Positions 1 to 64,000 of a stretch of 64,000 nucleotides of DNA are shown piece by piece. Location: assembly GCF_000204415.1 (NCBI RefSeq), contig NC_015416.1, positions 124,001 to 188,000 of the forward strand, written 5' to 3'. Both the position numbers and the translations under genes were made by a program. This DNA comes from Methanothrix soehngenii GP6 (GTDB taxonomy: Archaea > Halobacteriota > Methanosarcinia > Methanotrichales > Methanotrichaceae). Numbering within the stretch: the stretch's first letter is position 1; every line of letters starts with the position of its first letter. The notes below the pieces were generated by a model. That model did no database searches. It was not told where the DNA came from and worked only from the letters and a program-made list of their open reading frames with translations.

Positions 1-1
1 T

Positions 2-1141
2 CACGAGTCGGATATGGTTGCCAAGCCCGATCCAACCACCTTCCAGCTCATCCCCTGGAGGCAGCAGGAGAACGCCGTGGCCAGGATGTTCTGTGACATC
101 CAGAACCCCGATGGCACCCCGTATGAGGGCGACCCCAGAAATGTGCTCAAAAGGAACCTCAGCCGAATCAAAGATGACGGCTATAGCTTCCTGGTAGGCC
201 CGGAGCTGGAGTTCTTCTACTTCAAGGGAGAGAACAACACCGATGTCCTGGATAACGGCGGATATTTCGACCTGACCACGGCAGACAACGCTACCGACCT
301 GAGGAGGGACACCATTCTCGCCCTGGACTCCATGGGCATCGATGTGGAGTACAGCCACCACGAGGTCGCTCCCTCTCAGCATGAGATCGACCTTCGGTAC
401 AAGGATGCCCTCTCCATGGCGGACACGGTGATGACCTACAAGATCACCGTCAAGGAGATCGCCCGCAGATACGGCTATCATGCCAGCTTCATGCCCAAAC
501 CCATCTTCGGCCAGAACGGCAGCGGAATGCACGTCCACCAGTCTCTCTTCCAGGGCAAGAGGAATGTGATGTTCGATCCAGGCAACGAGTTCAATCTATC
601 CGATGAGGGCAGATACTATATCGCCGGCCTTCTCAGGCACGCTCCCGAGATCACTGCCGTCACCAACCAGTGGGTTAACTCCTACAAGAGGCTGGTCCCC
701 GGCTACGAGGCTCCCGTCTACATCGCCTGGGCAAGGAGGAACAGATCCTCTCTGGTCAGAGTGCCCATGTACAAGCCCGGAAAAGAGGCGGCCACGAGGG
801 TGGAGTATCGCAGCCCGGATCCGGCAGCCAATCCCTACCTGGCCTTCTCTGTCATGCTGGCCGCAGGGCTCGCCGGCATTGCCAACAAATACGATCTCCC
901 CTCGCCCCAGGAGCAGGACATATATCACATGACTGATGAACAGAGGGCGAAAGCAGGAATCACGTCCCTTCCCGGCAGCCTGAACGATGCCATCCACATC
1001 ACCGAGAAGAGCACCCTCGTCCGGGAGGCTTTAGGCGAGCACGTCTTCCGGGCCTTCATCGCCAACAAGAGGGCAGAGTGGGATGCCTACCGCATGAACG
1101 TCACCCAGTGGGAGCTTAACCGCTACCTTCCACTACTGTGA
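2..1141 (+). CDS. glnA: Glutamine synthetase, type I-alpha (5' end outside window)
   Basis: ATP-dependent synthesis of glutamine from glutamate and ammonia in the cytoplasm. The reading frame is open from base 2, before the first ATG at base 14, so the gene starts left of the window and about 60-70 N-terminal residues are missing. Visible family motifs are the glutamate/ATP-site segment NGSGMHVHQS, the GPELEFF metal-ligand strand and the NPYLAFSVMLAAGLAGI helix. The loop IYHMTDEQRAKAGITSLP is of the GSI-alpha kind and lacks the tyrosine adenylylation site of GSI-beta, so feedback control rather than adenylylation is expected. The glutamate synthase genes follow directly, completing a GS-GOGAT pathway. 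Confidence 0.96.
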   Translation, partial: HESDMVAKPDPTTFQLIPWRQQENAVARMFCDIQNPDGTPYEGDPRNVLKRNLSRIKDDGYSFLVGPELEFFYFKGENNTDVLDNGGYFDLTTADNATDLRRDTILALDSMGIDVEYSHHEVAPSQHEIDLRYKDALSMADTVMTYKITVKEIARRYGYHASFMPKPIFGQNGSGMHVHQSLFQGKRNVMFDPGNEFNLSDEGRYYIAGLLRHAPEITAVTNQWVNSYKRLVPGYEAPVYIAWARRNRSSLVRVPMYKPGKEAATRVEYRSPDPAANPYLAFSVMLAAGLAGIANKYDLPSPQEQDIYHMTDEQRAKAGITSLPGSLNDAIHITEKSTLVREALGEHVFRAFIANKRAEWDAYRMNVTQWELNRYLPLL

Positions 1142-1223
1142 GCATTCTGGGGACGAATCTGGCTGCTCGATTAAGCCCCGGGGAATCGTCTATAAGAGAT
1201 AGCAAGGTCGATGACTGGAGTTT

Positions 1224-2351
1224 TTGGTTGCTATGCCAAGGAACAGAAGAGAGCTTTACAATAAGGAGATCTGCGCTTGCTCCATCTTCGGGGCAATGAA
1301 CCGGGATGGTGAACGCTTCAACGCTGCCGGGGTCATGAAGGCCATAGCCAACATGCATGTGCGGGGCAACGGCCTGGGCGGGGGCTTTGCAGCCTACGGC
1401 ATATATCCGCAGTATCGAGACTACTATGCCTTCCATCTCATGTTCAACGGCAAAACCCTCCAGTCCCAGATATCGGCCAAAGCGGAATTCGAGCAATACC
1501 TCAACCAGAGGTTCGATGTGGTCCATGATGAGGAGATCCCTCACCGCCCTCAAACCCAGCTTCGAGATCCCCCCCTGATATGGCGCTACTTCGCCTCCCC
1601 AAAAAAAATGGGAGAGGACGCCAGCCTGTCAGACGACGAGTACGTGGTGAGAACGGTGATGCAGACCAACAGCAGAGCAGAGGACGCCTACATATTCTCC
1701 TCTGGAATGAATATGGGCTGCTTCAAGGGAGTGGGCTATCCTGAGGAGATCGGTGAGTACTTCATGCTCGACCAACTCTACTCTGCCTATGCCTGGACGG
1801 CTCATGGCCGGTTTCCTACCAACACCCAGGCCTGGTGGGGGGGAGCCCATCCCTTCAGCCTGCTGGATACGAGCGTGGTGCACAACGGCGAGATCTCCTC
1901 TTACGGCACCAATCGCTGGTACCTGGAGATGTACGGCTATGCCTGCACCCTTCAGACCGATACCGAGGTCATAGCCTATGCTGCAGACCTGCTCCTCAGA
2001 AGGCAGAGGATACCGATGGAGATCGTGGCCAAGATCCTGGCCCCGCCCATCTGGAATGCCATCGATACCATGAATGAAAAGGAGAAGAAACTCTTCACCA
2101 CACTGAGAATGGTCTATGGCCCCCTGCTTATGAACGGCCCCTTTGCCATCATCATCGGCCAGACAGGCAGGCTGATTGGCCTGACGGACAGAATCCGGCT
2201 CCGGCCGATAACAGCAGCCACCAGAGGGGAGATGTTCTATCTCTCCAGCGAAGAAGCGTCGATCAGACTTATCTCGCCGGAATTAGACTCCGTCTGGACG
2301 CCCAGCGGAGGAGAACCGGTAATATGCGAACTTAACAGCAGGAGGGTATAA
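1224..2351 (+). CDS. Glutamate synthase, amidotransferase (class II GATase) subunit
   Basis: Stand-alone glutaminase domain of an archaeal split glutamate synthase. It releases ammonia from glutamine for the synthase subunit encoded next. The expected N-terminal nucleophile appears as Cys19 in CSIFGAM, so a short propeptide must be removed if ATG 1224 is the start. Other class II motifs are HGRFPTNT, AHPF and HNGEIS, and TDTEV. At 375 residues it is one domain only; bacterial GltB fuses all three domains. The gene ends one base before the next ATG, so the genes are probably co-translated. The family usually has CGIFG or CGVVG at the nucleophile, so CSIFG is a mild variant. Confidence 0.93.
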   Translation: MVAMPRNRRELYNKEICACSIFGAMNRDGERFNAAGVMKAIANMHVRGNGLGGGFAAYGIYPQYRDYYAFHLMFNGKTLQSQISAKAEFEQYLNQRFDVVHDEEIPHRPQTQLRDPPLIWRYFASPKKMGEDASLSDDEYVVRTVMQTNSRAEDAYIFSSGMNMGCFKGVGYPEEIGEYFMLDQLYSAYAWTAHGRFPTNTQAWWGGAHPFSLLDTSVVHNGEISSYGTNRWYLEMYGYACTLQTDTEVIAYAADLLLRRQRIPMEIVAKILAPPIWNAIDTMNEKEKKLFTTLRMVYGPLLMNGPFAIIIGQTGRLIGLTDRIRLRPITAATRGEMFYLSSEEASIRLISPELDSVWTPSGGEPVICELNSRRV

Positions 2352-2352
2352 G

Positions 2353-3867
2353 ATGAAATCATTCGTCTTTCCCCAGTTTCAGATCATCAGAGACGAGGCA
2401 AAATGCGGCCAGTGCCGGGGTTGCGAGAGGCAGTGCGCATTTGGCACCCACACATACGATCCGGTCAGCGATCGATTGATATCAGACGACAACAAGTGCG
2501 TTGGCTGCCAGAGGTGCGCCATCTTCTGCCCCCGTGATGCCATAGTGGTCCGGCCAAATCCGTCATTCTACCGCCCGAACGCCTCCTGGTCTCGGGAGAA
2601 GCTGGAGGACGTTAAAAAGCAGGCTGAGACTGGCGGGGTGATACTGACAGGATGCGGCAACGACAAGCCCTTCAGGATCTACTGGGACCACATGGTGCTC
2701 AATGCCTCTCAGGTCACCAACCCCTCGATAGATCCTCTGCGGGAGCCGATGGAGCTGCGCACCTTTCTTGGTGCCAAGCCTGACCTGATGGATTTCAAGG
2801 TAAAGAACGAGGAAGTGGAGATTGCCACCCAGCTCTCACCCAATCTGATGGTGGAAATGCCGATCGTCTTCTCCGCCATGTCCTTCGGAGCAATCAGCTA
2901 CAATGCCTTCCTCTCCCTGGCCACAGCGGCCAGCAAATTGGGGACCTACTTCAATACCGGCGAGGGGGGGCTTCCCAGGGAGATGAGAGAGAAATTCGGC
3001 AAGCATGCCATCGTACAGGTAGCCTCCGGTCGTTTCGGCATAGATGCCGAATACCTCAACTGCGCCGCTGCGGTGGAGATCAAGGTAGGCCAGGGGGCTA
3101 AACCTGGAATAGGCGGTCACTTGCCCGGAGAGAAGGTCTCTGTTTCCGTCTCCGCCACCCGGATGATCCCAGTGGGCACAGACGCCATCTCCCCGGCGCC
3201 GCATCATGATATCTACTCCATCGAGGATCTGTCCATGCTCATCCACGCCATCAAAGAGGCTACAAACTACGAGAAGCCGGTATCGGTCAAGATCGCAGCT
3301 GTGCATAACTTCGCCGCCATAGCAGCGGGGATCGTTCATGCTGGCGCGGACATCATTGCCATCGATGGCCTGCGGGGGGGCACCGGAGCTGCTCCCAAGG
3401 TGATCAGGGACAATGTGGGAATACCCATTGAGCTGGCCATATCCTCTCTGGACCGACGCCTCCGCCAGGATGGCATCAGGAACAGGTGCTCGATCATCGC
3501 CGCTGGCGGAATTCGCTGCAGCGCAGATGTGATAAAAGCCATAGCCCTGGGTGCAGATGCCACCTATATCGGCTCGGCAGCTCTCATTGCCATGGGCTGC
3601 AATCTCTGCCAGAAATGCTACACCGGCAAATGCAACTGGGGAATCTGTACCCAGGACCCGCGTCTAGCAGGGCGGCTGAATGTGGATATCGCCTCCCAGC
3701 GGCTGGTTAACCTCATATCTGCCTGGTCTCATGAGATTCAGGAGATGCTGGGGGGAATGGGGATCAATGCCCTGGAGAGCCTGCGCGGAAACCGTGACCA
3801 TCTGCGGGGCGTGGGTTTATATGAATGGGAGCTGGATGTCCTGGGAATAAAGGGTGCGGGAGAATGA
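2353..3867 (+). CDS. gltB: Glutamate synthase, FMN-binding synthase subunit with N-terminal ferredoxin domain
   Basis: Central catalytic subunit of archaeal glutamate synthase: makes glutamate from 2-oxoglutarate and ammonia on FMN. Residues 10-70 carry two 4Fe-4S motifs (CGQCRGCERQC and CVGCQRCAIFC) that can feed electrons to the flavin. From about residue 160 the (beta/alpha)8 synthase domain follows, with the GEGG, KPGIGG, HHDIYSIEDL and DGLRGGTGAAP motifs. The cysteine cluster near residues 416-434 (CNLCQKCYTGKCNWGIC) corresponds to the GltB iron-sulfur site. Its stop codon overlaps the next start (ATGA). No NADPH-binding small subunit is nearby, so ferredoxin or the Fe-S proteins just downstream are the likelier donors. 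Confidence 0.95.
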   Translation: MKSFVFPQFQIIRDEAKCGQCRGCERQCAFGTHTYDPVSDRLISDDNKCVGCQRCAIFCPRDAIVVRPNPSFYRPNASWSREKLEDVKKQAETGGVILTGCGNDKPFRIYWDHMVLNASQVTNPSIDPLREPMELRTFLGAKPDLMDFKVKNEEVEIATQLSPNLMVEMPIVFSAMSFGAISYNAFLSLATAASKLGTYFNTGEGGLPREMREKFGKHAIVQVASGRFGIDAEYLNCAAAVEIKVGQGAKPGIGGHLPGEKVSVSVSATRMIPVGTDAISPAPHHDIYSIEDLSMLIHAIKEATNYEKPVSVKIAAVHNFAAIAAGIVHAGADIIAIDGLRGGTGAAPKVIRDNVGIPIELAISSLDRRLRQDGIRNRCSIIAAGGIRCSADVIKAIALGADATYIGSAALIAMGCNLCQKCYTGKCNWGICTQDPRLAGRLNVDIASQRLVNLISAWSHEIQEMLGGMGINALESLRGNRDHLRGVGLYEWELDVLGIKGAGE

Positions 3868-4682
3868 TTCAGGATAATGAGATCTCCCTTATCCCAACAA
3901 ATACCATGGCTTCAGGAGGTTTGTTTTTGGGAGCGGTTGAGATCAATGCCGACGGGCTCCAGACCAGAGATTTGAACGACCGGCTGCGAGATCTGATGCT
4001 GGCCGGCAAGAGAAAAGTGATAATCAGAAATGTATGCGGCCAGCGATATATTGGCACCAGACTGTACTCGCCAGAGAGGCACCGGATGGAGATCGATATC
4101 TTCGGTACTCCTGGAAATGACCTGGCTGCCTTCCTCTTCGGTCATAGGCTGGTCGTGCATGGCAATGCTCAGGACGGGGTTGGAAACACCATGGATGATG
4201 GAGAGATTGTGATTGAGGGTAGAGCGGGAGATGTCTTGGGCTTTTCCATGCGTGGAGGGACGATCTATGTGCGGGACGGCTGCGGCTACAGGACCGCTCT
4301 GCATATGAAAGAGTACGAGGGCAAAAAGCCGGCTCTTGTCATAGGCGGGACGGCTCAGGATTTTCTGGGCGAGTACATGGCTGGAGGGACAGTCATCCTC
4401 CTGGATCTCAAAGGTCAGGGCCACAGGGCGAACTTCATAGGATCAGGTATGCATGGCGGGACCATATATCTGCGGGGCTCAGTGAACCGCTCGCAGGTGA
4501 GCGAACAGGTGGAGATCTCACCGATTGATGAAGCCGATCGGGGGATTTTAGACCAGTATGTGTCCGGTTTCATTGAAAAATTCCCTGATCTCGAACTGAT
4601 TCCTGAAGAGGTCCTGAAGGATGGTTTCGTCAAGCTCATCCCGAGATCAAAGAGGCCTTATAGCGATCTATATACCTATTGA
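3864..4682 (+). CDS. Glutamate synthase GXGXG-domain subunit
   Basis: Third piece of the split glutamate synthase, equal to the C-terminal right-handed beta-helix domain of bacterial GltB. The repeated G-x-x-G-x-x-x-G turns are visible (GAVEINADG, GNTMDDGEIVIEG, GDVLGFSMRGGTIYV, GSGMHGGTIYLRG). In the single-chain enzyme this domain is structural and positions the ammonia tunnel. I start it at ATG 3864, which overlaps the upstream stop as ATGA and has a purine-rich GGGTGCGGGAG stretch before it, giving 272 residues. The frame also opens upstream at 3825, but that would overlap the previous gene by over 40 bases. Confidence 0.92.
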   Translation: MIQDNEISLIPTNTMASGGLFLGAVEINADGLQTRDLNDRLRDLMLAGKRKVIIRNVCGQRYIGTRLYSPERHRMEIDIFGTPGNDLAAFLFGHRLVVHGNAQDGVGNTMDDGEIVIEGRAGDVLGFSMRGGTIYVRDGCGYRTALHMKEYEGKKPALVIGGTAQDFLGEYMAGGTVILLDLKGQGHRANFIGSGMHGGTIYLRGSVNRSQVSEQVEISPIDEADRGILDQYVSGFIEKFPDLELIPEEVLKDGFVKLIPRSKRPYSDLYTY

Positions 4683-4693
4683 AGAGGGATTAG

Positions 4694-5131
4694 ATGCCAG
4701 TTTATGTTGATATCAGCAGATGTATAGGATGCCGGTCCTGCGAGGTGGCCTGCGATCGGGTGCATGGTGGCAAAGGGCATGTGAATGTTCATTTTGTAGG
4801 TAGTCTGGCATCAGTACCGGTCTTCTGCCATCACTGTGAGGATGCCTGCTGCACCATGGTCTGCAGTACCGGAGCCCTGCATAAAGAGGGGGATAAAACG
4901 GCTTTTGATGTGGACAAGTGCACTGGCTGTGGCCTGTGCCAGCTGGCCTGTCCCTTTGGGGTTGTACGGACGGACAAAATCGCTCATAAATGCGATCTGT
5001 GCTCGGGCCAGGAGATGCCGACATGTGTTATGACCTGTCCAGCCAATGCCTTGAGCCTGGATTTCGATCTCGCCAGCCGCAGGGCTCGCAACCGTGCGGC
5101 CATGTTAATCACCAGGGGAGGCAGAGCATGA
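4694..5131 (+). CDS. Four-cluster-type 4Fe-4S protein (HycB/CooF/DmsB-like)
   Basis: A 145-residue electron-transfer protein of the family that links hydrogenases and molybdo-enzymes to their partners. Four Cys groups are visible in order: CIGCRSCEVAC, CHHCEDACCTMVC, CTGCGLCQLAC and CDLCSGQEMPTCVMTC, enough for up to four 4Fe-4S clusters. There is no signal peptide, so it acts in the cytoplasm. It lies 11 bases after the GXGXG subunit and overlaps the next Fe-S gene by ATGA, so it belongs to the glutamate synthase operon. Inference: it is the electron carrier or bound electron-entry subunit of this glutamate synthase. No catalytic partner of the hydrogenase type is present in the window. Confidence 0.88.
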   Translation: MPVYVDISRCIGCRSCEVACDRVHGGKGHVNVHFVGSLASVPVFCHHCEDACCTMVCSTGALHKEGDKTAFDVDKCTGCGLCQLACPFGVVRTDKIAHKCDLCSGQEMPTCVMTCPANALSLDFDLASRRARNRAAMLITRGGRA

Positions 5132-5547
5132 TAAAAGTTGATCCAGGCAAGTGTCTGGGCTGCCTGTCCTGCTCCAACGTCTGCCCCAACCAGAACATCG
5201 TCCTTCTACAGAGCGCTGATACCAGAACCGTTCACTGGAAAAAGTGCAAAGAGGAGTGCGATCTTTGCGTCGAGTTCTGTCCGGCCAAGGCACTGGCTCT
5301 GGTGGCTTATGATGAGCTTGTCCCAGAGTCCGAGATCTCCTTTGAACTGGTGGCCTGCAGGGTCTGCGGATCACGATATGCCACCTTGCCCATGTTGATG
5401 AAGGTCGAGGCTTCCCTTCCTGCAGGGATGCAGGAGGATGCCAGCGGCCTGGAATGGATCCGGATCTGTTCCCAATGCCGGCGGGATATTGAGGCGGAGA
5501 AGGCGGCCGGACAGGTAATGAAGGAGAGAAAGAGGATTAGCCCCTGA
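5128..5547 (+). CDS. Ferredoxin-like Fe-S protein with C-terminal Cys pairs (HycB/HyfA-tail type)
   Basis: The start is ATG 5128, overlapping the upstream stop as ATGA, which gives 139 residues. The first 60 residues hold two clusters (CLGCLSCSNVC and CKEECDLCVEFC). The C-terminal half has two further Cys pairs, CRVCG near residue 80 and CSQC near residue 119, spaced like a metal-binding or extra cluster site. The family occurs with hydrogenase and CO-dehydrogenase modules; here it closes the glutamate synthase operon, just before a strong hairpin. Electron supply to the synthase is inferred from position only. Confidence 0.83.
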   Translation: MIKVDPGKCLGCLSCSNVCPNQNIVLLQSADTRTVHWKKCKEECDLCVEFCPAKALALVAYDELVPESEISFELVACRVCGSRYATLPMLMKVEASLPAGMQEDASGLEWIRICSQCRRDIEAEKAAGQVMKERKRISP

Positions 5548-5573
5548 AGGAGTATCCGATTCGCTCCTTCAGG
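5543..5573. terminator. Convergent hairpin terminator
   Basis: Ten-base perfect inverted repeat (CCTGAAGGAG at 5543 and CTCCTTCAGG at 5564) with an 11-base loop, followed on the plus strand by GGTTTTATTT. It sits between the end of the plus-strand Fe-S gene and the end of the minus-strand GHMP-kinase-like gene. It probably serves the plus-strand operon. Confidence 0.65.
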
Positions 5574-5594
5574 CTGGTTTTATTTCTGTCTTGC

Positions 5595-6725
5595 TTAGTC
5601 CACTCTGATCGTCAGGCCTATATTGTCCACTTTGGTTTCTACGGCAATCTTGAGGCCCACGGGCTCGATAATCTTCGCCACCTCATCCCGGCTGCGTTCG
5701 GTGACAATGGCGATGGAAGGGCCGACCGAGCTCATCCCCACGAACTCCAGGTCGGCATCTCGCAGAATGCTCATGTAGCGATAGATCTCAAAGCCATGAT
5801 GCTCCACCTCGGCCCTCTTCGAGCCCCGAAACTCTATCTCCCAGATGGTGTCTCCGATCTTTCTCAGGTCGCTTTTCTCCAGGGCGGGGATGAGGTCCAT
5901 GAGCATCAGATAGGCTTTTAGCTCCCTGTCCTGATAATCGAGGTTCCTGGCCCGGTTCATGAGCAGATCGAACTCCGAGCGGCCGGCAGAGGAGACGATG
6001 GTGGGGGGGATGGTGATGAAGACGTTCTTACCTTCGGCAAACCGGTGCTGGTAGACCAGGGCCAGCTCGTCGCCGGTAATTACCATGCCTCCGTAAGTTG
6101 CTGCCGCTGGACCCACGCCGGTCTCAAAGCCGTTTGTAACCCTGCCGTCCTCGGTCTCCTCCACATAGTTGTTGCCTATGAGCATGCGGATCTGTTCTCT
6201 ATTCAGGGGGGAGCCTAAAGCGCTGTTCATGGCATGGCCTAAAGCTAAAAGGACCGATCCGGTGGAGCCGAGTCCTACATGCTTTTTCTGGTGGTCGCGG
6301 ACCACAATTCTGAATCCACCCTCATAGCGGACCGTCTTTCTGAATACCTCTGCAAAATGGCGGATTATAGGTTCCCGAGAATAGTCGATCTCCAACCCGG
6401 ATGGGATGCATTCCACCTGGGCAGAGCAGTAGATCTGCAGGGCAAAGCCCATTCCTCCTCCCCCCGGCCGGTCGGGGGCAAAGCGGTTCATGTCCAGTAC
6501 AGTCAGATGAATGCGACCAGGAGCGGTTACCGTTATCTTCCCTGAAACCGGAGTGAGCTGGTAGTCTTTTTCCAATCCCAGGGTTTTTATGCACTGGCCC
6601 GGGACAAAGGGCTGGAACTCGTATTCAACCAGGTCCAGATCCCCGCCTCTTATCAATATCTTTGCCAAGATCGCACCTCTATCACAAAGGCTTCTGTGCA
6701 GATTCAACAAATAGCTTCCAGCCAA
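5595..6725 (-). CDS. mptG: Beta-ribofuranosylaminobenzene 5'-phosphate synthase-like protein
   Basis: The family condenses 4-hydroxybenzoate or p-aminobenzoate with PRPP to beta-RFA-P, the committed step of tetrahydromethanopterin synthesis, and shares the GHMP-kinase fold. Seen here: the family signature RIHLTVLDMN at about residue 72, a glycine-rich segment PGGGGMGFAL, and the GHMP motif HVGLGSTGSVLLALG near residue 150. The C-terminal ATP-grasp-like helix and strand pattern (VGMSSVGPSIAIVTE) is kept. An N-terminal extension of about 55 residues precedes the core; family members are usually 310-340 residues. It is the last gene of a minus-strand run that also includes MfnE. A paralogue of different substrate cannot be excluded. 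Confidence 0.85.
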   Translation of the reverse strand: MAGSYLLNLHRSLCDRGAILAKILIRGGDLDLVEYEFQPFVPGQCIKTLGLEKDYQLTPVSGKITVTAPGRIHLTVLDMNRFAPDRPGGGGMGFALQIYCSAQVECIPSGLEIDYSREPIIRHFAEVFRKTVRYEGGFRIVVRDHQKKHVGLGSTGSVLLALGHAMNSALGSPLNREQIRMLIGNNYVEETEDGRVTNGFETGVGPAAATYGGMVITGDELALVYQHRFAEGKNVFITIPPTIVSSAGRSEFDLLMNRARNLDYQDRELKAYLMLMDLIPALEKSDLRKIGDTIWEIEFRGSKRAEVEHHGFEIYRYMSILRDADLEFVGMSSVGPSIAIVTERSRDEVAKIIEPVGLKIAVETKVDNIGLTIRVD

Positions 6726-6733
6726 GAGCGGCC

Positions 6734-7093
6734 TTATGCCTGCCGGCCAAAGTAGATATTCTTGCCCGAGGCCTTCAGGGGAATGCCATATGCCACAACC
6801 CTTTCTTGTGACTCTATTGACCGGTTCTGTGCCGCTATCATATCCTGGCAGCGGGAAAAACCGTATCTTCTGCAGTTAAGGCCGGCATTATCCCCTGACC
6901 TGGCCGCCATTAGAACGCAGGCATCGCTCTGCTCCAGATTTTTGGCGTCTCGCAGGTAGAATTTAGTGCTACGGGCAAGGCCCAGGCGGGAAAGCTCCCT
7001 GGAAAGCTCCTGCAGCTCTTCGCCAACTACCACTTTGATCAAAATTGAGTCCTGGCCTTTGCCTTTGGGGGCGGTGGGTGCAGAGAGGCCCAT
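6734..7093 (-). CDS. Short DUF2148-like (ferredoxin-domain) protein
   Basis: Resembles the DUF2148 family of methanogens and anaerobes (about 180 residues). Seen: the N-terminal TAPKGKGQD, the FYLRDAKNLEQSDACVLM segment, the GLNC motif, and the C-terminal GIPLKASGKNIYFGR, which matches the usual family ending. The middle of the family, including the second and third Cys pairs and the LGIA helix region, is absent, so 119 residues look like a full-length protein with an internal loss of roughly 50-60 residues. The start has an AGGA ribosome site seven bases away. Function is unknown; the missing cysteines suggest it no longer binds a cluster. Confidence 0.6.
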   Translation of the reverse strand: MGLSAPTAPKGKGQDSILIKVVVGEELQELSRELSRLGLARSTKFYLRDAKNLEQSDACVLMAARSGDNAGLNCRRYGFSRCQDMIAAQNRSIESQERVVAYGIPLKASGKNIYFGRQA

Positions 7094-7106
7094 TAATTGC
7101 TTCCTG

Positions 7107-7517
7107 CTATCTGTCCTCTTCGATCACGTCATACTCATCCACATCGATGACCCGACCCCTCTGGCTGCTCCTTCCGCTGCCTTGATCACCAGGGCTGCTC
7201 TGTTTTTTCCCGAGCATATCCAGAAGAAGCGCGCCCAGGCCGGAGAATGCAAGCAATTCAACGATCCAGCGGACTTTTTTATATCTCCATAGCAACAGGC
7301 CGATCATTGCCTCGAATAGTGTGGGCAGAGGGCTGGACCTTGCCCCAGGATTTGCTTTCGATGCGCCGGATACAAAGGACTCCGCCTTGGCCCTGGTTGA
7401 GGGCTTCGTGAACCATCTCATGGATCTGGCCAGACCACTTGCCAGTGTCCCTCTGATCACCTTATTTGCCAGAGCTGCACTCATTGCCAATTTTATTAAT
7501 CTAGTCAGCGTTCCCAT
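7107..7517 (-). CDS. Hypothetical protein with one or two membrane segments
   Basis: I do not recognise this 136-residue protein. The first 30 residues (MGTLTRLIKLAMSAALANKV) form a basic amphipathic helix. A low-complexity Ser/Pro/Ala linker follows. Residues 68-105 hold two short hydrophobic stretches (LFEAMIGLLLW and IVELLAFSGLGALLLDML) that could form a membrane hairpin. The C-terminal tail is polar and ends in an acidic segment (VIDVDEYDVIEEDR). It lies between the DUF2148-like gene and a 50-residue gene on the same strand with small gaps, so it is probably co-transcribed. Confidence 0.6.
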   Translation of the reverse strand: MGTLTRLIKLAMSAALANKVIRGTLASGLARSMRWFTKPSTRAKAESFVSGASKANPGARSSPLPTLFEAMIGLLLWRYKKVRWIVELLAFSGLGALLLDMLGKKQSSPGDQGSGRSSQRGRVIDVDEYDVIEEDR

Positions 7518-7531
7518 TGGTCTATACTCTC

Positions 7532-7684
7532 TTACTGCAATGATATATTATTATCTCCAAACTTCTCCGGCCAGAGGGTTCTCTCCTGGCTGCGCTGCTT
7601 GATCATATCCTCAGCCTCGGCAATTGTTATGTCGAAGACTTCAGCCAGTATCTCCTTAGCGGCTATGAGCTCCAGCTCTATCAT
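7532..7684 (-). CDS. Small conserved-type protein, 50 residues
   Basis: The start at 7684 is supported by a strong GGGAGGCG ribosome site five bases upstream; a longer frame to 7786 has no such site. The product (MIELELIAAKEILAEVFDI...) is predicted to be two helices: a hydrophobic AKEILAEVFDI helix and a helix containing EAEDMIKQR. It looks like a small helix-turn-helix or dimerisation unit. I recognise similar short proteins in Methanosarcinales only in a general way and give no function. It stands directly downstream of the tRNA-Ala gene. Confidence 0.6.
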   Translation of the reverse strand: MIELELIAAKEILAEVFDITIAEAEDMIKQRSQERTLWPEKFGDNNISLQ

Positions 7685-7865
7685 ATATTCGCCTCCCGTT
7701 CGCGAGCCATGGCTGGCAAGGATGGAATCCTTTCTGGGCTTTTCCGTGCTATTAATGGCCAGCGGCATTAGCAACTCAATGGTCACTAAAATTTAAGTAA
7801 TTTGCTACTGGACTGGCTTGTCGTGCAGTTCAGGATTGACCTGAGAGGAATGGACTTGATGGGAA

Positions 7866-7937
7866 TGGACTTGACGGGATTTGAACCCGTGGCCTCCGCC
7901 TTGCGAAGGCGGCGATCTACCACTGATCTACAAGCCC
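7866..7937 (-). tRNA. tRNA-Ala, anticodon CGC
   Basis: A full cloverleaf can be drawn on the minus strand: acceptor GGGCTTG with CAAGTCC, a D arm, anticodon stem CCGCC/GGCGG with loop TTCGCAA, and a T arm with GGTTCAAATCC. The anticodon is CGC (Ala). The acceptor contains the G3-U70 wobble pair, the classic alanine identity element, and the discriminator is A73. CCA is not encoded. There is no intron. Confidence 0.95.
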
Positions 7938-7992
7938 AATGATCCTGGATCTGCCTGGATCTAAATCGTCTCCCAAAACGATAGAGGTGGTT

Positions 7993-8262
7993 TTAGATCA
8001 GACCGACCTCTTCCACTTCCACGGACTCCACGCCGGGAAGTTTTCTCACCGCTTCCTCGATCTCATCCGGGCTGCGGCCGCCCTTGTCATCCATGATGGT
8101 CACAACGATCAGAGCCTTGAGGCCAAATGCAATTGGTTTTTGCTCGATGGCATGCATTCTGGCGAAGCTGGGCACGGCTTTCCTTATGTCCTCAGCCAGC
8201 TTTTCCAGGTCTACATCTGTGCTCTCAGGCATAACCTTCATTCTTACTGCTGCGTCTCCCAT
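7993..8262 (-). CDS. ef1b: Translation elongation factor aEF-1beta
   Basis: Guanine-nucleotide exchange factor that reloads aEF-1alpha with GTP. The 89-residue product matches the usual archaeal length of 88-91. Family features are the N-terminal [10 protein letters not shown] strand, the [14 protein letters not shown] core and the C-terminal [13 protein letters not shown] strand. The start at 8262 has a clear GAGGTGA ribosome site five bases upstream; the longer frame to 8346 is rejected because it overlaps the zinc-ribbon gene. The pairing with an upstream zinc-ribbon microprotein is a common archaeal arrangement. Confidence 0.93.
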
Positions 8263-8272
8263 TACTTTCACC

Positions 8273-8443
8273 TCATGGTCCTGTGAAGCCACAGGCCTTG
8301 CAGGTATAGACATTGCTCTGTTTTTTACATTTATTGCATCTGGCAATCACGGTTCCGCAGCTTGGGCAGGGAAACCTTGCTCCGCCCACGCCGGTCAGCG
8401 TAATGCCACATGATATGCATCTCTCTGGCATTTCTTCCTTCAT
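8273..8443 (-). CDS. Zinc-ribbon microprotein upstream of EF-1beta (HVO_2753-like)
   Basis: A 56-residue gene read from the minus strand. The start ATG at 8443 follows a GGAGGAGATAAT ribosome site; the product begins MKEEMPERC. Four Cys pairs are present: CISC, CPSC, CNKC and CKAC, giving two treble-clef or zinc-ribbon sites. The ending ACGFTGP is very typical of this archaeal family, which is found next to the EF-1beta gene. The stop lies 10 bases before the EF-1beta start, so the two are co-transcribed. A role in RNA or ribosome binding is inferred from the fold and context only. Confidence 0.9.
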
Positions 8444-8493
8444 ATTATCTCCTCCCTGGTAGACCTATTTCTCTGTATAAACCTTCCCATTGA

Positions 8494-9162
8494 TCAATAG
8501 GATGGGGAAAGCTTCTGTCCATTGATAAACGTGCCGCCCTTTCTGCATCTCAACGCTATTGCAAATGAGATCGGATCGGTGCCGTTAAGCACCCACATTC
8601 TCAATCCCGAAAGATCCCCCAATAGAAGCTTAATAGTGCCCTGATCGATGCAGCTTTCTCTTCCCAGGAGCTGGCGGGCAAAAAGCTCCTCTGCCACCGT
8701 TCCATCGATCAACACACCATCCACGTCTGTGGCTTTGATCAGGGGCAGGCCCAGCCTGGCTGCAACCAGCAAAGCTATGGAGTCGGAGGTGTAGTCCCAG
8801 GAATGCTCCGGGCAAAAGTCATCCTCGGTCAGGGCTCGATAGGGGAGAAGGACATTCACCTCCCTTTTTTCTGGAATGCGAACCTCGGAGCTGAGACTGG
8901 CTCCATTTCCGTCTGCAAGGAAAAAGGCATACTGTTCCATGGCCAGTACTGCCATCCAATGGGCGGCCTCATCGCCCAAGCCCCTTTTGGCGTTAATCTC
9001 ACGGATCAGATCGGCAAACGGCCCTCCCCCAGGCACCACCAGGAAGCTGTAGTCCTCCTCGTTCGCGAGGGAGATCAGGACGCGCATAAGATCCCGGGAG
9101 GTTTCGATGAGGCTCCCTCCAAGCTTCAATACGTAAGATGGCATGAGGATGAGTAAGGTCAC
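8494..9162 (-). CDS. mfnE: Amino acid kinase-fold protein, MfnE-type (methanofuran synthesis)
   Basis: MfnE phosphorylates 5-(aminomethyl)-3-furanmethanol phosphate with ATP during methanofuran synthesis. Seen: the amino-acid-kinase N-terminal LKLGGSL, the glycine loop VVPGGGPFADLIRE, the segment HSWDYTSDSIALLVAARLGLPLIKATDVDGV typical of this methanogen and methylotroph subfamily (first 20 residues most diagnostic), and a C-terminal LNGTDP. The length of 222 residues fits. The start could also be the ATG six codons in (MPSYVLKLGG). Uridylate and carbamate kinases share the fold but differ in these motifs. Confidence 0.82.
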   Translation of the reverse strand: MTLLILMPSYVLKLGGSLIETSRDLMRVLISLANEEDYSFLVVPGGGPFADLIREINAKRGLGDEAAHWMAVLAMEQYAFFLADGNGASLSSEVRIPEKREVNVLLPYRALTEDDFCPEHSWDYTSDSIALLVAARLGLPLIKATDVDGVLIDGTVAEELFARQLLGRESCIDQGTIKLLLGDLSGLRMWVLNGTDPISFAIALRCRKGGTFINGQKLSPSY

Positions 9163-9355
9163 TATCTGTATTTCAGCCTCTTCCTGAAGGATAAAAAGAT
9201 GGACGAAGGCCGACTGGATGTAGGGTAGGAGGGATCCATGTTATCGACCTTTGCCGTATATCTCCCCGGCTCTCGACGTAGATAAGGCTTTTGGTTGTGT
9301 TATGGATGTAACTGATAGATAATAATAGCATATTGAGTGCGGCCTGAGGAATGAG
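9163..9355. promoter_or_regulatory. Divergent intergenic region between mfnE and Nudix gene
   Basis: About 190 bases that must hold both promoters. The right half is AT-rich (around 9315-9335, TAGATAATAATAGCATA) and is the likely promoter of the Nudix gene. I see no RNA gene or strong hairpin. A frame reading across it on the minus strand (9173-9748) is a shadow of the Nudix gene. Confidence 0.4.
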
Positions 9356-9784
9356 ATGAAAAGAGAGATTAAAACCCCCCTGCTGGCTGCAGATGCAGTC
9401 ATACTCTTCCAGGATGGGATTGTGCTGATAAGGAGGAACAACCCGCCCTATCAAGGCTGCTATGCCCTGCCTGGCGGCTTTGTGGAGATAGGGGAAACTG
9501 TCGAAGAGGCAGCGATAAGGGAGGCTAGGGAGGAGACGGGGCTTGATATCAATCTGCTGGGGCTGGTGGGGGTCTACTCCGATCCCGCCCGCGATCCAAG
9601 GGGCCATGTGGTCTCCGTGGCCTTTCTCGCCCGGGGCAGTGGCCGGCTCCAATCCGGCTCTGACGCCCGGTCTGCTGAGGTATTCCCCCCAGAAGAGCTG
9701 ACCAGGCTTTCCTTCGACCATGAGCAAATCATCAGTGATGCCCTCCACCTGGCTGAGGTATTGGGAATCTGTGCATCAAATTAA
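9356..9784 (+). CDS. Nudix hydrolase (ADP-ribose pyrophosphatase-like)
   Basis: Hydrolyses a nucleoside diphosphate linked to another group. The full Nudix box lies at residues 39-61 with G...E.......REAREETG, preceded by IRRNNPPYQGCYALPGG. The 142-residue length is normal. The SDPARDPRGHVVSVAF segment after the box is typical of the ADP-ribose/8-oxo-dGTP-like archaeal group. The glutamyl-tRNA synthetase gene follows 48 bases downstream on the same strand, so the two may share a transcript. The substrate cannot be fixed from sequence. Confidence 0.9.
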   Translation: MKREIKTPLLAADAVILFQDGIVLIRRNNPPYQGCYALPGGFVEIGETVEEAAIREAREETGLDINLLGLVGVYSDPARDPRGHVVSVAFLARGSGRLQSGSDARSAEVFPPEELTRLSFDHEQIISDALHLAEVLGICASN

Positions 9785-9832
9785 TGTAGAGCGAAAAAGA
9801 TCTGCCTTTGCCCCTTCTGGGAGAGGTATTCA

Positions 9833-11512
9833 ATGGAAGAGATAAGAGATCTCATCGAGAAATATGCGCTGCAGAACGCGGTGAAGTACAATGCTGCCCC
9901 CAATGCCGGGGCGGTCATGGGCAAGCTCATGGGCGAGCGTCCGGAGCTTCGCAGCCGGGCAAAAGAGGTCTCGCCCCTGGTAGGCGAGGTTTTGGCAAGG
10001 GTGGAGAAGACCAGCCCCGAGGAATGGAAGAGGAGGCTGGAGGAGATAGCGCCTGAGCTACTGGTGCAGCTCTCAGAGAAAAAGGAGCCTGACAAAGGAC
10101 TGCCCAGTCTGGAGGGAGCGGAGGGTGGAGTGGTGATGCGCTTTGCCCCTAATCCCAACGGCCCGCCCACATTGGGCAGCGCCCGGGGAATCATCGTCAA
10201 CTCTGAGTATGTGAAAAAGTACGGTGGCAAGTTCATCATCCGTTTTGATGATACCGATCCCGTGAAAAAAAGGCCCATGCCCGAGGCCTATGGCTGGTAT
10301 TTAGAGGACTGCCAATGGTTGGCGGCGAAGCCGGATCAGGTGATTGTCGCCAGCGAGAGGATCGAGCAGTACTATCCAATTGCCGAGGAGCTGATCCGCC
10401 GGGGTGGGGCTTATGTCTGCCGCTGCCCTCAGGCGGCCTTCAAAGAGCACAAGGAGAAGGGAATAGAGTGCATTGACCGGGGCCAGAGCATCGAGGAGAA
10501 CCTGGATCTCTGGAAAAAGATGCTGGACGGAACCCTCAAAGAGGGTGAGGCGGTCCTGCGGGTGAAGACCGACATGCACCATAAAGACCCTGCGATTCGG
10601 GACTGGCCGGCCTTCAGGATTGTCACCGCCCCCCATCCGCTGGTGGGGGACAGGTACCGGGTCTGGCCGCTGCTCGACTTCGAGTCGGCGGTGGAGGACC
10701 ACCTGCTGGGCACAACCCATATCATCCGGGGAAAGGATCTGGCAGATAGCGGAAGCAGGCAGAGGTATCTGTACTCTTACCTCGGATGGGAGTACCCCAG
10801 GGTCATTCACTGGGGCAGGGTTAAGATCCATCAGTTCGGGTCTTTCAGCACCAGCAAGCTGAGGAAGGCGATTGAGGCCGGAGAGTATTCGGGCTGGGAC
10901 GACCCACGGGTGCCAACAGTGCGGGCGATGCGCTGCCGGGGAATCCGGCCTGAGGCCTTGCGAAAGTTCATGATCGATCTTGGCGTTGGTGAGACGGACA
11001 TCAGCCTGAGCATGGACTCGATATATGCCGAGAACCGGAAGCTGGTCGATCCGGAAGCCAACCGCCGCTTCTTCGTCTGGGAGCCGGTGGCCCTGGAGAT
11101 AGAGGGCGATGTCCCGCCGCTGGCGCGAGCGCCCCTGCATCCCACTGACGATCGGGGATTCCGGGAGATTCCCGCTGGAAACAGGCTGTTCATCTGCAGG
11201 AGCGATCTTGAGGGCTTCCGAGCGGGGGATAACATCCGCCTGAAGGACCTGTGCAATGTAGAGATTACCAGCCTGGAGCCTGCCAGAGCACGCTTTTTGG
11301 GCAAGGACATGGGAAAGAGGACCAAGATCATCCACTGGGCGCCCCTGGACGGGGTGAGGGTCATAGTGATGAAGCCCGATGGGGTGGATGAGGGAATAGG
11401 AGAAACGGGAATTGCCGAGGAGCTGGGGAAGGTCGTGCAGTTCGAGAGATATGGATTTGTGCGGGTCAATAAAATTGGCGAGCCGATAGTGGCCTATTAC
11501 GCGCACCGGTGA
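9833..11512 (+). CDS. gltX: Glutamyl-tRNA synthetase, archaeal type
   Basis: Class I synthetase that charges tRNA-Glu and, in archaea, also tRNA-Gln for later amidation. The N-terminal helical domain (residues 1-100) is typical of archaeal and eukaryotic GluRS. The signature corresponding to HIGH is PTLGSARG in RFAPNPNGPPTLGSARG near residue 103, with FDDTDP following. The KMSKS-equivalent loop is FSTSKLRK near residue 340. The C-terminal anticodon-binding beta-barrels run from about 380 to 559. TLGSARG in place of the usual HLGNAR/HIGHAR-like motif is a small variant. Length 559 is normal. Confidence 0.96.
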   Translation: MEEIRDLIEKYALQNAVKYNAAPNAGAVMGKLMGERPELRSRAKEVSPLVGEVLARVEKTSPEEWKRRLEEIAPELLVQLSEKKEPDKGLPSLEGAEGGVVMRFAPNPNGPPTLGSARGIIVNSEYVKKYGGKFIIRFDDTDPVKKRPMPEAYGWYLEDCQWLAAKPDQVIVASERIEQYYPIAEELIRRGGAYVCRCPQAAFKEHKEKGIECIDRGQSIEENLDLWKKMLDGTLKEGEAVLRVKTDMHHKDPAIRDWPAFRIVTAPHPLVGDRYRVWPLLDFESAVEDHLLGTTHIIRGKDLADSGSRQRYLYSYLGWEYPRVIHWGRVKIHQFGSFSTSKLRKAIEAGEYSGWDDPRVPTVRAMRCRGIRPEALRKFMIDLGVGETDISLSMDSIYAENRKLVDPEANRRFFVWEPVALEIEGDVPPLARAPLHPTDDRGFREIPAGNRLFICRSDLEGFRAGDNIRLKDLCNVEITSLEPARARFLGKDMGKRTKIIHWAPLDGVRVIVMKPDGVDEGIGETGIAEELGKVVQFERYGFVRVNKIGEPIVAYYAHR

Positions 11513-11515
11513 GCA

Positions 11516-11979
11516 GTGAGGCTGCGGAAAGCCCAGGCGATCTACTTCTCCTGCCATGGAAAAGCAAACTGGGATAATCACGAGATCGGTGGCTTTGTAT
11601 TGGAAAATGATGAGATCCAGACAACGAAAGATCAAGATGCGGTCTTGACCATAAGGATCTCTTCGAGCTGCACCTGGATCAGGCCCGGATGGCAACCCTC
11701 TCCGCCTGCGAGACGGGGGTGCCCGGTGCCCGGCTTCCGGATGAGGTGGTATCGCTGCCCTCCGCTTTCATCCGGGCTGGCTTTGCTGGGGCAATAGGCT
11801 CACTCTGGACAGTATCGGAAAAGAGCACAGCTATGCTCATGATCCGCTTCTATCAGCTCTGGCGGGCGGAAGGCAAACAGCCAGTGCAGGCCCTGGCTAG
11901 GGCTCAAAAGGAGCTACGAGAGGATACGCGATTCTGGCATCCATTCTACTGGGCGGCCTTCTATATGACCGGTGTTTGA
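11516..11979 (+). pseudogene. CHAT-domain protease fragment with frameshift
   Basis: Remnant of a CHAT (caspase-like) domain protein. Frame 2 encodes AIYFSCHGKANWDN with the catalytic His, then AVLTI. The match continues in frame 1 from about 11655 as KDLFELHLDQARMATLSACETG with the catalytic Cys, and on to GAIGSLWTVSEKSTAMLMIRFY and HPFYWAAFYMTG at the usual CHAT end. One single-base shift near 11655 breaks the gene. The N-terminal part of the family (usually TPR repeats) is missing, since the fragment begins four bases after gltX. It is not expected to be active. Confidence 0.78.
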
Positions 11980-12031
11980 TCGGGAGGGGAGAACGAAATA
12001 GGCTGGACTTGACGCGCAGGAGCGTACTCAC

Positions 12032-12901
12032 ATGGCAAACGCACGCGAGAGAGCGGCCTTTTCAGCAGGCGACGATAAAGTCCAAATACGAAAAAGGATA
12101 ACAGTCAAAATAATGCTTAAGCTCACCGCTTATGTCTCTGGAAAGGTCCAGATGGCGGGATACAGATCTAAGATAGCAACTATTGCCCGCGTCTTTGGCC
12201 TCAAGGGATATGTGATGAACCTGCCCGACAGCAGGGTGAAGATCGTTGCAGAGGGCCATGAAGCTGATTTAGAAAGGTTCCTTGAAGCCGTCAGAATCAA
12301 AAATACCCTGATCGACGTGGAGGAGATTAAAGCAGATTTTTCTGAGGCAAATGGATCTTACGAAGAATTTTTTAAAATCGCAGGGGAGGGGGAGACTGAC
12401 GCCCGTCTGGACCAGGCGGCAGAGTATCTTAAAGAGCTGATATCCGCCGTGAGAGAAGGATTCAAGGATAATGGTTCAAAGCTCGATAGCATGAGCTCCT
12501 CTCTAAAAGATATCTCAGGGAAACAGGATGATCTAAAAAAGTCAATTACGGAAGGCTTCCGGGAAACTGGCTCCTATCTGAAAGATATCTCAGGGAAACA
12601 GGATGATCTAAAAAAGTCAATTACAGAAGGCTTCCGGGAAACTGGTTCCTATCTGAAAGATATCTCAGGGAAACAGGATGATCTAAAAAAGTCAATTACG
12701 GAAGGCTTCAGGGAGACTGGCTCCTCCTTAAAAGATATCTCAGGGAAACAGGATCAAATCATCGATAGGATAGACTGTGCCCGCGAGGAGATCGTCTCTG
12801 AGGTTTCCGGCATGCGCTCGGATCTTAAGGGCCGCACAGAGGAGCGGCTGCAGAGGATCGAGAGCGATGTGACTGAGATCAAAGCCAGGATGAGATCCTA
12901 A
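12032..12901 (+). CDS. Acylphosphatase-like domain fused to repeated coiled coil
   Basis: Residues 28-105 resemble acylphosphatase: YVSGKVQMAGYRSKIATIARVFGLKGYVMNLPDSRVKIVAEG keeps the Arg of the phosphate loop (GYR) and the Asn of the YVMN strand (first 20 residues and the NLPD turn are the diagnostic parts). The C-terminal 150 residues are charged heptad-like helix, including three near-identical 25-residue repeats (LKDISGKQDDLKKSITEGFR plus ETGSY). No membrane segment is visible. The start is ATG 12032 (GGAG nine bases upstream) or ATG 12113 directly before the domain. The function of the fusion is unknown; the repeats may act as a spacer or an oligomerisation stalk. Confidence 0.72.
   Translation: MANARERAAFSAGDDKVQIRKRITVKIMLKLTAYVSGKVQMAGYRSKIATIARVFGLKGYVMNLPDSRVKIVAEGHEADLERFLEAVRIKNTLIDVEEIKADFSEANGSYEEFFKIAGEGETDARLDQAAEYLKELISAVREGFKDNGSKLDSMSSSLKDISGKQDDLKKSITEGFRETGSYLKDISGKQDDLKKSITEGFRETGSYLKDISGKQDDLKKSITEGFRETGSSLKDISGKQDQIIDRIDCAREEIVSEVSGMRSDLKGRTEERLQRIESDVTEIKARMRS
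12503..12760 (+). repeat. 75-bp in-frame tandem repeats
   Basis: Three full 75-bp units start at 12503, 12578 and 12653, with a partial fourth unit from 12728 to about 12760. Units differ at only a few positions, for example CTA/CTG/TTA at the first codon. They encode 25-residue coiled-coil repeats within the acylphosphatase-like protein. The near-identity at DNA level points to recent expansion. Confidence 0.95.
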
Positions 12902-12943
12902 ATCATTCCACGATTTGCATCAATTCATAGGATCATCATCTGA

Positions 12944-13753
12944 TCAGGATAAGAGCGCCCCGGCCAGAAATGCCAGCAGGGCCACAGCCATCCCTTTCTT
13001 TATCGCCTTCTGAGAGCCGGCTGCGTCCTTCCGGATTACTTTGTACACAGAGAGCAGAAGGAGCAGATCCGCCACCGCTACTATCAGCAGGTATAGCCTC
13101 CCAAAGGGGGCGAGGAGGCTCAGGGCCACTCCCGCCACTCCGAAGAGCCCGGCCAGGGCTGCCGCCGCGCGCTCGCCCGCCAGGATGGGTAAGGTTCGGG
13201 CTCCACCCTGCTGGTCTCCCACCATATCCTCGATGTCCTTGGCGATCTCCCGGCTCATGCTGGCCAGAAAGGAGAGGCCGAAGGGGACCTGGTTGGCCAG
13301 GATGCCCATAAATCCAGCCACTGCCCCTCCAAAGAGGAAGGTGGAGCCGGTAAGATAAGAGACGGACAGATTTCCTAGAATTGGGGTGGCCTTCAGGTTT
13401 CGGGCATAGAAGAAGAGGAGCAGGGAGTTGAAGGCGGCGATGGCCAGACATATCCGACCGGCCAGGCCCGCCAGAATGCAGCCGGCGGCGAAAAGGGCGA
13501 TCGAGTAGTAGAAAGCCGTCTGGGGCCGGACTCGCTTGCTGGGGATGGGCCGGTCAGGCCTGTTTATGGCATCGATCTGGCGATCATAGTAATCGTTGAT
13601 GACATTTCCCGCCCCAGTGATCAGGAAGACGGCCCCAGCGATGATTAGGGCAGCGTGCATATCCTGAACCATAGCGATCAGAAGGCCGATTATGGCTGCC
13701 GCTGATGCCATCAAGCAGTTGAACGGGCGGAGGATCTCCCAGAATGCCAGCAA
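12944..13753 (-). CDS. UbiA-family prenyltransferase, digeranylgeranylglyceryl phosphate synthase-like
   Basis: Integral membrane enzyme that attaches the second geranylgeranyl chain in archaeal ether-lipid synthesis. The first Asp-rich motif is NDYYDRQIDAINRPDRPIPS near residue 52, and the second, SREIAKDIEDMVGDQQGGARTLPI, lies near residue 168 (key residues D and E of KDIEDMVGD). About eight hydrophobic segments are visible. The length of 269 residues fits archaeal DGGGP synthase. Other UbiA enzymes, such as those for chlorophyll or quinones, share the motifs, but the GD-QQGGARTLPI form and the organism favour the lipid enzyme. Confidence 0.88.
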   Translation of the reverse strand: MLAFWEILRPFNCLMASAAAIIGLLIAMVQDMHAALIIAGAVFLITGAGNVINDYYDRQIDAINRPDRPIPSKRVRPQTAFYYSIALFAAGCILAGLAGRICLAIAAFNSLLLFFYARNLKATPILGNLSVSYLTGSTFLFGGAVAGFMGILANQVPFGLSFLASMSREIAKDIEDMVGDQQGGARTLPILAGERAAAALAGLFGVAGVALSLLAPFGRLYLLIVAVADLLLLLSVYKVIRKDAAGSQKAIKKGMAVALLAFLAGALLS

Positions 13754-13774
13754 TTCTACCCTCTTTGGCGGCCT

Positions 13775-14650
13775 TTAAAACGAGGTCGCACGTGTGAGAT
13801 AGAGCAGATAGATCTCAGTTAAGTAGCTATCGATATGGCTGTGGCTGCCAGGCAATCTATTGTGGTTAAAATTGCTATCGATCCGGTCATCGATATCCAG
13901 ATCCATCTCACTCTTGCTGCCCAGGTTGTCCTCGATCGAGCAGTCGAAATAGCTGCCGACCGGGCGATCAAGCTCATTTAAATCCTTTGGACCGTCATTT
14001 TCGCTCTCGATTGGGCTTGAGCTCTTGCCGTCCATCGAAGAATCAGTCTTGCGATTGATCGTGTCTTCTATCTTGCCGATTGAACATTGAATCCTGCGGT
14101 TGACCTGGCCGAAAATCCTTCTATCAATAAGCCTGTCGATTTGCCGATCGATCAACTTCTTGATCCGGCCGTCGGCATTGCCCTGGATGAACCTCTCAAG
14201 ATCACTTTCTATATTGGCAGCGGTGATGTCAGCGTTATAGCCTTTCATCTGCGTATCAGCATGAACCCTGGAAATGCCGCCTTTGAGTTTGCCTGCCGCG
14301 TCCTTCCTCTTCTCCTCATGCCCAGACTTCTTTTTCCTCGGGCCGGCATGAGCAGGGACGGCAGATGGGGCAGTAGCATTGGATGAACCATCCGCAGGAG
14401 GTGGGACAAACGCTCCGGAGAGCTTTAATAGGTAGGTGCTGCTGGCAGGAACGCTCTCTCTGCGGATCAATTCTGAGCCCTGCAGCCTGGCTACCACCTT
14501 TGAGCATTTGCTGCTGTCGATCTTCAGGAGCCTCCTCAGATCGGATTGATAAATTCCCTCTGGCCGCAAGGCTATGATATCCATCGCCTTCTCCTGCAGA
14601 GCAGCAATGCTGCTCTTAGCGGCAAATTCTGACTTCTCCCCCATTTTCAT
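13775..14650 (-). CDS. Winged-helix DNA-binding protein with long repetitive tail
   Basis: Residues 15-75 form a winged helix of the MarR/Lrp-like archaeal type (IIALRPEGIYQSDLRRLLKI, then KCSKVVARLQGSELIRRE and YLLKL). After a Pro/Ala linker the rest is polar and low in complexity, with a periodic Ile-Asp-Arg array (KKLIDRQIDRLIDRRIFGQV) and many Asp/Ser residues. No known domain is recognised there. The AT-rich 250-base stretch upstream (14651-14901) is its likely promoter region. The IDR array could be an amphipathic helix for multimerisation. The target genes are unknown. Confidence 0.68.
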   Translation of the reverse strand: MKMGEKSEFAAKSSIAALQEKAMDIIALRPEGIYQSDLRRLLKIDSSKCSKVVARLQGSELIRRESVPASSTYLLKLSGAFVPPPADGSSNATAPSAVPAHAGPRKKKSGHEEKRKDAAGKLKGGISRVHADTQMKGYNADITAANIESDLERFIQGNADGRIKKLIDRQIDRLIDRRIFGQVNRRIQCSIGKIEDTINRKTDSSMDGKSSSPIESENDGPKDLNELDRPVGSYFDCSIEDNLGSKSEMDLDIDDRIDSNFNHNRLPGSHSHIDSYLTEIYLLYLTRATSF

Positions 14651-14901
14651 ACTCCCTTTGGTCAGATAGAGCCCAAACTTAATTATTTTTGATATACTGT
14701 AATGAATTCTCTTGATATAAAACTCTTTTGCATTTACCCCTTATTTTGTCTAAAAATAGCAGATATAACCTCATATTCCGAGAAAATTCCATAGAATACT
14801 GGGATTTATTGCAGAAAATCTATCAATATTTTAAATATTTTATGAGATATTCAGCTTCTGCCAAAGGATCGCAATGTTGGCGGCGGGAAAATCTAATGTT
14901 A
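14651..14901. promoter_or_regulatory. AT-rich intergenic region upstream of the wHTH gene
   Basis: Strongly AT-rich DNA with several TATA-like stretches (GATATAAAAC near 14713 read on either strand, TTTTAAATATTTTATG near 14830). It holds the promoter of the minus-strand wHTH gene and the 3' end signal of dtdA. The frames reported here on both strands have no ribosome sites and look random. Confidence 0.4.
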
Positions 14902-15738
14902 TTATATCGCATCGCTCGGGGAAAATCGGGCCCGAATCTCCTGCGCTTTGAGCATAGGCAGTCCGATCTCTTCAACCATTCCCTCAAGCCTCTTTCGTTC
15001 TGCAGATCGCAGCGACTTGCGGTCGATATAGGCATAAGTGGCATTCGAGCTTTCCCGAGCAATTTCAACCGCCTCTAAATCCAGATCAGGAACCTGATAG
15101 CTGGAGAACATATGGCCAAAAGCTATACGAGAGTTGAAGATCAGCTCAGTCTGCCTCTGCACATAATGACCTCCTCCAAATCCCAGAAACACGGGCAACT
15201 CCTCCGGTCCAAGGGCCAAAATCGCCCTTGCCACCGCCTCCCCCGCCTTCAAATCTACCCACTGCTCCTTTGTGCTGCCGATCTCAGCGAAGAAGGATGG
15301 TGTCCTTACATCCACAGGACCATGATGAGTGGCCTCAGCCGAGACTATATACCCCGGCATCGACAGGGAAACGATAGCTGAGACATTATATAGAAATGAC
15401 CTCAAGCCTGCGGGAGCGGCAGCGGAAAGACGGCTCTTGCCCTCTCCCACCTCCAAAATGCCAGTAAAATGCCCTCCGAACCAGGGTAATGCTGCCTTGG
15501 CCTCATGCCTGCAGGGGAGAACGATCATATCTGGATAAAGATCCAGATCCGCCAGACGATCGTCCAGACCAATAAGGGCGGTCTGCTTATCATCATGAAC
15601 CAGGAGACGGAAGTTTCCGCTGGATCGGTATCCTTTGCACTCCTGCCAAGCCTGCAGCTCAAGCAGACGTCCAAAGATATTGAAACTTGCCGGATCTGCC
15701 CGAGAGCAGACTACAGCAATCTGACCAGGCTGCTGAAT
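14902..15738 (-). CDS. dtdA: D-aminoacyl-tRNA deacylase, archaeal DtdA type, with non-canonical start
   Basis: Zinc-dependent enzyme that removes D-amino acids from tRNA. Motifs seen: SRADPASFNIFGRLLEL at the N-terminus, the CRHEAK strand, EATHHGPVDVRTPSFFAEIG with the metal-binding His pair, and FLGFGGGHYVQRQ with a further His. The homologous frame extends well past the first ATG (15528) up to the overlap with the upstream gene, and in that N-terminal part there is no ATG, GTG or TTG. The best start is ATT at 15738, eight bases after a GGAG site, giving 278 residues as the family expects. The upstream regulator gene ends at 15741. Confidence 0.85.
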   Translation of the reverse strand: MQQPGQIAVVCSRADPASFNIFGRLLELQAWQECKGYRSSGNFRLLVHDDKQTALIGLDDRLADLDLYPDMIVLPCRHEAKAALPWFGGHFTGILEVGEGKSRLSAAAPAGLRSFLYNVSAIVSLSMPGYIVSAEATHHGPVDVRTPSFFAEIGSTKEQWVDLKAGEAVARAILALGPEELPVFLGFGGGHYVQRQTELIFNSRIAFGHMFSSYQVPDLDLEAVEIARESSNATYAYIDRKSLRSAERKRLEGMVEEIGLPMLKAQEIRARFSPSDAI

Positions 15739-15740
15739 TC

Positions 15741-16808
15741 TCAGATCTCCCTGCCGATCCCCAGCATGTCCGCTACCATTGGCGCATAGTCTATCTTGGT
15801 AGACTTTATCTCATTAAGAGGCATGATGACCACCATCGGCCTTTCAGTGATCAGCCCCTGGGAAGAGAGGTTGCGCAGCTCCTGATCCAGGCGGCTCTTG
15901 AGCTCCGGATAGCCAGTGGAGAGGAACGCCCCGAATATCTCGCCAGGCTGCATATAGGTGAAGAGCGGCGCTCCAACCCGGCGGAAGGCCTGATAGACCT
16001 TGGCCAGATCTTCCCGGTCATGGCCGTGCCTGATGGGTACGTGATAGAAGGACATCAGCTCGCAGCAGATCTTCTGCCAGTCGATATAGGCTTCCCGGGT
16101 CAAGAGGCCGCTCTGAAAGAACTTGGTCCGCTTTCCGGAGATCGTAGGCCTGGATATGCCCGTCCTTCTGGAGAGCTCAAGGTCGGAGAGCATGGGATAC
16201 TTCACAAAGGCATATAGGGTCAGCTTATCCTTCTCCGTCAGCCGTGAGTCCTCAGTCAGTGCGGGACGGGGAGGAATCATCCCGCTGGGAAGATCAGCTC
16301 TTTCCAGATCGAAGAGGCCGTCAACTGCCAGGGCGGCATCAGATGAGTAGCCGGAAACCTGGAAGGGATAGTGATAATAATGAATATCCTCAACGAAATC
16401 GTTCCTATAGTACTCATCGATGATTGGATCGAAGTTAACCCGAAAATCCGTCAGGCTCCGGGAGTAAAATGTTGAGACGGAATCGGTGTCTGTTGCAGTA
16501 TGGGATACGCAGTTAGGATAGTTTATCCATCTCTTGTGGGACTCAGACTCCTTCCTCACTTCGTATGGCGCAGTCGGATTGTACTTGACGAACACTGAGG
16601 TCAGGATTTCGGCACCCACAGCTTCTCCGGAAGGCACATTCAATAGCTTAATGAGTTTCCAGTCTCTGAACTTCCTTTTGCTCTTGAATATGGTTGATCG
16701 ATCCACGCCTATGTTGGAGGCGAGATCAATATCGCTAAATCCCGGATATCTGGCAAGACCGTAAAGAACTAACCTCTCCTTTGATGTTAATTTTAGCTGC
16801 ATTCGCAT
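15741..16808 (-). CDS. Regulator with two winged-helix domains
   Basis: A 355-residue protein built from two similar halves, each starting with a winged helix of the Lrp/AsnC kind: LTSKERLVLYGLARYPGFSD with LASNIGVDRSTIF at residues 7-50, and LTEKDKLTLYAFVKYPMLSD with LSRRTGISRPTIS at about 190-235. The part after each helix-turn-helix is an unrecognised alpha/beta region with many Tyr and Phe residues. Families like this are common in Methanosarcinales but have no assigned targets. A TATTTATA box lies about 20 bases upstream. It overlaps the start region of dtdA and is presumably co-transcribed with it. Confidence 0.75.
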   Translation of the reverse strand: MRMQLKLTSKERLVLYGLARYPGFSDIDLASNIGVDRSTIFKSKRKFRDWKLIKLLNVPSGEAVGAEILTSVFVKYNPTAPYEVRKESESHKRWINYPNCVSHTATDTDSVSTFYSRSLTDFRVNFDPIIDEYYRNDFVEDIHYYHYPFQVSGYSSDAALAVDGLFDLERADLPSGMIPPRPALTEDSRLTEKDKLTLYAFVKYPMLSDLELSRRTGISRPTISGKRTKFFQSGLLTREAYIDWQKICCELMSFYHVPIRHGHDREDLAKVYQAFRRVGAPLFTYMQPGEIFGAFLSTGYPELKSRLDQELRNLSSQGLITERPMVVIMPLNEIKSTKIDYAPMVADMLGIGREI

Positions 16809-16827
16809 ATCATATACATTTCATAAG

Positions 16828-16835
16828 TATTTATA
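16828..16835 (-). promoter_or_regulatory. TATA box of the double-wHTH gene
   Basis: TATTTATA read on the plus strand gives TATAAATA on the minus strand, 20-27 bases upstream of the ATG at 16808. The predicted transcript would have almost no leader. Confidence 0.5.
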
Positions 16836-17209
16836 GATTGCTTATTCTTAGAGTATAGAATACATACGTCCTTCATTTTACATGGTATCAGCAGGTTAAT
16901 TTTGCCATAATTTAATCTGCAGGCTCATGGTCTGCACTTTAATCCATTCGCGGAGCCATAGCTGAATGATTGGTTTGAATCCCTCTAAAAAAAATGGGAA
17001 TCGACAGAATGCATCTGGTGTCTTCCAGCTCACTCCTAATGCTCATGATGTTATTATTAATGGCGTTGTCCAGCATCTTGCTTTCATTATTTTCTGTCTG
17101 CCTAATGGTTTTATCACTTCAGCCTTTGATCGGAGGAGAATACTAATAACATGGTTTATATAGAACCTCAAACAACGCCTAGATAATAAATCCTTATTGA
17201 GGTATTAAA
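16836..17209. promoter_or_regulatory. Intergenic region before the thermosome gene, with TATA box
   Basis: No convincing gene is seen. A 65-codon frame (16966-17163) has no ribosome site and ends inside the promoter. The thermosome promoter is clear: TTTATATA at 17155-17162, with transcription expected to start near 17185. A GAGG ribosome site at about 17198 precedes the TTG start at 17210. The rest is AT-rich and featureless. Confidence 0.6.
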
Positions 17210-18865
17210 TTGGCAGGACAATTCAGCGGGACCCCTATATTCGTCCTTAGGGAAGGCAGCCAGAGGACTGCGGGAAGAGAAGCGCAGAGATCGAACATCA
17301 TGGCGGCGAAGGCTGTAGCCGGCGCAGTGAGGACCACTCTTGGCCCCAAGGGCATGGACAAGATGATGGTGGACACCATGGGAGATGTGGTCATCACCAA
17401 TGATGGCGTCACTATCCTCAAGGAAATGGATATCGAGCATCCGGCAGCTAAGATGATGGTGGAGATCGCCAAGACCCAGGACACTGAGGTTGGAGACGGC
17501 ACAACCACTGCCGTGATCCTGGCAGGAGAGCTTCTCAAGCAGTCTGAGGAGCTACTGGAGCAGGATATCCATCCCACAGTCATCGCAGCAGGCTACAGAG
17601 CGGCGGCAGATAAATGCATGGAGATCCTCCAGAGCCTGGCCAAAAATGTCACCGCCAATGACCAGGATCTTCTCAATAGCATCGCCATCACTGCCATGAC
17701 CGGCAAAGGCTCTCAGGCCGCCAGGGAGAAGCTCGCCGATATTGCCGTAAGAGCAGTCCAGGCGGTTGTGGATGAGGACGGATCGGTGGACACCGATAAC
17801 ATTACAGTAGAAAAGAAAGTAGGCGGCAGCATATCCGACTCGAAGATCGTGCAGGGTGTGGTCATAGACAAGGATCGTCTCCATCCCAGCATGCCCAAGA
17901 AGGTCACAGATGCGAAAATTGCATTGCTGAACGCTGCGGTGGAGATCGAGAAGACTGAGGTCGATGCCAAGATCCAGATAACCTCTCCCGCCCAGTTGCA
18001 GTCGTTCTTAGATCAGGAAGAGAGCATGCTAAAGGGCATGGTCGACAGGATCGCCGCCACCGGGGCTAATGTGCTCTTCGTCCAGAAAGGGATTGACGAC
18101 CTGGCCCAGCATTATCTCGCCAAGGCCGGAATCTACACTGTACGCCGGGTCAAGAAGAGCGACATGGAGAAGCTGGCTCGGGCCACGGGTGGAAGGGTCG
18201 TCACCAGCCTCCATGAGATCTCAGTGGATGACCTGGGCAAGGCTGGCCTGGTGGAGGAGAGAAAGGTCAGCGATGAGAAGATGACCTTTGTTGAGGACTG
18301 CAACAATCCCAAGTCCGTCTCCATCATCCTTCATGGCGGGACAGAGCACGTGGTCGACGAGCTGGACAGAGCGATGGAGGATGCCCTCCGAGTGGTTGGT
18401 GTGGCAATTGAGGATAAAATGCTGGTTGCCGGCGGCGGAGCGCCAGAGGTGGAACTTGCCTCAAGGCTCAGGTCTTATGCCTCTACTGTGGGCGGCCGTG
18501 AGCAACTGGCCATAGAGTCCTTTGCCAATGCCATGGAGATCATACCCAAGACCCTGGCCGAGAATGCGGGCCTGGATCAGATCGATACTCTAGTGGCACT
18601 GCGCAGCCAGCATGAGAAGGGCGTTATGACCGCAGGCCTGGACATGGATTCCGGCAAGCCGGTGGATATGATGCAGATCGGTGTGGTCGAGCCCCTGAGG
18701 GTTAAGAGCCAGGCCATTAGCTCTGCCGCTGAGGCAGCGGTGATGATCCTGAGGATCGATGATGTCATCGCCTCCAAGTCCGGTGGGCAAGGCGGAATGC
18801 CTGGCGGAATGCCCGGTGGAATGCCCGGAGGCATGCCGGGCGGTATGGGCGGGGACTTCGATTAA
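17210..18865 (+). CDS. Thermosome subunit (group II chaperonin)
   Basis: ATP-driven double-ring protein-folding chaperonin of archaea. Motifs: [14 protein letters not shown] near residue 45, the [16 protein letters not shown] nucleotide loop near residue 95, and [10 protein letters not shown] near residue 408. The C-terminal tail is a GGMP repeat ending in GGDFD. The start is TTG 17210, supported by the GAGG site seven bases upstream and by the conserved beginning ([13 protein letters not shown]). Length of 551 residues is typical. A TATA box 48 bases upstream and a T-run at 18885-18893 frame a single-gene transcript. Only one subunit gene is in the window. Confidence 0.97.
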
Positions 18866-18883
18866 GCCCTCAACCTCTCTCTT

Positions 18884-18895
18884 TTTTTTATTCTG
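18884..18895 (+). terminator. Oligo-T terminator after thermosome gene
   Basis: A CTCTCTTTTTTTTATT tract about 20 bases after the thermosome stop. Archaeal RNA polymerase terminates at such T-runs without needing a hairpin. Confidence 0.5.
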
Positions 18896-18997
18896 CAGTC
18901 ACCTTGAAAAAATCTTAAGGCATACTGGTTTTTCATGCTTTATGAATGAGGTGCTTTGGAAGCTTGCAGCTCCCCCTTCGCGACAGCACCAGAAAAA

Positions 18998-19023
18998 TTT
19001 AAAAAAAAGCGGCGAAATGCCGC
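18998..19023 (-). terminator. Hairpin plus T-run terminator of pan
   Basis: Read on the minus strand: GCGGCATTTCGCCGC (six-base stem, three-base loop) followed by eight T residues, 12 bases after the pan stop codon. It is a textbook-like intrinsic terminator shape. Confidence 0.7.
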
Positions 19024-19034
19024 TCAGTGGTTAC

Positions 19035-20270
19035 CTACGAGAACATGCGCAGAGATTCCTCAGATCCATCGATCTCGTCTCCCAGAACCTTTTTGATCCC
19101 TTTATCAAAGTCATCTTTGCTGACGATGGTCGCATTTCTGCGCAGAGCGTTCATGCCTGCCTCTACCGCGATGGATTTAAGGTCTGCGCCGCTCGCCTCA
19201 TCCGTAACTGTGGCGATCTCGGCCAGGTTGACATCCTCTGCCTTCCTCATCTTCCGGGTATGGATCTCCAGTATCTTGAGGCGGCCCACAAGGGATGGCA
19301 TGGGTATCTCGATGATCCTGTCGAAGCGTCCCGGTCTGAGCAGGGCAGGGTCAAGGATATCTATCCTGTTCGTGGCGGCAATGATCCTGATATCTCCCCT
19401 GGTTCTGAAGCCGTCCATCTCCGCCAGAAGCTGCATCATGGTCCTGTTGACCTCTGCGCTTCCAGTGGTCCCATCATGGGTCCTGATGCTTCCCACCGCA
19501 TCGATCTCATCGATGAATATGATGCTTGGCGCCTTTTCCCGGGCCATCTGGAATATATCGCGAACCAGCTGTGCACCTTCGCCGATGAACTTATGCACCA
19601 GTTCCGATCCGGACATGTGAATGAATGTGGCCTTGGATTCGTGGGCCACGGCCTTGGCAAGCATCGTCTTGCCCGTCCCGGGAAGACCGTAGAGTAGCAC
19701 TCCTCTTGGAGGTTCAATTCCTATGTCCTGGAAGATCTCGGGATTGGTTAGGGGAAGCTCGACCGTCTCCCTTACCTCCTGGATCTGAGCCTCCAGGCCT
19801 CCAACCTGATCATAGGATACATCCGGAAGCTCAACCAGCTCCATTACCTTGGCGCGGACATCAACCGAGCGCTCAAGAATGCGAACTACAGTCAGGGAGT
19901 TGTTGATTGCCACCCGGGAGTTTGGCTGGAGTTGTTCCATCATCTCTGGAGCAACCGTTGTGATGAATTCCTGATTGTTTCCGTGCTGTCTCAGCAGGAC
20001 ATAGTCCGGTCCCATCTCAACAACAGTTGCCAGGAACAGAGGCATCCTCTTGAGAAGAAGATTCTCTTTCTTAAGCCGCTCAACCTCACGCAGATACTTT
20101 TTGTTGGCGATTAGGGATTCGAAGAGCTTTGCCCTTACCTCTTCCCGCTCCATCCGGGTGGTTTCCAGCTCTTCTGCGAGGCTCTTTGTATCTGATTCCA
20201 GAGCGGCTATCCTCTTTAGGAATGATTCCTGTATTGTGTCTTGACCAGAGAATGCTGTTGATTCACTCAT
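19035..20270 (-). CDS. pan: Proteasome-activating nucleotidase PAN
   Basis: Hexameric AAA+ ATPase that unfolds substrates and opens the gate of the 20S proteasome. Order of parts: N-terminal coiled coil (about 20-75), OB domain (75-140), AAA+ domain (155-390) with Walker A GLPGTGKT at 195-202 and Walker B IIFIDEIDAVG at 250-260, arginine-finger region LRPGRFDR, and a C-terminal helical domain. The C-terminus is RMFS, so the usual Hb-Tyr-X docking motif is Met-Phe-Ser. Length 411 is usual. Leu replaces the first Pro of the common PPGTGKT. A hairpin terminator follows. Confidence 0.96.
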   Translation of the reverse strand: MSESTAFSGQDTIQESFLKRIAALESDTKSLAEELETTRMEREEVRAKLFESLIANKKYLREVERLKKENLLLKRMPLFLATVVEMGPDYVLLRQHGNNQEFITTVAPEMMEQLQPNSRVAINNSLTVVRILERSVDVRAKVMELVELPDVSYDQVGGLEAQIQEVRETVELPLTNPEIFQDIGIEPPRGVLLYGLPGTGKTMLAKAVAHESKATFIHMSGSELVHKFIGEGAQLVRDIFQMAREKAPSIIFIDEIDAVGSIRTHDGTTGSAEVNRTMMQLLAEMDGFRTRGDIRIIAATNRIDILDPALLRPGRFDRIIEIPMPSLVGRLKILEIHTRKMRKAEDVNLAEIATVTDEASGADLKSIAVEAGMNALRRNATIVSKDDFDKGIKKVLGDEIDGSEESLRMFS

Positions 20271-20351
20271 ATAATCAGGGACTGAGTTTTCAAGGCTTAT
20301 AAATTCATCTCTGAAGGAGGCTAGGGGATTATTGAAAATCGCTGCGCCTTT

Positions 20352-20672
20352 TTAAGATCCTTTGCTTTCCTTTGAGACCTCTTTTTTGGCCATCTGCAGC
20401 CGCTGTTTTGCAGTATATCCGGTCGCTTTTTCCAAAAAATTTCGGAAGCGCTTGTTGGTGTCCAGGATCTGATCGTCTTTTGCGTCCGAATACGATTCAG
20501 TGGTGACATTGAGCTTCTTATTATTGATCGATACCTGGATGCTTTTCAGGGCGCCAAAGGAGAGCGAGAGCATTCCGTCCAACTCTTTTATCTCTGCGGG
20601 GAACTCCTCTTCCAGAACCTTTCTGATTCTCTCCATGTCGGGCTTGAATCCGCGCTTGAATGAGTAATCCAT
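20352..20672 (-). CDS. Small conserved archaeal protein (DUF5611-like)
   Basis: A 106-residue protein beginning MDYSFKRGFKPDMERIRKVL, with a beta-strand-rich centre (LSLSFGALKSIQVSINNKKL) and a basic C-terminal helix (FLEKATGYTAKQRLQMAKK). I recognise it as a short euryarchaeal family, probably DUF5611, with no assigned function. It sits 82 bases upstream of pan on the same strand and may share its transcript. The positive C-terminal helix would suit nucleic-acid binding, but that is a guess. Confidence 0.62.
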   Translation of the reverse strand: MDYSFKRGFKPDMERIRKVLEEEFPAEIKELDGMLSLSFGALKSIQVSINNKKLNVTTESYSDAKDDQILDTNKRFRNFLEKATGYTAKQRLQMAKKEVSKESKGS

Positions 20673-20800
20673 GTGAGAAGGTGAATTCTGATCGAGTAAT
20701 AATGTTTCGAGCCGTTTTGCCCAATGCCCCTTAAAAAAGAGCGCTCATCCTCCCATCTCAGGAGGAAAAGCGGGTGATGTTCTCACTGATGCATCCATAT

Positions 20801-22051
20801 TTAGATGCAAGCGTATCTTGCTGCCTCGCCCAGATCTTCCTGGATTCTTAGGAGCTGGTTGTACTTGGCCGTCCTCTCGGAACGGGCGGGAGCGCCAGTC
20901 TTCAGCAGCTCGCAGCCTAAGGCCACTGCCACATCTGCCAGAGCGGAGTCCTCTGTCTCTGCAGAGCGATGGGATGCCATGACCTTCCATCCAGAGCGGA
21001 AGGACATCCGAGCAGCGTCAAAGGCCTCGGATACCGTTCCGATCTGGTTAAGCTTGAGAAGCAGTGCATTGCCGGCACACATCTTGATTCCCTTCTCCAG
21101 GCGCTTGATGTTGGTGACGTACAGGTCGTCTCCCACTATGATCGTTCCCGGAAGCTTGGCAGTGAGGCGGGCGAAGTCATCATAAGCCTCTTCCTCGAAG
21201 GGATCCTCCAGCAAAATGATGGGATAGGTATTGACCAGATCCACGTAATAATCTATGAGCTCGCCAGGTGAGAGCCTGTTTCCGTCCACAGAGTAGCCGC
21301 CCTCCATATAGAAGCTTGAGGCAGCAGCATCGAGGCCGATCTTGATCTCATCTCCGTAACCTGATACGTCAAAGGCGCTCATGATGGCGTCCAGGGCATC
21401 TCGGGTCTTGATGAGAGGTGGTGCATAGCCTCCCTCGTATCCTACGTTCGTCGCCCCCACGCCGTATTTCCCTTGCAGGATCTTTCCCAGAGCATGGTAG
21501 GTCTCGGCGGCCATGCGCAGGCCCTCGCTGAAGGTCTTGGCCCCGGTGGGTTGGATCATGAACTCCTGGATGGATAGCTCGTTTCCGGCATGCTTGCCCC
21601 CGTTAAGAACGTTGAAAGAGGGGATGGGAAGAGTTACGGTATTCACTCCGCCCAGGTATTTGTAGAGCGGCACCCCAGAGGACATTGCCGCCGCCTTTGC
21701 CATAGCTATTGAGACTCCCAAGATGGAATTGGCGCCCAGATTGGCCTTGTTCGCGGTTCCGTCCATATTTATCATGAGATCATCGATCTCCCTTTGGCAG
21801 GAGGCATCCATGCCCAAAAGCTCAGGAGCGATCACCTCATTCACATTCTTGACCGCCTTCAGGACGCCTTTTCCGTCGTACCTGTCGCCGCCATCCCTGA
21901 GCTCCAGGGCCTCGTGAGTGCCTGTAGATGCGCCCGAAGGCACAGCCGCCCGTCCAAAGCCACAGCAGGTGTAGACATCGACCTCGACGGTCGGATTGCC
22001 TCGTGAATCAAGTATCTCACGAGCATGAATCTTCTCGATCTCGAATGACAT
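20801..22051 (-). CDS. eno: Enolase
   Basis: Interconverts 2-phosphoglycerate and phosphoenolpyruvate. Motifs: ARE(I)LDSRGNPTVEVDV, PSGASTGTHEALELRDGG, LLLKLNQIGTVSEA, SHRSAETED and KTGAPARSERTAKYNQLLRI. I start at ATG 22051, giving 416 residues as is usual; the frame running to 22150 adds 33 unconserved residues. The common SHRSGETED has Ala for Gly. The divergent CDF transporter gene begins about 130-160 bases away. Confidence 0.96.
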   Translation of the reverse strand: MSFEIEKIHAREILDSRGNPTVEVDVYTCCGFGRAAVPSGASTGTHEALELRDGGDRYDGKGVLKAVKNVNEVIAPELLGMDASCQREIDDLMINMDGTANKANLGANSILGVSIAMAKAAAMSSGVPLYKYLGGVNTVTLPIPSFNVLNGGKHAGNELSIQEFMIQPTGAKTFSEGLRMAAETYHALGKILQGKYGVGATNVGYEGGYAPPLIKTRDALDAIMSAFDVSGYGDEIKIGLDAAASSFYMEGGYSVDGNRLSPGELIDYYVDLVNTYPIILLEDPFEEEAYDDFARLTAKLPGTIIVGDDLYVTNIKRLEKGIKMCAGNALLLKLNQIGTVSEAFDAARMSFRSGWKVMASHRSAETEDSALADVAVALGCELLKTGAPARSERTAKYNQLLRIQEDLGEAARYACI

Positions 22052-22157
22052 CGTATACCACAACCGGTAGTTTGCAGATCTATTTATTAAAGTTAGCGTG
22101 CCCTGAATCAGCAGCCGAAGTTCTTTGCCGGATCGGCTATAAAGGCCCACAAGATAC

Positions 22158-22167
22158 TCTTATATAA
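22158..22167 (+). promoter_or_regulatory. TATA box of the CDF transporter gene
   Basis: TCTTATATAA in the enolase/CDF divergent region. A start of transcription about 25 bases downstream (near 22187) would lie after ATG 22179 but 25 bases before ATG 22212, which decides the start chosen for the transporter. Confidence 0.5.
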
Positions 22168-22211
22168 CATCGGAAAGGATGAACGGTCAACTGCAATTCG
22201 TGGAAACAATC

Positions 22212-23240
22212 ATGGGAAACGGTATTGAAGACAGAGACAGACGCAAGAAGAACGTGGCTCTTCTTTCTGTGTTTTCCAACACGAGCTTGGTTTTTCTCAA
22301 GATCATCGTCGGGATGATGATCGGCTCCGTCTCCGTCATCTCTGAGGCGATCCACTCCGGTATGGACTTGATCGCTGCAGTTATCGCTTTCTTTGCCGTC
22401 AAGACATCTGCCAAGCCAGCTGATGAGGATCATCCCTTTGGGCACGGAAAGGTCGAGAATATCTCCGGGACAGCGGAGGCATTGCTGATTCTCATTGCCG
22501 CCGGTTGGATAATCTATGAGGCCATCGGCAGGCTGAGAAATCCTGTGCCACTGGATGAGCCGGCATTGGGGTTGGCAGTGATGCTGGTCTCGGTAGCGGC
22601 CAACATATTCGTATCTCGCAAGCTCTTCATTGTCGGCGAGGAGACCGACTCCATCGCCCTGAAGGCCGATGCCTGGCACTTGAGAACAGATGTCTATACC
22701 TCATTAGGAGTACTGGCAGGGCTCTTGATCATCGTTCTTGGAGGTTACATCTCACCGAGCACAAATCTGCAATGGGTAGATCCCATAGCAGCGATAGTAG
22801 TAGCATTGCACATCGCCCGTACCTCATATCATCTGATCCTCGAATCGGCCCGGGACCTCATAGACTTCGGCCTCCCAAATGATGAGATAGAGGAAGTGAG
22901 AAGGCATATAGCTGCCTTTGCCCCAACGGTGAGAGGAGTCCACAGGCTTCGTACGAGAAAGGCAGGCGGAAACCGGTTCGTTGAATTTCATCTGCGGGTG
23001 GATTCATCCATGTCCGTAGATGAGTCGCATCGTATTACCGACATGATCGCATGTGCAATCAAGCAGCATTACCCGGGAACCACAGTCACCATCCACATCG
23101 AGCCCTGCAATTGCGCCAAAGCGACCGCGGGATCATGTGGCTGTCTGCTCTCAGAAGAGGCAAGGCGAGAGCTCAATTCCAAAGGACTGGTAAAGATAAC
23201 AGCACCCAAATTGGAGACCAGTGATGCAGATAGAGATTGA
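22212..23240 (+). CDS. Cation diffusion facilitator (CDF) family metal transporter
   Basis: Exports divalent metals (Zn, Fe, Mn or Co) by proton antiport across the cell membrane. About six membrane segments are visible. Metal-site motifs are SEAIHSGMDL on TM2 and ADAWHLRTDVYTS on TM5 (His-x3-Asp in both), the Zn/Cd-type pattern rather than the Mn-type DxxxD. DHPFGHGKVE marks the loop after TM2. The C-terminal cytoplasmic dimer domain includes HRLRTRKAGGNRFVEFHL, and the tail is Cys-rich (CNCAKATAGSCGC), perhaps sensing metal. An upstream ATG at 22179 would add 11 residues but is too close to the TATA box. Confidence 0.9.
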   Translation: MGNGIEDRDRRKKNVALLSVFSNTSLVFLKIIVGMMIGSVSVISEAIHSGMDLIAAVIAFFAVKTSAKPADEDHPFGHGKVENISGTAEALLILIAAGWIIYEAIGRLRNPVPLDEPALGLAVMLVSVAANIFVSRKLFIVGEETDSIALKADAWHLRTDVYTSLGVLAGLLIIVLGGYISPSTNLQWVDPIAAIVVALHIARTSYHLILESARDLIDFGLPNDEIEEVRRHIAAFAPTVRGVHRLRTRKAGGNRFVEFHLRVDSSMSVDESHRITDMIACAIKQHYPGTTVTIHIEPCNCAKATAGSCGCLLSEEARRELNSKGLVKITAPKLETSDADRD

Positions 23241-23279
23241 ATCATCTATGCGGGAGAAAAGCAGCAGAGGGTTCATGGC

Positions 23280-23729
23280 ATGTTCAAGAAGATAATGGTA
23301 GCAACTGATGGATCCCAGACCAGCATACGGACCGCTGAGCTTGCGGTTGACCTGGCCAGGCTCTCTGGGGGATCGATCATCGCCATTTATGTGGTGGATA
23401 TTTATCGTCTGGCCCATCTTCCCGGTTATGCCGCCTTTCCCAGCCTGAGCAGCAGGCTGATGGAGCTTATGCAGAGAGAGGGAGAGCTGGCCATTTCTGA
23501 GGTAGAGAATATGGCATGCGATGCAGGCGTGCCTTTCAGCAGTATCATTGCGGAGGGAGATCCCAGCCAGGAAATTGTCAAGAGATCGCATAAGTCCGGC
23601 GCAGATCTGCTGGTTTTAGGCAGAATTGGACGGAGCGATCTGGAGAAGATTCTGCTTGGCTGCGTTGCAGAAAAGGTGGTGCGTCATTCTAAAATTCCCG
23701 TTCTCATAGTACCGGCAGTCCGCAAGTGA
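23280..23729 (+). CDS. Universal stress protein (UspA family)
   Basis: Single Usp domain of 149 residues. The N-terminal strand (IMVATDGSQTSIRTAELAVD) and the C-terminal ATP-type loop GRIGRSDLEKILLGCVAEKV are clear, with GxxG-x9-G present but Cys in place of the usual Ser/Thr after it. The ending IPVLIVP is typical. It follows the CDF gene by 39 bases and may be co-transcribed. A decayed TnpB begins right after its stop. The exact stress role is unknown; a similar protein is encoded at 33256-33693. Confidence 0.9.
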   Translation: MFKKIMVATDGSQTSIRTAELAVDLARLSGGSIIAIYVVDIYRLAHLPGYAAFPSLSSRLMELMQREGELAISEVENMACDAGVPFSSIIAEGDPSQEIVKRSHKSGADLLVLGRIGRSDLEKILLGCVAEKVVRHSKIPVLIVPAVRK

Positions 23730-23762
23730 TCGAATCGTCAATGTGGGAAGATCGCTTAAGCC

Positions 23763-24594
23763 ATTCAAGGAAACTATTTCAAGGGCAGAGGTCGATATGA
23801 CTCGTTCACCTATCCTCAGAAAGGGTTCAAGGTCGATTCTGGAAAGGATGTATCTTTCCAAGATCGGGGATATCAAGATCAAGCTCCACCGGCCCATTGA
23901 AGGCAAGATCAAACGGCTAACTGTTCGCTGGGCAGCAACTGGGAAATGGTATGCGTGTTTCTCAGTAGGCCAGGAAGATCTACCCAAACCGCCCTGGAAA
24001 GACGGCTCTCTGGTGGGCGTAGATGTCGGTTTAGAGTCCTTTGCCACCCTCTCCAATGGCGAGAAGATAGCTAATCCTCGATTCTTCCGAGAAGAAGAGC
24101 ACGAGTTAGCCAGAGTTCAAAGAATACTATCTAGAGCTCCTAAAGGCACGCCAGAGCGCAAGAAAGCCCTTGAGATTGTTGAGCGAGTCCATGAGCGAAT
24201 AGCAAATAAGCGATATGAATTTGCTCATCAGATCAGCAACCAGTTAGTCAATCGATATGGCCTAATCGCATTTGAAGATCTCAATATAAAAGGCATGATG
24301 CAAAACCACAACCTAGCCAAAAGCATTGGAGATGTGGCTTGGAATATGCTTGTGACTCTGACCTCGTACAAGGCTGCAAGTGCTGGTTCGATGGTAGTCC
24401 TGGTAGATCCAAGAAATACGTCAAAGATGTGTTCTAGGTGTGGCATTCTGGTTCAAAAAGATCTATCTGAGCGAGTCCATAATTGTACTCAATGCGGGCT
24501 TTCGATAGATGGAGACTGGAACGCGGCGATCAACATACACAGATTGGGACTACAATCTGTCGGTATTCAATCCGTCCAAGCCCGTCCCCTTTAG
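23763..24594 (+). pseudogene. tnpB: Decayed TnpB (IS1341/IS605 OrfB type)
   Basis: Relic of an RNA-guided TnpB nuclease gene. Compared with the intact copy at 43728-44828, about 100 N-terminal residues are missing. The match starts in frame 0 at about 23763 (NYFKGRGRYDSFTYPQKGFK) and shifts to frame 1 near 23850 (YLSKIGDIKIKLHRPIEG). The RuvC motifs GVDVG, FEDLNIK and the final DGDWNAA remain, as do the CSRCG/CTQCG zinc pairs. The gene is therefore broken at its 5' end and by a frameshift. It is directly followed by a right-end hairpin. Confidence 0.88.
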
Positions 24595-24610
24595 GGGCGG
24601 GAGGAGTCAC
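24579..24610 (+). other. TnpB element right end with hairpin
   Basis: Hairpin CCCGTCCCC-TTTA-GGGGCGGG overlapping the last codons of the tnpB relic, then GAGGAGTCAC. The intact element at 43696 ends in the same way (hairpin, then GTGGTCAC). In IS605-type elements this region forms the scaffold of the guide RNA and the bases just after it (24611 onward) act as the guide. Confidence 0.65.
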
Positions 24611-24837
24611 GATTATTAGGTGATAGCAATTCTTAAATAACCTTCGCACCTTATTTATGGCAATGGTTAGGGAAATCTCATAACCGGGGAAAAAACCGAA
24701 TAAAAAAGATTGCTAGCTGATTTTCATCAAAATCGCTGATCCCCGGGGCAGATCAATCATGAACTTCTTGGCTGTGGGCCAATGCTTCCTGCTATCTGCT
24801 CAGGCGCAAAGGGATTGAACCTCAGGAGAGAATAGTT
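24595..24837. promoter_or_regulatory. Intergenic region before catalase
   Basis: After the TnpB right end (to 24610) there is AT-rich DNA without a gene, including TTCTTAAATAACC at about 24630 and ACCGAATAAAAAAGATTG at about 24697. It must hold the catalase promoter. No regulator site can be named. GGAGAG at about 24826 is the catalase ribosome site. Confidence 0.4.
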
Positions 24838-26307
24838 ATGCCAGATAAAAAAAAGGATAAGAAGCTGACCACAAATGTCGGTGCACCAGTGGCCGACAAC
24901 CAGAATGTATTGACTGCAGGACAACGCGGACCGATGCTTCTTCAGGATGTATGGTACCTGGAAAAGCTCGCCCATTTCGACCGGGAGGTAATTCCTGAGA
25001 GAAGGATGCATGCCAAGGGCTCAGGTGCCTATGGAACATTCACTGTTACCCATGACATAACCAGGTTTACCAGAGCTATGATCTTCTCGAAGATCGGCAA
25101 GAAGACCGATCTGTTTGCACGCTTTTCCACAGTAGCCGGTGAGAGGGGGGCAGCAGATGCCGAGAGAGACATCCGCGGCTTTGCCGTCAAGTTCTACACC
25201 GAGGAGGGCAACTGGGACCTGGTGGGAAATAACACCCCTGTCTTCTTCCTGAGAGATCCTCTCAAGTTCCCTGACCTGAACCACGCCATTAAGCGCGACC
25301 CGAAGACGGGCATGCGCAGCGCCAAGAACAACTGGGACTTCTGGACCTCTCTTCCTGAGGCTCTGCACCAGGTGACAATCACCATGAGCGATCGGGGTAT
25401 CCCTTACTCCTTCCGCCACATGCATGGATTTGGCAGCCATACCTTCAGCATGATCAATACCAAGAACGAGAGGGTCTGGGTGAAGTTCCACTGGGTAACC
25501 CAGCAGGGAATCAAGAACCTGACCGATGCCGAGGCGGAGGCGATCATAGCCAAGGATCGGGAGAGCCATCAACGCGATCTATTCGATAGCATTGAGAAGG
25601 GAGACTATCCTCGCTGGAAGCTGTTCATCCAGGTAATGCCCGAGAAGGAGGCACAGACCGTTCCCTATCACCCCTTCGACCTGACCAAGGTCTGGTACCA
25701 TGGAGACTATCCGCTTATCGAGGTGGGGGTAATGGAGCTCAACCGCAATCCAGAGAACTTCTTTGCCGAGGTAGAGCAGGCGGCATTCAATCCGGCCAAT
25801 ATAGTTCCCGGCATAGGCTTCTCTCCGGACAGGATGTTGCAGGGCAGGCTGTTCTCCTATGGCGATGCCCAGCGCTACCGCCTGGGTGTGAACCACCATC
25901 TGATTCCAGTCAACCGGGCCCGCTGTCCCACCAATATATACCACCGCGATGGGATGATGAGGGTGGATGACAATCAGGGATGCACCCTGGCTTATGAGCC
26001 CAACAGCTATGGAGAGTGGCAGGAGCAGCCGGAGTATCGTGAGCCGCCTTTAGAGCTGAAAGGAGAGGCATATCACTGGGATTTCCGGAAAGACGATGAC
26101 GATTACTACACCCAGCCCGGCAAGCTCTTCCGCCTGATGAAGCCGGAGCAGCAGCAGGCCTTGTTTGAGAACACCGCTCGCGCCATGGGAGATGCTCCTA
26201 AAATGATCAAGATCCGCCATATAGGCAATTGCTATAAGGCCGATCCAGCCTACGGCGAAGGCGTGGCCAGGGCTCTTGGCATATCCATGAGCGAGGTTCC
26301 CAAGTAG
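24838..26307 (+). CDS. kat: Heme catalase (monofunctional)
   Basis: Decomposes hydrogen peroxide to water and oxygen in the cytoplasm. The active-site motif [18 protein letters not shown] places the distal His at residue 58, the essential Asn lies in VGNNTPVFF near residue 131, and the heme-ligand Tyr is in [14 protein letters not shown] near residue 340. The 489-residue length fits small-subunit catalases. The ribosome site GGAG is eight to ten bases before the ATG. The rubrerythrin gene follows by less than 50 bases, so the pair forms an oxygen-defence operon. Catalases occur in some, not all, methanogens. Confidence 0.97.
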
Positions 26308-26354
26308 ATCGAATTGAATTAAAATTGATATCAAGATTAATCGGAGATGAGAGA

Positions 26355-26930
26355 TTGAAGAGTCTTAAAGGCACACAGACAGAGAAGAATTTGTTGCTCT
26401 CCTTTGCAGGAGAATCGCAGGCCAGGAACAGATACTCCTATTTTGGCTCCCAGGCCAAGAAGGAAGGCTACGAGCAGATTGCGGCAATATTCCTTGATAC
26501 GGCAGACAATGAGAAGGAGCACGCCAAGGTCTTCTTCAAGCTGCTGGAAGGAGGTGAGCTGGAGATTAACGGCTCATTCCCGGCTGGCGTGATCGGGGAT
26601 ACCAAGGCCAACCTTATGGAGGCGGCCGAGGGAGAGAAGTTCGAGAACACCAAGATGTATCCCCAGTTTGCCGCCACGGCAGACAAAGAGGGCTTCCCGG
26701 AGATAGCTGAGAAGTTCAGAAATGTCTGCAAGGTGGAAAAAGGCCATGAGGACAGATACCGGGCTCTGCTGAAGAATGTAGAAGAGGGCAAGGTCTTCAA
26801 GAAGGATACCAAAGTGGCCTGGAGATGCCGAAACTGCGGATACATCCATGAAGGCACCGAGGCTCCAGATGAGTGCCCGGCATGCGCTCATGAGCAGGCT
26901 TACTTCGAGCTGATGGCCAAGAACTATTGA
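26355..26930 (+). CDS. Rubrerythrin
   Basis: Di-iron peroxidase of anaerobes. The N-terminal ferritin-like domain carries the Glu/His ligands ([25 protein letters not shown] and [12 protein letters not shown]), and the C-terminal rubredoxin domain has CRNCGY and [14 protein letters not shown] start it at TTG 26355, where GGAGATGAGAGA gives a good ribosome site and the product begins [14 protein letters not shown], the family's usual start (191 residues). The ATG at 26325 would add ten unconserved residues. It is coupled to catalase. Confidence 0.95.
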
Positions 26931-27099
26931 GAAATCGAGCTGGACAAGCGGAAATTCTGATGAATGGGCTTGAAACACCGCCCTTTCATCATCACATCTC
27001 TTTTGCTGCGAGAATTGCTCAAATCATATCCAGCAAGCCGAAGATCCTTCCAGAACCAAAGCGATTTATAGATCGAGCCCTAAAAGAACAGCGATTGTT

Positions 27100-27402
27100 A
27101 TGGCTGAATTAACAGGTGTTCCGGGAAAGATTGAGCTTAAATTCCGCTCAGGCAAAGGGGTTGAGGAGTTCGAGCAGAAGTATGCCCTCACCAACTCCGA
27201 GACGGCCTCATTTCTAAGAGGTCTTGCTGGAGAGATCGAGGCTGGCGGAGAGGTCTCAGTGAAATATGGCAGCATCAATATTTCCATCAATCCCGAGCCT
27301 CCAATCAAGGTCGAGGTGGAGTGCGAGAAGGATGAGCTTGAGATTGAGATAAAGCTCAAGGCAAAAAAGGATAAATCAGCCCCTGAAGAGGCTGAGGAAT
27401 AA
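27100..27402 (+). CDS. Small amphi-Trp-domain-like protein
   Basis: A 100-residue acidic protein. The order of secondary structure (helix FLRGLAGEIEAGGEV, strands VKYGSINISI and KVEVECEKDELEIEIKL) and the ending ...DELEIEIKLK resemble the amphi-Trp domain family common in haloarchaea and methanogens, although the characteristic Trp is absent. Function is unknown. It stands alone between the rubrerythrin gene and a convergent TPR gene, with a hairpin downstream. Confidence 0.55.
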   Translation: MAELTGVPGKIELKFRSGKGVEEFEQKYALTNSETASFLRGLAGEIEAGGEVSVKYGSINISINPEPPIKVEVECEKDELEIEIKLKAKKDKSAPEEAEE

Positions 27403-27471
27403 TCCTTTTTTCTTATAATTTGCGATTCAAGTTCACCCATAATAAATAGGAAGGTGCTAATAAATAACAGA

Positions 27472-27487
27472 GCCCGCGTTCGCGGGC
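27472..27487. terminator. Hairpin between convergent genes
   Basis: GCCCGCG-TT-CGCGGGC, a seven-base perfect stem with a two-base loop, placed between the ends of the amphi-Trp-like gene and the minus-strand TPR gene. It probably ends transcription from the right side, the left, or both. Confidence 0.55.
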
Positions 27488-27494
27488 TTCTGAT

Positions 27495-28247
27495 CTAGAT
27501 CAGCATCCCAAAAGCTTCTCTTGGCTTATTCATTGCCATTAGGGCATGCATCTTGCTGATCTTGGCAGAAGAATAACCGGGATCGATCTCCAGGGCCTTA
27601 TCATACTCCTGCTGGGCCTCCACAAGCTTTCCATCTGCATGCAGGGCCAATCCCTTACCCAAATAAGCCTGCTTATAATTGGGGTCGACCACCAGTGCCT
27701 GATCGAAGAGAGCTTTGGCATCCTCATAATTGCCCAAGGCCATTTGGGTGATTCCCTTCAGGTATAGGGCCTCTTTGTAATTCGGATCCAGAGCAATGGC
27801 ACCATCGAATTTTGCCACTGATTCCTCATACATCCCCTGCAGCTGAAGCAGACGGCCCTCCCGATACCAGTAGTTTTTGCTTTGGTTATTCAGCTCTGTA
27901 GCCTTTGAGGCAGCGATGGTGGCATTGGAATAGCTCTTTACTGCCATATATGACTCCGCGATGCCCGACCAGGCAGCTGCATTGCTGCCGTCCAACTGCA
28001 GAGCGTTGTAATAAGACTGGATCGATACATTGTAGTCTTTCAGAATCCTCTCCGTATCCCCTTTATGGACCCAGGCATTTACGTAGTTTGGGTCCTGAGC
28101 CACTGCCTGATTGAAATAGGCGAGAGCATCAGTATAATTTTTCGCTGCGTAGAGCTGTGACCCCTTCCAGTCGAAGTATTCAGTCTCCTCCGCTGCGCAT
28201 ATGCCGATAAAAATAATTATACACATCAAAATGCCTAACAACTTCAT
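27495..28247 (-). CDS. Secreted or membrane-anchored TPR protein
   Basis: The start is ATG 28247, with GGAGGACAAAATC before it (the frame to 28319 adds 24 residues without a site). The product begins MKLLGILMCIIIFIGICAAEE, a signal peptide or single anchor. The rest is six to seven tetratricopeptide repeats with the usual W/Y-G-Y-A-P pattern (for example AYFNQAVAQDPNYVNAWVHK and ALFDQALVVDPNYKQAYLGK). Such proteins act as protein-binding scaffolds outside the membrane. The partner is not evident from neighbours. Confidence 0.88.
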   Translation of the reverse strand: MKLLGILMCIIIFIGICAAEETEYFDWKGSQLYAAKNYTDALAYFNQAVAQDPNYVNAWVHKGDTERILKDYNVSIQSYYNALQLDGSNAAAWSGIAESYMAVKSYSNATIAASKATELNNQSKNYWYREGRLLQLQGMYEESVAKFDGAIALDPNYKEALYLKGITQMALGNYEDAKALFDQALVVDPNYKQAYLGKGLALHADGKLVEAQQEYDKALEIDPGYSSAKISKMHALMAMNKPREAFGMLI

Positions 28248-28364
28248 GATTTTGTCCTCCGTGATTCGCCAATTCTGATCATCAGATCGGCATTGTCCTC
28301 TATAGAAGGCTGGCACCATAATAAAAAAGTATTGCGGTTGTAAAGAGAATATTTTTTAACAAGC

Positions 28365-29054
28365 CTATTCCTCCTCGCCGTCGATAAGATTGCGCAACAC
28401 CAGCTCCTTTTTGCAGGCTACGGCCACATCGTTGTTCTGCAGATAGATCATCTTGGGAGTCCATTGCAGGAGGACTGATGCATCCGATGCGAATATGATT
28501 CCTCCTTCCGCCACGCCGACAACGAGAGGCAGATCCTTTCTGAAAGCCACCAGCCTGCGGGCGTCCGGAGAGATCACCAGCAATGCATAGCAGCCCTGCA
28601 GCCTTTTGAATGCATCCATACAGGCAGCGATAAAGCTACGACCTGCCTTTAGGCCCTCTTCTATGAGATGGGCGATCACCTCTGAATCAGTGCTACTGGT
28701 GAAGATATGGCCCCGGGAGAGGAGCTCCTCTTTGAGCTCCTTATGGTTCTCAATTACGCCATTGTGAACAATGGCCACCCTGTTCTTGCAGTCTGTATGA
28801 GGGTGAGCGTTGGCCACGCATATATGCCCATGTGTGGCTCTTCTGGTATGGGCTATGCCGATGTTTCCCTCAAACTCCTTTAAAAGGTCATCAATAGCTC
28901 CATCCAGCTTCCCTACAGATTTTGCGATAAACAGCCGGTCAGATAAGGTAGCTAAGCCCAGAGAATCATAATCCATTGATTCCAGGTTCTTAAGTCCTTG
29001 GAGCAAGATGGGCTTTGCCTCTTCCTCTCCGATGTAACCAATGATCCCGACCAT
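28365..29054 (-). CDS. Stand-alone GlmS-like class II amidotransferase domain lacking the catalytic Cys
   Basis: The 229 residues match the N-terminal glutaminase half of glucosamine-6-phosphate synthase: MVGIIGYIGEEEAKPILLQG, then GIAHTRRATHG, NAHPHTDC, IVHNGVIENHKELKEEL, and TSSTDSEVIAHLIEEGL. The sugar-isomerase (SIS) domains are absent. The N-terminal nucleophile Cys1 (normally MCGIVGY) is Val (ATG GTC), and Trp of TRWATHG is Arg. It should therefore not hydrolyse glutamine by the usual mechanism. It may be a regulatory or structural partner of another enzyme, or a relic under weak selection; the frame is intact. Confidence 0.85.
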   Translation of the reverse strand: MVGIIGYIGEEEAKPILLQGLKNLESMDYDSLGLATLSDRLFIAKSVGKLDGAIDDLLKEFEGNIGIAHTRRATHGHICVANAHPHTDCKNRVAIVHNGVIENHKELKEELLSRGHIFTSSTDSEVIAHLIEEGLKAGRSFIAACMDAFKRLQGCYALLVISPDARRLVAFRKDLPLVVGVAEGGIIFASDASVLLQWTPKMIYLQNNDVAVACKKELVLRNLIDGEEE

Positions 29055-29368
29055 TCCCCGCCATCCAAGATTAATACATTATATTAATTTTGTTGCTTGT
29101 TTCTGACATATATTTGCCGTTGCGACTTCGCTCGTGCTCGTCCGATCCCTGCCATGGAGACTGGACGCAAAATTTATCTGTGAACTGCGATGGAGAATAT
29201 GCCTGAAAACATGCGTACGCATCATCCTTTAGGCTCTGCATGAGAAAGCTTGTGCTCTCATATCCCTGTTCTTCCTCGGAGCCTCTGCTTTTTCTGGCAG
29301 GCTGAACTATTTGAAAAAGAGTTATGCTCCGAGCTGCGGTTTTTTGGATCCCGTCAGCCTGGATGAGA
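29055..29368. other. Intergenic region without recognised gene
   Basis: About 310 bases. The left 50 bases are AT-rich and hold the promoter of the GlmS-like gene (ATTAATATAATG on the minus strand near 29085). The remainder is unusually GC-balanced for spacer DNA, with a 12-base perfect palindrome ATGCGTACGCAT at 29211-29222 and an eight-base inverted repeat CTCGGAGC/GCTCCGAG (29275-29282 and 29326-29333) enclosing a CTGC/GCAG stem. No open frame is convincing. A structured RNA is possible but unproven. Confidence 0.35.
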
Positions 29369-29776
29369 TTAGGCCATCACCTGCTCTTTTAAGATATAGC
29401 GAATGAGATCCTCTGAGAGCTTGGTCTCTCTCTGCAGCTTCCTCACAGTCTCTTCAATGCTGTTTCCTTCGGACATGAGGGTGGAGATCCGGTTCACTAT
29501 CTGCTCTCCAATGGCATAATACTCGTCGATGTCCTTGCGGTGGCCCCATACATCTCCCTTCAGGAGCTGAACTCCCTGAATCTCCAGGAACTGCTGAGCG
29601 GCCCGGGACATGGTCTCATGGTAAGATGGTGGTATCTGAACGGCGCGCAGACGGGGACATGACTGCACCAGATTCATCACATCCATGTTAGAGGCCCTGA
29701 AAGCTAGATGAACCAACTGCTCATTCCTGTTCAGATCTGTGATCTCCTTTTTTGAACTTACTACCCTCAGCTTCAT
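29369..29776 (-). CDS. DUF1699 family protein
   Basis: A 135-residue protein starting MKLRVVSSKKEITDLN, with the segments VHLAFRASNMDVMNLVQSCP, IQIPPSYHETMSRAAQQFLE and the highly typical LLKGDVWGHRKDIDEYY. I recognise it as DUF1699, a family restricted to methanogenic archaea and of unknown function. The leucine-rich-repeat-like N-terminus is followed by a helical C-terminus. A TATTTATA box (minus strand) is about 25 bases upstream of the ATG, so the message has little or no leader. The longer frame to 29788 adds four residues. Confidence 0.82.
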   Translation of the reverse strand: MKLRVVSSKKEITDLNRNEQLVHLAFRASNMDVMNLVQSCPRLRAVQIPPSYHETMSRAAQQFLEIQGVQLLKGDVWGHRKDIDEYYAIGEQIVNRISTLMSEGNSIEETVRKLQRETKLSEDLIRYILKEQVMA

Positions 29777-29799
29777 GATACATACCAATGCTCTTAAAA

Positions 29800-29807
29800 T
29801 ATTTATA
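29800..29807 (-). promoter_or_regulatory. TATA box of the DUF1699 gene
   Basis: TATAAATA on the minus strand, flanked by AT-rich DNA, 24-31 bases upstream of the ATG at 29776. Confidence 0.5.
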
Positions 29808-29997
29808 GATAATGGTAATCATAGTAATCCATAATTAGATATACTGAGATCAGAAATTGAATTAGGAAAATATTTATGCTCCGGAGCAAAAGCGCTCAGA
29901 TAAATGTTAAATTGTTCTATGTGTTTTTATGATAAGAAACAATTTATATTTTCACAACAGCAATTGCCTGGCAAATACTGAAGGTCCAATACCACAA

Positions 29998-30969
29998 TCA
30001 AGGATGCTCAGAGCGAAAAAAAGCAATAGCTGCAGCGCAGTTGCCCAGAATGCTTCCAGCCAGCTCCTGGCTTGGCCAGGGCCCCAATCCGCAGTCCGGG
30101 CCAGTGGCAATTAGCCTATCGCCGAACTGGGCATAGGCCTGATCCAACCTGCTCTTCATGATAAGAGGCGATTCCAGGCTGGTGATCTCCCTTTCCAGAC
30201 GGGGCAGATCTTCCCATAGATTTACTTTATATCTATCATTAAGCTGGGCAGATAGAGAGAAGATATCGGTGCGAGCGATTCCCGCCCTCAGATATGTCCC
30301 AGTATCCTCCAGGACCTCCCTCTCGATCAGCTTCAGGTAATCAGGATGAGCCGCTGACTCGACTCCTAAGATGTCTATCCCCGAGACGTGCGCGCACAGC
30401 TCGGCATAGAGAGGTGAGTGCAGATGCACCTCGCAGTGCATTCCCTGACAGGGGCGGCTGGCGATCTCCAGAGCCTCCTGAATCTCTTCCTCAGAGAAGA
30501 TGATATTGGAGTTCAGGCCCAAGCTCGGCTCGTCCAGTGAGGCAATGGCCATCTTTCCCTCTTCCTTTGCCCATTCCAGGAACCTGGAAACGCTCTCCGC
30601 CAGGGTATAAAGAATATCAGTGTAATGCGTCGCCGCAAAAGCGGATATGTATAACTCAACCGGTCCCGTGACGCAGACCCGCACCTTCTGACCGGGAGGG
30701 ACGGCCTGTAGCTCCAGTATCTCCGCCTTTTCTCTCCGGATCAGAAAGGGGCTTTCAGTCATATCCGGATCCTTGATGGGGTCCATGAACATGCGAATCA
30801 TATCCCGGAGCTGAGGATAGGTAGGAATCTCCACCCCGGCACGGATCTTCTCGGCCAGAACCTGGCCTACGAGTTGCAGATACCGATCCCTGGAAAGGCC
30901 ATCCAGCCTAACTCCCCTGGGCAGGGGATAGCTGCCGATATCATCGAAGAATATTCTCTCCTGCTCCAT
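29998..30969 (-). CDS. Core-MetE-like methionine synthase
   Basis: Cobalamin-independent methionine synthase catalytic half, 323 residues, without the N-terminal folate-binding half of bacterial MetE. Archaeal proteins of this kind are thought to use a methyl-corrinoid protein as methyl donor to homocysteine. Zinc-ligand motifs are visible: QGMHCEVHLHSP (His-x-Cys type, near residue 176) and GPDCGLGPWP with the last Cys near residue 293. DEPSLG near residue 146 is the homocysteine loop. A GGAGG ribosome site precedes the ATG. Threonine synthase lies 21 bases upstream on the same strand, so the two form an amino-acid operon. Confidence 0.83.
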   Translation of the reverse strand: MEQERIFFDDIGSYPLPRGVRLDGLSRDRYLQLVGQVLAEKIRAGVEIPTYPQLRDMIRMFMDPIKDPDMTESPFLIRREKAEILELQAVPPGQKVRVCVTGPVELYISAFAATHYTDILYTLAESVSRFLEWAKEEGKMAIASLDEPSLGLNSNIIFSEEEIQEALEIASRPCQGMHCEVHLHSPLYAELCAHVSGIDILGVESAAHPDYLKLIEREVLEDTGTYLRAGIARTDIFSLSAQLNDRYKVNLWEDLPRLEREITSLESPLIMKSRLDQAYAQFGDRLIATGPDCGLGPWPSQELAGSILGNCAAAIAFFRSEHP

Positions 30970-30990
30970 CCTATTGCCTCCAGTAATCGA

Positions 30991-32340
30991 TCAGAAAAAG
31001 CCCTTCAGATAATTCTTCAGTGAAGCGTAGCTGCCATCCATCTCCAGGTAGTGCTCCTCCTTCTCATCAAGACTGGCCATGGCTGGAGGAAGAGAGGGAT
31101 TCACCCCTGTAAGGCGCACAATCTCATCCGGGAACTTGGCAGGATCTGCCGTCTCCAGGGAGACGGCGGGGCTCCAGTCTCCGAATTCATCCAGATACCT
31201 CACCAGCCCCGCCCATCCAACTGCACCGTGGGGCTCGAGGAGGACCTTGTACTGAGAGTAAGCCTCTCTGATGGTCTGGCGGGTCTCCTCATCGCTGATA
31301 GATACGGCATAGATCTCCTCGCGCATGGCGGAGAGGTCCGGCTGCCTGGCTACCTGTCCGGTCTCATCCATCTGGCCGCCGTAAAGGGAGAAGAGCCGGG
31401 CAAGGTTACTGGGATGGCCGACGTTCATGGCATTGGAGATGCAGTTCTTGCTCGGCCGGATTGGCTCATAGACGCCGGTCTGCATGAAGCGAGGAAACTC
31501 GTCGTTCTCATTGGTGGCCGCCACGAACTTTTTCACAGGAAGCCCCATCTTCAGAGCGATAAGACCGCCCATCAGGTCGCCGAAGTTTCCGCTGGGAACA
31601 GAGAAGACCACCTCCTCTCCTCCGGGTGCAACCCGAGAATGAGCATAGAAGTAATAGACCGCCTGGGGCAGCAGCCGGCCGACATTTATGGAGTTGGCTG
31701 AGGAGAGCTCGAGTCCCTTGAGCTCCGGATCGACAAATGCCTGCTTGACCAGGGCCTGACAGTCATCGAACTTGCCGGTTACGGCCAGAGGATAGATGTT
31801 CTCGCCAAGTGTGGTCATCTGCCGGCGCTGCCTTTCCGTAACCTCCCTCTCCGGGAATAGCACTATCACCTTGATATTCTCCAGGCCATAAAATGCATGC
31901 GCTACCGCAGAGCCGGTGTCCCCAGAAGTGGCAGTTAAAATAATCATGCTCCTTCCCTCCTCTTTGAGGAAGTACTGCATCAGCCTGCCCATCAGCCTGG
32001 CGGCAAAGTCCTTGAATGAGCAGGTAGGACCCCGATCCAGCCGCAGCAGGTACTTGCCGTCATAGACCCGCTCCAGGGGAACCTCATAGCTGTAGGCGTC
32101 TTTTAGCATATCCTCTAGAGCCGATTCTTCCACCAGGTCGCCAAGATATGGCTTGATGACCTGGTATGCGATCTGATGATAGCTCATCTGAGGAAAATTC
32201 CGGATGGTTTCCGGGGAGAGAGAAGGGAACATCTCGGGCATATAGAGCCCCTTATCCGGGGCCTGGCCAGCCAGGAGAGCCCCTTTAAAGTCCACCCTAT
32301 CCAGGTGGCCGTTGGTGCTGAAGAACTTGATTAGAGACAT
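30991..32340 (-). CDS. thrC: Threonine synthase
   Basis: PLP enzyme that converts O-phosphohomoserine to threonine. Motifs: the PLP lysine in PTCSFKDFAARLMGRLMQ near residue 115, the TSGDTGSAVAHAF phosphate loop, SVPSGNFGDLMGGLIA, and the C-terminal GVNPSLPPAM. At 449 residues it is of the longer fungal/proteobacterial-type group with an N-terminal extension (STNGHLDRVDFKGALLAGQAPDKGLYMPE). It is followed by the methionine synthase-like gene. Cysteate synthase at 58038 is a distant paralogue. Confidence 0.95.
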   Translation of the reverse strand: MSLIKFFSTNGHLDRVDFKGALLAGQAPDKGLYMPEMFPSLSPETIRNFPQMSYHQIAYQVIKPYLGDLVEESALEDMLKDAYSYEVPLERVYDGKYLLRLDRGPTCSFKDFAARLMGRLMQYFLKEEGRSMIILTATSGDTGSAVAHAFYGLENIKVIVLFPEREVTERQRRQMTTLGENIYPLAVTGKFDDCQALVKQAFVDPELKGLELSSANSINVGRLLPQAVYYFYAHSRVAPGGEEVVFSVPSGNFGDLMGGLIALKMGLPVKKFVAATNENDEFPRFMQTGVYEPIRPSKNCISNAMNVGHPSNLARLFSLYGGQMDETGQVARQPDLSAMREEIYAVSISDEETRQTIREAYSQYKVLLEPHGAVGWAGLVRYLDEFGDWSPAVSLETADPAKFPDEIVRLTGVNPSLPPAMASLDEKEEHYLEMDGSYASLKNYLKGFF

Positions 32341-32398
32341 AGTCCTTTGTGGTTGAGATGGCCTGATCTTTAAATCTTCGCCATTTGACCGATTGAAT

Positions 32399-33259
32399 TC
32401 AAGCGCTTGATCTTTCGCAATAGTCCACCAGAGCTCTCAGGATATCGGTATCCTTGAGCATTCCCATCAGCTTGCGGCTCGTTTTAACCACCGGCATCTG
32501 ATCGATCCGGTTCTTGCGCATTACAGCAGCGCAGTCGCTCACCTTGTCCGTCTTGAATGCCGTCTTTGGCGGGACCATTGCCTCGCGTACGGGTATATCG
32601 CGCAGCCTTATCCTGGAGACGGTGTAATACTTATTGATGGTTCGCATCACCCGGTCCCACATCCAGGCATCCTCCCCACCGTCTGCGGACATGTCCGTCT
32701 TCTCCACCGAATCCTCGATGACGCTGGCCTTGATTAGATCCCTGTCAGAGATCATGCCCACCAGCTTCAGGTCGGTATCTATAACCGGACAGGCCTCGAC
32801 AGCCGCAAACTCCATGATCGATCCTGCTACCGGCAGGGGCATCTCGCTCCAGAGTACAACCGTTTCCTTCTCCAGGTACGGCTCTATGCTCTCCTCTATG
32901 TTCATGCCCTCTGCCACCCGGACGATGTCCGCCACTGTGACCAGCCCCACCAGCTCTTTGCCCTCAACCACAGGAAGGCGCCTTATCTTATGCTGGATAA
33001 GAAGCTTTGAAGCCTCAACTATGCTCCTGTCCGGGCTTATCACAACCGGATCGCGGGTCATGAGCAGAGCAGTCTGGTCCTCCTCCCGATTGCGGAGCAG
33101 ATCGGATCGGGTTATGATCCCCACCACCTCTCCTTTCTTCACCACCGGCAGGCCGGATACCTTCCGGTCCTGAAGGGTCTTCAAGACATCGTCCCTGTTT
33201 CCGGGGATCTCGGCATAGGCGACCTCCCGAACCATCACATCTCTGACAAGAATCTTCAA
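32399..33259 (-). CDS. Four-CBS-domain protein
   Basis: A 286-residue protein made only of CBS domains: two tandem Bateman pairs, with repeats beginning near residues 7, 70, 130 and 220 (VMVREVAYAEIPGN, LMTRDPVVISPDRS, SIMEFAAVEACPV, VREAMVPPKTAFK). CBS pairs bind adenosyl ligands and act as energy sensors. No catalytic domain is attached. The start overlaps the stop of the upstream UspA gene (ATGA), so the two are translationally coupled, a frequent CBS-Usp pairing that suggests a shared response to nucleotide state. Confidence 0.9.
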   Translation of the reverse strand: MKILVRDVMVREVAYAEIPGNRDDVLKTLQDRKVSGLPVVKKGEVVGIITRSDLLRNREEDQTALLMTRDPVVISPDRSIVEASKLLIQHKIRRLPVVEGKELVGLVTVADIVRVAEGMNIEESIEPYLEKETVVLWSEMPLPVAGSIMEFAAVEACPVIDTDLKLVGMISDRDLIKASVIEDSVEKTDMSADGGEDAWMWDRVMRTINKYYTVSRIRLRDIPVREAMVPPKTAFKTDKVSDCAAVMRKNRIDQMPVVKTSRKLMGMLKDTDILRALVDYCERSSA

Positions 33260-33693
33260 GACTCTTCCCTCGGAACAGTCAAAACGGGAATCCTGGAGTT
33301 GCGTACCACCTTCTCAGCCACGCTTCCCAGGAGGAATTTGTCAAGCCCAGTGCGTCCCACAGCGCCGACGATGATTACATTTGCCCCCTTTTTCTTAGCA
33401 TAGCTAATGATCTCATCGCTGGGATTGCCTTCCACAACTGCTCCATCGAAGTCGACGCCATTCTTCTCCGCCAGCTCCTGGACCTGCTTTATCGCTTCCT
33501 TTCCCTCTTTGAGCAGAAGCTCTTTGATGCTGAACAGCAGCATATCATCAGGCAGATGAGCCGTCCTTTGAGTGTCCGCCACATAGACGGCATAGACCTT
33601 TCCTCCTGAGATCTTTCCCAGCTCCACTGCTACTTTTGCCGCTCTCAATCCGTGCTCCGATCCATCGGTTGCCGCTAGAATCTTCTCGAACAT
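33256..33693 (-). CDS. Universal stress protein (UspA family)
   Basis: The start at 33693 (MFEKILAATDGSEHGLRAAK) is preferred over a frame with four extra residues. The ATP-loop GAVGRTGLDKFLLGSVAEKVVRNSRIPVLTVP fits the classical GxxGxGxxxxxxG-S pattern, with Ser where the 23280 copy has Cys (first 20 residues hold the key glycines). It overlaps the CBS gene by four bases and probably acts with it. Confidence 0.92.
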   Translation of the reverse strand: MFEKILAATDGSEHGLRAAKVAVELGKISGGKVYAVYVADTQRTAHLPDDMLLFSIKELLLKEGKEAIKQVQELAEKNGVDFDGAVVEGNPSDEIISYAKKKGANVIIVGAVGRTGLDKFLLGSVAEKVVRNSRIPVLTVPREES

Positions 33694-33714
33694 GATCCAC
33701 CCCAATAATTAAAG

Positions 33715-34815
33715 CTAGAAGATCGCTAATATATCAGTTGGCTCGGCCCTCCGCACAATGCTTCGGAGAGGATGAGTCGATCCCCAAAGGTTGTTTGAGC
33801 TTCCGTTGATGACCATCACCTTTGCCTCTTTTCCTTCCCTTATGGACCCGAGCTTCTGATCAAGCCCCATTATTTCAGCGCCATTTAGAGTGCACATCTT
33901 AAATACCTGTCTATCGTCATGCAGCAAAGCCCTGCTGATCAGATGCATCTCCATGAACATATTCGGGGAGTTGAGCATCACATTATCCGTTCCAACTCCA
34001 ACAGTTATCCCCAGTTCAATCATCCTCTTCACATTGGGAAGGCCTGAGCCGGTGATCAGATTCGATCGGGGGCAGATCACCAGAGCAATGCCCTTCTGGG
34101 CCGCAGATCTGAGGTCAGACTCCTCTGCTCGGCTCATATGCACCAGATGATCGGGCAAAAGTGAGAAGGCATCAGGTATATCGTCTCTGGCTGACTCGCC
34201 CGCATGGATGGCCAGCGCCTTGCCCGCCCGGCGCGCCTCCAAGATCATTCTCTGGATAAGGCTGGGATCGAAATCCCTGGTGCTGCTTATTCCCAGGCCA
34301 TAGCAGCCTTCCGGCGTCTCCGTCTCTCCCTGCGCTGGCCGGCCAAAGATGCGCACGAGGAGGGGCATATCCTTCGCCGCCTCCTGCAGCATCCTGACTC
34401 CTGCCTCGCCTCCCTCGCGAAAGTCAGCAAAGGCATAGGTGCCCGAGTCCACCATCTGGGCCAGGCTTCTTCTCATGCCCTCAATGAGACGCTCACGCGG
34501 CGTCTCACTCAGCAGGCTTATTTTCAGGCCTTTTGGGCCGACGAGCTCGGAGAGGGGGAGGAATGGAGGATCCTTGAATGCCGAGTCGCCCAGATGAATG
34601 TGAGAATTGACAAAACGAGGGCAGACTATCCCCTCAAGATCGGCGTCCACTTGACCGGTGCCCGCTTCTTTTATGCTTCCGTCCCGGATGCTGATGTAGC
34701 CCTCAATGGGCTGGAAATCATCGCCATAGATTATGGTTCCCTGCAGAATGAGCTCATCCTGTTTGAGCCTGGCTGCACCAGGCGGAGCTACTTTGGGCTT
34801 GGCGATATTTGACAT
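33715..34815 (-). CDS. Amidohydrolase (chlorohydrolase/adenosine deaminase-like)
   Basis: Metal-dependent hydrolase of the cytosine/adenosine-deaminase group. Motifs: NSHIHLGD (first two His ligands), LAIHAGES (His), HLVHMS (His) and VGVGTDNVMLN (Asp). The C-terminal GSIREGKEAKVMVI closes the beta-sandwich. I start it at ATG 34815; a TTG at 34866 would add 17 residues. The neighbouring divergent gene makes a riboflavin-pathway enzyme, but no common pathway is evident. The substrate is unknown; S-adenosylhomocysteine/5'-deoxyadenosine deaminase-like activity is one possibility. Confidence 0.83.
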   Translation of the reverse strand: MSNIAKPKVAPPGAARLKQDELILQGTIIYGDDFQPIEGYISIRDGSIKEAGTGQVDADLEGIVCPRFVNSHIHLGDSAFKDPPFLPLSELVGPKGLKISLLSETPRERLIEGMRRSLAQMVDSGTYAFADFREGGEAGVRMLQEAAKDMPLLVRIFGRPAQGETETPEGCYGLGISSTRDFDPSLIQRMILEARRAGKALAIHAGESARDDIPDAFSLLPDHLVHMSRAEESDLRSAAQKGIALVICPRSNLITGSGLPNVKRMIELGITVGVGTDNVMLNSPNMFMEMHLISRALLHDDRQVFKMCTLNGAEIMGLDQKLGSIREGKEAKVMVINGSSNNLWGSTHPLRSIVRRAEPTDILAIF

Positions 34816-34912
34816 GGCTATGGTTATAAGACGAGGCAATGTATTTAGCTTCTCATAGTAGAACAAAAGGATCAGAATAAGAATACGGCGAGAATATGAC
34901 GGCGGAGATCAT

Positions 34913-35575
34913 TTGAACAGGCCATTTGTTTTCATAAACAGCGCCATGAGCGCGGACGGCAAGATCAGCTCAAGAGACCGCAGACAGATAAGGATCTCGG
35001 GCAAAGAGGATCTAATGAGGGTAGATGAGCTGCGGGCTGCAAGCGATGCCATCATGGTGGGGGTGGGGACGGTTCTGGCAGACGATCCCGGGCTGAGGGT
35101 CAAATCCAGGATCCTGCGGGAGAAGAGAAAGGATATGGGGCAGCTGAAAGAGCCCTTCAGAATTGTGGCGGATAGCAACGCTCGAACTCCGGCCAATGCA
35201 AAGATCCTCGGGCCTGGGTGCATGATCGCAGTATCCTATTCTGCCCCTGAGGAGAGACTGGATAGGCTTCGATCTGGCTGTGAGATAATCAAATGCGGCA
35301 CCGAGATGGTGGACCTGCCAGGGCTCATGGAAGAGCTGTATAACCGGGGGGTAAGGCGCCTTATGGTGGAAGGCGGCGCCCGCCTCAACTGGTCATTGAT
35401 AGAGCTTGGTCTGGTCGATGAGATTTACATCTACATAGGAGGGCTGATAATAGGGGGAGAGAGAGCTCCCAGCCTGGTAGATGGCCCTGGATTTCGGAAT
35501 TCCTTTCCCAGGCTCAGCCTCCAGTCTGTTCAGAGGCTGGATGAGGGCCTCCTGCTTCAGTGGGAGCTTCATTAA
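34913..35575 (+). CDS. arfC: 2,5-diamino-6-ribosylaminopyrimidinone phosphate reductase (archaeal RibD C-terminal type)
   Basis: NADPH-dependent reductase of archaeal riboflavin and F420/FAD precursor synthesis. Motifs: the N-terminal FVFINSAMSADGKISS, a GVGTVLADDPGLRV signature at about residue 50, RRLMVEGGARLNWSLIELGLVDEIYIY (VEGGA loop at 140-150) and IIGGERAP. The length of 220 residues matches the archaeal monofunctional enzyme. The start is TTG 34913 with GGAG six bases upstream. The frame ends just before the accessory island begins. Confidence 0.92.
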   Translation: MNRPFVFINSAMSADGKISSRDRRQIRISGKEDLMRVDELRAASDAIMVGVGTVLADDPGLRVKSRILREKRKDMGQLKEPFRIVADSNARTPANAKILGPGCMIAVSYSAPEERLDRLRSGCEIIKCGTEMVDLPGLMEELYNRGVRRLMVEGGARLNWSLIELGLVDEIYIYIGGLIIGGERAPSLVDGPGFRNSFPRLSLQSVQRLDEGLLLQWELH

Positions 35576-35611
35576 AGGGTTCACCGAAATACCGTAGATT
35601 TCAAGGATGAC

Positions 35612-35800
35612 TTGCGTATTGTGGATATCAGCAAGATAGACTTCGATAAATTAAAGGACATTTTTAGGAGAAACCGCAAGAATACGGTTACAGAGAGCCT
35701 TGTGAGCGCCATAGAATCAAGGCTGAGCCAAATGGTCAACCTCAACCGCACAAGGATAGATTACCTTGAGAAGTTCCAGAAAATGATAGATGAAAAATAG
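35612..35800 (+). pseudogene. C-terminal remnant of a type I restriction R subunit-like protein
   Basis: A 62-codon frame whose product (KIDFDKLKDIFRRNRKNTVT, then SRLSQMVNLNRTRIDYLEKF) resembles the C-terminal helical region (DUF3387/EcoEI R C-terminal type) of HsdR-like helicase-nucleases. The helicase and nuclease parts are absent, and there is no real start (only a TTG without a ribosome site). It is a relic that marks the left edge of a defence-rich segment. Confidence 0.55.
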
Positions 35801-36047
35801 TCGCATGGCATCCAGCAGATAGAAAACCGCATCCATCCTCGGCCCGCGAGCCTTCAGCTCACTCACGGCGATCTCCCGCAGCCCGTTCCTGGTCAGGGCG
35901 CGCAGCTCCTCAGGGGGCGGCATATCCAGCACCTCATGGAGGTGTTTTGGCCTGCTCGATTTCCTCCCGCGAGCCTATCCTACAACCGCTAGATTATTCA
36001 CTAACCTCACTAATCAATTTTCAGATTGGGAAAAGTTATGTCTGGAT
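35801..36047. other. Spacer with an unassigned coding-like fragment
   Basis: On the minus strand, 35803-35932 reads MLDMPPPEELRALTRNGLRE followed by IAVSELKARGPRMDAVFYLL in an open frame with core-genome-like codon use, but it runs into the restriction remnant and has no ribosome site. It looks like a gene fragment of unknown family. The right 100 bases are AT-rich and hold the promoter of the next cluster. Confidence 0.35.
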
Positions 36048-37295
36048 ATGGTTAAGATGGCCTCAACCTTCACTTGGCTGGATTACTCAGAAAAAGAACG
36101 ACAAAGGATGCTAGATATCCTGAGCACCTTCAAGGAGCATGAGACAAGGGATGAACTTGGGATTGGTGTTATTAGAGATGCATTCTCGGATATGCTCTTT
36201 CCTGGGACAAGCGTTATCCAGACTCGTGCCAGATATTTTCTGTTTGTGCCATGGATATACAAGAGCCTTGAGGAGAAGAAGGTCCTCTCCTCAAAGATAG
36301 AAAGAAGAGCAAGAGATGAAGAAGTGCGACTGATCTATGCCCTCTTGGAGTCGAATGACACCAATGGCGTAATAGGAAAGGAGGCTAAAAAAAACCTCAA
36401 GCGGCTTCCAAGCAATATCTATTGGCAGGGGCTTGAAGCCTGGGGTATCCGGCTCTGTCCTTACTCCGTCTCCGACTATCATCGTTCTCTAGATACATTT
36501 TACAGACATCTCAAAGAGGCCTCCCATAGATATGAAGAAGAGATCGATGGTTTCGAAAGATTTCATAACTGGCATCCCGGACTTCCTCAAGCACCCTCTG
36601 ACTTCCCGGCCAAAGCCTCTTTTGACTTGACATATGATGAAGCCTGCTATCTAAAAGAGAGAGTATTATCCAGACAGCCAAATACGATGCTTGCCCACCT
36701 CTTGGACTCAGATATGCCAATTGAATCAGTGGCCTTCCCATGGGACCATCCCATTTGCCCGGACCTTCCCCAGCCAATCCAAGAGAAAATTTTGCATGCC
36801 AGAAACTTCTCAGATGCCATTAATGGCGCTTCCCTCCTTTATAACCTCATGCTTGCCGAAAAGATGGATGAATTAACCGGGCAAGCGCAGGAAAGCCTGG
36901 CGAGCTACTACGAAGATGAATTGATGGAATGGGCCGATTATCTGCAGTCACGCAGTGATGATATGTCTCGTTGGGATTATAGAAAGCGATTCTGGGATAT
37001 ATTAAACAAAGAGGGTGCACGAGTGACCGGCCTAACCTGGCGGTTTGTAAATCAATGGCTACAGATGGTCTTGTCACCAGAACGTGCTCAACAAATTGCA
37101 GGGGATGACCTCGCCAGAAAGCTCATTCATGATCGGGAAAGCCTCTTGAAACGCAATCTATCAAAGCTTGATAATCCTGATGCCCTGGCCAGATGGAATG
37201 GGCAAGCTGGCACAGGAAAGCTTAGGTATAGATGGAGACCTGCAGAGACCATCATTTCAGATATACTATTGGGTCTTAAGAGGTCCCGATGCTAG
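36048..37295 (+). CDS. DUF6361 family protein, first gene of a PLD/helicase cluster
   Basis: A 415-residue protein with the family's N-terminal FTWLDYSEKERQRMLDILSTF and the block DELGIGVIRDAFSDMLFPGT, then TRARYFLFVPWIY. I recognise this as DUF6361, whose function is unknown. The middle contains the LKRLPSNIYWQGLEAWGIR motif. No catalytic site can be named. The stop overlaps the next start by seven bases. The start may be ATG 36048 or ATG 36057 (MASTFTW). Codon use is more AT-rich than in the core genes on the left. The link with PLD and helicase genes suggests nucleic-acid defence. Confidence 0.75.
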   Translation: MVKMASTFTWLDYSEKERQRMLDILSTFKEHETRDELGIGVIRDAFSDMLFPGTSVIQTRARYFLFVPWIYKSLEEKKVLSSKIERRARDEEVRLIYALLESNDTNGVIGKEAKKNLKRLPSNIYWQGLEAWGIRLCPYSVSDYHRSLDTFYRHLKEASHRYEEEIDGFERFHNWHPGLPQAPSDFPAKASFDLTYDEACYLKERVLSRQPNTMLAHLLDSDMPIESVAFPWDHPICPDLPQPIQEKILHARNFSDAINGASLLYNLMLAEKMDELTGQAQESLASYYEDELMEWADYLQSRSDDMSRWDYRKRFWDILNKEGARVTGLTWRFVNQWLQMVLSPERAQQIAGDDLARKLIHDRESLLKRNLSKLDNPDALARWNGQAGTGKLRYRWRPAETIISDILLGLKRSRC

Positions 37296-39184
37296 ATCCC
37301 TATGATCGGAGGCACCTTCTTGAGATCCTAAGACCTCCAGACGGCTATACTCTCGATTTCGCCATTGGCACAACGTTCTCTCTTGATCTGTTGGCTCTCA
37401 TGACAGCGCCGCTTGGCTTTACACTCTTCGAGGCTGAAAGTGATTCTGGATCGCCAGATTCCCTGGCGCTAATAGAGTCAATTCGAAGATACGCAGGGAG
37501 GATCAGCATCTTCTGCCAGGAAGGCAGAATTCATATCCCCAAAGAATACGGTCAGCCTCTCTTTACATTCTTGGAAGGTTCGGTCTTCCAGGTGCATCCA
37601 CCCTACGAAGGATCGGTCTTCCATCCTAAAGCTTGGGTTCTGCGCTACAATTCTGAAGAGGGACCTGTTGTCTACCGTTTCCTATGTTTGAGTAGAAACC
37701 TCACCTACGACAGGTCATGGGATGCAGCCTTGGTTCTTGATGGAGTTCTAGAAGACAGAATTAGGGCTTTTGCCTCGAATCATCCCTTGGGGGATTTTCT
37801 AGCTTCTCTTCCGGGAATGGTAGAAAAGGGCGTGCCGATGGAGCTGCAAAAGAGGATTGACTTGATGCAGCACGAGGTCCGCAGGGTATCCTTTAATCCG
37901 CCCCAGGGCTTTGACGAAATGATATTTTACCCTCTTGGCATTGGCAATCGCCGATCCAATCCCTTCTCAGATAGAATCGATAGAATCCTGGTAATATCTC
38001 CCTTTTTATCAGAGAGCAGACTCGATTCATTTGCATCTCTGGGAAAAGGAGCCACGTTGATATCCAGATTAGATAGCCTTGAGAAAATTAAAGCCGATAG
38101 CCTAAGGCAGTTCTCGGATATATATTACCTTAAAGAAGAATTCGTTGTACAAGAGGATTCTTCTGAATTTATCGATCCTGGACAAGGACAAATTGATATC
38201 GAGAAAGAAAATTTTGCTGTATTGGACGAAAACCCCCAAGGGCTGCATGCAAAACTCTATGTTGCCGATGCTGGAGGTCAGGGCCGGATATGGACAGGCT
38301 CAGCTAATGCCACAGATGCCGCCTTCCAGGGAAATATAGAATTCCTTGTTGAACTGCGAGGCAGAAAGAAATTCTGTGGCATAGATGCGATACTAAATGG
38401 CGGCAAAGAGGCGAAAGACGAAACGGAGGCGGGTTTAAGAACTCTTCTTGATCCGTTCACGATTAACGGTGGTCCTACCGTAGATGAGATGGAATCCTTG
38501 AAGCATCTGGCAGACAAGGTCAGAAATGCGCTGATACAATCAAATCTTGCAGCACATGTATCCATGGATGGCGATGATCATTTCAGTATTTCTATGGAGG
38601 GAAGATCTCCAGTCCTTCCTGAAGAAGCCACTGTAAAATGCAGACCAATCACTCTGCAAAAGTCGAGAGCTATATGTTTCTCATCGATTCCCGGCGCTTT
38701 AGCAGAATTCAGGCACCTTCAGGATAATGAGATCTCAGCCTTTTTTGCCTTTGAATCAACAATAATTTTAGAGGAGAAAAGGTTGGCAGATGGATTTGTC
38801 CTAAAGCTGCCCCTTACCGGAGCACCAGAAGATAGAACTGAGCGAGTGCTTCGGGCTCTGCTGAAGGATAAAAGCCAGGTGCTCAGGCTTATGCTGCTTC
38901 TTCTCTCTCTTGATGGAAGGTCAGATCCAGGGGGCCTGATAGTCGGACCAGGGCGAACCAATGGGGGAAACTGGGCATCTCAAGGTATGATTCCTCTTTT
39001 CGAGTGCATGATACGAGCATTAGCGCGGGATCAACGAAGGCTCGACGACTTAAACCACCTTATTCAGGATCTCAGGAGTCATCCTGATACGAAGGATTTG
39101 CTCCCTGATAGGATAGATGAGATCTGGGAGCCCATCTGGGAGGCAAGAAAGATGATCGGAGGGGACGAACATGATAAAACATGA
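37289..39184 (+). CDS. Phospholipase D-like protein with two HxK motifs
   Basis: A 631-residue PLD-superfamily protein, second gene of the cluster. The first half-site is FHPKAWVLRY at residues 111-120 with SRNLTYDRSWDAAL about 20 residues later. The second is LHAKLYVADA near residue 318 with WTGSANATDAAF following. Two HxK...(S)xN units in one chain make one complete PLD active site. Members in defence systems cut DNA or act on lipids. There is no signal peptide or membrane segment, so a nuclease role is more likely. It overlaps the DUF6361 gene by seven bases and the helicase gene by 14 bases. Confidence 0.85.
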   Translation: MLDPYDRRHLLEILRPPDGYTLDFAIGTTFSLDLLALMTAPLGFTLFEAESDSGSPDSLALIESIRRYAGRISIFCQEGRIHIPKEYGQPLFTFLEGSVFQVHPPYEGSVFHPKAWVLRYNSEEGPVVYRFLCLSRNLTYDRSWDAALVLDGVLEDRIRAFASNHPLGDFLASLPGMVEKGVPMELQKRIDLMQHEVRRVSFNPPQGFDEMIFYPLGIGNRRSNPFSDRIDRILVISPFLSESRLDSFASLGKGATLISRLDSLEKIKADSLRQFSDIYYLKEEFVVQEDSSEFIDPGQGQIDIEKENFAVLDENPQGLHAKLYVADAGGQGRIWTGSANATDAAFQGNIEFLVELRGRKKFCGIDAILNGGKEAKDETEAGLRTLLDPFTINGGPTVDEMESLKHLADKVRNALIQSNLAAHVSMDGDDHFSISMEGRSPVLPEEATVKCRPITLQKSRAICFSSIPGALAEFRHLQDNEISAFFAFESTIILEEKRLADGFVLKLPLTGAPEDRTERVLRALLKDKSQVLRLMLLLLSLDGRSDPGGLIVGPGRTNGGNWASQGMIPLFECMIRALARDQRRLDDLNHLIQDLRSHPDTKDLLPDRIDEIWEPIWEARKMIGGDEHDKT

Positions 39185-42100
39185 ATCCATTGATATGGCC
39201 GAGAGTGAAAAGACCCTCCAAAAGCCTGATTGCGATGCGATTCTAGGAAGCTTGAAGGACTTCCAAAGAGAGACCGTAGATTATGTCTTTCGTCGGCTCT
39301 ATACTGATGAGGATTGCACAAGACGCTTCCTCGTCGCAGATGAGGTGGGCCTCGGAAAAACCCTTGTGGCCCGAGGAGTCATAGCCAAGACAATAGACCA
39401 CCTCTGGAAGACTGTTCACAGGATTGATATTATCTACATCTGCTCAAATTCAAATATTGCCAAACAGAATATAGCGCGACTAAATGTCTTGGGGGATGAT
39501 AATGCTCATTGCTCCAGTCGCATTTCTCTTTTGCCCACGATAATCAAGAATCTCGAAGAAAGAAAGATCAACTTTGTCTCTCTGACCCCAGGCACCTCTT
39601 TTGAGGTATCATCTGGCACAGGAATTGCTAATGAAAGGGCTCTCTTGTACTGGATGTTAAAGGAGGAATGGAAGCTTGAAGGAGAGGGTCATAAAAGAGT
39701 ATTTTGCGGTAGCATGAAGCTCATGAACTTCAAGAGGCTTGTAAAAGAATATCCTAGACATAAAATAGATGCTCATCTAAAAGCGTGTTTCCTTAGCCTT
39801 TTGCAGGATGACAAAGATGTATCTGATAGCAACTCTTGCATCGCTTTGCGACGTAAGGTGCAGGAGCTCTCAAGCGCTTTCTCAGAGATGAGCTTGAGTG
39901 CTTCAAGAAAAAGAGAGATGATAAAAGAGAGCAATAGATGCGTATCCGAGCTGCGTAGACTTCTCGTCAGATCATGTCTAAAAGCCCTTGAGCCGGATCT
40001 AATCATTTTGGATGAATTCCAGAGGTTCAAGCATCTTATGTACAGTGATGATGATGAAGATGCTTCAACAATTTCAGCCAGAGAACTTGCGCAAGAGCTA
40101 TTCGATTATGCTGATGAGAACTCTAAAGCCAGAGTGCTTCTGCTCTCTGCGACTCCTTATAAGATGTACACTACTGCTGACGAGTCTGGAATTGAGGATC
40201 ATTACAAGGACTTTCTAAGAACTCTGAAGTTTCTTATGCAAGATACCGCGGCAGTTGAGAAATGCGAAAGCATCCTCAGAGAATACAGGACGGAGTTGTT
40301 CCGCATTGGAAGTGGGGATGTATCTCATCTAATTCATCTGAAGGAATCACTTGAATCTCATCTCAGAAGAGTTATGGTAAGGACTGAAAGGCTTGCGGCT
40401 TCGGATGACCGAAACGGGATGCTAGAGGAGGTCTCTGATGAGTCGGTCAAGCTACATCCTGGTGATCTGATAGCCTACTGCGGCCTGCAGAATGTGGCTG
40501 AATGTCTGAACAGCCGCGATTCTCTTGAGTACTGGAAATCATCACCATATACATTGAACTTCATGGAAAAATACGAACTGAAAGGCGCCTTTGATGTCGC
40601 TTGTTCGAATAACAATAAAAAAATTTACAGTCATCTCTCAAAAGCAGAAGGATTGCTGCTTCCTTGGGATGATATCGAAGCTTATAACAAAGTTGATCCA
40701 AGAAATGCAAGGCTTCGCAGTCTTCTTTTAGGGACTATTGGTGTTAATGCCTGGAAGCTACTCTGGCTGCCTCCATCTCTGTCTTATTACGAACTCCGAG
40801 GACCTTTTGCAGATCCTGCTCTCAAGAATTTTACCAAGAGGTTGGTATTCTCTTCCTGGAGGATGGTTCCGAGGATGGTTGCGAGTCTGACGAGCTATGA
40901 AGCGGAACGTAATATAATAAGGCAATTCGATTCTAGCATCCACAAAAAGCCCGATTCAATGAAAAAGATAGGGCGTCTGCTTAAACTCGGTAGAAGTCAT
41001 AGGCAAGGGAGAATAACAGGATTGCCAATCCTGGGGATCGTATATCCGAGCATAACGCTTGCGAAGGCATGCGATCCCATTGGGTTCGCTTCTCAGCAAT
41101 TGCCATCTACAGATGATGTGATCCAGAAAGCCCAGATGGTCATAGAGAAGCTCATGGTTCCTATTCTAGAGACTTATCCAGGGTATGGAATTGAAGATGA
41201 AGACTGGTACTGGGCCGCGCCAATACTGCTGGATCTGCATTATTACCGAGGAATCTCTGAAAAAATTTTTCGCAGCAGGGATTTAGCTGTCATTTTGAGC
41301 GGCGAAGAGGTATCTGATGATGAAGACATTGATGAAAGTTCAACCCTCTGGATTGAGGCAATTGCAGAAGTCAATGATCTGATCGGGGGCAAGATCCGCC
41401 TTGAGAAACCTCCGAAGGATCTCTCATTAGTTTTGGCAAAGTTGGCATTAGCTGGGCCCGGAATAACATGTTTAAGAGCATTGTCTAGGGTCACAGGGGG
41501 GTTGCCTGCAAACAATCCTTGGCATCCTTTTTATGAGATTAGCATGAGCTCTATTCGAATGTCTCGATCTTTTATTCGTCTTTTTAATCTGTCAACGTCT
41601 ATTGCCCTGTTGCGCGGTCTTTATTCATTAGAAGATCAAGACGGTCAGGCCTATTGGAGGCAAGTTCTGGATTATTGCCTAGATGGTGGCCTTCAAGCGG
41701 TTTTAGATGAATATGTTCATTTTCTGAAGGAATCTGAGGGACTGTTTGGCAAGGAAAAGGTAGAAATTGCAGGCAAATTATCGGAAGTTGTTTCTGAAGC
41801 CATGAGCCTAAGAACCGCAAGCCTGGATGTTGATAAAATAAAAATTGACCAGAGATTAGAATCCATGTCGAGGTCTATCAAGAAGATGAGGACGAATTTT
41901 GCGGTAATGCTCTCTGATAAAAAAAGCGATGAGGGTAGGTCAGTGAATAGGATCTCCCAGGTGAGGCAGGCTTTTAATTCCCCATTTTGGCCTTTTGTTT
42001 TGGCCACAACATCGATTGGGCAGGAAGGGCTGGACTTTCATGCATATTGCCATGCAATCGTCCACTGGAATCTTCCATCGAATCCCGTTGATCTTGAGCA

Positions 42101-42506
42101 GCGTGAAGGAAGGATTCACAGGTTCAAAGGCCATGCAATAAGAAAGAATCTGGCAGCTAAATATGGACTTGCTGAAGTCGGACCTAACGATATCGATCCA
42201 TGGGATGCGCTTTTCAGAGCAGGCAAAAGAGACAGAAAAAGTGAAGCGGGGGATCTGGTTCCGTTCTGGATATATCCTGAGGGGGATTCTAAAATAGAGC
42301 GGCACGTCCCTGCGTTGCCCTTGAGTCGTGACAGAGAGAAGATGAATGAACTGAAAAAATCGCTGGCAGTATACAGGATGGTCTTTGGACAATCCAGGCA
42401 AGAGGATCTTGCTGCTTTCTTGATTAATTGCCTGAATAATGAGAGCATGGATAATCTGATGATAGACCTAAGTCCACCAAGTGACGAGAAGGGACCTATT
42501 TCATAA
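39171..42506 (+). CDS. SNF2/SWI2-like helicase, third gene of the cluster
   Basis: Large superfamily 2 ATPase, 1111 residues. Motif I is VADEVGLGKTLVARG (GLGKT at 60-64), motif II LIILDEFQRFKHL near residue 277, motif III LLLSATPYKM near 323, motif V ATTSIGQEGLDFHAY near 945, and motif VI DLEQREGRIHRFKG near 975. Between the two RecA-like lobes lies a long insertion of several hundred residues without a recognised domain. A GGAGGGG ribosome site precedes ATG 39171. The two upstream genes overlap in sequence, so all three products are probably made together. It resembles the DNA-translocating motors of DISARM-like and other defence systems. Confidence 0.88.
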   Translation: MIKHESIDMAESEKTLQKPDCDAILGSLKDFQRETVDYVFRRLYTDEDCTRRFLVADEVGLGKTLVARGVIAKTIDHLWKTVHRIDIIYICSNSNIAKQNIARLNVLGDDNAHCSSRISLLPTIIKNLEERKINFVSLTPGTSFEVSSGTGIANERALLYWMLKEEWKLEGEGHKRVFCGSMKLMNFKRLVKEYPRHKIDAHLKACFLSLLQDDKDVSDSNSCIALRRKVQELSSAFSEMSLSASRKREMIKESNRCVSELRRLLVRSCLKALEPDLIILDEFQRFKHLMYSDDDEDASTISARELAQELFDYADENSKARVLLLSATPYKMYTTADESGIEDHYKDFLRTLKFLMQDTAAVEKCESILREYRTELFRIGSGDVSHLIHLKESLESHLRRVMVRTERLAASDDRNGMLEEVSDESVKLHPGDLIAYCGLQNVAECLNSRDSLEYWKSSPYTLNFMEKYELKGAFDVACSNNNKKIYSHLSKAEGLLLPWDDIEAYNKVDPRNARLRSLLLGTIGVNAWKLLWLPPSLSYYELRGPFADPALKNFTKRLVFSSWRMVPRMVASLTSYEAERNIIRQFDSSIHKKPDSMKKIGRLLKLGRSHRQGRITGLPILGIVYPSITLAKACDPIGFASQQLPSTDDVIQKAQMVIEKLMVPILETYPGYGIEDEDWYWAAPILLDLHYYRGISEKIFRSRDLAVILSGEEVSDDEDIDESSTLWIEAIAEVNDLIGGKIRLEKPPKDLSLVLAKLALAGPGITCLRALSRVTGGLPANNPWHPFYEISMSSIRMSRSFIRLFNLSTSIALLRGLYSLEDQDGQAYWRQVLDYCLDGGLQAVLDEYVHFLKESEGLFGKEKVEIAGKLSEVVSEAMSLRTASLDVDKIKIDQRLESMSRSIKKMRTNFAVMLSDKKSDEGRSVNRISQVRQAFNSPFWPFVLATTSIGQEGLDFHAYCHAIVHWNLPSNPVDLEQREGRIHRFKGHAIRKNLAAKYGLAEVGPNDIDPWDALFRAGKRDRKSEAGDLVPFWIYPEGDSKIERHVPALPLSRDREKMNELKKSLAVYRMVFGQSRQEDLAAFLINCLNNESMDNLMIDLSPPSDEKGPIS

Positions 42507-42577
42507 AGTGGGCCTTCTCACTTTCGCCCCGCCCCCTTGCCTCGTCCTGATATCCCCGAAGCACCCTGTTCTCCATC

Positions 42578-43087
42578 ATGGAGATCGAACTCTGCCCGGC
42601 CGTCTCTCTCCTCCCCGAGACCTTCAACGTCCTGGTCGCCCCGGTGGAGCTGATGGCCGGAGCTATCAACAGTCACCCCGAATTGCAGCGCTATAAGATC
42701 CTCTTCATCAGCGGCAACTACTCCCGCATCCTCAGCCGGCTTAACCGGAACATCACCGAGCTGGACGTGCGCCGAGCCTTTACCTCCTTCCAGCTCATGA
42801 CCATACTGGAGGAGAACCACCACAGCTTTCTGATCGTGGAGCACGACCCCTTACTCTACGAGGACTCTCAGGGGATGGTGGGCTACCTGGCCCAGGCCCT
42901 CAAGCAGACCTCCAGAGAGGCAACCATTCTTCTCTATGCGCCTGCGCTGGATCCCCATCTAGAGAAGATGACCGAATTGGCCGACCGTGTGTTCTGCATC
43001 TACAATGAGCCGGCTGAGGCAAAGGGCCAGGGGAAGGCAAAGGCGAGGATGGCCGGAGAGCAGAGAACGCTGGAGGCGTACTCGTGA
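42578..43087 (+). CDS. Hypothetical protein, ATPase-like strand pattern
   Basis: I do not recognise this 169-residue protein. Its centre reads like the Walker B half of a RecA-like fold (HHSFLIVEHDPLLYEDSQ, then ATILLYAPALDPHLEKM and DRVFCIYNEP), but no Walker A is present. Codon use is GC-rich, like the core genome and unlike the helicase just upstream. Its last 80 coding bases and the first 21 bases after the stop recur as a 95 percent identical copy at 45210-45309. The start ATG 42578 lacks a good ribosome site, so the true start is uncertain. Confidence 0.6.
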   Translation: MEIELCPAVSLLPETFNVLVAPVELMAGAINSHPELQRYKILFISGNYSRILSRLNRNITELDVRRAFTSFQLMTILEENHHSFLIVEHDPLLYEDSQGMVGYLAQALKQTSREATILLYAPALDPHLEKMTELADRVFCIYNEPAEAKGQGKAKARMAGEQRTLEAYS

Positions 43088-43108
43088 GGAGAGTGTAACT
43101 CCTTTCCT
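43009..43108 (+). repeat. 100-bp direct repeat, copy 1
   Basis: Covers the 3' end of the gene at 42578-43087 and a few bases after it. It aligns without gaps to 45210-45309, with about five mismatches. The pair brackets the toxin-antitoxin/TnpB segment. Confidence 0.93.
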
Positions 43109-43695
43109 CCAGGCCGTGAGAATTGTGAAATGACCTGCATTTCCATAGGCAGAACAGGAAACTCTCAAGAGTATTAGCAGTTTTTGAATGACCTCTGCTT
43201 TCAAGCTCTAGAACTGGGTCCTGGAGTTCGAGCAGAGCTTTTGGCTACAGTCATCTTTCGATCAGGAAGAATACAGATGTCATTGCTTCTTACCGATTAT
43301 CTTCAGCCAATCAACTCTTGAGAAGTCACTATCAAATGTGGCAATCTTGGAGATCTCATGCTTAAGACAGGTGGAAGCGATCAATGCATCATTGGGCAAT
43401 AAATTGTATCTGATCATGATACCCTTCCACTCATTCAGGTCATCATTAATAGGAAGAATTGAGACCTCCCGCTCTTCAATAAGCCTGAACAATAGATCCA
43501 AATCCTCCTTAAAGGGACCATAACCTCTTTGAACAATGGCCTTGCGAAATTCGGAGTAGTTCTTGGTCCCATATCGTTCTTTGCTGAGCTTGCGAAGGGA
43601 TACGAAGACTAGTTCGCTCAAAACCGTTGATGATGTCGCCAGATCGGATGGCATCAAAATTATCTCTTGAGCGGATTTGCTGAATTTCGTTTGCA

Positions 43696-44918
43696 GTGAC
43701 CACTCCCGCCAATGAATTGGCGGGCATCTAGGCTTTCGCCACAGACTGTAGCCCCAGTCTGAGAATGTTCTTAGCTGCATTAAGATCTCTGTCCATCGAC
43801 AATCCACAATAGGGACAACTATGGACTCTGACGGATAGATCCTTTTTGACTGTTTGACCACAGCAAGAGCACATCTGAGATGTATTCAATGGATTGACAA
43901 GTACAACCTTCCTACCAGCCTCTACCGCTTTGTATGAAGTGTATTGTACAAGCTTGTTCCATGATGCATCCAGAATGCTTTTTGCCAGGTTGTGATTTTG
44001 AGTCATGTTTTTTATATTCAAGTCTTCAAAACATATTATGCCATAAGAGGTTACAAGCATGTGACTGAGTTGCTGAGCAAAATCCTCTCGCCTGTTAGCA
44101 ATCCGTTCATAGAGATGGTTGACTGATTTATTTGCTTTATTTCTCTCTTGAGAACCTTTGGGCAGCTTATCGCGTTTGCTTTGGGCTTTCTTGAGCATTC
44201 CTTCATCTGCTAAGAGGAACCGAGGATTTTCTATGAACTCGCCATTAGACAATACAGCGAAGTTTGTAATCCCCACGTCAATCCCAACTACCTTATCAGA
44301 AGGTTCAATAACATGATCAATCGACTCTTCGACCAGGAAAGAGACATACCATTTATTGGTAGCAGATCGATGAATGGTTAACCTTTTAACAAATCCTTCG
44401 ATAGGCCTATGCAACTTGAATTTGATATCTCCTATCTTGGATAACCAGAGTTTATCACCGTCTATGGAAAAACCACTTTGAGGATAACTGATGCTATCGT
44501 ATCTGTTCTTTCCCTTAAAACGAGGATAGCCAGGCTTTTCGCCTGATTGAACTCTGCGAAAGAATGCCTTGAAAGCCAGATTAACTCTGAGAACAACGTC
44601 TTGCAGAACCTGAGAATAAACAGATCTCAGTTCCGGCTTAGACTCTTTCCAAATTGGAAGCATTCTCTTGGATTCAAAGTAGCTTACTGATCTGCCTTCT
44701 TGCTCGAATGCATTCTTTCGCATAGCCAGCGTTTCGTTGTAGACCCATCGGCAAAGCTCTAGCTGCTCATTAAGTTTTGTAACTTGAGCTTTTGTCGGTC
44801 TGAGTCTATACCGAAACACTTTAGCCATTATGATATTAATATGCTGTGCCGGCTAATGAGTCTTTTGGTCTATAAGTACGGGCTGTATCCCGCCTTTGAA
44901 AAGGCGGGGATTAGCCCT
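43696..44918 (-). mobile_element. IS605-group (IS1341-type) TnpB element inside the PIN gene
   Basis: An element of about 1.22 kb carrying tnpB but no Y1 transposase gene. The right end (43696-43726) has a hairpin CCCGCCAATTCATTGGCGGG followed by AGTGGTCAC. The left end (44880-44917) has a two-tier hairpin: GGGCT/AGCCC outside and CCCGCCTT/AAGGCGGG inside. No target duplication is expected for this group. Ends are inferred from the hairpins and from restoration of the PIN frame, so they may be off by a few bases. Confidence 0.8.
43728..44828 (-). CDS. tnpB: TnpB, RNA-guided nuclease/transposon protein
   Basis: Intact 366-residue TnpB. N-terminal YRLRPTKAQVTKLNEQLELCRWVYNETL (first 20 residues diagnostic), then the RuvC-like nuclease with GIDVGITNF (first Asp, near residue 187), FEDLNIKNM (Glu, near residue 273) and DRDLNAAKNI (last Asp, near residue 350). 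A zinc finger CSCCG...CPYCG lies between. The family cuts DNA guided by an RNA made from the element's right end, favouring retention of the element. The decayed copy at 23763 is a relative. No transposase TnpA is linked. Confidence 0.94.
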   Translation of the reverse strand: MAKVFRYRLRPTKAQVTKLNEQLELCRWVYNETLAMRKNAFEQEGRSVSYFESKRMLPIWKESKPELRSVYSQVLQDVVLRVNLAFKAFFRRVQSGEKPGYPRFKGKNRYDSISYPQSGFSIDGDKLWLSKIGDIKFKLHRPIEGFVKRLTIHRSATNKWYVSFLVEESIDHVIEPSDKVVGIDVGITNFAVLSNGEFIENPRFLLADEGMLKKAQSKRDKLPKGSQERNKANKSVNHLYERIANRREDFAQQLSHMLVTSYGIICFEDLNIKNMTQNHNLAKSILDASWNKLVQYTSYKAVEAGRKVVLVNPLNTSQMCSCCGQTVKKDLSVRVHSCPYCGLSMDRDLNAAKNILRLGLQSVAKA

Positions 44919-44963
44919 GATTTCGTCCTAAAACGCTGTATAGCACATTTGTATCTAGAAAGA

Positions 44964-45155
44964 TCACATCTGGGCCTCTTCTTCAAACTCTTCAAACTCT
45001 TCTACAGAGCCTTCGCCAAATGCCCCGAGAAAATCGGAGATATTGAATCTCTTTATCGTGAGCTTCAGCCTCTCTCCCTCCTTAAAATCTACCTCGTGGA
45101 GCGGCTTTAGGACGCCACGTTCATAGATGCATTCGATGGTCTTGGATGTGCTCAT
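44964..45155 (-). CDS. DUF104-type antitoxin (AF2212/PG0164-like)
   Basis: A 63-residue protein with the family core ECIYERGVLKPLHEVDFKEGERLKLTIKRF, a short beta-barrel thought to dimerise (first 20 residues are diagnostic), followed by an acidic tail (EGSVEEFEEFEEEAQM) likely to wrap the toxin. The stop overlaps the GTG start of the PIN toxin gene (ATGTGA), which is the usual operon layout for this toxin-antitoxin type. With the toxin gene broken by the TnpB element, the antitoxin is an orphan. Confidence 0.85.
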   Translation of the reverse strand: MSTSKTIECIYERGVLKPLHEVDFKEGERLKLTIKRFNISDFLGAFGEGSVEEFEEFEEEAQM

Positions 45156-45209
45156 AATTTGCCCATGGATCTATTTAGCTTGCCGGCTTAAATACTCTTC
45201 CCGCTCAAG

Positions 45210-45309
45210 GCCAGCTGGGGCAAAGGGCCGGGGGAAGGCAGAGGCGAGGATGGCCGGAGAGCAGAGAACGCTGGAGGCGTACTCGTGAGGAGAGTGCAAC
45301 TCCTTTCCT
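45210..45309 (+). repeat. 100-bp direct repeat, copy 2
   Basis: Second copy of 43009-43108. It contains the last 80 coding bases and stop of the upstream hypothetical gene, but not the rest of it. In the same frame it is a remnant only. Confidence 0.93.
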
Positions 45310-45938
45310 GCCTCCAAGGCATTATCGCAAAGCGCGAGGAGAGTTCGGAGAGTGGCTTAAGCAGGAAGTAGCCAAAGCAGCCGAGGACCATGGATGCGAA
45401 TTGACTTGAGGTATATCAGAGCCAGCCAATTTGCAGAAGATTCGGTACACTGCCTTATATCCTGAACCAGCCGTCCAGGCTTGAATGGCAAGCAAAATAA
45501 TTTCGGGACTCTACAGAAGTTAAACACTTGCAAAAAGTTTTATATATTATGAAGTGATAAACAATGACGGTTGTAAAAAATCTTTGATGCTGGATGGAGG
45601 GATTGAGTAGCCCTGCAAATGAAAACGCTTGCATAGGCCCTATCTAGGCCTTTATTTTTGTATCGCTGCAGTGAGTCAAACACTCCCTGCCCAGAGGATA
45701 AGGCTAGATGTCAGAAGATCTCTAAGTTTAAATTTGATCTAAGTCATTGACACGAGATAGACACACAATGCATTGCTGAAGTCGGTTTCATCGAAGCATA
45801 GTGATCTCATCGCTCTTCGTCACATCGAGCAGATCGAGGTTATCAGTGAGTGGCTCTTGTCTCTGGGCATGAGGGATCCAAAGAATCAGTGACAACAGCA
45901 AAAATGGATTAGAGGATATCAGATGAGAGAGATATTAT
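45310..45938. other. Gene-poor spacer with short gene remnants
   Basis: No complete gene. Just after the repeat, 45316-45408 reads RHYRKARGEFGEWLKQEVAK and on to a TGA in frame, a C-terminal scrap of unknown origin. Near 45800-45892 another scrap reads LRHIEQIEVISEWLLSLGMR to a TGA. Between them is a promoter-like TATA box and a short hairpin-ended region (see the ncRNA entry). The composition is mixed, as expected for a recombination-prone spot. Confidence 0.4.
45570..45658 (+). ncRNA. Candidate small RNA with TATA box and terminator
   Basis: A strong TATA box (TTTTATATATTA, 45538-45549) is followed by about 90 bases without a usable frame. These end in a hairpin AGGCC-CTATCTA-GGCCT (45635-45651) with TTATTTTTG directly after. 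Promoter and terminator spacing fits a short RNA transcript. No known RNA family is recognised. Confidence 0.35.
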
Positions 45939-47525
45939 ATGGCATATGATATTAAAAGTCATTCAAGAGCTATTAACAGAATAGTCTCCGACCGTTCAGA
46001 ACGACGAGGAACAGTTTTCCTGAATTTCGCAAACGAAGATCACTACCGTTGCATTAGCGAGATGTTCGGTGGCGAAGACTACTTTAAGAAGGAATTTCCC
46101 CGTCATTATTTGCTTGCGCAGAAGACCAGGCAGGATCATGCAGCAAACAAGGCGGTAACAGCCGAATCCGACCAGCAGGGATTTAGAGACTATACAGAAG
46201 TGCTTGATGTTTCTTACAAAAAAACCGATAGGCAGCTTTATTCCTGTGGCTACGCGAACCTGGTTGGAAAGGCAGATAAGATATATCAAATCCTTTATGT
46301 CTTTAGAAATGATGAGCTCATTGACAATAATGAGTCTTTCAGCTTTGAAAGCAATTATAACTTCATAGATAAGACTACAATTGACATCGACCCTCTAGGC
46401 GGCCAGAAGGATGAGCTAACGATTATAATCAATACTACATGGATACCAGAAAGAAAAGATGTTCTCTTTTCAGCCATCAGCTATGATACCAGAGATTCAC
46501 TCAAATCAACGCTGGACGAGGTAGTCAAGGATATTGAGGTCGTAGACCCGAGACATAAGGCATCAATTCCAGATGAAGACATTCTAGTGGCCTATGGCCG
46601 GAGTGCACCAAATCTTGATTATAGCTATCCCGAGCACCGTATAGAGCAAAATCAGAGTGTCTATCTTGAGAATCGCGGAAAAGTGACACTAAATGATGGC
46701 GTTAAATTCATGGGAGGCGAAATGAAGAAGACGCTTGTTGTGCTGAATCATACTGATAAAGGCTCTATCTTGTATTCGCCGCCTATCCCGGAGAATGCAA
46801 TAAGCAGGATAGACGATACACATTTCGAATGGAATATCGATGAAGACTGGGATAATCAAATTCCAGAAAGCGTCATTGCTGGCACCAGGAGTTACAAATA
46901 TGGATTACATTTATTTTTTTACGCGCTAGGACCGGGCGATGATATCCCAAAACTGTTTCAGATTCTTGTATCCAGCCTTGAGAAGCCCCCGAATCCCCAT
47001 TACAAGCATATATCATGCATAAAACTTCAGTGGGGATGTTTGGCTGAAGACAGCCTTGTTAGGATGGTTGATGGCAGCACGAAAACAATTCGAGCTATTG
47101 CCATTGGAGACAGGGTTATGGGTTTGGGGGGCAAGTCACTGAGCGTGACAAATGTCTGGACCGGTATGGAAAAAGAGATCCTGCGAATTATAATGGAAAA
47201 AGGGAATGAAATAAGTGCTACCGAAAAGCATCCCTTTATGACAAGGGAGGGAATGAAACCTATTATTAGCCTGAGTATCGGCGATGAGCTGCTTATGGAA
47301 GATGGCAATTACTCCGCCATAGATCAATGTTATCCGGAGCCATACGGGCGCACTGTCTACAATCTGGATGTTGAAGGCGGCGGTCCATTCATCTGTAATG
47401 GCTTTGTTGTAGGCGACAACACGATCCAGAATTCATGTCAGATTCCGGCGAATGAGGCCGAAACGGATCCAGCTATCTTGATTGAAGCTGAAAAACTGAA
47501 ATCGATATACAGCAGGATAAAATGA
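45939..47525 (+). CDS. Protein with internal Hint/mini-intein domain, first gene of a two-gene unit
   Basis: A 528-residue protein. Residues 1-366 are not recognised; they are rich in beta-strand and charged segments, without signal peptide or membrane helix. Residues 367-494 form a Hint domain: block A CLAEDSLVRMVDGSTKTIRA with IGDRVMG, block B ATEKHPFMTR (conserved His at 431), block F VYNLDVEGGGPFICNGFVVG, and the final Asn in GDN followed by Thr. Cys1, the block-B His, the terminal Asn and a +1 Thr could support splicing or cleavage. There is no homing endonuclease. The penultimate His is Asp. The stop overlaps the start of the next gene (ATGA). Confidence 0.8.
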   Translation: MAYDIKSHSRAINRIVSDRSERRGTVFLNFANEDHYRCISEMFGGEDYFKKEFPRHYLLAQKTRQDHAANKAVTAESDQQGFRDYTEVLDVSYKKTDRQLYSCGYANLVGKADKIYQILYVFRNDELIDNNESFSFESNYNFIDKTTIDIDPLGGQKDELTIIINTTWIPERKDVLFSAISYDTRDSLKSTLDEVVKDIEVVDPRHKASIPDEDILVAYGRSAPNLDYSYPEHRIEQNQSVYLENRGKVTLNDGVKFMGGEMKKTLVVLNHTDKGSILYSPPIPENAISRIDDTHFEWNIDEDWDNQIPESVIAGTRSYKYGLHLFFYALGPGDDIPKLFQILVSSLEKPPNPHYKHISCIKLQWGCLAEDSLVRMVDGSTKTIRAIAIGDRVMGLGGKSLSVTNVWTGMEKEILRIIMEKGNEISATEKHPFMTREGMKPIISLSIGDELLMEDGNYSAIDQCYPEPYGRTVYNLDVEGGGPFICNGFVVGDNTIQNSCQIPANEAETDPAILIEAEKLKSIYSRIK

Positions 47526-47847
47526 ACAGGGAGGAAACCACAATGCCGGACTATAATGTAAACCGTAATTCCATGAATGCTTTAAAGACCACGAGCAGTA
47601 GTTATATGCAGCATAACGCGATTCCGAGCCTGTTCTTCAATGGAGAAAATAATTTTTCAGTTGAGGTATTCTTCTATCTTAAAAGCAAAGAGCCTAGGTC
47701 AATCCTATATGGACAGCAGGGAAAATTTGAACTTGGAGTTGACAATGGTCAGATATTTCTGAATGCACCGGGATTCTGCAATTTTATTGTGCCTGAAGAT
47801 ATAGTAACGCTCCTATCCGGAAACTTTTATTTTATTGCGCTCACCTA

Positions 47848-49253
47848 CTGTACTTTCCAACTTTTCGCTTTATTTATAATATACACTGATTATTTTAAAT
47901 CTTAAACGTGATCTTAAAATTTAAAGTTTTTATACTTGGATTGATTTTACTCGCATGGGAGTAGAATGATCAAAATAGTAAAGGCACCATTACAATTAGA
48001 GCCGTTCTTGAATAATTTTGAGGACCTCTTTACCAAACCGAGCTATTGCTCATTTCGCGACCTATGCGGGGCGCTGAGCGTATGTGATAAATCCAAGACC
48101 GTTGCCAACCTATGTGATACTATGGCGGATTGCAGTAAAGGTAAAAAATCACGTTCTTCGTATAATTGGTTTTTAAGCGATGCTAATTGGGATGAGAATG
48201 AGGTTGCGCAGCGCAAAGTAGATCTTTTCATCGATAAATTATGTTTAAAAAGTAATGATAAAATACTATTAATAATTGATGACACATATAAAGAAAAGAA
48301 TGGAATCCAAACGGATGGTGTAGGTAGATTTTACGATCATAGTAAAGAATCCTACATTTGGGGTAACAATTTTGTTACATCTGTTATCCAGTCAAAGGGA
48401 TTATTCATCCCCCATAAAGCTAAGATGTACTTCAAGAATAGCGACGAATGTGTGAATTTCAAGACAAAGCTGGAAATTGCCTTTGATGAGATAATTGAAC
48501 CATTGAAGGTCCCAAAAGGAATGAACCTCTGTATAGTTTTCGATAGCTGGTGGTCATCCGAAGAATTAATTAATAAATGCATAAATTTAGGGCACAGCGT
48601 AGTTTGCCAAATCAAATCCGATAGAAAAGTTGGGATAAATAACATCATGAATTTCCAAGTTAGGGAAATGGCAAACCAAATTGATGAAAAGCATTTTACC
48701 AAGACAATTATCAATGTCCGAGGAAAGAAAAAGACCTATTACACATTTGAAAAGAATGTCATAATTGATCGCATCGGAGAGGTCAAACTTGTTATCTCCA
48801 AAAGAAAAAGAGACGGAGTAACAAAGTATATCATAAGCACCGATAAATCCCTTTCTCCGAAAGAAGTCATATCTATCTATGAGGATAGGTGGGATATCGA
48901 AACAGCCCACCGAGAAATAAATCAAAAATTGGGATTCAAAGATTATCAATTACGGGATAAAAACACTATTGAGAGATTTATCCAACTTGTCTTTTCAGTA
49001 TGGGCTGCAATTCTCTTCTGGGAAATGGACAATCCACCAGCAAAAGACGGCTCAAATCCAAGAACAATGGGCGAGATGATCGATCAAGTAAAAATGCAGG
49101 CACTCGGAGAAACATTTGAATACATTATGATATATTTTAATTTGCCTGTGCCGAAAGGCGGACTACTTCATGTGCTTAAGGGTCTAGGATTAAAAATTTA
49201 ATGTTGAATATGTTATGAATAATAAAAAATTAGGAGAAACTTGGAAAGTACAG
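47848..49253 (+). mobile_element. Insertion sequence 1 (DDE, IS4/IS701-like), 1406 bp
   Basis: Terminal inverted repeats CTGTACTTTCCAA (47848) and TTGGAAAGTACAG (ends 49253), with a flanking direct repeat TCACCTA at 47841-47847 and 49254-49260. If the repeats are taken to start one or more bases outward (ACTGTAC...), the duplication shortens to CACCT. One transposase gene fills the element. It splits the first LamG domain at ALTY|NGSK. Confidence 0.93.
47966..49201 (+). CDS. DDE transposase (IS4/IS701 superfamily)
   Basis: A 411-residue cut-and-paste transposase. The catalytic acids are visible as LLIIDDTYKEKNG (first Asp), LCIVFDSWWSSEELI (second Asp) and YEDRWDIETAHREINQKLGF (Glu in the YxxRW-IE motif). 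A GGGAG ribosome site precedes the ATG. The frame is intact, so the element could still be active. AT-rich codon use contrasts with the core genome. The exact IS family (IS4, IS701 or an unclassified relative) cannot be set without a database search. Confidence 0.88.
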   Translation: MIKIVKAPLQLEPFLNNFEDLFTKPSYCSFRDLCGALSVCDKSKTVANLCDTMADCSKGKKSRSSYNWFLSDANWDENEVAQRKVDLFIDKLCLKSNDKILLIIDDTYKEKNGIQTDGVGRFYDHSKESYIWGNNFVTSVIQSKGLFIPHKAKMYFKNSDECVNFKTKLEIAFDEIIEPLKVPKGMNLCIVFDSWWSSEELINKCINLGHSVVCQIKSDRKVGINNIMNFQVREMANQIDEKHFTKTIINVRGKKKTYYTFEKNVIIDRIGEVKLVISKRKRDGVTKYIISTDKSLSPKEVISIYEDRWDIETAHREINQKLGFKDYQLRDKNTIERFIQLVFSVWAAILFWEMDNPPAKDGSNPRTMGEMIDQVKMQALGETFEYIMIYFNLPVPKGGLLHVLKGLGLKI

Positions 49254-50904
49254 TCACCTATAACGGTAGCAAGATATCGCTTTTTTTACAGGGTTACAAG
49301 ATTTTTGAGACCGACAAAATTGGCGTCTCGGCAAGATCGCAGGACCCTCTCTGCATCGGGAGAGGAATATCGGGTTACATCTGTACAATAAGAGTGTTTT
49401 CAGAGATTTTGGCAGACGAACAAATTCTGTCGGATAATCTCAATGAGCTTGCAGGCGGAGATTCCTGCGTAGCATGGCTTGTGTTTTCAGATAATCAGCC
49501 GATTGATAAAAGCAAAAATAAGCTGGCCATTTCTCTGGTTGGCGAAGGCACCTGGGTTGTTAACTTGGTGGCCTGCTCAAGCTTCTCCGGCATGGGATGC
49601 GCCCAACTAAAAAACAAAGTGAGTAAAAATTATGATGAGTTTACAGTCCTGGGCAAGGTATATCCGCTGTTTACCTCAAACGACGAGATGGTGATCTACA
49701 CTAGCCGGAGCGCTACTGATGGATATACAGTTTTACTTAGAAGACAAGAGGACTACAATTACAGGCTGGTGTTCAAGGCAGCAAGCGGCGAGCTGATATC
49801 CTTAAAAGAGGTTAGAGCAAACCGATGGTTTGACTTTGCGATTACACTGTTGTCGGGAAAAATCACACTGTATATCGATGGTGCCAATGCGGGCGAAATG
49901 AGCATCTCCTCCATCAATCTGAAAGGCGACGCAAACGCTCTCATTGGCACAGGCTACGATGATGGATATATGGATTATAAGAAGGGTTTTTCAGGTTATA
50001 TCGATTATATAGCCGAGTTCGAAAAGGCACTGGATTCAACAAGGATAGAAGGCTATGTAGACAATCCGCCTTTCATATTTGACAAGGACTTGATCTCGTC
50101 CATGAGTCTCAATTCCGCAACTCCATCGGAGCTTGCTTATGATGAGCCTATCTGGGCACATGGCGATTTTCAGTACGTCTTGGCTGAATCGACCAATCCT
50201 ACAAACTCGCCTAAGGGGATTCAGTACTTTTATCCAACGGAAATAGATCCTCTTTGGAGCAGGCTGAGTCAGGAAGATCAATGGAAGATCAATTATTACT
50301 GCACATACGTTGATACCATTATCAATGATGTATTAGGTCTTGCTCAGCAACATGATAGCAACATGGTCGGCATGGATCCAGATCTGGCCCGAACCGGCAC
50401 CACCGGTCTGGTGAGAAGACGGGCGGCTGCCCGCGTCAATTTGCGTCAGCCCAATCCGGAAAATGTAGAAGTTGAAATGCAGCCATTGCTGAGGCATCGC
50501 GGCAATATTCAAAACCGAAGGGTGCCTAGGATTCCTCACAACGGGTTTAACGGCGCGGTCGGTGGAGGAGCTGCAGCAATGGGTGCAGGCGCTGCAGGAT
50601 CTGTTTCTGGCAGCGGCACCTTCGTGGCGGCCGTTGCAGCAATAGGCGTTTTCGTGACAGCCGCCGTGGTTCTTTTTACTATATTTTATGATCGTCCTGA
50701 ACCCGTTAAATCGGATATCAGGATCAAATCCCTGCGGTTCAACAGCGACGGAGACAGCACAATCGGTAGTCTGAATTGCAGAAAAGACTCGGCAACAACC
50801 GTGCCGGTTAGAGCTGTGAAGAATCCCTCCGGGAAAATAGAAATTACCGGAGTTTTTGTCCCCGCTGATCTGACTAAAATAAATTTAATAGCAGAAGTTT
50901 ATTG

Positions 50905-52206
50905 GGCTCCTCGCTATTCTCTGTGGGTAGCTGGTTAAGTCTTTATAGCAACTCATGCTAGAAAATTAGCCGTGTCAATCTCCCAGGAAGCCCTATTTAA
51001 GATAGCATTGAATCTTGAAGATCCTTGGTACATCAAGACGATAGATTTCAGTGCCGAAGGAAAGCAACTTGATATACACGTTGACTTCGAACCAGGCAGC
51101 AAATTTCCTTGTGCGAAATGCGGCAATCCAGGTTGCAGCGTGCATGATACTATCGAAAGAACCTGGCGACATTTGAACTTCTTTCAGTTTAAAACCTATA
51201 TCCACTGTCGTGTCCCTCGCACGATCTGTGAAGACTGCGGAGTGAAGCAGTCAAAGGTTCCCTGGGCAAGAAAAGGTAGCGGTTTCACCTTGCTTATGGA
51301 TTCTCTGATAGTCCTTATGGCTCAATACATGACTGTTACTGCTATTGCTGAAATGATTGATGAACATGATACTCGGATATGGAGAGTCCTGCAACATTAT
51401 GTCGCAGAAGCTAGATCCAATGAGGACTTTTCAATGGTCAAATCAATCGGAGTTGATGAGACATCAAGAGCTAAAGGACATAAATATGTTTCAGTATTTA
51501 TAGATCTAGATGAGTCGAGAGTTATCCATGTATGCGAAGGAAAAGATGCCTCAACTATCGGATCGTTTAAAGATGATCTAGAGCAGCATAACGGATCTAG
51601 CGAAAATATTGAAAATTTCTGCTGCGATATGTCGCCAGCTTTTATATCTGGTATAGAGAATAGTTTTCCTAATGCATCGATAACGTTTGATAAATTCCAT
51701 GTTATGAAATTGATGAATGAAGCTGTTGATAAAGTCAGACGTGAGGAACAATCACACAATGCTTTGCTGAAAAGAACAAGATATATCTGGCTCAAAAATC
51801 CCGAGAACCTCACAGCCAATCAGAATAAGATGCTAACGCCACTAAAAAGCATCCGATTAAAAACGATGAGAGCTTATAATATTAAATTAGCCCTTCGCGA
51901 CTTTTGGAGCTATGAATATCGGAAATCCGCCGAGGACTACCTCAAACGCTGGTATTATTGGGCTACGCATAGCAGACTCGATCCTGTGATCGAATGCGCT
52001 AAAATGATAAAGAATCACTGGAATGGCGTGACTAATTATATTAAAACAAAAATCGATAATGGTATCCTGGAAGGAACAAATAGTCTGATTCAGGCTGCAA
52101 AGGATAGCGCCAGAGGTTTCAGATCAACAAAAAATTTCATTACTATTATTTATATCAGGACAGGGAAACTCAAATTCAATTTACCCACATGAAACAGCGA
52201 GGAGCC
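50905..52206 (+). mobile_element. Insertion sequence 2 (ISL3 family), 1302 bp
   Basis: Imperfect 25-base terminal inverted repeats starting GGCTCCTCGCT at 50905 and ending AGCGAGGAGCC at 52206, matching at 21 of 25 positions. They are flanked by an eight-base direct repeat GTTTATTG (50897-50904 and 52207-52214), the duplication size usual for ISL3. It splits the giant gene at AEVY|CEGG. Confidence 0.95.
50972..52192 (+). CDS. ISL3 family transposase
   Basis: A 406-residue transposase starting at GTG 50972. N-terminal zinc ribbons (CAKCGNPGC and CRVPRTICEDCGV), a helix-turn-helix, then the ISL3 catalytic core with SIGVDETSRAKGHKYVSVFI (first Asp), CCDMSPAFISGIENSFPNA (second Asp), FDKFHVMKLMNEAVDKVRRE and, near the end, GILEGTNSLIQAAKDSARGF (Glu). 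The frame is complete, so the element may be active. Confidence 0.95.
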   Translation: MSISQEALFKIALNLEDPWYIKTIDFSAEGKQLDIHVDFEPGSKFPCAKCGNPGCSVHDTIERTWRHLNFFQFKTYIHCRVPRTICEDCGVKQSKVPWARKGSGFTLLMDSLIVLMAQYMTVTAIAEMIDEHDTRIWRVLQHYVAEARSNEDFSMVKSIGVDETSRAKGHKYVSVFIDLDESRVIHVCEGKDASTIGSFKDDLEQHNGSSENIENFCCDMSPAFISGIENSFPNASITFDKFHVMKLMNEAVDKVRREEQSHNALLKRTRYIWLKNPENLTANQNKMLTPLKSIRLKTMRAYNIKLALRDFWSYEYRKSAEDYLKRWYYWATHSRLDPVIECAKMIKNHWNGVTNYIKTKIDNGILEGTNSLIQAAKDSARGFRSTKNFITIIYIRTGKLKFNLPT

Positions 52207-54065
52207 GTTTATTGTGAAGGTGGAAGCAGTCTATCCGGAAGAATCAAGGCAAAAGAAAGCACCCCGATTATTGGTGATTTGACTTCCGACGAGTTCACAA
52301 TAAATGCCGGAGATACAAAGAACATCACCATTAATATTGACGCCGCAAAACTGAAAGACGCATCGCAGAACAAGGTAAAGAACTTTGGAGCCAACTGGGA
52401 GTGGACTTTTGTAAGAGGCACGGATGAAACCTTTTTAATTAATTCATCCCAGAACATCTATACGGTTATCGCCAGGCCGCTGTCTCCGTGGATCTGCACC
52501 AGCCAACCATACGATGAAGGAGAGATCGGATACATATGGACCGACCTTCTTGATGTTTGTTGTAGTGCATATAAGTCTAATCCCAAATCCGGTCTGCCTA
52601 ACGATTTAGAGCATGTTCGTGCCTATACGCTGGAGCTCAACAACAATAGAGCCTTTAAATATGACGTTGACGGCGGTGGCGCTTCATACTACACTACGGA
52701 TTTACAAATGATCAAGCTGCAAAAATACCTGAAGGACAGAATGGGCACTTCTGCAAAAGTCTTGAATTGCACCGATTGTGCAAATATTGTGGCAACGGAA
52801 GCTGTCGCATCGGGAATTGACTGCACTATGGGTATCATGACGGGGCTATCGGGTTTTGCCTGCAATCAGATTCAGGCCATAGGCTATACAGTCTGGAAGT
52901 TTCCCTTTGAGTTCTTTGTGTTTAGCTGGACGAATGTACCAGGAATTCATGATGATCGACTCAGGAAGTATCTTAAAGAGAGACATCATATTGATTGGAT
53001 ATCCACAGCAATAATTTCCAAAAGCAACGACGGCAAGACCATTTATTTATCTCAAGATGCTAAAACTCTTTCACTTACTCTGAATGATGAAGTATCAGAA
53101 GTACTATGTAGCTTTACGAATAGACTCATCGCGAGGATGGAGAATGGTGAGCTAAAAATATTTGATAAAGGCGGATTCTCTTATCATCAGGTAGCCGTTA
53201 TAGGAAGTGCCGTCAGATCCAAGCAATCCTCAGTTTTTGACGCCTGCCTGAAGCTGGATGAGGGATCGTATCCTGGAAAGAGTGAATCAAATACATATAC
53301 TAAAAAGCCAATGCTTCCGATAAATTATACTTTTTCCGAAACCGAAGACCTTTATGTGAATGTTCCAGTGACCACCCCCTATAACAGGCCATATTACAGG
53401 GAAAGGCTTGTAGAAGATAGATCCCTCTGCAGTTGGCTCTCGTGCCCTATACCGGTAGCTGGCATAGCCACCACTACAACAATAACAATAGCAAAAGAGG
53501 CTATGTACATGGAAGGTAACGGATATCATGAATACTTTGATATTGTAAAAAAGCGGTTTGGATTGGATGAAAATCCTTTGCCCAAGAAGCCCGGACTTTC
53601 TGTTGAAAATGCTTTCCCAGATTTCAAAAAAATTCCGGGAATAGACCAGTTCGAGCTTGAGGAGGACTATGGGGAGCAGAAGGTTTATTCGGCGATCCGG
53701 GATGGGAATAAATACAGAGTGGATATCCACAAAGCCGCTGATGAGCAAAAGGCCTATTTGGTTTTGATAAGAAGGCTGGCATTTATTCAAAATCCCGGAA
53801 TCAATAGGCACAACGATCTAGGAGATATTGCTTTTACCATCGATGATTCTTATGCAATTGCCGTCAGAAACAACGTCGTTATCACCGTTTCCGGCAGAGG
53901 GGCAGTCCAATTTGCAAAAGAAATCATGGAACAGCTGTAATGATATGATTAAATACGGGTCCTAAGGCCCCTTCTCTTTCAAGGTCCTGCATAAATCCCG
54001 CCCTTCCTTTGGTACAGCTGGTGGACACCGGAAACAACATCGATACCGGTGAGAATTACAGCTCC

Positions 54066-54290
54066 ATAGAAATGGCGCAAGGGAACTCCGGTCTTCAGGC
54101 CGGAGAGGAATTGCGCCTGTCACCTCCACCAACTCACAACGTATTTATGCTCATAGTGATATCTCCTATCTTGGGAGAAACTGTTTCCAAGACACTCCTA
54201 ATTTACTGCATTACGGTGCAGTGGGCATCAGTCAGTATGCCCCGAAGCCTCGATATAACCAGGAGGCAAGCTCCGGTCTTCAGGCCGGAG
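54066..54290. mobile_element. TnpB-derived scrap between two identical 20-bp hairpins
   Basis: The 20-base sequence CTCCGGTCTTCAGGCCGGAG occurs at 54086-54105 and 54271-54290. Each copy folds into an eight-pair hairpin with a TTCA loop, like the hairpins at IS605-type ends. Between them, the minus strand at about 54155-54175 encodes SPKIGDI, matching the LSKIGDI block of TnpB, and shares 17 bases with the intact tnpB. This looks like a decayed or non-autonomous TnpB element. It adjoins a truncated GDPD gene. Confidence 0.5.
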
Positions 54291-54569
54291 AAGCTGACGG
54301 TAACTCAGGAAGGCTTGAAGGAGATCGCCACCTTTGCCGATGGCGTTGGCCCGTATAAGATGTACATCGAGGCCAACCCCGAGCTGGTTCAGTGGGCCCA
54401 CGACGATGGTCTCCAGGTCCACACCTGGACGATGCGCGCCGACAGCCTGCCTGAGAAATATTCGGACTTCACCGAAGAGCTGAACCAGTTCTACTTTGTA
54501 TACGGAGTGGATGGGCTCTTCACCGACTTCACAGACAGGGCGGTTGCGTTCCTGCAGTCAGCAAATTGA
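54291..54569 (+). pseudogene. Glycerophosphodiester phosphodiesterase C-terminal fragment
   Basis: The last 90 residues of a GDPD/UgpQ-like protein: KMYIEANPELVQWAHDDGLQ, VHTWTMRADSLPEKY and the closing YGVDGLFTDFTDRAVAFL are typical of the C-terminal barrel strands. The N-terminal catalytic HRG and E-D motifs are absent. The open frame continues upstream to 54009 through hairpin-repeat DNA and is not part of the original gene. The break is probably due to the adjacent TnpB-type element. Confidence 0.75.
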
Positions 54570-54605
54570 TCCTGGATTGGATCATCTTCGGCTTGGCTGA
54601 GGCCA

Positions 54606-54896
54606 ATGCTTGAGATAATCCCAGCCAACTCTTTTTCCGGCACCTATCATTCGGCATCGGCCAAAAGCTCTCTACAAAAAGCCACCCTGGTCAGGACGGC
54701 AAAAGCCGAGGACGATGAGTGGGACCTCTGCGAAAAGATCAGCGAGGCACCCAGCTTAAACGTCTATGAGCTGGCAAAGCGGATGGACTGGTCTACCCAT
54801 CGTTCAGTAATTTTGTGCCCAGATTGGTCGGAGACGCGCGTCGAGGCTGTCTTAGCCATATCTTTTACTCCAGCTGAACGCAACGATCGAGCTTAA
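54606..54896 (+). pseudogene. Probable truncated winged-helix protein
   Basis: A 96-codon frame. Residues 33-70 (AKAEDDEWDLCEKISEAPSL followed by NVYELAKRMDWST) look like the first helices of an archaeal winged helix. After DWST the expected recognition helix and wing are replaced by an unrelated sequence (HRSVILCPDWSETRVE). I infer a 3' truncation or recombination. There is no good ribosome site. It could still be a short expressed protein. Confidence 0.45.
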
Positions 54897-54926
54897 ATAT
54901 GGCAAAGTAGGAAACTGCATTCCTCA

Positions 54927-56513
54927 ATGAAGATCCGTGTAGTGCTGGACATTCTAGGCCTCATGCTGGTGCTCTTAGGGTCCTTGATGTTGATACCGGG
55001 AATTGTAGCTGCAATTTATAAAGAGCCCGCCGGAGTAATGGCTTTCGGTCTTTCTTCCTTTATCACAATTTCAGCAGGCCTAATAATCAGACGCATTGGC
55101 GAGAAAGGAGAGGTGACAAACAAAGAGGCTTTTGTAATTGTGGCTCTCGCCTGGCTCTTGGCAACGATCTTCGGATCATTACCATTCATATTTCTTGGAT
55201 TGGATGAAACCGATTCGCTCTTCGAAACCATGTCTGGATTCACAACTACAGGTGCCACTATTCTAACTGAATCGGATTCGCATGGATACTGGATCATTAA
55301 CTCGACAGCGGCAGATAATAGTCTTGCCCACAATTTGATACTTACTCTATTCAAATCTCCTGAAGTGCTATTATCAGGAATTGGGAAGATATCGACATCC
55401 GATTCGGGTTTCAATAATTACGTCGAGAGCACTTTTTATGGCTTGCTCTTTTGGAGGGCTTTTACTCAGTTGTTAGGCGGCATGAGCATCATCCTGCTTT
55501 TCATTGCTATCCTGCCCCATCTTGGGGTAGCAGGCAGGCAGCTCTACTATGTTGATACTAGTCGGGAAGCCTTGACTCCCAGAGTGAGGAGCACGGCCAA
55601 GATCTTTTGGGGTATATATCTGGGTTTCGTAGCTCTACAGACGATTTTGCTCTGGTCCGCTGGAATGTCCTTGTACGATTCGCTTTGCACCTCTTTTACT
55701 ACTATATCAACCGCAGGATTTTCGCCGTTATCCGCAGGTATAGTTGCTTACGACAGCGTATTGATCGAAGCAATTTTAATAATATTCATGATTGTAGGGG
55801 CGACCAACTTCATTTTGCATTATCAATTTATATATAAAAACGATTTTTTATGTTATTTCAAGGATCCTGAATTCCGATTATATTTATTTCTTCAAGCCAC
55901 GGCCACAGCACTGATTGTTCTATGGGGCGGTGTAGATGGAGGCGTCCTGCATAGAATTCGCCTTGCTGGATTCCATGTAGTGTCAGTAGGAACCACTACG
56001 GGATTCACAAATACTTTCGACTATGCCCACTGGTCTTCAGCGGCCAATATGGTTATTATTATGCTAATGTTGATTGGCGGATGCGCTGGAGCAACCGCAG
56101 GCGGCATTAAAGTTCTTCGGGTGCTCTTGATAAAGAAGTATGCTCGCCGAGAGTTGATGAAGATGCTCCATCCAAAGGCAGTTATTCCCATAAAGCTCAA
56201 TGATATTTCAGTTTCTGAGGGGGTATTGATATCTGTTTTGTTCTTCACGATAATATATCTGATTATCTTTTTTGCCTGCTCCCTGTTATTGACGATAACT
56301 GAATCTGGAAATCAAAATTTCGATCTTTTATCTGCAATATCGGCTGTGGCCACCTGCATGGCCAGCGTAGGGCCAGGGCTTGGTGTAGTGGCTTTGGATT
56401 TTTCCCAAGTCACTCCTGTGGGAAAAATGATTGCGATCTTCTGTATGTACATCGGGAGAATGGAAATCCTGCCGGTGATGCTCTTATTCATCCCGAACCT
56501 GTGGAAAGACTAG
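54927..56513 (+). CDS. trkH: Potassium uptake protein TrkH/KtrB family
   Basis: Membrane subunit of a K+ transport system, 528 residues with the usual four M1-P-M2 repeats. Selectivity loops: MSGFTTTGATI, FTTISTAGFSPLS, VSVGTTTGFTNTFD and ATCMASVGPGLG. An unusually long extracytoplasmic loop of about 60 residues (from TESDSHGYW to SGFNNYVES) follows the first P loop. There is no TrkA/KtrA gene in the vicinity, so the regulatory subunit must be encoded elsewhere. The ending MEILPVMLLFIPNLWK is typical. Confidence 0.93.
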   Translation: MKIRVVLDILGLMLVLLGSLMLIPGIVAAIYKEPAGVMAFGLSSFITISAGLIIRRIGEKGEVTNKEAFVIVALAWLLATIFGSLPFIFLGLDETDSLFETMSGFTTTGATILTESDSHGYWIINSTAADNSLAHNLILTLFKSPEVLLSGIGKISTSDSGFNNYVESTFYGLLFWRAFTQLLGGMSIILLFIAILPHLGVAGRQLYYVDTSREALTPRVRSTAKIFWGIYLGFVALQTILLWSAGMSLYDSLCTSFTTISTAGFSPLSAGIVAYDSVLIEAILIIFMIVGATNFILHYQFIYKNDFLCYFKDPEFRLYLFLQATATALIVLWGGVDGGVLHRIRLAGFHVVSVGTTTGFTNTFDYAHWSSAANMVIIMLMLIGGCAGATAGGIKVLRVLLIKKYARRELMKMLHPKAVIPIKLNDISVSEGVLISVLFFTIIYLIIFFACSLLLTITESGNQNFDLLSAISAVATCMASVGPGLGVVALDFSQVTPVGKMIAIFCMYIGRMEILPVMLLFIPNLWKD

Positions 56514-56570
56514 AAATGGAAATTTGAATTCTCCAAAACCCTTTTCTCCTATGCAGGAGGCTTAACAGAT

Positions 56571-56657
56571 ATGCACGAACATGATAAACCACTAGATAAA
56601 GATTCGGTGAAATCTCTATTAAAGTGGAGCCTCGAGCATAACGGCTCAGGGCGATGA
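56571..56657 (+). pseudogene. Start of a small His-rich protein, truncated
   Basis: A 28-codon frame with a good GGAGG ribosome site. The product MHEHDKPLDKDSVKSLLKWS is followed by LEHNGSGR and a double stop. The next bases continue in another frame as DELQQHSKDDQ, so a single-base shift may have cut a longer helical protein. Similar His-rich short proteins occur beside metal transporters, but no such neighbour is present. Confidence 0.4.
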
Positions 56658-56764
56658 TGAGTTGCAGCAGCATTCGAAAGACGATCAAACCAGTAAGTGT
56701 GGATTTTTGCAGTATTCAGTAACATTGAGTTTTAACTTCTCGATTTCTGCCTTATCACAATCAC
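56658..56764. other. Short AT-rich spacer between convergent genes
   Basis: Contains the out-of-frame rest of the His-rich fragment and T-rich tracts near 56700-56745. No independent gene is seen. Confidence 0.3.
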
Positions 56765-57364
56765 CTATAAACTAATCCACGGCTCGCTCTGGCTGGTTAT
56801 TGTTCGATCTGCCAGGCCGGAGATCAGGTCATACAATATATCCATGGGCGGCTCATCGGAATTGACTGCTTTCCCTGTCAGGGGATCGATATAGGAATAT
56901 GCCGTCCTTCCCGTTTTATCATCCTGATAGCTGTAGTAGGTGAATATAGGATGCTGGGTGTCTGGATTCAGGTAGGTGTAGGTCTTCTTGCCGGTGAATG
57001 GATCCATATATTCCAACAAAGGCAATCCGGTATCTGGATCGGTATAAGCATCATCCAGCCATTCGCTGAGGTTCAGCTTGCCCTGAATATAGTTGGGATC
57101 GGCAATCAAATTGCCGTCCTCTATCCTGCTCCCTCGGGGGGCACCTCCCCAGTTCCAAAGATTGCTGCTGTTGTTCTCGCCTGTGCTAACGTTGCTTTTC
57201 TGAACTGGCTGAGGATTCTCGGCCTTGAAGCTCTCAATCCAGTCCCTGGCAAATTCGCCGCTCACGCTCTGGAATTCAGGTGCATTCTGGGAGCTGCAAG
57301 TGACTGCAAGGAAAAACAGCAGTGAAGTGATCAATATTGCCGCTACAGCAGGGATATTTTTCAT
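56765..57364 (-). CDS. Exported repeat protein
   Basis: The start is ATG 57364, giving MKNIPAVAAILITSLLFFLA, a signal peptide ending near VTCSSQ (a Cys there could be a lipid site). The central part has three to four degenerate repeats of about 20 residues with the pattern D-P-x-T-G...Y (for example YTDPDTGLPLLEYMDPFTG, YLNPDTQHPIFTYYSYQD, YIDPLTGKAVNSDE). The family is unknown to me. The gene lies 17 bases after the end of the upstream regulator on the same strand. The product is probably anchored outside the membrane. Confidence 0.72.
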   Translation of the reverse strand: MKNIPAVAAILITSLLFFLAVTCSSQNAPEFQSVSGEFARDWIESFKAENPQPVQKSNVSTGENNSSNLWNWGGAPRGSRIEDGNLIADPNYIQGKLNLSEWLDDAYTDPDTGLPLLEYMDPFTGKKTYTYLNPDTQHPIFTYYSYQDDKTGRTAYSYIDPLTGKAVNSDEPPMDILYDLISGLADRTITSQSEPWISL

Positions 57365-57380
57365 TTCAATCCATCCTATC

Positions 57381-57896
57381 CTATTCGATCTTCCTGGCGG
57401 CAACCTCAATCGCCCGGACGACGCTCTCTTGCGGTATTATGGTAGCTACAGGAATGGTGAGCAGCTTTTCCACCGTAGGGCTGACGATAGGAGCGCAGAC
57501 CAGAGCCGAGGCTCCATCCCTCTCCGCCCTCACCGCGGCAATTATGGCCTCCTCGATGTTGGTTGCCGAATACTCTCTCAATGTCAGCAATCGGTCTCCT
57601 ATCTTCATCTTCTTCTCGCTGATCTTGTCCAGGACCGGCCGGGCGGCAATGATGGCGATGAAGTCCCCTCCCGAGCCCTCCATCTGGCGGATGGTCTTCA
57701 CAATCTGGCGCAAAGTGGTGATATTCGGCTCCCGGTGGCCGGAAAGGATCTTATAAAGAGTGCTCTGGGGTATCTCAGAGATCCGGGAGAACTCACGCGC
57801 AGAGAGCCCCAGCTCCCCGATAACCTCTTTTAAGGTGTCACGCAGGCTCTCATCCGACTGGAAGGCAGATCTCATAACCCTTTCCACATTTGGCAT
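57381..57896 (-). CDS. XRE-type regulator with C-terminal sensing domain
   Basis: The start at 57896 (MPNVERVMRSAF) gives 171 residues; the frame to 57998 has an extra unconserved stretch. Residues 15-75 hold an XRE helix-turn-helix (LGLSAREFSRISEIPQSTLYKILSGHREPN). The C-terminal part (DFIAIIAARPVLDKISEKKM, ATNIEEAIIAAVRAERDGAS, LVCAPIVSPTVEKLLTIPV) is a methanogen-type alpha/beta domain with no named ligand. A palindrome covers the start codon, suggesting self-control. The divergent cysteate synthase operon starts about 140 bases away and is a likely target. Confidence 0.78.
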   Translation of the reverse strand: MPNVERVMRSAFQSDESLRDTLKEVIGELGLSAREFSRISEIPQSTLYKILSGHREPNITTLRQIVKTIRQMEGSGGDFIAIIAARPVLDKISEKKMKIGDRLLTLREYSATNIEEAIIAAVRAERDGASALVCAPIVSPTVEKLLTIPVATIIPQESVVRAIEVAARKIE

Positions 57897-57910
57897 ACTA
57901 TTGGGTATGC
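57893..57910. promoter_or_regulatory. Palindromic operator candidate
   Basis: GCATAC-TATTGG-GTATGC, six-base half sites with a six-base spacer, covering the start codon of the XRE regulator gene. It lies in the divergent region shared with the cysteate synthase operon. A TATAATT element at about 57959-57965 is nearby. Confidence 0.5.
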
Positions 57911-58037
57911 AACAGCTAATATTTGTACTTTTGGGATATAACCTAAACGTGCTCGCCGGATATAATTCTTGTACAAAAAGGATAAAATTTGGTCGCAAAT
58001 AGAAAATGTTATATTCCCTTTGGTTAAGGTATCTCTC

Positions 58038-59261
58038 ATGGGAGAATATCTGCTCAGATGCGTGAGCGATGGATCGGTTCGGCCTCCATATTCACTTAGC
58101 TGCCCTCATGATAGCTCGCTGTTGCGCGCGGAGTACAAATCCAGACAGCTGGAGATAAAGGACCTTCCCGGTATCTGGCGATTCATTGACTGGCTTCCTG
58201 TCAAGGGGATTATTGAGAAAGCAACCGGAAGGTCGGTGACCTACAAAAGCCAGGGGCTGGCAAGGGAGCTGGATCTAGAGAACCTTTATATCAGCTTCAA
58301 TGGCTACTGGCCGGAGAAGCATGCAAGTTTGCCCACCTGTAGCTTCAAGGACCTGGAAGCTGCGCCAACCATGCAGATGCTCCTGGATAAGGGGGAAAGG
58401 TCATCACTGGTGGTGGCCTCAGCAGGAAACACCGCCCGCGCATTTGCCCATATAGCATCTCTGACTGGCCAGGAGCTGGTCTTATTTGTTCCGGAAAAAG
58501 CTCTGGAAAGAATGTGGACGATTGTACCACCAGGGAGAATAACTCTGATCGCAGTCAAAGGCGATTACCTTGATGCCATTCAGATGGCAGAGAAGGTGCA
58601 ATCCCGAAAGGGTTTCACCCCCGAGGGAGGGGCGAGGAATATCGCCCGCCGGGATGGAATGGGAACGGTGATGCTGGATGCAGCGGTAACAATTGGACGC
58701 ACGCCCGATCACTATTTCCAGGCGGTGGGAAGCGGCACTGGAGGCATATCCGCCTGGGAGGCCAGCCTGCGGCTGAAAAACGATGGCCGGTTCCACCCGG
58801 AACTTCCTTTGCCCAGGCTGCATCTGGCCCAGAATATACCCAATGCCCCCATCTACTATGCCTGGAAAGCTCTGGAGCCCGAGCCGTACCAGGAGGAGAT
58901 GTTCGATGATGTCCTGTTCAATCGCAAGCCTCCATTGGACATGCCCGGCGGAGTCAGAGACGCCCTGAAGGCCACGGAGGGCATGGTTTACGGAATCACA
59001 GACAGAGAGGCCAGCAAAGCCAGGGACCTATTCGAGCAGTCTGAGGAGATAGATATTCTCAATGCCCCTGCCGTTGCTGTGGCCGCGCTGCAAAAGGCGA
59101 TAGAAGCGAAGAGCGTCTCCTCAAAGGATATCATACTTCTCAATATAACCGGCGGCGGCATGGCAAGGATGAAAGAGGATCATTCCCGCCATATGCTGCA
59201 GCCGGATGTTGCAGTCTCCTCTTGGGAGGATGCAGCCCTATTTCTGGAGGAAGGATCGTGA
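58038..59261 (+). CDS. Cysteate synthase (threonine synthase-like PLP enzyme), coenzyme M synthesis
   Basis: Makes cysteate from O-phosphoserine and sulfite, the first step of the Methanosarcina-type coenzyme M pathway; related to threonine synthase. I start it at ATG 58038 ([13 protein letters not shown]), with AGG eight to nine bases upstream, giving 407 residues. Motifs: [25 protein letters not shown], the PLP lysine in [29 protein letters not shown], and [15 protein letters not shown]. The pattern matches this subfamily better than true ThrC (one is at 30991). Three further genes are coupled to it. Confidence 0.87.
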
Positions 59262-60136
59262 GCCAGACTATTAGCAATACAATGAGCCGGATAAAGATAG
59301 CTGATATAGCTGATATAGCTGATATAGCTGATAAGCCGATGGGCACTGCAATGAGCCAGGCAGCGGTCCGCGATAAGACCAACAGTCAGCCCTTGACGCT
59401 CACCGTTCAGGGTGGAGTGGACAAGTGCGGCCACCAGGATCTTGTCCATGAGATAGAGATCTCCCGGGGAGAGATAATAGGAATCGTAGGGCCCACGGGC
59501 TCAGGCAAGAGCACTCTTATCTCCGATATAGAGCAGTTTGCTCTAGGAGATACCCCCACTGGGCGCAGCATTCTGATCAATGGCCAGGTGCCGAAAAACG
59601 AGCAGCGTTATGACCCGAGAAAGAAGCTGGTCGCCCAGCTCTCCCAGAATATGCACTTCCTGGCGGACATGCAGGTGGGAGAATTCCTGCGGATGCATGC
59701 CAAGTCTCGGGGCAAAGATCCTAATCAGGCGGACAAAGTCATCGAGCTGGCCAATACCCTGACCGGTGAGCCCATAAGCCCCGAGTTTCAGCTCACCATT
59801 CTCAGCGGCGGCCAATCCCGGGCCCTGATGGTGGCGGACATTGCTGTTATCAGCGACTCGCCAATAGTATTGATAGACGAGATCGAGAACGCGGGAATAA
59901 AAAAGCAGGAGGCATTGCGCCTCCTTTCCGGCGAGGGAAAGATAGTGGTGGTGGTAACTCACGATCCTATGCTGGCCCTGATGGCCACCCGCAGGATTGT
60001 GATGAAAAACGGGGGCATGACCAAGGTCATCAGCACCAGTAACGAGGAGCAGAGGATCTTTCTGGATATCGAGAGGGTAGACGGCTGGCTCACCGGCCTG
60101 CGTGAGACCATCCGTCAGGGCGAGGTAGTAGCTTGA
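59258..60136 (+). CDS. ABC-type ATPase in the cysteate synthase operon
   Basis: Starts at GTG 59258, overlapping the upstream stop (GTGA), with GGAGGA before it. 292 residues. Residues 1-55 are variable and include a 9-bp microsatellite coding [12 protein letters not shown]. Then the ABC core: Walker [15 protein letters not shown] near residue 80, an ABC signature variant [14 protein letters not shown] near 190, Walker [14 protein letters not shown] near 208, and a switch His in [12 protein letters not shown]. There is no transmembrane partner nearby, so it is probably a soluble ATPase rather than a transporter. A role in cofactor or sulfur-cluster handling with the next two genes is inferred. 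Confidence 0.85.
59295..59333 (+). repeat. 9-bp tandem repeat in ABC ATPase gene
   Basis: Four copies of the 9-base unit ATAGCTGAT (coding Ile-Ala-Asp) near the 5' end of the ATPase gene. Because the unit is a multiple of three, copy changes alter length without a frameshift. Confidence 0.9.
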
Positions 60137-60831
60137 AGATGGTGGTGGTGGCGGGGACGCCGGGATCGGGCAAGACATCAGTTCTCATGCATGCGGTAAA
60201 GGATCTGATCAAGGCAGGAGCTGCTCCTGCTCTGGTGAAGATCGACTGCATGTGGACCGAGGACGACCTCCGCTTCAAAAGGCTCGGCCTGCCCGTAGCC
60301 GTGGGCCTGTCAAAGGATATGTGTCCCGATCACTATGCCATCTACAATGTGGATGAGATGCTCGGCTGGGCAAAGGAGCAGGGGGCGGGAATCCTGCTAA
60401 ACGAGACTGCCGGCCTCTGCTTGCGCTGCGCTCCTTATCCGGATCAAGCTCTGGCCATCTGCGTGATCGATGTCACCACCGGCCCCAACAGTCCGCTGAA
60501 GGTGGGGCCGCTCCTCACTACCGCCGATGCTGCGGTCATGACCAAGGGCGACCTCGTCTCCCAGGCGGAGAGGGAGGTCTTCAGAGAGCGCATCCTGGAA
60601 GCAAATCCCGGTTGCCGGATCATCGAGGCAAACGGCCTGACCGGCAAGGGCTCCTCTGAATTCGCCGAGCTGATCTTGAGCTGGCCGGAGATCTCGGGAG
60701 TGATGACCTTGCGGCATAATCCTCCTTTAGCCATCTGCACCTTATGTACCGGCGAGTTGCGCGTCTCCAAGGAGCACCACAGGGGAATGCTCCGTCATCT
60801 GGATGGATTCATGGAGTACACCGGCGAATGA
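60133..60831 (+). CDS. HypB/CobW-like G3E GTPase
   Basis: SIMIBI-class P-loop protein of 232 residues, related to nickel/cobalt GTPases HypB, CobW and UreG. P-loop GTPGSGKTS at residues 8-16, a metal-like loop LCLRCAPY near residue 96, and the G4-like TKGD near residue 137. The C-terminal part has a [11 protein letters not shown] pair of Cys. The start is TTG 60133 (TTGA overlap, GAGG five bases upstream) or ATG 60139. It may deliver a metal or cluster to a partner, probably the Fe-S protein encoded next. A degenerate copy of its C-terminal NG-GKG-SE-AEL motif is at 62818. Confidence 0.82.
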
Positions 60832-61483
60832 TGAGGTTGATGAGGTTTGGAGGATCGTGAAGCGGATTGAGAAGCTCCTGCCGGGGTACAACTGCGGGGA
60901 GTGCGGATTTTCCAGTTGCCGGGAGTTTGCCGGAAAGCTGGTGGATGTGGCAGGCCTTGTGAGGTGTCCCATCCTCAAGCAGGAGAGGTTCAGTGGCAGG
61001 GCGGAGGAGATTGCCGGCCTCCTCGGCTCTTCGGAGAGGACAGAGGAGATAGTAGGCGTTTTGGATGGTCTTATGGCTGACTTCTCTCTATCACCCCTTC
61101 CAGGGGAGCCATCCTGCCGGGAGGACCTGCATCCCTTCAATCCCGAGGCCCGGCTTGAGGAGGGCGACATCTTCCGCTACCGGCCGCTGGGCTGTCCCAT
61201 CACTCATTTTGCCAAAGTGCTCAAATCCAGCCAGGGCGTCGTTACCGTCCATCTGATCGGGCCGGTTCATCTGCTCCTGGGATTGCCTGCGCCCGAGGAC
61301 ATTGGCATATGCCTGGTTTTGGCCTTCGAGGGCACAATATGCCGGGGCAGGAGGCCGGAGGTGGGGGAGACGGTGCGATTTCTGCCCGAGCACTGCATGA
61401 TGCAGAAGGTGCACTCGGGAGTGGTGGTGCACTCGGAGGGGGAGAGGTTGAGGATAGAAGGGATTGATTTGAAGGTGTGGTAG
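60803..61483 (+). CDS. Fe-S protein of the cysteate synthase operon
   Basis: 226 residues. The N-terminus has a PF04060-type four-Cys cluster motif ([18 protein letters not shown], last Cys in GLVRCPILK), as in corrinoid/CODH-associated proteins. The C-terminal part is beta-rich ([41 protein letters not shown]) and unrecognised. It overlaps the GTPase gene by 29 bases, and no frame-compatible ATG lies later. GTG 60857 has a closer ribosome site (GGAGG). Inferred role: redox or sulfur step supported by the GTPase and ATPase. Confidence 0.78.
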
Positions 61484-61660
61484 ATAGAGAGCCTCCCGCA
61501 AGGAAGCCTAAGAAATAGAGTCGATGCAACTTGACAAAATAATGATTCTTTGCATAGCTTCTAATCCGTCTGCAATAATAGTAAAGGACGGCCTTAATTT
61601 TTAGCTCGAACTAACTGAATGTGGGTTTATACGGCAAATCAACTTCCAACATGGCAAAAT

Positions 61661-61672
61661 AGTTATATATCT
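61661..61672 (+). promoter_or_regulatory. TATA box before the Cys-rich protein gene
   Basis: AGTTATATATCT about 30 bases upstream of the ATG at 61701. The stretch 61484-61660 between it and the operon end holds no gene, only an AAGG-CCTT-like weak hairpin with T-run at about 61586-61600. Confidence 0.5.
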
Positions 61673-61700
61673 AATCAGTACCATAATTATTAATGGTGAT

Positions 61701-62768
61701 ATGATGGGCATTCTGAGTCAAAAATATTACATAAATTGTTTTTTATTTTTAATAGTTATATCTTCAACGATAGTGTTTTGTGAAGCCATAGATGATAGGA
61801 TCTACGATGACGATGAGAACTCTCGCTCTGAGGCTGTGGATTTCGGCACGAATTGCATGCGAGGACCAGTAACAAGTATGACCCCCCCAATAACTCAGAA
61901 TTTCATTATGAAAATAGGCGCTACTATAGAGCAGAGGAATGCAAGAGATGTATACATCAAAGGCTTCGGAAATATGACATTATTGTTTGAGCCAACAGCT
62001 AATCCAGATAAGCTTAATGTTAAACTTACAGATATACGTCTGGAGATCTATCCTTTTAATCTACCATTGCCACCAGGTAGTCCACAGAAGATTATTAGAT
62101 CTAATCGAATTGCATTGGATGGAAGTAACTTCGATATCAAGGCTTTCAATGGAACTTTAGATCGGAGAACAAAGAAGGTGGCCTTGAAATTTGTCATCAT
62201 TCTGGATCCTGATAAGATCCCAGAAATGAAGGCGCTTGGAATTAGAGAACCTTTAAAGGCGATAGCCATTGAGGAAGGCACTATGGATATCGAAAAAGGT
62301 CTTATTGCTACTTATTCAGAGCCATTTAATCTGGGCTCCGGTCCCCAATACATAACCGTGTCAGGAGATCAATTCAGTAGCTGTAAACCCGCCTTTTCAG
62401 ATTGCTCTTCAGATCCTCTCAGTTGCTGTTCCGGGAGTTGCGTTTTTGGCATATGTGATTGTATTGAGGTTGGAGAAAGAATACCATCTGGATCTTCCGA
62501 GGATGTCTGTTGCTCAGGAGATGCAAAGGCGAATTTATGCTGCGCTAAAGATGGGATGGAGACTGATGAATCATATAATTGCTGCGAAGGTCTTACTTAT
62601 TCAAGAAGATCCGGGCGTTGTCTCACTCCAACCGATGCATGTATAGAAGATGGCTGCCAATGGACAAGATCATCTTGTTCTTGTGAAGAAAGAGATTGTT
62701 TGCGGAATCCTTATTGTGTATGGACTGGACGAGATTGTTATTGTGAAGACATGCCTGAGACGGGGTAA
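61701..62768 (+). CDS. Secreted protein with Cys-rich C-terminus
   Basis: 355 residues. Signal peptide: YYINCFLFLIVISSTIVFCEA. Residues 40-215 form a beta-rich domain with Asn-linked glycosylation-like sites (GNMTLLFEP, FNGTLDRRTK) and no recognised family. From about residue 230 to the end there are over 25 cysteines, with doublets (SCCSGSC, VCCSG, LCCAKDG, NCCEGL) and CxC groups, resembling disulfide-rich extracellular modules. AT-rich codon use differs from the operon on its left. The many cysteines could be disulfide-bonded or metal binding. The biological role is unknown. Confidence 0.75.
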   Translation: MMGILSQKYYINCFLFLIVISSTIVFCEAIDDRIYDDDENSRSEAVDFGTNCMRGPVTSMTPPITQNFIMKIGATIEQRNARDVYIKGFGNMTLLFEPTANPDKLNVKLTDIRLEIYPFNLPLPPGSPQKIIRSNRIALDGSNFDIKAFNGTLDRRTKKVALKFVIILDPDKIPEMKALGIREPLKAIAIEEGTMDIEKGLIATYSEPFNLGSGPQYITVSGDQFSSCKPAFSDCSSDPLSCCSGSCVFGICDCIEVGERIPSGSSEDVCCSGDAKANLCCAKDGMETDESYNCCEGLTYSRRSGRCLTPTDACIEDGCQWTRSSCSCEERDCLRNPYCVWTGRDCYCEDMPETG

Positions 62769-62817
62769 GTGAACGAATCAGGTAGAGCCTACTTATTTTA
62801 TTTTTTCCCTGATAACC

Positions 62818-63057
62818 AATGGCGTGGATTCTGGCAAGGGCTATTCGGAGCTGGCGGATTTGATAACGAGTTAGCCAGATCTATGCCTGGTTTTGGCCTT
62901 TGAGGGAACTGTCTGCCGGGGCAGGAGGCCGGAGGTGGGGGAGACGGTGCGATTTCTGTCCGAGCACTACATGATGCAGAAGGTGCACTCGGGAGCGGTG
63001 GTGCACTCCGAAGGGATGCGAGGGAGGATCGAGGGAATCGATTTGAAGGTGCATTGA
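62818..63057 (+). pseudogene. Degenerate copy of the GTPase C-terminus and Fe-S protein C-terminus
   Basis: At 62818-62874 the reading NGVDSGKGYSELADLITS resembles [17 protein letters not shown] of the GTPase at 60133. At 62880-63057 it continues as [20 protein letters not shown] and [16 protein letters not shown] to IEGIDLKVH, matching the last 60 residues of the Fe-S protein at 60803 with high DNA identity. The intervening coding parts of both genes are missing. It is a decayed duplicate of the operon's 3' part. Confidence 0.85.
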
Positions 63058-63157
63058 TATAATCTAAAATTTTTTATTTAAATTCCGTTTGCCAAGCCTT
63101 CTGGGTTAAGCTTTTCTCCTTCTTGATCCCTGCCACAGACAGGAATTCAATGAGAGA

Positions 63158-64000
63158 ATGACATTGATGCGGGCTGTATTCATGCGGCAAGAAGTTGAAG
63201 ACCAGAGTGAATTGGAGCAGAAAGGGCTTCTTGATGATTGCCCTGGCAGGAGATATGATCTGATCGTCATAGGCGCAGGTCCCGCAGGCCTATTTTGCGC
63301 CATAAACTGCCGGCAGAACGCCAGAAATGATGATCATCGAAGAGATAACAGGCGTATCCTCATCCTTGAAAAGAAAGGATCCCCCGGAAGGAAGCTTCTC
63401 CTATCCGGCTCCGGCCAATGCAACATAACCCATGAGGGAGAAATCCGCAACTTCCTCAATCACTACGGAGAGCATGGCCGATTTCTTCGGCCGGCCATCA
63501 TGGGCTTCACAAACCAGGATCTCATCTATTACTTTAAGGCAAAAGGGCTCGAAATGGCAAGCGAGCCCAGTGGCAAGATATTTCCCCAGACCCGCAGGTC
63601 AAAGGATGTGCTCGACATCCTGATCGAGGACTGCAAGAAGGCTGATATTGAAATCCAATGCCGGAAGGATGTCAGGACTGTCAACAGAATAGAGGACGGA
63701 TTCGCTCTCTTGGGTGACGGCTTTAGTTATCGATCCTCCATTCTGGTCATTGCCACCGGCGGATGCTCCTATCCTGCCACAGGTTCCTCTGGAGACGGCT
63801 ATAGATTCGCTCGCTCCCTCGGCCACAGGGTGACAGAGATCGGGCCAGCTCTGACCCCAGTTATCATAAAAGACTATCCATTTCATGATCTAGCAGGTAT
63901 ATCCTTTGAGAATATAAAAATTTCTTTAAATAATCTCAAGAAGACCAGGGAGGGGCAGGGCGACATTCTGCTCACTCACGAAGGGCTTTCCGGTCCTGCT
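63158..64000 (+). CDS. BaiN/HI0933-like flavoprotein (runs off window)
   Basis: FAD-dependent oxidoreductase of the HI0933/YhiN group, read in frame 2 to the window edge (281 codons seen, normally about 400). FAD motif YDLIVIGAGPAGLFCAINC near residue 30 of this frame, KGSPGRKLLLSGSGQCNITH, HGRFLRPAIMGF, FPQTRRSKDVLDIL, and VIATGGCSYPATGSSGDGYRFARSLGH. ATG at 63158, 63167 or 63182 could be the start; the first conserved residues begin about 25 codons later. Biological substrate is unknown; relatives reduce or transhydrogenate C=C bonds in bile acids or act on unknown substrates. Confidence 0.85.
   Translation, partial: MTLMRAVFMRQEVEDQSELEQKGLLDDCPGRRYDLIVIGAGPAGLFCAINCRQNARNDDHRRDNRRILILEKKGSPGRKLLLSGSGQCNITHEGEIRNFLNHYGEHGRFLRPAIMGFTNQDLIYYFKAKGLEMASEPSGKIFPQTRRSKDVLDILIEDCKKADIEIQCRKDVRTVNRIEDGFALLGDGFSYRSSILVIATGGCSYPATGSSGDGYRFARSLGHRVTEIGPALTPVIIKDYPFHDLAGISFENIKISLNNLKKTREGQGDILLTHEGLSGPA

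Follow-up and report, generated by a model that had tools for sequence, protein, structure and literature searches.

Background

Vestigial class II amidotransferase domains that are naturally dead and have been kept by evolution occur in beta-lactam synthetase-type enzymes, where the dead domain forms part of the same protein as an active synthetase domain, whereas the domain described here stands alone. A search of the open-access literature returned nothing on this comparison.

The closest described enzyme is GlmS (TIGR01135), in which an N-terminal glutaminase domain with the nucleophile Cys1 is followed by two C-terminal SIS (synthase) domains. According to PMC7000685, Tyr32 and Arg33 of the human GFAT-1 R-loop bond to the C-loop of the synthase, E. 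coli Arg26, which corresponds to Arg33, is believed both to hold the Cys in the active position and to relay signals between the sites, and the ammonia channel is opened by rotation of Trp74 (see also PMC7948480 and the review PMC9272926). The domain analysed here resembles the GlmS glutaminase domain in sequence, predicted fold, and kept glutamine-site residues, but lacks the SIS domains as well as Cys1, Tyr25, Arg26, Gly27, and Trp74. Its direct parent group is an archaeal full-length GlmS, here named GlmS2, whose members are also followed by TPR genes in two related genomes (G038 and G016), as in the stretch of 64,000 nucleotides from Methanothrix soehngenii GP6 that we analysed (the window).

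Domain architecture

The frame at positions 28365–29054 of the window (minus strand) is open and encodes 229 amino acids, starting with ATG GTC (N-terminus MVGIIGYIG). An earlier note on this DNA had described it as a GlmS-like amidotransferase domain with Val at residue 2 and no SIS domains, a description borne out by our analysis. The protein matched NCBIfam TIGR01135 (GlmS) with an E-value of 2.6e-73 over profile positions 2–224 of 607, and its score of 247.5 bits lay below the curated cut-off of 418 bits for whole GlmS. Pfam GATase_6 scored 75.6 bits, above the gathering cut-off of 27, which places the protein among class II glutamine amidotransferase domains. The frame stops at residue 229, the two C-terminal SIS domains of GlmS are missing from the protein, and no SIS sequence was found 3' of the frame within the 64-kb window. 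The window genome (3,026,645 bases in two contigs, the larger of 3,008,626) encodes a separate intact GlmS, GlmS1, of 601 amino acids with Cys2.

Split amidotransferases exist in general, and the frame could in principle supply the glutaminase half of a split GlmS, with the SIS half at another locus. However, the only PF01380 matches above the cut-off in the window genome were the two SIS domains of GlmS1, which excludes a split GlmS there, and the second genome with the dead form (G024, below) likewise gave only the GlmS1 SIS pair, with a third weak hit in a 728-aa frame falling below the cut-off. Ammonia release by the dead domain is not to be expected anyway, and we consider a split enzyme extremely improbable.

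At positions 14–4682 of the window, a glutamine synthetase-like frame precedes a three-part archaeal-type glutamate synthase, with a class II amidotransferase-like frame of its own as the first part (named by sequence reading).

Parent group and distribution

Other than in the window genome itself, the best match among 50 family genomes was a syntenic, stand-alone frame of 250 amino acids in G024 (locus L005), with 67% identity. Like the window copy (V2, D28, and R72), it carries Val2 and has Gly27 replaced by Asp and Trp74 by Arg, so that the loss is common to the orthologues, as in a pseudoenzyme. Nothing was found to support a sequencing or assembly error at Val2, whereas the independent G024 genome has the same GTC codon together with the Asp27 and Arg74 changes; the chance of such an error is practically negligible. 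The earlier note had named this error, along with retention of Cys2 in orthologues, as what would overturn its reading, and neither occurred, the only stand-alone orthologue found having Val2. The alignment of orthologues that it proposed thus showed Cys2 to be lost in that orthologue, but not throughout the clade.

The next matches were full-length proteins with Cys2, namely those of G038 (L006, 67%) and G016 (L007), L008–L010, and L016, which form the GlmS2 group; unlike the dead form, these proteins have 590–606 amino acids, Cys2, and both SIS domains. In the tree, the window copy and the G024 orthologue were sisters (100/99) adjoining the GlmS2 of G038 (100/97). Both dead copies descend from full-length GlmS2, which is still intact in related genomes. 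Because the pair are sisters and have many derived residues in common, a single loss of the catalytic and coupling residues in the common ancestor of the window species and G024 would be the simplest reading. A one-event deletion of the SIS domains is less sure because the C-terminal ends of the two dead copies differ.

Of 26 same-genus genomes, two had the dead form (the window genome and G024) and two an intact full-length GlmS2 (G016 and G038); neither was seen in the other 22, many of which are incomplete. No further dead copy was present among the matches listed for 237 genomes of the class or for 392 genomes of the phylum (53 with a match at 1e-60), and none appeared in a scan of genome contigs, which found five bacterial GlmS loci. 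A scan of 80 of 105 viral loci showed Cys2 in 79 of the 80, the remaining match not covering residue 2, and the Trp motif was unresolved by pattern in 8 more loci. A plasmid search gave no match with at least 60% identity. The dead form is thus known from two species only.

Short frames in G077 and G089 were considered as further stand-alone domains and rejected, as they stop at contig ends and keep Cys. The phylum search also returned a 250-aa frame near a contig end in G385. A second GlmS2 copy on contig C4 of G010 (L047) looks disrupted, its C-terminal half aligning as two separate segments, and the same genome has an intact GlmS2 copy at C31. In two genomes of one genus, G050 (L083, G050:C1:162000-167000) and G051 (L069), a single in-frame TAG interrupts the GlmS frame at an identical position. 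Each of the two genomes has a pyrrolysyl-tRNA synthetase gene scoring above the cut-off, and therefore these GlmS proteins may contain pyrrolysine.

Residues lost and retained

The two dead copies were compared with 56 catalytic GlmS sequences, in which 39 columns are invariant (E. coli numbering). Both had lost the same five invariant columns, Cys1, Tyr25, Arg26, Gly27, and Trp74, and the window copy additionally showed I100V, a minor change at an invariant column. When five catalytic sequences were each left out in turn as a control, no invariant column was lost. In the window, the codon for the nucleophile is GTC (codon 2, Val; positions 29049–29051, minus strand), as in the G024 copy, against Cys in 56 of 56 comparators. 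The R-loop residues Tyr25-Arg26-Gly27 align with Ser26-Met27-Asp28 (28971–28979, minus strand), and the channel-gate Trp74 aligns with codon 72, AGA (Arg; 28839–28841, minus strand), the roles of both elements being those given in PMC7000685. The earlier statement that every other class II motif is intact does not hold, since YRG of LEYRGYDS has become SMD and Trp of HTRWATHG has become Arg, both invariant in the 56 catalytic sequences.

We read human Tyr32 as corresponding to E. coli Tyr25 from the YRGYDS motif. As judged from the alignment, the loss is patterned: the lost set comprises the nucleophile together with parts that link the domain to the absent synthase half, with Gly27 lying in the same R-loop. 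Because these five residues are lost and there are no SIS domains, glutamine hydrolysis and ammonia coupling are not expected. The domain would therefore be glutaminase-dead by every sequence criterion, as the earlier note proposed, with losses that extend beyond Cys2.

The invariant residues kept include Arg73, Thr76, His77, Asn98, Gly99, and Asp123, which we take to have individual roles in holding glutamine; in the window copy these are Arg71, Thr74, His75, Asn98, Gly99, and Asp123 (28686–28844, minus strand, by alignment). Setting aside the five joint losses leaves 34 invariant columns, and 33 of these were identical in the two copies; among the other columns the figure was 117 of 190 (Fisher p = 8e-6). 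The dead pair also had in common the derived changes P80I, S81C, S155C, A172F, and S176L, each found in 0 of 56 catalytic sequences, and therefore the site has probably been remodelled beyond a mere switch-off. The remodelled pocket may have lost glutamine binding. A salt bridge between G27D and W74R in the dead copies is a guess of ours.

Two cysteines, Cys79 (in the Q-loop region) and Cys155, have been gained in both dead copies and occur at these places in none of the 56 catalytic sequences, a pattern that would suit chemistry kept through a relocated nucleophile with the free N-terminal Val amine as the base. Arg26 and Trp74 are also lost, however, and Val is no nucleophile; we know of no Ntn amidotransferase that uses a relocated nucleophile of this kind, and we regard this as very unlikely.

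Predicted structure

An AlphaFold model built from a 48-sequence alignment had a mean pLDDT of 94.3, and its best match in the PDB (TM 0.93) was 1xff, a glutamate-bound GlmS glutaminase domain, which predicts an Ntn fold for the 229-aa protein; the model leans on catalytic relatives through its alignment and says nothing on pocket function. A single-sequence run was poor (pLDDT 38.5). The next PDB match was 3ooj, titled as the C1A mutant of E. coli GlmS with glucose-6P and glutamate. This is likewise a GlmS glutaminase site without its Cys, but it is engineered and full length and, going by the entry title, has only Cys1 changed. Because it crystallised with glutamate, it suggests that a missing Cys1 alone need not prevent ligand binding.

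Selection after the loss

Under a codon model (fixed tree, ten sequences, 221 codons), omega was 0.072 on the two tip branches after the common loss, against a background of 0.098, and omega = 1 on these branches was rejected (2dlnL 131), the purifying selection expected of a pseudoenzyme. On the stem branch, the omega estimate lay at its bound, and fixing it at 1 cost only 0.04 in 2dlnL. Pairwise Nei-Gojobori estimates for the dead pair gave a dN/dS of 0.109 with dS of 2.18 (near saturation); the value for the active glutaminase domain of GlmS1, compared between these two genomes, was 0.110. Amino-acid identity was 66.7% for the dead pair versus 81.7% for the GlmS1 glutaminase domain, in line with the larger dS of the former. 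Strong purifying selection has acted on the pair since the common loss, and the view that the stand-alone domain is conserved in frame is upheld in two species.

Truncation, the loss of catalytic residues, and the patchy occurrence in 2 of 26 same-genus genomes are also what a young pseudogene, drifting to loss after deletion of the SIS domains, would show. The frames are nevertheless open in two species near synonymous saturation, omega on their branches (0.07) is significantly below 1, and the dN/dS of the pair equals that of an active domain; there is very little probability that the frame is such a pseudogene.

Gene neighbourhood and candidate partners

A TPR gene (27495–28247, minus strand; likely start MKLLG at 28247) begins 117 bases past the glutaminase stop. 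Gene-order comparison showed that the order of GlmS2 (or the dead form) and TPR gene is kept in the window, G024, G038, and G016. In the last three, a second TPR gene and a HEAT-repeat gene then follow, and the neighbourhood also includes an epimerase gene and a small conserved protein, neither of which is nearby in the window. We considered the TPR protein as a partner and set it aside: the N-termini of the TPR proteins resemble signal peptides (read by eye), so that these proteins are probably exported, whereas the glutaminase domain shows no such feature, and a direct complex is therefore doubtful. The linkage more likely reflects ancestral gene order.

A conserved protein of about 120 amino acids with Cys motifs and no Pfam match (L040:10037-10423, minus strand) occurs near GlmS2 or the dead form in most loci; relatives lie near GlmS2 in L039, L041, L043, L044, L045, L046, and L048, and in the window genome elsewhere (G000:C1:1057136). 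Other window genes, named by sequence reading, include a catalase-like frame adjoining a rubrerythrin-like frame (24838–26930), an oxidative stress pair in a methanogen, and a seemingly shortened TnpB-like transposon frame (23743–24594) just after a UspA-like gene.

GlmS1 itself is another conceivable partner, since an intact copy accompanies the dead form in each of the two genomes: the domain could act in trans as a regulatory decoy, docking on the synthase half or on the glutaminase domain of GlmS1 and altering its activity. Regulation of GlmS in trans by another protein has a precedent in GlmR of B. subtilis (PMC7525490). Docking to GlmS1 is made less likely, however, because canonical interface residues are among those lost, namely the C-loop contacts (Tyr25 and Arg26) and the gate (Trp74), and the parent of the dead domain is GlmS2, not GlmS1. 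We hold this role to be unlikely.

Discussion

The frame is a pseudoenzyme derived from GlmS, with no prior description found in the open-access literature; our search there, which missed most subscription journals, returned nothing relevant on inactive, truncated, or stand-alone GlmS domains, and no expression evidence for the dead domain was found in the same literature. We conclude with high confidence that this stand-alone glutaminase domain is catalytically dead and yet maintained by selection. We favour, with less assurance, a domesticated pseudo-glutaminase kept as a ligand-binding or scaffold module; the dead domain probably now binds something and makes nothing.

In the scheme that we propose, full-length GlmS2 would have lost both SIS (synthase) domains, and the nucleophile Cys1, the Tyr-Arg-Gly of the R-loop, and the channel-gate Trp74 would have been lost in the common ancestor with G024. 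What remains would be a folded Ntn-type domain, which keeps its glutamine-site residues and is under purifying selection. Its remodelled pocket would bind an amino acid, with glutamine and glutamate as the leading candidates, or a different small ligand, in either case without turnover, and some partner that is not a GlmS synthase domain might sense the state of the Q-loop.

Glutamine sensing by the dead domain, suggested in the earlier note, is plausible given the site residues kept. Against glutamine binding, the dead domain lacks Trp74 and Arg26, two residues whose movement accompanies the loop closure that covers the bound ligand, and we put forward binding of glutamine or glutamate only tentatively; the remaining probability goes to another role as a scaffold or partner. 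A more specific and rather doubtful proposal is that the freed glutaminase domain, silenced coordinately at the nucleophile, R-loop, and channel gate, would serve the methanogen as a dedicated glutamine/glutamate receptor, signalling nitrogen status to a new partner.

Pseudoenzymes show how a catalytic fold is reused for signalling or scaffolding, and here one genus displays the intact parent, the dead daughter, and selection after the loss. The lost residues are known for chemistry and inter-domain coupling, and therefore a few binding assays could decide the question of whether a glutaminase has become a sensor.

Follow-up and report, generated by a model that had tools for sequence, protein, structure and literature searches.

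The window analysed here is a stretch of 64,000 nucleotides from Methanothrix soehngenii GP6 (NC_015416.1, positions 124,001 to 188,000), the genome of which comprises 3.0 Mb in two contigs. It carries three consecutive genes, all on the forward strand: zacA (36048..37295), which specifies a 415 amino acid DUF6361 protein (ORF list, PF19888 and the ZacA model of PADLOC); zacB (37289..39184), encoding a 631 amino acid phosphodiesterase of the PLD superfamily with two HxK motifs (PADLOC ZacB and Foldseek); and zacC (39171..42506), the product of which is a 1111 amino acid SF2/SNF2-type helicase-translocase (PADLOC ZacC). Exactly as the original prediction had it, zacA and zacB overlap by 7 bases, and zacB and zacC by 14. 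Since this overlapping layout was found again in approximately 70 other genomes, with overlaps at most of the loci, it is not due to chance. The three genes are real and intact. The homologues of ZacA begin at the ATG at position 36057, for which reason this is probably the true start of zacA. Upstream lies a leader of approximately 73 bp (35975..36047, forward strand) which, in blastn comparison, is kept in an 83%-identical operon of another genus (locus L012) and is presumed to be the promoter region.

Against the models of PADLOC-DB v2.0.0 (PDLC03828-PDLC03830) ZacA scored 436 bits (residues 4-411 on model positions 1-395 of 396), ZacB 557 bits (residues 1-621 on 1-582 of 586) and ZacC 1106 bits (residues 20-1102 on 5-1016 of 1019). 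Because all three proteins match nearly end to end, the cluster is, as judged by these model matches, a complete archaeal ZacABC operon of a type already catalogued in PADLOC-DB. The assignment of the first gene to DUF6361 was borne out by Pfam (PF19888, with 205 bits where the cut-off is 25). The statement that the cluster could not be placed in a named system was wrong; the original prediction had allowed that a search might reveal a standard named system and, as to naming, the PADLOC matches do so. A search of one literature library for ZacA, ZacB and ZacC, for Zac together with PADLOC, and for DUF6361 returned nothing relevant and no Zac experiment, so that it is the models in the database from which the name derives. 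A role in defence is suggested by the PADLOC listing and by association.

The AlphaFold2 model of ZacA is all-helical and confidently predicted (pLDDT 89, pTM 0.86); confidence drops only at residues 1-13 and 21-33. No match to this predicted fold was found among PDB structures and viral models, which would make it a fold without solved relatives. Many tryptophan, arginine, aspartate and glutamate residues are invariant among the homologues.

ZacB bears the hallmark of the PLD superfamily, two HxK half-sites with GSxN/SxN, in all 65 homologues aligned, which confirms the two-motif PLD protein proposed originally. In motif I (H112-x-K114 ... N137-x-T139-x-D141 ... W144-D145; 37622..37723, forward strand) residues H112, K114, N137, T139 and both aspartates are invariant (65/65); the aspartate of the HKD signature is missing, and R119 is found instead in 64 of the 65. 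Motif II (H320-x-K322 ... G337-S338-x-N340-x-T342 ... E351; 38246..38341, forward strand) is likewise invariant in 65/65, including H320, K322, N340 and E351; here the HKD aspartate alternates with glutamate, position 327 being one or the other in 60. The AlphaFold2 model (pLDDT 85) shows an FN3-like sandwich towards the C-terminus, at approximately residues 420-510. When this model was compared with the PDB using Foldseek the nearest fold was that of Tdp1 (E 7e-8, TM by target 0.42-0.47), followed by PLD1 and then by the restriction nucleases SauUSI, NgoAVII and BfiI, SauUSI being found by profile as well; the sequence of ZacB alone matched nothing in the PDB. Nine ZacB proteins searched against the Pfam Tdp1 family gave no match up to E 5, yielding PLDc_2 and weak others only, and the relationship to Tdp1 is consequently one of fold and not of family membership. 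Lipids, RNA and phosphotyrosyl bonds are also among the targets of PLD enzymes; fold and partner point to DNA as the putative substrate of ZacB.

The motifs of an SF2/SNF2-type enzyme in ZacC are 98-100% conserved in 53 homologues, except for single variable positions. Motif I, the Walker A sequence ADEVGLGKT (39336..39362), is 98-100% conserved, while motif II (DEFQRF, containing DEFQ; 40011..40028) and motif III (SATP; 40146..40157) are conserved in all 53; motifs V and VI (TSIGQEGLDFH ... EQREGRIHR; 42009..42122) are near-invariant apart from two variable positions, and all of these lie on the forward strand. A long insert separates motifs III and V, in agreement with the earlier description of an 1111-residue helicase with a large insertion. 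Profile comparison revealed distant similarity to DpdE, DrmD, BrxH and RapA, and no domain in common between ZacB and ZacC. The conservation analyses thus supply concrete, testable residues in both ZacB and ZacC.

Relatives of ZacA number at least 333 among 84,980 species genomes (GTDB), a lower bound, the scan having used two short conserved patterns. Judged by organism titles, methanogens, haloarchaea, Chloroflexota, Cyanobacteria, Planctomycetota, Pseudomonadota, Desulfobacterota and Bacillota are among the hosts. Gene order was compared in the 80 best loci and in plasmid records: of 82 loci with room for it, 81 have ZacB next after ZacA, and of 72 such loci, 70 have ZacC next after ZacB. 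The three exceptions are frameshifted or truncated copies. The genes are therefore linked elsewhere, contrary to a possibility which the original prediction had left standing, and their linkage is strict across many phyla, Zac now extending to the Methanotrichaceae and halophilic archaea. The dN/dS ratios of the zac genes (approximately 0.06-0.20 in comparison with three relatives) show purifying selection.

The distribution is patchy. Among 61 related genomes ZacA occurs in 4, ZacB in 3 and ZacC in 4, mostly the same genomes, and within the genus ZacA is present in 1 of 26. An orphan C-terminal fragment of ZacC in another genome of the genus (L132, on G021:C129; 3516-5819), on a stretch lacking zacA and zacB, suggests that zac was once present there and then lost. 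The operon of another genus mentioned above (L012) shares 83% DNA identity, and 90% in ZacA, by blastn; this homology covers 35975-42480 and goes no further, except that a repeat of 141 bp is shared at some distance upstream. Since the homology is confined almost exactly to the operon, zac seems to move as a unit. In the window the repeat, of approximately 140 bp, occupies 35804-35944; L012 has it upstream of zac as well (9194-9334), and L130 contains two copies. The operon is also carried on plasmids, one of which, from Cronobacter (L006), has a tyrosine recombinase gene (7933-8907) ending approximately 90 bp before zacA; this is a possible mobilising element. Complete E. coli genomes gave nothing close to the operons of Cronobacter or Serratia, and the viral contigs of IMG/VR gave no relative. 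Among phage records a divergent zacABC, of approximately 30% identity, was found on one unverified human-gut "Bacteriophage sp." scaffold (L131, MT835621.1; 12001-18248).

In the window, synteny with genomes of the same genus is kept on the left up to a ribD-like gene ending at 35575, directly after which foreign DNA of lower G+C content begins; a search for the empty site in same-genus genomes did not find the right edge. The original prediction had placed the cluster in an island with a restriction-enzyme remnant, a toxin-antitoxin pair and TnpB. Of these, a TnpB-like ORF was seen by eye (43728-44828). The upstream remnant amounts to a sub-threshold Pfam match to T1RH-like_C (E 0.012), blastx against two HsdR proteins having found nothing, and the antitoxin of the pair was not established. 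A PIN-domain ORF (43280-43861), which lacks the start of the domain and overlaps the 3’ end of the TnpB-like ORF, is probably a truncated toxin. Between zacC and this ORF lies a gene for a 169 amino acid protein (42578-43087) without a Pfam match. It belongs to a family that is multicopy in the genus: a single genome may have as many as 12 matches, many of the matches contain stops, and a 95% identical copy lies at G000:C1:1885804-1886310. The gene thus resembles a mobile or repeated gene in decay. Further downstream, the region 45939-50938 includes a protein that has a Hint/mini-intein-like domain in its interior (residues ~367-479). Just downstream of this protein an ISC1217-type DDE transposase (47966-49201) is flanked by 47522-47905 on one side and by a Laminin_G ORF (49241-50938) on the other, and these two flanking pieces are possibly one gene split by its insertion.

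We consider that ZacABC is probably a mobile innate-immunity module in which an ATP-driven translocase and a nuclease act against foreign DNA and ZacA serves as their adaptor or as a sensor. ZacC, as an ATP-driven translocase of the SNF2/RapA/DrmD class, would load on invading DNA and move along it. The two HxK half-sites of ZacB would form one active site and cut the engaged DNA via a phosphohistidine intermediate, and ZacA would assemble or license the ZacB-ZacC machine. Because Zac is without a methylase of its own, the choice between self and non-self would have to depend either on a system nearby or on the state of the DNA, such as ends or replication intermediates. We infer the complex of ZacB with ZacC and the antiviral outcome; the part ascribed to ZacA is suggested by its conservation.

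In other genomes zac has various neighbours. Type I and type III restriction-modification (RM) systems, Mrr-type nucleases, a type III-like methylase, BrxL, AddAB-like genes and DruE/YprA helicases are all found nearby, although among 96 flanking genes only a minority belongs to any recurring defence family and the direct neighbours are varied. In an archaeal relative with 77% ZacA identity (L013:2-14339) a type IIG/DrmMI-like methylase, a DruE-like helicase of 1799 amino acids with an MZB (DUF1998) domain, and zacABC follow one another on one strand, the helicase gene lying 12 bp from zacA; this is a DISARM-like parts list made from other genes. A DruE-like gene likewise lies upstream of zacABC on the same strand in L016:3065-14754 and L018:70-11225, the distance over these loci being 12-51 bp. 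Since the helicases of ARMADA and Druantia are closely related (PMC12458937), the PADLOC label "DruE" at the three loci may mean ARMADA. A type I RM system precedes zac in L012 and L017, and a methylase directly follows it in L009, L011 and L084. AddAB-like genes are near zac in approximately 14 loci. A pair consisting of an AddB-like PD-(D/E)XK protein and an AddA-like UvrD-nuclease stands beside zac in several phyla (L009, L010 and L011, 1-9000; also L007, L008, L016, L026, L027, L058, L062 and L066), and on rhizobial plasmids an AddAB-like pair is accompanied by a multiubiquitin/ThiF/DUF6527 operon. The AddAB-like genes were rejected as an obligatory part of Zac as they occur on plasmids without it, AddB being found in 64 plasmid records and ZacA in 47, with many of the AddB plasmids lacking a ZacA match.

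These arrangements would be expected if Zac were a swap-in effector or accessory module borrowing the self/non-self discrimination of larger arrays, be they of the ARMADA/Druantia type with a YprA helicase and a methylase, AddAB-like with nuclease and helicase, or type I or III RM systems. Most loci, the window included, have zacABC without an adjacent partner, and the association with AddB is not obligatory; we therefore regard a dependent module of this kind as unlikely. A broader suggestion, possible and put forward tentatively, is that ZacABC is a portable cassette for destroying DNA, based on the undescribed fold of ZacA and a Tdp1-like PLD protein. It would work alone and yet have been wired repeatedly into larger arrays, its partners being a methylase and a DUF1998 helicase in archaea, and AddAB-like genes in cyanobacteria, in Chloroflexota and on the plasmids of rhizobia; the resulting composite systems would draw a DISARM-like parts list from unrelated genes.

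The missing methylase, and with it any built-in protection of self DNA, could also mean that ZacB and ZacC degrade host and invader DNA together once ZacA, as the trigger, senses infection. Pfam and PADLOC found no toxin-like or regulatory domain in the Zac proteins, and the translocase and nuclease pairs of DISARM, ARMADA and RM systems act directly, the effect of ARMADA being reported as direct and non-abortive (PMC12458937), so that an abortive-infection nuclease is quite improbable. A system of DNA repair or end-processing outside defence, joining Tdp1-like removal of 3’ adducts to a translocase, would suit the best PDB fold of ZacB, its HxK...N half-sites without the motif I aspartate and the AddAB-like neighbours, but is highly improbable given that the nearness to Tdp1 may only mirror a shared single-chain double-HxK build, with no Pfam Tdp1 match, and that a patchy, plasmid-borne and island-located distribution is unlike that of a repair gene.

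Among known systems class 1 DISARM (DrmD, DrmMI, DrmA, DrmB, DrmC) resembles the probable translocase-nuclease module described here in having a PLD protein beside an SNF2-class helicase. The DISARM label was nevertheless rejected with respect to DrmB, DrmA, the methylases and DrmC. The three proteins contain no MZB/DUF1998 domain and no full-length match to DrmA; no methylase domain (DrmMI/DrmMII) was found in them or in the flanking proteins scanned with Pfam, the other flanking ORFs being read by eye; and DrmC aligned with ZacB over approximately 40 residues around motif II (E 4e-4), the NCBIfam DrmC model giving 20.8 bits against a cut-off of 133. Zac differs further in its two-motif PLD protein of 631 amino acids and in DUF6361, which is not a DISARM part. 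The original view that the three genes form a defence-type operon other than DISARM, with neither DUF1998 nor a methylase in its three proteins, is thus supported.

The BREX-related type 2 systems, composed of an HKD DNase, a Swi2/Snf2 helicase and an N6-methylase (PMC12839542, where DUF6361 is not named), have a comparable effector pair of HKD-type nuclease and helicase; unlike them Zac has no methylase. Type I ARMADA and Druantia III (PMC12458937, PMC13192584) share with Zac the logic of a helicase and a nuclease, while a YprA-family helicase (MZB), a PglX-like methylase and DruH are absent from the cluster in the window. In Druantia III, DruE engages intermediates that contain ssDNA (PMC13192584), and the findings on both systems may bear on Zac as analogies only. 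At the level of fold, ZacB resembles Tdp1 in its single-chain double-HxK architecture, and the restriction nucleases SauUSI (where the nuclease is fused to a helicase), NgoAVII and BfiI in the PLD nuclease fold; it differs from these three in that both half-sites are on one chain and the helicase is a separate gene. The closest counterpart is Zac as catalogued in PADLOC, which has the same three genes at full length, in the order A-B-C, on one strand and in the same overlapping layout. Nothing essential sets the window copy apart: it is archaeal (Methanotrichaceae), and its ZacC is somewhat longer, with 1111 amino acids against the 1019 positions of the PADLOC model.
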